Position numbers and translations under genes: made by a program. The notes below the pieces were generated by a model. That model was not told where the DNA came from. It saw only the letters and a list, made by a program, of their open reading frames with translations, and did not search any database. Shown here one piece after another: positions 1-23,177 of a stretch of 23,177 bases of DNA. How positions within the stretch are numbered: position 1 is the stretch's first letter; every line of letters starts with the position of its first letter. Source of the stretch: Chromera velia (Eukaryota > Sar > Chromeraceae); assembly GCA_018398765.1 (NCBI GenBank), contig JAHBMJ010002065.1, positions 1 to 23,177 of the forward strand. The letters are read 5' to 3'.

Positions 1-494
1 GGGGGGGGGGCGGGCAAGGAGGAAATGGTAAGACGCGAAAGAGAAAAGAAACAAACCGTAAGAAAGGTCTAGTCTCTTTTTGCACATGCGCATATTTTTC
101 CCTCTTCCATTCTTTTCTCCTGGTTTCCTCTCCTTCCTCTTTCGTTTTGCCTCTCTCTTCCTTTGTCCACTAATCTCTTTCCTCCCTTTTATTTCTGCCT
201 CTCTTCTTGTCAGAAGGAAAGAAGGAGTGAGAAGCGGGGCTCCTATTCCAACGCGTTCAATCTCTCTCTGCCTCCTCTTTCAGTCTCCGCTTCATGCCCT
301 CCCTCCCCTTGTCTCTCTCCTCCGTTTCTCTTCTCCATTCTCAGTACTGTCAGGGGACACTGTGGCTCTTTGTGCCCTCCATTTCACTCCCCTTCTTGCT
401 CCACCAGACAGAAACGACGGAAACGAAAGGAGGGAAGGGAAGTCCCCTTCGCACAATCAACCAATCTACATGGAGAAAACAGGCCACGCGCATT
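1..494. other. Pyrimidine-rich non-coding flank starting with a poly-G run
   Basis: The first ten bases are all G, followed by sequence that is strongly C/T-rich on the + strand between about 80 and 400 (repeated tctctc, cctcc and ttcc tracts). Open frames here are low-complexity S/L/P/F translations of the pyrimidine tract and I do not call them genes. It is probably the 3' flank or UTR of the minus-strand gene ending at 495. Confidence 0.5.
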
Positions 495-734
495 TCACGT
501 CTTCTTCCCCTCAAGAGTCCTAACGGCAACAAAAAACAGACAAGCGAATCCGAACACACCTGTAGCGAGAGTGATGGCGTCCACTTTTCGTGGTCTCATC
601 GCGAGGCTCTGCGCCCTGTCTGCAGGGTTGGCGCTCATCCCCAGGGGCATCAGTTGCCGTGCGGCTGCGGAGACGGACACTCCCCTCCCCCCCTGGTGGA
701 GGGCAAGCCATGATGGGTCCTCAAAATAACGCAC
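495..734 (-). CDS. Possible terminal exon or separate 51-residue single-TM protein
   Basis: After a good acceptor (tgtgtgcag, ending at 735) an open frame runs VRYFEDPSWLALHQGG and ends with a hydrophobic helix (AITLATGVFGFACLFFVAV) followed by RTLEGKKT and a TGA at 495-497. It can be read as exon 3 of the membrane protein to the right if a phase-0 donor (GTCGGT at 1140) is used. It can also be an independent short gene starting at ATG 650 (MPLGMSANPADR), 51 residues with one C-terminal helix, a shape common among small mitochondrial inner-membrane subunits. I do not recognise a family. The codon content looks protein-like, but no homology claim is made. Confidence 0.35.
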   Translation of the reverse strand: MRYFEDPSWLALHQGGRGVSVSAAARQLMPLGMSANPADRAQSLAMRPRKVDAITLATGVFGFACLFFVAVRTLEGKKT

Positions 735-2647
735 CTGCACACAGGCAAACAGAGGGTGTCTTCGTGCTTCGGAACACAACGAATGGATGCATCGCATTCT
801 TCCTCCACCTGTCTGAGAAGCATTCTTGTGCATCTCTCTCGGTGTGATTGCTCCTTGGGCGAGCGATGCAGCCATCCATGCAGCCAGCAGATGCACCAGC
901 CCCCCATGCGGTCCACTGAAGGGATGGATCGATGAAGGTCCAGGTGGAGTCAACGAATGCAAAGAAAGAAAGAAAGAAAAACGCGAATTCGGGCCGTGGA
1001 ATTAAGTCCCTTTCGCGTTGCCGCGCTAGATGGACAAAGGGAATCAGAGCAAGCCGATACACAAGAAAGGAGCGGGGTGACACACAAAGAGAGGGAGACA
1101 CAGTAGAGTCCCAAATCCAAATATTTTCTTGCCCACCGACCCCATGGGACTGGTAGCCGCCCCCTGCGCTTGCCCCGATTCGCTCTGGCGGCACTCCAAC
1201 GCAGAACAGCGCAGGCACGGCCGCAGCGAGTGCCACCAGATGGAGTCCCCTCAGTCCCCTGATGAAGGCCTCGACCAACACGATGAGGATGAACTTGCAG
1301 GCCCCAGAGAGGAGGAACAACAAAGGCTTGTCCTCCTCAGACGTCACTGAGCTCTCTAGCAATGCAGGCAACCACAGGGCAGAGGGCAGAAGAGACGGAC
1401 AAAGCCCAGCGCTGCCATCCTCTTCCGACCCGACGCCCTCTCCCCCCTGCCCCCCTCTGCCAGGCATTCCTGGGTGCTGGGGTAAGGGTGCAAATGTGGC
1501 ACTTGCCAGGAGGTTCTTTTGCCTGCATTGGAGACGGAATCGAAACACAGAGGAGAAAGCCATTACAGACAGTCCAAAAATAGCCGGAGGAAGTGAAACT
1601 CGACATTTTGAGATCGAATCCGACCCAAACCAGAGAATTTCAAGAATTCTTCCAGCTTCCCTTGAACTCAAACTGCTCGCAGAAGAAGAAAGATACACTC
1701 TCACACACCCAGAGCAGTGCCAGTGGTTCGAGCACGACAAATTCGAGGAAAATTAAGACGGCTGCAGCAAGCATCAAAAGGAGCACGGACATTTTGAAGA
1801 GCAGCTCAGCCGTCAGGTGGTTGGCTGCGAACAGGGCGCATCCGAGGAAGAGGATGAAGACAAATCGCGGGGTCACGTAGTACTCCCAGATCGACCGAGC
1901 CCGAAAGGGCATCAGCTGATCAAACAAAAGGGCGCACACGACCATCACCCCCACGTCCTCTCTCCCGAAGAGAAACGAACTGTCCGGATCCCCCGTCTCC
2001 CTCGCCGTGTTTCGGGCCGCCGCCTTTCTTCCATTCGCACCGCTCGCCTTGTCTCCTTCTACTGCGTTGGACCGTGTGCGGTTGGCACGCGCCTGCAGAG
2101 TTACCAGGACCAGAAAGATGGGGGGCCAGAGGAGGTACAGGACCCCTGCCACCCAGGATTCCATGTGAGGAGCGGTGTCGGCACCGAATCTGAAGCCCGA
2201 GCTCGGCTCTTTGGGGCCGTTGGCGGCGGCGATGAAAATTGAGATCCCCCCTCCAATGATTCCCCTCCGGTCATTGGGAAACTTGATGGTGTGCAGGAAG
2301 GCAGGGGCGAGAAAGAGCATGGCGAAGTATTGAGTCATGCTGTTGTAGGAAAGGCAGGTCAAGGAGGAGACGTAGAACAGAACAACGGCAAGAGAGTGAA
2401 GCCCCGCCTTCCCCGGAAACGCCCCTTGAAATATTTTGAAGGATGGCAAGAATTCCGGGAGCCCCTTTTGACAAAATAGGCACGAAGCTACATAGCAGAG
2501 CCCCGTGACACAGGGGAAGTAGAACCAGGACTGTGCCGTCACTTCCTTTGTCAGCCACAGCATTAGAACTCCGAGGACCACATCAGCAAAGAAGATGGCG
2601 TAGAAGAGCAGCCGAGGGGCCGGTTTTTTGCTTGCCATGACCAACAT
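495..2647 (-). CDS. Multi-spanning membrane protein, probable DMT/EamA-like transporter, 2-3 exons
   Basis: Exon 1 starts at ATG 2647 (MLVMASKKP; a second in-frame ATG is at 2638) and runs to a donor near 1704-1708, coding about 313 residues. It has about nine hydrophobic segments, near residues 13-33, 40-59, 82-101, 104-121, 129-143, 167-187, 232-248, 263-284 and 287-312. Exon 2 (about 1346-1137) adds TSEEDKPLLFLLSGACKF and at least one more segment. Five-plus-five helices and the FPNDRRGIIGGG loop before helix 5 fit the DMT/EamA fold; this is a family-level inference, not a recognised protein, and the substrate is unknown. A charged loop lies near residues 188-228. Best intron 1 model: donor GTGAGA at 1704 with acceptor CTCAG at 1347, phase 1. 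A phase-0 alternative is 1708/1354. The 3' end is uncertain: a phase-1 donor at 1136 joined to the acceptor at 735 stops at 721, whereas a phase-0 donor at 1140 reads on to the stop at 495. Transcribed convergently with nothing; its promoter side faces the 3' end of MCM7. Confidence 0.55.
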
Positions 2648-3060
2648 ACTGCAAAACGCCTTTCCTTTTCTTTCGAACGAACTTTTGTGAATCGGAAGCC
2701 GCAGACGGACTGCGCTTCAGAAAGGAGCACTAGATCGCATCGCGTGTGACACACAGATCTCGGAGCGGAGAGAAGGGGAGAATCCCCTGCGACACGTGAG
2801 CCAGGTGCGCTTACCAGACCGTGCAATTGCAAGCATATGGAACGCTGCAGGTTCCTAGATATTATCGATACTCGGTACTTTCTGTCAATATCGTCAGCAC
2901 CATGTCAGCACCTTTAATTTGGTAGGACTTCATCCAGACGGATCATGCTGATACGTCTTCGTCTCCACTCGAGACATCTGCGCCCGCCGCGGCGGCGCCG
3001 CAGCATGCAGGCCCGGCCCGCGGGGTGCGCGGCGCCGGTAATGCAGGGCCACGAAGGTAG
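2648..3060 (-). promoter_or_regulatory. Upstream region of the membrane protein gene with a GC-rich core
   Basis: This lies directly upstream of ATG 2647 on the minus strand. A sharply GC-rich core (about 2981-3040) contains the 12-mer CGGCGGCGCCGC (2990-3001), GCATGC (3003-3008) and CCGGCCCGCG (3013-3022). The same 12-mer and 10-mer occur in the divergent promoter region at 9736-9791. No TATA box can be identified with confidence. The promoter role is inferred from position and from the shared motifs. Confidence 0.4.
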
Positions 3061-3189
3061 GTGGCTGTTTTCTATTCCAGGTGCCCCGAAAATGCAACTC
3101 CAAAATCGTTATGATTCCGCTAGATTCCGCTGTTGCACTGCATGTGAGAGCAGCTGTTTTTTTATCCCCTCATACACGGGAAAAGGAAT

Positions 3190-3700
3190 GGGTCTCCTCA
3201 CATAAATAATAGTAAATAATTAATTGATCTAAATCAATTTATCCCCTTAATCTTACATAAATAGTAATACATCAGATAATACATCATGATATACCTAACA
3301 TAGTTAATCAACATTGAAGTTGACGATACATCATGATTGTGATCGAGCCAAACCTATCAATCAATCAATCAATCAATTAATCAATCAAGTAAAAAATCAA
3401 TACTATATATTGACCAGAGCCTAAAGTGGTGGCTCACCAGTACTCACCAGCTTTAACCGTCTCAATTCATTCAATTCCCAAAAAAAAATCAATATATATT
3501 TCATAATATCTCCAAATAAAATGTACAAACAAATCATGTATGGGCCAGGGCAGCATAGCGAGCAACAAACACATACATATTGTTTCATTGTCAATGTGTG
3601 CACAACGGCGGCACTATGAATTAATTCACAACTCAAAACATTTAATGCGATAAGTGGACGGAATCATGTAGGAATGTAAACACCGGATTCCACGCTGTGA
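3190..3700. other. AT-rich intergenic island with TCAA microsatellite
   Basis: Composition drops abruptly to AT-rich, unlike the genes on both sides. It includes a (TCAA)n run at 3357-3388, repeated TACATCATGAT-like words near 3284 and 3327, and an A8 run near 3480. The open frames here are short and AT-driven. No terminal repeats of a mobile element could be established. Confidence 0.55.
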
Positions 3701-4587
3701 CACATTGACTCGTTACCAGACTCACTCTTACGATTCCCCAGTCATACACGCATTCACGAGAATTGAAGCTGAACAACATGCAGCACGCCTCAAGCCAGAG
3801 AAAGATATTACAGAAAAAGGAAAGAAGAGCTCTTTCATACTGCCGCGGTCTGCCGGCTTTGCGCTACGCATTCATTCCCAGCCACCCACTTGCATCTGTC
3901 GTTTCCCTCGCTGGAGGCAGAAAGACCAAGGAGACAGGCTGAGAAGACTCACACTGCCGAAGCAGTGGGTGCACTTTTGTCTCTTGCGTCCGCCCGCAGT
4001 CCCTCTGGCCTCTCTCAACTCACTCTGGCAAGGTTGTCGGGTGCAGGTGAATGAAACAGATTCAAAGCAACTAACTACTCACCTTCAGTGGAGCATTCTG
4101 GAGAATGAACGCGCTTCGGACATTCCTCTCTCTCCACGCACCTCTCTGTCTGTTAGCGGTTGTCTTCCTGGGTCCCGAAAAGTAAAAGTGTCTCTCTATC
4201 TCTTTCTCTCTCCTCTCTTCCTGCCAGAAAAAGAGAATGCGGCTTCGGGGGACTCACTATACACAAAAGCAAAGAGTGATGGTGTTCCCTTTCGAACTTT
4301 GCAAGAAGAGAGAGAGAGGCCGGCTGGGAATTAAGACGAAGAGTCTTGCAGGGTGCCATTACGGAACACATTCTCTCTCTCTTTTCCTCTCTGTCTCTTT
4401 CTACGCCTGTCTGTCTTGCCTCATCGGTCTCTGTCTGTCTGGTCTGTCTGTCTGTCTGTCTGTCTACAAACAAATCTGCGATCAATCTGTCCGGCAGCTC
4501 ACGGTCTAGAACAGACCTGTGAGGGAGGCAGCTACGGAAGGAGGGGCAGGGCACAACAGAGAAAGAAAGACGCACACACACAAAAAA
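3701..4587. other. 3' flank of MCM7 with CTGT microsatellite, no gene seen
   Basis: This is C/T-rich on the + strand, with (CTGT)n at 4443-4465 and many tctctc tracts. On the MCM7 sense strand it is therefore G/A-rich and is probably 3' UTR and downstream sequence. A 209-codon plus-strand frame at 3705-4334 has low-complexity composition and no recognisable domain. Confidence 0.45.
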
Positions 4588-9292
<4,705 letters not shown>

Positions 9293-9997
9293 CCTTTTTG
9301 TTGGTCAGTGTTCTTACGCAGGAATGAAAACTTTCAAAACCAAGTAGAAGAGAAGGATAAATGGAAAACAAATAAGAACGACTTCTCAGCTAAAAACAGC
9401 AGCACAGAGACCGTCAGATGGAGTCGTGTGCCTTCTGCAGAGAGAGCTGCCTACTCGAAAATCACACAGAAAAAGAGACGGACACTGGCAGCCTATCGAT
9501 AAGACTTAAATGCAAACACTTCAAATTAATCTGGATAGAATGTGTACTTCCTCTCGCACTTTTGCTTCGTAGTACAGTATTGCCAGGTATCTGAACCATA
9601 TGTGAACCATGCTCAACTTTGGTCAACCTTTCCAAGATGTTCCAAGATTGTTCCAAGCCAACGTACCTTTGAAATCATCGTTGTCGCTGAGGTCAATTCA
9701 TCATGCATGGTTCGATCGCGAGTTTTGTTTTTTTTCCGGCCCGCGCGGCCGCCGAACAGAAAAGCTAGGAGCTAGGCGCCGGCGGCGCCGCTCATGCATC
9801 GCCGCTCTGGTGGATCATGGATGCATGCTTATATCGCATGCCAGGGCTTCGGCTTAATTCCTTGGGTAAATTCCTCACTCCTTCCCACACGTACAGGTGT
9901 GATCGCACTGACTAAGTGTTCCCTACTAGTACGTTGACGCGCAAACGACTGATCTAGCCAGTTGTGCGTTCAATTTTCGAGTGCAAGGTGCAGGCAG
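9293..9997. promoter_or_regulatory. Divergent promoter region between MCM7 and the lumen protein gene
   Basis: Only 705 bases separate the two start codons, which point away from each other, so both promoters must lie here. The region has a GC-rich core (9736-9791: CCGGCCCGCG, GGCCGCC, two GGCGCC sites, CGGCGGCGCCGC). It also has a cluster of ATGCAT/GCATGC words at 9703-9708, 9794-9799, 9821-9828 (ATGCATGC) and 9836-9841. In apicomplexans TGCATGCA-type sites are bound by an ApiAP2 factor; whether this organism uses them that way is inference. Confidence 0.55.
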
Positions 9998-11675
9998 ATG
10001 AGTATCTTCGTTTTCCTGCTCCAGGTGGCTGCTCTGCCCTCTGCAGCCTTCGGATTCGTCTTTGCTTCGACAAGGAGTCATTCCTATCATTCATGTGATT
10101 CGAGGTCTCGGTGCTCTGCCACACGGGAGGCAGACTATTCCGCAGGGGAGCACAGCGCCGAGTTCCAATCAACGAGACGGCAAGCTTGCACTGCTGGTTT
10201 CGTTTCTGCCGTCTCCGCCGTCTCTTCCGTCTACCCTCTGTTTCTGAGAAAGGGGCCCGCCCTGGCAGCCCCATCTGCAGAGTCCCCAATGTCAGAGATC
10301 GAACAGCTGGACCCGAAGCGCTACAACAGGTGGAAACTCTCAGGAGGTCCGTCACATCATTGCATGACAAGGCTCAGCTCTGTTCTCCAAGTCCGGGGTG
10401 TGCATGAGTGAGTGAGAACCTTTGGCAAGACAGAGGGTGAAAACTTGTAAGTCAAGTGTCATGTGGGTATGCGAAGGTGTGAGAGATTGGGCGACTGAGT
10501 GGGGGGTAGAGCTGGTGATTGAGTGAGTGACTGAGGTTAGTTATGGGCGGGCGACTACATAAATCATTGATTGGTGAGTGTCAGAGAAGGTGGATGTGTG
10601 ATGAGAGTATTCAAGAGAAATGAGAAGAGGACGAGAGGGAGGCGCATGTGGAAACGAAAAGAAAAGTAGCGGTGTGAAGAAAGGGCACTGCCAGACGGAC
10701 AGATATTTTTCTCATTGCCCATCCATCAGCTTTTCAATCGTACATTCACTTCTTGGCTCTTCACCAAAGAAGCCGGCGGAGCGAATCATCGCAGGGCTCC
10801 CAGACACAATTTCTTTGCATGTGGATCAGATGTTCGACCTCTTATTTCTGCCCGCATATATGTCTTCTCTTTCTTCTTCTGATTTTCTTTCTTCCTGTGT
10901 GACTTCAGAAATCCCCGGACGCGGTATGTTGGGTGGAGGCATTTTGAGCTCAGTTTTGGATATCAGGAACGGGCTTCGGGAGATTGCTGCCGTCTCTGCA
11001 AAGCTCGGTGGGAACGAAAAAGGAAAACGGGATGCCCTGGAGAGTTTTGAGCGGCTCCAGAAGGTCTTCAAAGAGAGACCACTCCTCTACAGAATCACAG
11101 ACGCGAGGCGCGTTTTCAATGACTACAGTGACGAGATTTTCTTTCGAAATCCCGACAAGGAGGGAGCTTATCTCCAAGGAAACGTCCCGACGACATTTCA
11201 GACGACCATGTACTTACAGCGCAACAGGGTTCTGGATGCGTTAGAGCAGATGACTTCTGAGATGCGATTTCTTGCGAATAAGGGAATTGAGTTAGGACTC
11301 TTGGAAGGAGAGAAAGAGACGGAAGAGATGGCAAAGGCCCAGAAAAAGGAGCTGACGAAGAAGTTAAAGGTGGAGCAAGACTTTACCTACACACCTTTGT
11401 TGAACATGCTGCCAAGAGGTGTTCCAGAAAAACCGAGCCCAATCAGTTTCAGAGCCATATTTGACCCAGCATTTCTTTATGCCGCCAAACGTTCCTCTTC
11501 TCCCGAATCAGCACAGTCTGCTGAAACTTTCCAATCGGTCTTCGACTCGGAATTTTGGATAGAGAAGAGCGAAGAGGCCTTAGCGGCAATGGAAAGGTAT
11601 TTGCAGAAAGCGCGCACTGACGATCTGCAAGCTGCAGAGGATTTGGCCGGTTCAGTGTCTCCGAATCTGCAGTAA
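9998..11675 (+). CDS. Probable thylakoid-lumen protein, helical, PsbQ-like at best
   Basis: Two exons are proposed, 9998-10346 and 10909-11675, giving 371 residues with a phase-1 join (TCA GGA G / AA ATC). The donor GTCCGT is weak; GTGTGC further on (after CGG G) also keeps frame. The acceptor gtgtgacttcag is strong. The N-terminus (MSIFVFLLQVAALPSAAFGF) is a signal peptide with Phe after the predicted cut, as in red-lineage complex plastids. An S/R-rich transit segment follows (about 22-58). Then comes Arg60-Arg61, a hydrophobic stretch (about 65-82) and an ALAAPSA site near 88-94, the layout of a Tat lumen-targeting signal. The mature part (about 280 residues) looks mostly alpha-helical, with FERLQKVF, LQRNRVLDALEQM and a charged KETEEMAKAQKKE stretch. 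PsbQ of photosystem II is also a helical, Tat-routed lumen protein, but I cannot confirm homology. The targeting is well supported; the function is not known. Confidence 0.7.
10347..10908 (+). other. Intron of the lumen protein gene
   Basis: The intron is about 562 bases. Its first part is rich in gagtgagtga-type words (10405-10590) and its 3' end is a long pyrimidine tract (tcttctctttcttcttctgattttctttcttcct, split around 10861-10900) leading to the AG at 10907-10908. The frame is open across much of the 3' part from 10620, but the residues before the acceptor read as pyrimidine-driven S/L/F. Confidence 0.65.
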
Positions 11676-12188
11676 AGATTAGTAAACATACAACCCAGCA
11701 TGCATTCAAATGTATACCTAGATATATACACAACATCCATATATATTATACCATTGCGTGAATTGTTTACAAAATTGTTTTTTTAAATCGCTGGCCATAA
11801 ATCATTGAGAAAAGGCTAGAGAAAGTGGTTTATTCGATTCTTTTTGGAATTCTAGTATCTTCAAGTCCTGCATGGGCTGAGGTTGTAGTAAAACTAATTA
11901 AGTCACTGGCTGTGATATATAGAAGGTACGTTTAAGAATAACAACCATCTTTTAGTATATTTTAGTGACTTAGTTGTAGTAACTCTAGTCTACTCTAGTT
12001 CTATAACTCTAGTTTAAAACTTTATTAAATTATAATTTAAATATAATTTATAAATTTTCCATTAAATATTATTATCATGTATCTACAATTTCAGCCCTAG
12101 CCACCGGCCTGGCGGGCCCTAAAAATTTTTCTCTGGGTTTCTCACCTTTTTGCAAATTCATTTTGCTACTGACCATACTCCTTAATTA
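11676..12188. other. AT-rich 3' flank, no gene seen
   Basis: The region downstream of the lumen gene stop is strongly AT-rich, with short repeated CTCTAGT words (about 11980-12015). A pair of inverted AAGTCACT/AGTGACTT words occurs near 11900 and 11965. No coding frame or complete mobile element is evident. Confidence 0.5.
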
Positions 12189-12213
12189 AACTTACCTACA
12201 CCAATCCTATAGT

Positions 12214-12451
12214 GAACCCCCCTGACATTCCAGTAAACTTGAAACGCCGCGCCGTAGGCGCGGCCAGACTTGAATCGCCTGCGCTACAGGCGCGGCTTAA
12301 CTTGAAGGTAATGTGTTGAAGGCGCGGCCAAAATAAAGTACACTTAAAATTTTTTGTGGAAGGCGCAGACAGTCTTGAAAGAACCACGCCGCAGGCACGG
12401 CCAGCATTAAAAAATCTATTTTAAGACAGACTGGAGTATCAGGGGGGTTCC
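12214..12451. mobile_element. Short MITE-like element nested in the left TIR of the larger relic
   Basis: Both ends read GAACCCCCCTGA inward and continue to TCCAGT; 19 of 21 terminal bases are inverted-identical (12214-12234 and 12450-12430). ATAGT flanks it on both sides (12209-12213 and 12452-12456). Deleting the element plus one ATAGT restores the outer terminal repeat, which shows it is a later insertion. The interior is GC-rich within AT-rich DNA and carries several GGCGCGGC and CTTGAA words. It includes a perfect hairpin with 8-base arms GCCGCGCC/GGCGCGGC and a GTA loop (12246-12264). Confidence 0.8.
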
Positions 12452-12973
12452 ATAGTATTACACAAAGTTAATTATGTAACAATTACCCCTAACCCCCCCT
12501 TTGTTACACATAGAAGTGTATAACAAGTAGTGTGCAATAATTCTAGACAAATTTTTTAACACCCAAGTGTATACGAATTCTACATAAAAAACTCTAAAGC
12601 CTGATAGCCTTTCAAAGCTATAAAATGAAGCTCTTAAAGAATCTAAACGAAACTGCATCCATCATGTGATCACCAGTCCTGTGCGTAAAACGCAGTGCAA
12701 CGGTAAAAAAAAAAAAAACGTGAAAATCCGGCATCCTGGGCGATTAGAGAGGAGTTGATCGAAACAAAAGTTGTGCTGAAAGGGACACGAGCAGAATTCT
12801 GGCCACACTTCACAGTGTGTTTAACTATGCGCTTCGGGTTGCTCACAAAGATTTTTAATGCTGCTGTGTTCCACTCGCAGCAGCCACAAATGAGAAAGCA
12901 CGTCTCCCCCTTTAAGTTCAGAAATCCGTTCGATCCGCTTCGCATTTAAACCCTCTCTCTTGTACGCATCTGG

Positions 12974-13150
12974 TCACTTCTTTTTGTACACATCCTCTGT
13001 CATAAACTTAATGTCGCAATCCTCTAGTCTCCCCCTCGCTTCTTTATGGTGAATGAACTTCCGCACCTGTCGTTCAGCAATAGTGTGCTTTCGCCCCCTC
13101 TTCTGGGAGGTTTTCTTCACTTTCCTCCCTTCGTTTTTAGCCACAGTTTA
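12974..13150 (-). pseudogene. Degenerate coding remnant inside the 1.84 kb element
   Basis: A minus-strand frame of about 57 codons between in-frame stops includes a basic stretch RGRKHTIAERQVRKF. This resembles the GRPxxLSxREER-type helix-turn-helix seen in Tc1-like transposase N-termini. The same frame continues protein-like on both sides but is broken by stops, so nothing intact is encoded. The resemblance is by eye only; the frame could be random. Confidence 0.25.
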
Positions 13151-13258
13151 AGATACAAGAACTCTTTGCTTTGGCAAACACCTGCTTTTAATGAAAGCCT
13201 GTCAGTTACCCCCTCTTTCAAAGGCTGATCGAGAGTTGATTGCTAGGCTTTGCACTAT

Positions 13259-13306
13259 AAAATTCTTAAAAAAAAAAAAAAGACTTATTTTTTTTTTTTG
13301 AATTTT
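13259..13306. repeat. Homopolymer inverted repeat AAAATTC-A14 / T12-GAATTTT
   Basis: AAAATTC followed by TT and 14 A, a six-base spacer, 12 T and GAATTTT forms a near-perfect hairpin. A second A/T structure bounded by the same AAAATTC and GAATTTT words lies at 13517-13571, although there both inner runs are T. Confidence 0.8.
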
Positions 13307-13574
13307 ACAAAACTAAAGCTTTGAGTAAAGCACTTCAATCTGTAGGTGATGATCCCCCTGATAATCGAAGGATATAAGAAATTTCTATTGCCAGCAGACC
13401 GCTGAGACCGGCAATTGCCGACAGCGAAGGGTTGTTTTCGATCAATAGAGTCTGTAGAGATCACAACCCTGCAATAATGATAAATTTAATGATCAATTTT
13501 CTATTGATTTTGTTCCAAAATTCTTTTTTTTTTTTTTAATGAGGTTATTGATTTTTTTTTTTTAGAATTTTTTA

Positions 13575-13886
13575 ATGCAGGGCCTTGGTCGATCGGTCTT
13601 AGTGAAACACAATCGAGTCTATTATCGAGATGAAGAAAGTTTTATGAACAGTCCTAAGAACAGTCAAAGGGAGTCAAATATAGTCACCGAGCATTCGACA
13701 ATATTCGACGGCATTCAACGGAAAATCAGGGAGACCGTGCGACGGCAAGAGACAAAAATAAGTAAGTTAAACTTTCAATTAACAATGAAAACGGTTATAG
13801 ATCGACTTTGGCTTAACTTGGTCTCATATATAAAGCATCTTTTCATGCAGATGAAACCTACAATTAATACACACGAAAGTGTATAA
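13575..13886 (+). other. 103-codon open frame in the transposon relic, unassigned
   Basis: The longest plus-strand open frame in the AT-rich block starts at ATG 13575 (MQGLGRSVLVKHNR) and ends inside the right subterminal repeats of the 1.84 kb element. No motif is recognised. It could be a small gene fragment or chance; it is not called as a gene. Confidence 0.15.
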
Positions 13887-14116
13887 TAATGTATTCCTAA
13901 AAATGATAGTTTGAATTAATACACACAAAAGTGTGTACTAATTCATTCATCATAATTCTATTAAAATGTATAATAAAACAATACGTAACAAAACATTTTG
14001 AAAAAAGTGATTGTGTAACACTACAGGATTGGTGTAAACTTATCTTTGAGTTATAGGCTAGGAGTCAGGACTATAAAATCAAAATCATTTGTTTTAATTT
14101 AATTATAGAGTGCACC

Positions 14117-14669
14117 TAGTAACCAGGTTTGATTTGAATCATTTGATCAGATTTGATTTGATTTGATTTGACTTGATTAATTTTGATTTGAGGTTAAGGC
14201 TCTAGATTTGCAAATCTAAGCAGATTTGAGGAGATTTGAGGTTTACATCCAGACCTCAATGACAGCCTAAATAAAGACTTTCTTTTCCTTCTTCTTCATC
14301 GTTTCTCTCAATATAAATTGAATCGATTGGATGTGGAACTTTTTCAACCTGTTGAGTGTTTTTTCTTTAGCTTTTAGCCTTTCCCAGGAGATGGCCGGAG
14401 AACCGCGCACAGGTTTACACTGTTTGATGTCGGTTTTAATGGCCTCAGCATATTAAAATCATTATTGCTACGATTGAAACGGGAGGTCTGGGGGGTGGAG
14501 CCCCCTATTGCATAGATTTGAGGTTAAAAGTCAGATTTGAGGTAGATTTGATACAGATTTGATAGGGGTGTGAGAGCAAGCTCCATCAGACTTGCAGATT
14601 TGATTTGAGGTTAAGCCTAACCTCAAATTAAATCAAAATTATATCAAATCAATTTAAACCTGGTCACTA
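14117..14669. mobile_element. hAT-like non-autonomous MITE, 553 bp, with 8-bp target-site duplication
   Basis: The ends are TAGTAACCAGGTTT (14117-14130) and, read inward from the right, TAGTGACCAGGTTT (14669-14656), 13 of 14 identical. The element is flanked by a perfect 8-bp direct repeat, AGTGCACC (14109-14116 and 14670-14677). An 8-bp duplication and a TAGTG terminus matching the hAT consensus YARNG point to the hAT superfamily. More than ten GATTTGA words, often GATTTGAGGTTAA, lie in the subterminal parts, inverted at the right end. Subterminal repeats of this kind are typical hAT transposase-binding sites. There is no coding capacity. Because GTGCAC is itself palindromic, the flank could be misread as an extension of the TIR; the flanking A and C match only as a direct repeat. 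Confidence 0.8.
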
Positions 14670-14677
14670 AGTGCACC

Positions 14678-17140
14678 TGGCTGCACTGTTTAATGTCCAA
14701 AGCTGTTCTTCTATTCAAAGTCTTTTAAAAAAAGTATTCAAAAAAGCAATCATTTCAACTTACTTATTATAATAACTTCTGGTATATATAGTATCTCTAT
14801 ATTGCTTTCATAAGTCTAGTCATAAGTCTCACTGCAGCCTTTCAACCTGTTACTACATGCAGCGATACGCAAGTCACCGAATATCTTTCAGTACATGATT
14901 TTTCTACCGTGACAGCCAAACCGCCAAAGCTTGACCCACTCGGGCCTGGCCAGCAGTTTCCGGATTCAGCGCGCCTCGCCCCAACCAGATGTACGCCTGT
15001 AGGCCGATCCTCAAATCCTCTAGCAAATCTGTTGATCGATCACCTTCATTCGATTGGACCTAAAACTGGACTGACTGCCTACCCAACCGACAGACAGACA
15101 CGGTTGTTGAACCGTCGTTCCGAGACCTTTCCCTTAAACCGACCGCTCTTTTCCTTCCGGAGAGCTGCACGGAGGCAGGCACGGTCTCACTGAGCGTTGC
15201 TTGCAAGATCTATTTTTCTACTCGAGCACGGGTGCAGGAGTTAGAGGTAAACCCCGAAGAGAAGACAGAACAGTCCACTGATCGTGGAGTGCTGGGAAGG
15301 AACTGCTGGCTGGGAGCGGATTTGAGCAAGAATGAGTTTTCTTCTCGAGTTTCTCTCCACGGAGGCACGAGAATGCTATTCTCGGCCAGCAGAGAGAGAC
15401 AAGGAAAGGAAGGAAGTGCATGTGACTGTGGCCCAGAGTCTGTTCATCGGTCGATCCCCTTCTGTCACAAGCACCCCCTTTCCCTCCCTCCCTTCCTCTT
15501 CCCATCTCTTTCCAAAAAAAGGAGCTTGAAAAAGATTCAGCGCAGCGCATGATAGCTCCCCTTGCGCAAGTTCAAATCTTCAAGTGCAAAGGCGGCCGTT
15601 CCATCTAACCAATCAATCGTTCGGCACATGAAATCAGATTGTCCAATAATTGTATTCTCACTTCCGCGACACACGAACAAGCACTACACAAAGCGCTTTC
15701 GTTACAAACACCCAAACCGACGTCTCCCACTTCAAATCGGGCGAAGCAATAGAGTTTTCCTTCTTTTGCGTGCATCTCGACATTCTTGGTTGGTGGTCTC
15801 CTTGAGCCCCCCTTTGGTTTTTTAGAAACGATCTCTTCAGGGGAAGAGAGGGAAAAAAAGGGGCAAAGGTACATCTGCCCGTAGCATGACGACACCCTAC
15901 TTGAGTCCAGATCTTTTGAGAGAGAGGTATGCACACGGCAGTTCGGCATACCAACCAGCAATACGACCTACAAGCAATACCAAACACGAGTCTGACTGCT
16001 CAAACTCACCCTTCTCTCCTGTCCTCTTTCCTTCAGCCAGTCGCCCTAAATTGCTCTCTCTCTCTCTCTCTTTCTGTCTTTTCATCGTTGGGTGCACCCC
16101 AATGCACCAGCATCTTTCGTTTCTGCTCACTTGAAGTGTCAAATATCATGAAAAAAAAAAAATGACCCCGGCAAGGTGCGATAGATTGCCAGACTGCTCG
16201 CGACGAGCTTCGTCCCAACTGATCTTTTTCAAAGATTCGAATGAGTCACGTTCCAAAAACCGTCTTTCTTTCCTCCACTTCTCCTCTTTCCTCTGCTCCC
16301 CGAACTCATTCATCATCGGCTTCCGCCAGCCAGTCCGTCAGTCAGTGAGGAAGCCTCACTTAGCCCAAACAAACGAGCGGAACTCAGGGAGAGCTGAACA
16401 GCTGCGGCAGGGAGGAAGGGTAGGCTCCCTTGCGCTCCCTCTTTTGCTTCTTCCCCTCCCCTCGGTTTTGGTCCCTACGAGCCAGGCCAGGACAAAAGCC
16501 GGACGGACGGACATTCAACAAAGCCCCCCGCGATCTTCTCTGCCGGTGAGTCTCCCTCTCTTCCGTTGGGCACTTTCGCCTCACGTGTGTCTGACCCTTC
16601 TCGGGGGGGGGAAACGCTGTATCTCTATCAAGAGTGTCAAAAAGTAAGTAAGCAAAGGTTGGCCGGATAGGGCCTTCAGGGATCTTTCTCTTATCTCTTG
16701 CTTGCCCTCTCTGTCATCCTCCCCCCATTCCAGCTATACGGTGGGGTGGATGAAAGACAGAAACGGAAGAAAGAGCGAATACAAAGAGACCACTCCCCTG
16801 TTTGTTGGTGCTGCCGGCCTGCAGCAGCCCTTTGAACGAAAAAGTTTGCATACCTGATTGCTTCACTCACTCCAGAATAAAAAAAGTGCGAGGATCAAAA
16901 GGAAAAAGCTTTTCTTTCTTTCTTCCTTCTCAAGAAGACTTCATTACCTTCTCTGTTCTTTTTCAAAAAGAAGCGAAAAGAAAGTCGTCAGACGTGCTCC
17001 TTCCACACGGACATTCCTTTTACTTTTCGTGCATTATCCTTTCGCCTTTTCTTTCTCCTTCTTCGTGCCCTTCTTTTCGGACATGCTTTCTTCCTCACGG
17101 TAACTTCACACCGTAGCGTCCAGCCTTCTGCTCTTTCACT
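14678..17140. other. Gene-poor interval, simple sequence and pyrimidine tracts
   Basis: The AT-rich DNA gives way near 14900 to mixed sequence with CAGACAGA, CTCTCT and TTCTTT tracts. Frames such as 14909-15193 and 16162-16647 have S/R/P-rich, low-complexity translations without recognisable domains. I see no splice-supported exon chain, tRNA or rRNA. It may be a long 3' flank of the minus-strand gene to the right, or intergenic DNA. Confidence 0.45.
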
Positions 17141-17144
17141 ACTT

Positions 17145-17178
<34 letters not shown>
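17145..17178. repeat. (CA)n microsatellite
   Basis: An uninterrupted CA run of roughly 13 units is followed by a CG interruption and more CA. It sits within the gene-poor interval. Confidence 0.95.
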
Positions 17179-18429
17179 TTGAGGAGTGACCTGAGTGATG
17201 GTGATGACATGCGGGTCCGGTCGGACACACCACCCACACTTCACTGACTGACGCACGCTGTCCGATCCACAGACAGGGGACGCCCTTTTGACTTGGATGT
17301 GCACGCACGCCAAGCAAAAGAAAAGGTAGGTCAAGAGGGAGAAAGGCATGGAGCAGGATAGTACACAAAAAAAACGGCAAGGAAAGGTGAGACCCCGTTG
17401 TGTACGATGCACACCCTTCTGTCACTCTTTTCTGTCCTCTCCCTCTGTGAATGCTCCTGGCATTTCTTCACACAAATCCCTCTTTCGATAGGCCCTTCGT
17501 CCTTCTGCTCTCTCTCTCAACTCCCGAAGGCATCAAGCGAGAGGGAGGGGCATCACAAGACATGACAGAGGGAGAGGCTGGATCTGTCCGTCTCTCTGTC
17601 GGACGTTCTTCCTTCCTGTTCCTTTCTTCCTTTTCATCAGCGAGACAGTGGCTCTACAAGCGCACGAGAACGAAAACCGAAAAAGCCGTACAAGAAAATT
17701 ACAGAACACAACAGAACAGAAAAAAAACACACACAACGTACTATCGAAAGAAACGGAATACAAGAGGAGCATTACAAATTTCTTTCTTGCTCTCCACCTC
17801 ACCCCAGGAGGCGTGCAGGACTGTGTCTGTGAAAAGTAAAGGAAGGCCTATCTATTCCTACTCAATCACCCCCCCGTTCCGCTCAGAACGATGCCCATAG
17901 GCAAACTACTTTCCTTCCATCCCCTGCGAGAAGCAAAAGATGCAACGGAGTGCCCTCCCATCCTCCCGTTCTCTATGCATTTTTTCCCTCCTCCCTCTGC
18001 GTCTGAAGGAAGTCAGAGAGCACAGTCGGCACGGACTGCCCCACGGTCTCTTTGAGGAAAATGCACGAAAGAAAAATTCGATGGAAACGCTTCTACCCCG
18101 CCCTGTAGTTTCCCAAGGCCATCGGTCACTTTGTGGTCAACTATCGATAGCAAGGAGCCAACCATCCAGCTTGCTTGGACGGTGTACGCTCCAACGCATT
18201 CCTTGCAACAGAACAATCCAAAAATGTGAACAAACAGACACACACACCAATCAGATATTCAAAAGAAAAATGCCAGCAATACAAAGAAACAGAGATTAAG
18301 AAAAGAAAGAGGAGTGACGCAAGAAAAGAAAGGAAGGAAAGTAACAAAGGAAAGCGTAAAGGACAGATCCAGGGAGAATGGGAGAAATTGGATTACAAAT
18401 CTTTCTGGCTTTCTTCGGTTCGTTCGTGC

Positions 18430-18500
18430 TTCCTTCCGTTCTTTCTTTCTTTCTTCTTTCTTTCTTTCCTTCCTTCCTTCCTTCCTTCGTTCGTTCATTC
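18430..18500. repeat. TTTC/TTCC polypyrimidine microsatellite
   Basis: About 70 bases of CTTT then CCTT units, nearly pure pyrimidine on the + strand, ending in CGTT units. Confidence 0.9.
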
Positions 18501-19435
18501 ATGCTTTTTTTGTGCTTTCAAAAACGGGGCGGCGAGGACAGAATGAAGTGAAGATCGACGGCGGCTTTCTTTCGTTCTTCGACTCTTTTCCTTCTTGCTT
18601 GTGAAGAGATTATGGCCTATGATACAGACACGGAAACCACCATCCCTCCTGACAAACGTCATTTAGACATTCTCGTTAACGAATAGAGAAATACTGCATG
18701 CATGCAAACGCGTGGAAGGCACGAGACATTGTTCTTCTTTTTGTATGGATGGAGTCATGCACGTCCATGCAAGCATCACATGGACCGACCGAAGGAAGCA
18801 CAAAACCAGACAGACAACAGGGGGGACATCGAGGGAAGGGACAAGAACACACACACGTACACAGATACTGATGCAATTACACAGACAGATAGTGCGCAAG
18901 TCTGACCGACAACAGACAAATCAAACCGACACAAGTGCAAAACAATTCTTCGGTCAGTCGGGTCATGCATGTGTTTCTTGTTTTGTTTTGCTTTTTTCTC
19001 CATTTTTTTAGCGGATCAACGAAAGACATGCACACGAGCGACACGCGGACAGATAGTGAGTGGGACTAGCCACTTTCTTTCTATCCTGACAAAAAAGTTT
19101 TTTTTGGTTTTTTTCGCCTCTTCTTTCTGAACGAACCCAGGATCCCCCCAAAGTTCAACTATCCATCTGCCGGCCAACCCGAACGAATCCACAAAGAAGA
19201 GAAGAAACGTCTCCTGCGCGCCTGCTTTCCCTCAGAGAGCGACACGGTTGTTCGAGAGAAACGAACACACGAAAGAGAGACAACCCTCCATTTTCATTCA
19301 TCTATCGTCAATGCAGGAAGAAAAGATTCCGTTCCGTACGGAACAAGCAAGCAAGAAATGAATCATCCATCCATCCATTCATTAAGAGGAATTGAGAGGA
19401 ATTGTACATCTGTTGCTTCACACACATCCATCGAT

Positions 19436-19497
19436 TCCTTCATTCATTCATTCATTCATCCATCCATTCATTCATTCATTCATTCATTCATTCATCC
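19436..19497. repeat. (CATT)n microsatellite with CATC variants
   Basis: About 15 tetranucleotide units, CATT with two CATC units in the middle and one at the end. A shorter CATC run lies at 19365-19381. Confidence 0.95.
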
Positions 19498-20600
19498 AGT
19501 CAAATCAATTTCATGCAGGGAGAAGCGTGGTGGAATGAGCAAAAACTCTTCCTCACTGTCTCTCTCCCCCAAACCCAAACAGGAAACAACAATAGAAGAG
19601 AAACGGCAGCCCCCGTTCGTTTCTTCCTTTTAGAGTCATTCAGCCTTAAAGGCGTCCTCGTCAAAATGCACGCACGCTCGTGTTCTTTATTTCTATTCAA
19701 CCTGCTCAGTGTCAAACGACCTGCACTTTCTTGTGGACCCGCCTTTCTTGATCGAATGGCGCTGTGAACACCCACGCGTGTCTCTCTCTCTCTCTGTGGA
19801 TGCACCTGCGCCCCCCTCCATGCATGCAGTCATGCGGCAGTGTGTGTCCAATCTTTCGTCCGTACTTTTTCATGCAAATCAAAACCTCTCTTTCATTTCC
19901 TGGTAGTAAGTCTTTTTGGAGTTCTGTCCACCTTCAAACCGTCCACTGTCGCGGATCTCCAGACTTTTCGACACAGAGACAGGTCTGACAGATGGCTCCG
20001 CTTTCTTCTCTCTGCGCGGACATTTACACCAGTTTTCTCTCTTTCTGGTCTCTTATCTTGTACGACGAGGTGACCTGACAGAACGAAGAAGCGCACATCA
20101 GAACGGAACGAAGGGTGTGTACACTTTTGGACCAAAAAAAGTCGTTCAGGATGGTCAGACAAAAAGCCAGACGGAAGGAGAGAAGAGGGACGCGAGAAAG
20201 TGCAGGAAGGAGTAAAAGGGATGAGGCCATCAAAGCTGTAAAACGAAAGATACGAACCATCAAACGCAAAACATGTCCTTCATGAAAATGAGTCGGTACA
20301 TCCATTTATCAGTCTTGTGACTTGCAAGGCGTTCTTCTACGAACACAGAGTCACCGAGAAACGGCACATCAGAGAAACTCATGCTCCCACAAACTGACAC
20401 ACACACACACAGACAGACAAATAGGTGGAAACCCCCAGCTTCCCACCCACCCACCCACCCACACATGCATGCATGCAGGTAGGAAAGCGACAGCCCCCCT
20501 CATTCATTCATTCCCTTCCTTCGCCAGACATAAATCGGACGGCCACCTTGTCTCGGACCCAAATAAGGTCTTTGGGTCTAGACAATGACGACAAAAAGTA

Positions 20601-21051
20601 TTAATATATATGCAAACATACAACGGTCATGCTCTTCTGTCATGAATGCCCGGCAAAACTGACTCACACCCTCTCCCTTCTCCCTCTCCTCCTGTCTCCC
20701 TTTGGCCTGCCAGTTTGCATCCCGGCAAAACCTCAGGAAAGAGTCACAGAGACAACGGGCCCATCACTGAACGAGCAAATCGAAAAAGGGGCAGGGAAGT
20801 GGGTGGGGCAGGGGAGGCGGAAGGATTCACTTTGCTTTCAACCGTTGTCCTTTCATGGCGTCGCAATCTCACACAAACGGTGTCCAATGATTTCTGTTTA
20901 CACATCCCTTCGTTGTCACATGTACACTGCCAGACATTGTCATCACAGCGACCACCGTCGTTCCCTTCTCAGCGGCTTTCCTTTCCTTGCTGAACACCCC
21001 TTGTCCTTCCTTCCCACCAAAGCTCACGCAGCAACCACCAAACCAAGAGAT
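20601..21051 (-). other. Likely 3' UTR or flank of the right-hand gene
   Basis: Immediately downstream of the minus-strand stop at 21052, with no coding signal. An ATTAATATATATGC stretch near 20600 is the first AT-rich word after the stop. Confidence 0.35.
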
Positions 21052-22973
21052 CTAACAAAGAGACGGACGGACAGGACAGATATCCTTGCTGCTTTTCCTC
21101 GATTCATTCTCCCCTAATTTTCCTCTCGCTGCCGGTCCTCCTTGTCCCCCCCTTTGTTTTGATCTCTCGTCCCCCCCTTTGTTTTGATCTCTCTGCAGCT
21201 GAATGTGCTGGCTTTGCAACCCCCCCCCGTTGTATGCGTCGTTCAGTCTTGTTCTCGGCACAGCAGCACGAGCCTCTCTCGGACGCCCTCCTGTCCTCGA
21301 TCGGCCTCCTTCACGACCCTGAACAGATACGGTTGCCGGGTGCTCGGCATGCGCGCCCGAGACAGCAGGAGAGACCTGAGAGGGGACTGGTGAAATTAAA
21401 TCTGACAGGTTGGTTGCTTCAACCAGGCCCCTGCTCCAGCGTGGGGGTCCCGAAGGGGTCTGCAGGGAGTCTCTGTCTCTTTCTCTTTCAGTCTCCCCCC
21501 GCTCCTTCTCCCCTCGGACTGCCCTCTCCTCGGCAAAGACGGCTCGTCTGGCTGCTCTGCGGATGTTTGTGGCTCTCGTCGAGGTGGAGGTTGGCGTCTC
21601 CTCGGTGGGTCTACTCCTCCTTTCGTCTCCTGCCTCAATGAAGCCGTCTCGACCTGGACCCCCGGAGGAGGAGGAGGAGTGAGAGTGAGAAGCCGTCGAG
21701 CGGCAGGGGGAATCGGAGGGACGGTCACCCCTCCCGAGGCGCTGGTTCTGATACGACAGCGCCGGTGTTTGAGTTGCGGGAAGGTGGGAACGGGGAGGGA
21801 ACTGCTGGGCATCTCTGTGAGACTGTAGGGAAGAGTTGAGCAGGTGTTGGACGGACGATTCGGTCAGTTTGAGACGTGCCATGACGGCATCGAGAAAGTC
21901 CGAGGTCGCCAGGGGGGAATGGGACTGGTCGGAGGCGGGGGCCTTTGCCGATTGGGCTCTGCGTTCGTGTTGGGGAGGGGCATGGGAATGGTGAGGGGGT
22001 TCGTGTCGGAACGGCGGACTCACGCGTACGTTCCTTCGGTAACTGCGAGGGCCTGCCGACGCCTCTGTGCGGTGGTCATGACGAGTCTCGGGAGAGGCAG
22101 CGACGTTGGAATTGACAGGGGCGACCTGGGGAGAGGGAGGTAGCTGGTGTGGGTCAGAGGGTCGAGTGAGACGCTGGCGCGTCTCTCTCTCTGAGGCGAT
22201 TTGTGCCAGTGCCTGAAGGGAGACCTTGAGTGGGATCGGGTGGATGTCTTTCTTTCCGGCGTGGAAATTTGTAGGGACAGAAGGAATGTCTACCGACGGG
22301 TTGGGGGAAGCGAGCATGCTGGAGATATGGGCAGGGGTCCTGAGATTTGTCTCCTCTCTCTCCCTCTCTCTTTCCGTCTCTGCCCCCCTCACCGGAATAT
22401 CCCCCTCTTCCGTTTCCTCCAGGAGACGGACTGACACGCCGTCAGGGCTCTTCCAGAACCACTCCGATGCCTTCTTGTGCATTCCCCTCGTCTCAGGCCT
22501 CGCGCACTTTGGCTCTTGGTCGTCGTCCCCAATCGAGATCTCTCTCAAGAAGCGCGACGGGTCAATCATGGGGGGGTCTCTCCCTTCTGCGGCTGCTGCT
22601 GTATGGAAAAGTCTCACAGTCATGCGACCATTTGTACGGACGTGAGGGGAGACAACGGAGTCTGACGAGAAAGGGGTATCGTCGGTCCATGGGCTTGTGT
22701 CAGCACCACTGGAGTCGTGAGTATGCGGGGCGTTCGTGTGGGTGCCCCATGGGGAAGTGTGAGTGGGGTGTTGGGAGCCTTGCAGAGTCGGGAAGTCAAG
22801 AATCCTTGGGGGTCGTCGAGCCATCAAGAAAGCCCTTCTCCTCTGCTGCAGGGCCTCCTCCTCCTCTTCCATCTGGACTGAAGGAGAGGGAGAGGGTGGC
22901 AGGGGGGAATTCCTTTGTCCGCCCCTCACAGGCCTCGGGGGGAAGTCCTGCGTGGGGTTGGAGGCTTTTCCAT
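21052..22973 (-). CDS. 3'-terminal exon of a large low-complexity protein (5' end outside the window)
   Basis: A 639-codon open frame follows a good acceptor (tctctctttgtgcag, ending at 22974) in phase 1. Its upstream exons would lie beyond the right edge. An internal ATG at 22872 (MEEEEEALQQRRRAF) would give a 606-residue protein if the upstream exon is untranslated. The product is rich in Ser, Pro, Arg, Glu and Thr and is probably disordered. More ordered-looking pieces are MIDPSRFLREISIGDDD, KASEWFWKSPDGVSVRLLEE, FLDAVMARLKLTESSVQHLL and a charged helix IRRAARRAVFAEERAVRGEK. I do not recognise a family. The last ~30 residues cross a 25-bp tandem duplication. The length of uninterrupted frame and the acceptor support a real exon; the function is unknown. 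Confidence 0.65.
21144..21193. repeat. Perfect 25-bp tandem duplication near the end of the right-hand gene
   Basis: Two exact copies, 21144-21168 and 21169-21193, each made of GT, seven C, TTTG, TTTT and GATCTCTC. The unit is not a multiple of three, so the two copies are read in different frames by the overlapping minus-strand open frame. Confidence 0.95.
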
Positions 22974-23177
22974 CTGCACAAAGAGAGAGGAGAACAAAAA
23001 GTGCTTAGCCTTTTGTCTCGGGGACACTGGGGACACAGGTTGACGGGTACAAACGCACACAGACACGCACACACGGAAGCACACACACACAAACACACGT
23101 ATGTACGCACCCCCACATGCACACTCATACACACACACACAGACACAGAGAGAGAGAGAGAGGGGGGGGGGGGGGGG
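22974..23177 (-). other. Partial intron of the right-hand gene, CA-rich, ending in poly-G
   Basis: Upstream of the acceptor the minus strand is T/C-rich and then GT-rich (+ strand (CA) words at 23050-23145). A GA tract and 17 terminal G close the window. No exon is visible here, so the donor is off the edge. Confidence 0.5.

Follow-up and report, generated by a model that had tools for sequence, protein, structure and literature searches.

This locus raises the question of whether the interval 12189-14044 holds the remains of a DNA transposon, and whether the order of the insertions within it can still be read. The window, by which we mean the whole stretch of 23,177 nucleotides that was analysed, is contig C2057 of the 177.8-Mb Chromera velia assembly (4040 contigs). 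It has a GC content of 49.8%, and an MCM gene adjoins the relic. The first-pass annotation had proposed a transposon relic with terminal inverted repeats (TIRs), the left of which was interrupted by a nested element. From the comparisons below we consider, with a probability of roughly 93%, that the relic is a dead copy of a large non-autonomous family, which would have moved by cut-and-paste with 8-bp duplications, and that it records a sequence of events. The features are listed in Table 1.

Table 1. Features of the relic and of the CTAG scars in the window (positions are those of the window)
Feature	Position	Strand	Evidence
Host element, left copy of the 8-bp target duplication, AACTTACC	12189..12196	.	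7/8 with 14037-14044; 8-bp duplications at sibling copies
Left TIR, outer part, TACACCAATC	12197..12206	+	
Nested element, left copy of the 8-bp duplication (target within the TIR), CTATAGTG	12207..12214	.	Nested-family copies
Nested non-autonomous element, 235 bp, TIRs AACCCCCCTGACATTCCAGT / ACTGGAGTATCAGGGGGGTT	12215..12449	+	Family copies with 8-bp duplications
Nested element, right duplication copy, CCATAGTA	12450..12457	.	Nested-family duplications
Left TIR, inner part, TTACACAA	12458..12465	+	
Host element, left subterminal region and interior; coding capacity not recognised	12466..13242	+	
Internal element, left duplication copy, GTTGATTG (GTCGATCG in sibling L001)	13235..13242	.	
Older internal element, 345 bp, CTAG / CTTG ends, CTAGGCTTTGCAC...	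13243..13587	+	Common to siblings at other loci
Internal element, right duplication copy, GTCGATCG	13588..13595	.	
Worn scar within the relic, GAACAGTC-CTAA-GAACAGTC	13646..13665	.	Alignment A1 of siblings
Right subterminal region, ACAC..AAGTGTATA-like words repeated	13837..14010	+	
Right TIR, 26 bp, intact	14011..14036	-	Genome-wide TIR matches
Host element, right duplication copy, AACTTATC	14037..14044	.	Flank comparison
Exact scar outside the relic, TCATAAGT-CTAG-TCATAAGT	14808..14827	.	

We observed that both of the proposed ends are present. The two TIRs had been said to match only after deletion of the insert; this is true of the inner 8 bases, whereas 17 of the 18 outer bases agree between 12197-12214 and 14019-14036 with nothing removed. 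When the insert 12215-12449 was left out and the left copy of its duplication was kept, the left and right TIRs agreed at 25 of 26 bases, rather than at the 24 of 26 given previously. The flanks of the relic differ at a single position, and the aged 8-bp target duplication suggested for them stands, since 8-bp duplications recur at other copies. Pfam gave no match for the relic's two longest stop-to-stop ORFs, which encode 91 and 106 aa.

We then considered the family across the genome. The 26-mer TIR, at up to 3 mismatches, gave 85 forward and 98 reverse matches (183 in all) in the 177.8 Mb, as against 0 + 0 for the reversed 26-mer. Copies with both ends were scanned for in 77 sequences (the window and L001-L076, seven of these being hAT loci), with up to 7 mismatches allowed at an end, and 41 were found. 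The 8-mers adjoining these 41 copies were identical in 12, had one mismatch in 11, two in 4 and at least three in 14; an 8-bp duplication was thus present at up to 1 mismatch in 23 and at up to 2 in 27. Among mispaired flanks (n = 20,000), by comparison, only 0.1% had up to 1 mismatch and none was exact. For some of the 14 copies lacking a convincing duplication, a small insertion in the TIR shifts the boundary. Many further copies sharing these ends and carrying 8-bp duplications, for which the first-pass annotation had proposed a search, are therefore present.

The boundaries proposed for the element could also be supported from an empty site at one copy. This copy (L033, 556 bp) is flanked by a duplicated ATCAGGAC, and an uninterrupted relative of its target sequence was found in L021. 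With one copy of the duplication kept, the L033 flanks aligned to L021 without a gap at the junction and with 77% identity overall, as expected of a paralogous empty site. The TIR matches, the duplications and this empty site together indicated that the element runs TACACC...GGTGTA with a duplication of 8 bp. The target repeat of L033 looks non-LTR-like by eye, and it has no Pfam match.

Since the TIR matches stand at 183 against 0 and the 8-bp duplications recur at other copies, the ends of the relic are not due to chance, and the reading of 12197-14036 as a non-autonomous DNA transposon is confirmed, its TIRs being 26 bp long and its 8-bp target duplication aged. The family is real and abundant, and the relic is a further representative of a familiar transposon type, the non-autonomous TIR DNA transposon. 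From the duplications, the family would have moved by cut-and-paste, its transposase making an 8-bp staggered cut at the target. The closest sibling, L001, is 89% alike across all of 12453-14036. Among 22 host copies, 477 of the 817 differences from the consensus were C>T or G>A; a RIP-like signature was rejected as the source of this excess, as the rates were 0.09-0.16 in all four dinucleotide contexts. The family is apparently unnamed: the 16-mer start of the host TIR was not found in the literature searched, and the accessible portions of the literature on Chromera velia transposable elements, and on Chromera and MITEs (including PMC4501334), yielded nothing on the host family or on the scar described below.

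The borders of the insert in the left TIR were set from copies of the nested family elsewhere. It begins with AACCCCCC and finishes with GGGGGGTT, so that the insert earlier placed at 12214-12451 with a 5-bp ATAGT duplication is corrected to 12215-12449 with an 8-bp duplication, ATAGT being the inner part of the 8-mer. The two duplication copies in the window agree at 6 of 8 bases. With the left 72 bases of the nested element as the query, at least 40 matches were obtained, including the window (40 of 74 candidates were scored), and among the matches listed all but the window begin near 12214/12215. The 23 copies examined, window included, have TIRs like AACCCCCCTGACACTCCAGT; the numbers of copies whose flanking 8-mers had zero, one, two and at least three mismatches were 10, 4, 6 and 3, respectively (up to 2 mismatches in 20 of 23). 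The host TIR split between exact flanks by a gap of 230-260 bases, a pattern that diverged cases would escape, was found genome-wide only in the window. Since the split was seen only here, the nested insertion appears to be private to the window and later than the arrival of the host. The proposed order of events, host first and then the element that broke its TIR, was thus upheld by this private interruption and by the nested-family copies.

Could the outer TIR instead be a preferred landing site for other elements, with the window as one case of many? Short insertions or duplications were indeed seen at this TIR site (CCTGTAG), or close to it, in eight loci (L001, L004, L005, L017, L060, L066, L091 and L092), together with a CTAG scar at this site in L076. 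However, only two short spacer variants of the site with exact flanks were found genome-wide, a 235-bp insert between exact flanks occurred in the window only, and small insertions were also found elsewhere within copies, e.g. in L052 and L035. The genome-wide exact-flank patterns weaken the case for the TIR as a strong insertion hot spot, and we consider it improbable. The filler GTTACGATTCCT is common to the left end of L004 and the right end of L066, up to a 5-base repeat.

The second insert, which lies in the interior of the relic and is absent from the first-pass annotation, as are the scars described below, has A/T-rich inverted repeats. Its duplication is exact in L001 and reads GTTGATTG/GTCGATCG in the window. 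Among its relatives, the 8-bp duplication was exact in L107 and L111, had one mismatch in L110, agreed at 7 of 8 bases by reading in L108, and was not clear in the others; in L107, L111 and L001, where the duplication is exact, CTAG is present at one end only. One and the same target is occupied by this element in L001, L003, L005 and the window, while L006, L007 and L009 had a single uninterrupted target. From this distribution, the entry of the internal element most likely predates the spread of these host copies, which would have taken it with them as a passenger. L008 has, near 872-900, a tandem near-copy of the target, GTCGATCG-GTCGATC, with neither insert nor CTAG.

The third mark within the relic is a small one, a worn CTAG scar. 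In alignment A1, comprising 11 sequences, the scar at 13646-13665 was also seen in L001, L004, L005 and L015, as a variant in L003 and in worn form in L002, while L006 has GAACAGTC-CTAG-AAACAGTC at this site. L008 lacks 12 bases here and is the sole simple absence, L007 and L009 differing in other ways. L015 has a further 12-base gain, by reading TCAAATAT-CTAG-TCAAATAT, that its siblings do not have. We read such scars as the probable excision marks of CTAG-ended transposons.

We estimated how common these scars are in 249,942 fetched bases from 126 sequences (the window and 125 loci), a repeat-biased sample. An exact 8-bp repeat around a 4-base spacer occurred 54 times with CTAG as the spacer and 7 times with the next 4-mers, and the 54 comprised 52 different 8-mers in 38 of the 126 sequences. 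When the longest flanking repeat was determined around all 818 CTAGs, it was 8 in 51 cases, 9 in 2, 7 in 0 and 6 in 2; the fourteen other 4-mers listed had at most 2 cases at repeat length 8. The mean in 20 first-order Markov replicas, in which microsatellites are not modelled, was 0.0. A stricter filter against periodic sequence left 33 CTAG at length 8, along with 5 CTAA and 5 TTAG. The density of exact scars was 1 in 23 kb in the window, 6 in 34 kb in hAT loci, 2 in 32 kb in Merlin-type loci, 6 in 36 kb in interiors and 33 in 113 kb in host-copy loci. Six of the 96 scars with up to 1 mismatch sit where the majority consensus of 22 host copies has a single unscarred site (three of these six copies, L025, L035 and L052, belong to the 22 behind the consensus); compared with the consensus, five of the sites had 0-2 mismatches and one (L025) had 5.

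As this genome is rich in small tandem repeats, and most of the scars come from repeat-rich loci, we also evaluated whether they could be chance or repair products (tandem repeats, templated repair or assembly error). The simple-repeat spacer GTCT reached 48 against 96 for CTAG at up to 1 mismatch and came close to it, 103 against 127, at up to 2, and for this reason we have leaned on the exact or one-mismatch cases; the microsatellites missing from the Markov replicas bear on the same point. Against such an origin are the excess of CTAG among the exact repeats, the variety of the 8-mers, the peak at length 8 with a null of 0.0, the net gain of 12 bp relative to siblings at a few sites, and two complete CTAG/CTAG elements with long TIRs and exact 8-bp duplications. 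Chance or repair as the source is very improbable.

These two complete elements are 330 bp (L016) and 233 bp (L092) in length, with TIRs alike at 23 of 24 and 21 of 24 bases, respectively. They came from a scan for exact palindromes at both ends together with an exact 8-bp duplication, which gave 3 pairs each for CTAG and AGCT, 1 for CATG and none for three further palindromes. The AGCT pairs were rejected as elements (they form a single tandem array in L105, the ends of which are poorly alike), as were the CATG pair and the third CTAG pair (poor end match or no matching TIRs). A looser scan for CTAG-ended elements gave 10 for CTAG against 8, 3, 4 and 5 for the controls, and only the exact cases have been leaned on. 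We also observed that in two elements with a hAT domain (L041 and L042) the three visible ends begin CTAGTT(G/A)C (CTAGTT(G/A)CATGATGG). In each of the three, CTAG is preceded by a C, and the border may therefore be one base out; the L041 flanks had no matching duplication. These two elements are a possible lead to the source of the CTAG class.

Taken together, a class of CTAG-ended transposons making 8-bp duplications has probably swept this genome, its excision leaving both target copies and one CTAG. The transposase of this class would cut one strand at the end of the element and the other strand 4 bases inside it. Both donor ends would then carry CTAG overhangs, which, being palindromic, could anneal and be ligated to give target-CTAG-target. 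The scars therefore predict a specific cleavage geometry, a 4-nt palindromic stagger, that is biochemically testable.

Two further spacers were evaluated. The weaker class [N8]TA[N8] had 11 strict cases at length 8, compared with 1 at length 7, 0 at 9, 2 at 6 and 1 at 10. Since the host ends T...A, this class may have been left by TA-ended elements, the TACACC...GGTGTA host family possibly among them. Its sites are at 3433-3450 of the window and in L003, L015, L018, L019, L040, L041, L068, L076, L094 and L110. The arrangement [N8]AT[N8] also exceeded the Markov null (18 vs 0.4), but its lengths (5 at 7, 9 at 8 and 7 at 9) had no peak at 8, and three of the nine strict cases have the same 8-mer (L001, L005 and L015); it was rejected as a scar class.

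As to the enzyme that moved the host family, we found no transposase between host-family ends among the copies examined, and the full-length coding copy envisaged by the first-pass annotation was not among them. L004 was rejected as an autonomous copy, as it holds a reverse transcriptase (Pfam). The ORF common to L003 and L020 is reverse transcriptase-like by eye only, the L003 ORF having no Pfam match, and the two long ORFs of L019 look, by eye, like those of an LTR element; these candidates were set aside as well. No Pfam match was obtained with three further ORFs, two from L021 and one from L024. Ten interiors beside one-ended TIRs had no transposase by eye, and contained retroelement-like ORFs, N runs (two of them mostly) or nothing recognised.

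The 8-bp duplications are as in hAT elements, and the hAT dimerisation domain was matched at 7 places in the genome, so we evaluated the host family as a deviant hAT moved in trans by a hAT transposase of this genome. hAT elements prefer T at position 2 and A at position 7 of the target. Among 27 duplications, A at position 7 was seen in 14 (background 35%), while T at position 2, at 10.5 of 27, was near its 35% background. All seven hAT loci, two of which were ended early by contig ends, gave no TACACC-ended pair, and their 12-mer matches were all weak (2-3 mismatches). The ends of one hAT copy read CAGGGTTGC, and the TACAC ends of the host do not fit the hAT end consensus, C/TA(A/G)NG. A hAT affiliation is thus doubtful.

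It is more likely than not that the family belongs to one of the other superfamilies that make 8-bp duplications (Merlin, P, Zisupton/KDZ, Novosib or Mutator-like) or to an undescribed one. The host end motif is unlike hAT, and Merlin/IS1595-type domains were matched at 19 places, 18 of them over the cut-off. At 10 of these 19 matches, however, there were just five weak matches to the host TIR start (4-5 mismatches), none as a terminal pair, the termini of the loci being undefined. Two of the five, the TACACCAAG... matches of L096 and L097, were rejected as TIRs because they fall within the transposase domain; the others are one in L097 and two in L104. L098-L100 (within L096-L105) are related to one another and have inverted repeats of 85 bp. 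In the genome as a whole, the Mutator-like (MULE) transposase had 0 matches; the search used, which may miss weak ones, was positive for three prokaryotes among the 14 control genomes. The KDZ transposase and P/THAP9-like RNase H domains had 0 matches with profiles that matched no control genome either.

Returning to the relic as a dead copy of this non-autonomous family, its history would have four steps. An element would first have come to and left GAACAGTC, leaving the scar. A CTAG-ended element of 345 bp would then have entered GTCGATCG and travelled with the host during its multiplication. Next came the insertion of the host at its present site, AACTTA(C/T)C, and finally that of a 235-bp element of a third family at CTATAGTG in the left TIR, which presumably put an end to mobility. 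The scar is placed before the internal element because L006 has the scar and not the element; the order of the first two steps would thus depend on this one sibling.

With this relic, an abundant family of DNA transposons is defined in a genome that has been little studied, and four steps can be placed in relative order within a single stretch of 1.8 kb. In our view the scars matter more than the relic, and it is these scars, which form part of the history of the relic itself, that a specialist would find surprising. To our knowledge, most cut-and-paste transposons leave variable footprints or none, so that a genome sequence does not normally reveal earlier excisions. If CTAG constantly marks the joint between target copies, excision, beyond insertion, could be counted and dated genome-wide; if the reading is true, some 8,000 to 40,000 such records may be expected in the genome, a very rough figure from a repeat-biased sample. 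The scar class looks like a new form of excision mark, and nothing relevant to such a scar was found in the accessible parts of the literature on CTAG and footprints, including PMC3499496 and PMC7789003.

Compared with known systems, the relic family resembles MITEs and other non-autonomous TIR transposons in its short TIRs, fixed-length duplication, high copy number and lack of recognised coding capacity; it differs from MITEs in general in a TIR sequence that was not recognised and in its subterminal TTGTTACACA / AAGTGTATA-like repeats. With hAT it has the 8-bp duplication in common, but the ends are unlike. Zisupton makes 8-bp duplications like those of the host family (PMC12730594), although no KDZ domain was matched here by a profile that had no positive control. 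Merlin, reported in alveolates (PMC8101967), makes 8-bp duplications in some families and is represented by domain matches in this genome. In contrast, no link between Merlin and TACACC ends was seen in the 10 loci examined, whose termini are undefined.

Tc1/mariner elements leave a constant footprint from staggered cuts, and piggyBac rejoins cleanly through a palindromic 4-nt overhang (TTAA). The CTAG scars resemble these systems; however, the palindrome here belongs to the end of the element itself, the two target copies of 8 bp remain in place, and the duplication has a length of 8 bp. For the hAT element TcBuster in human cells, variable footprints are ascribed to hairpins (PMC3499496). 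Since the TcBuster joints described there are mixed, whereas CTAG is constant here, a hairpin-type hAT repair does not fit the scars.
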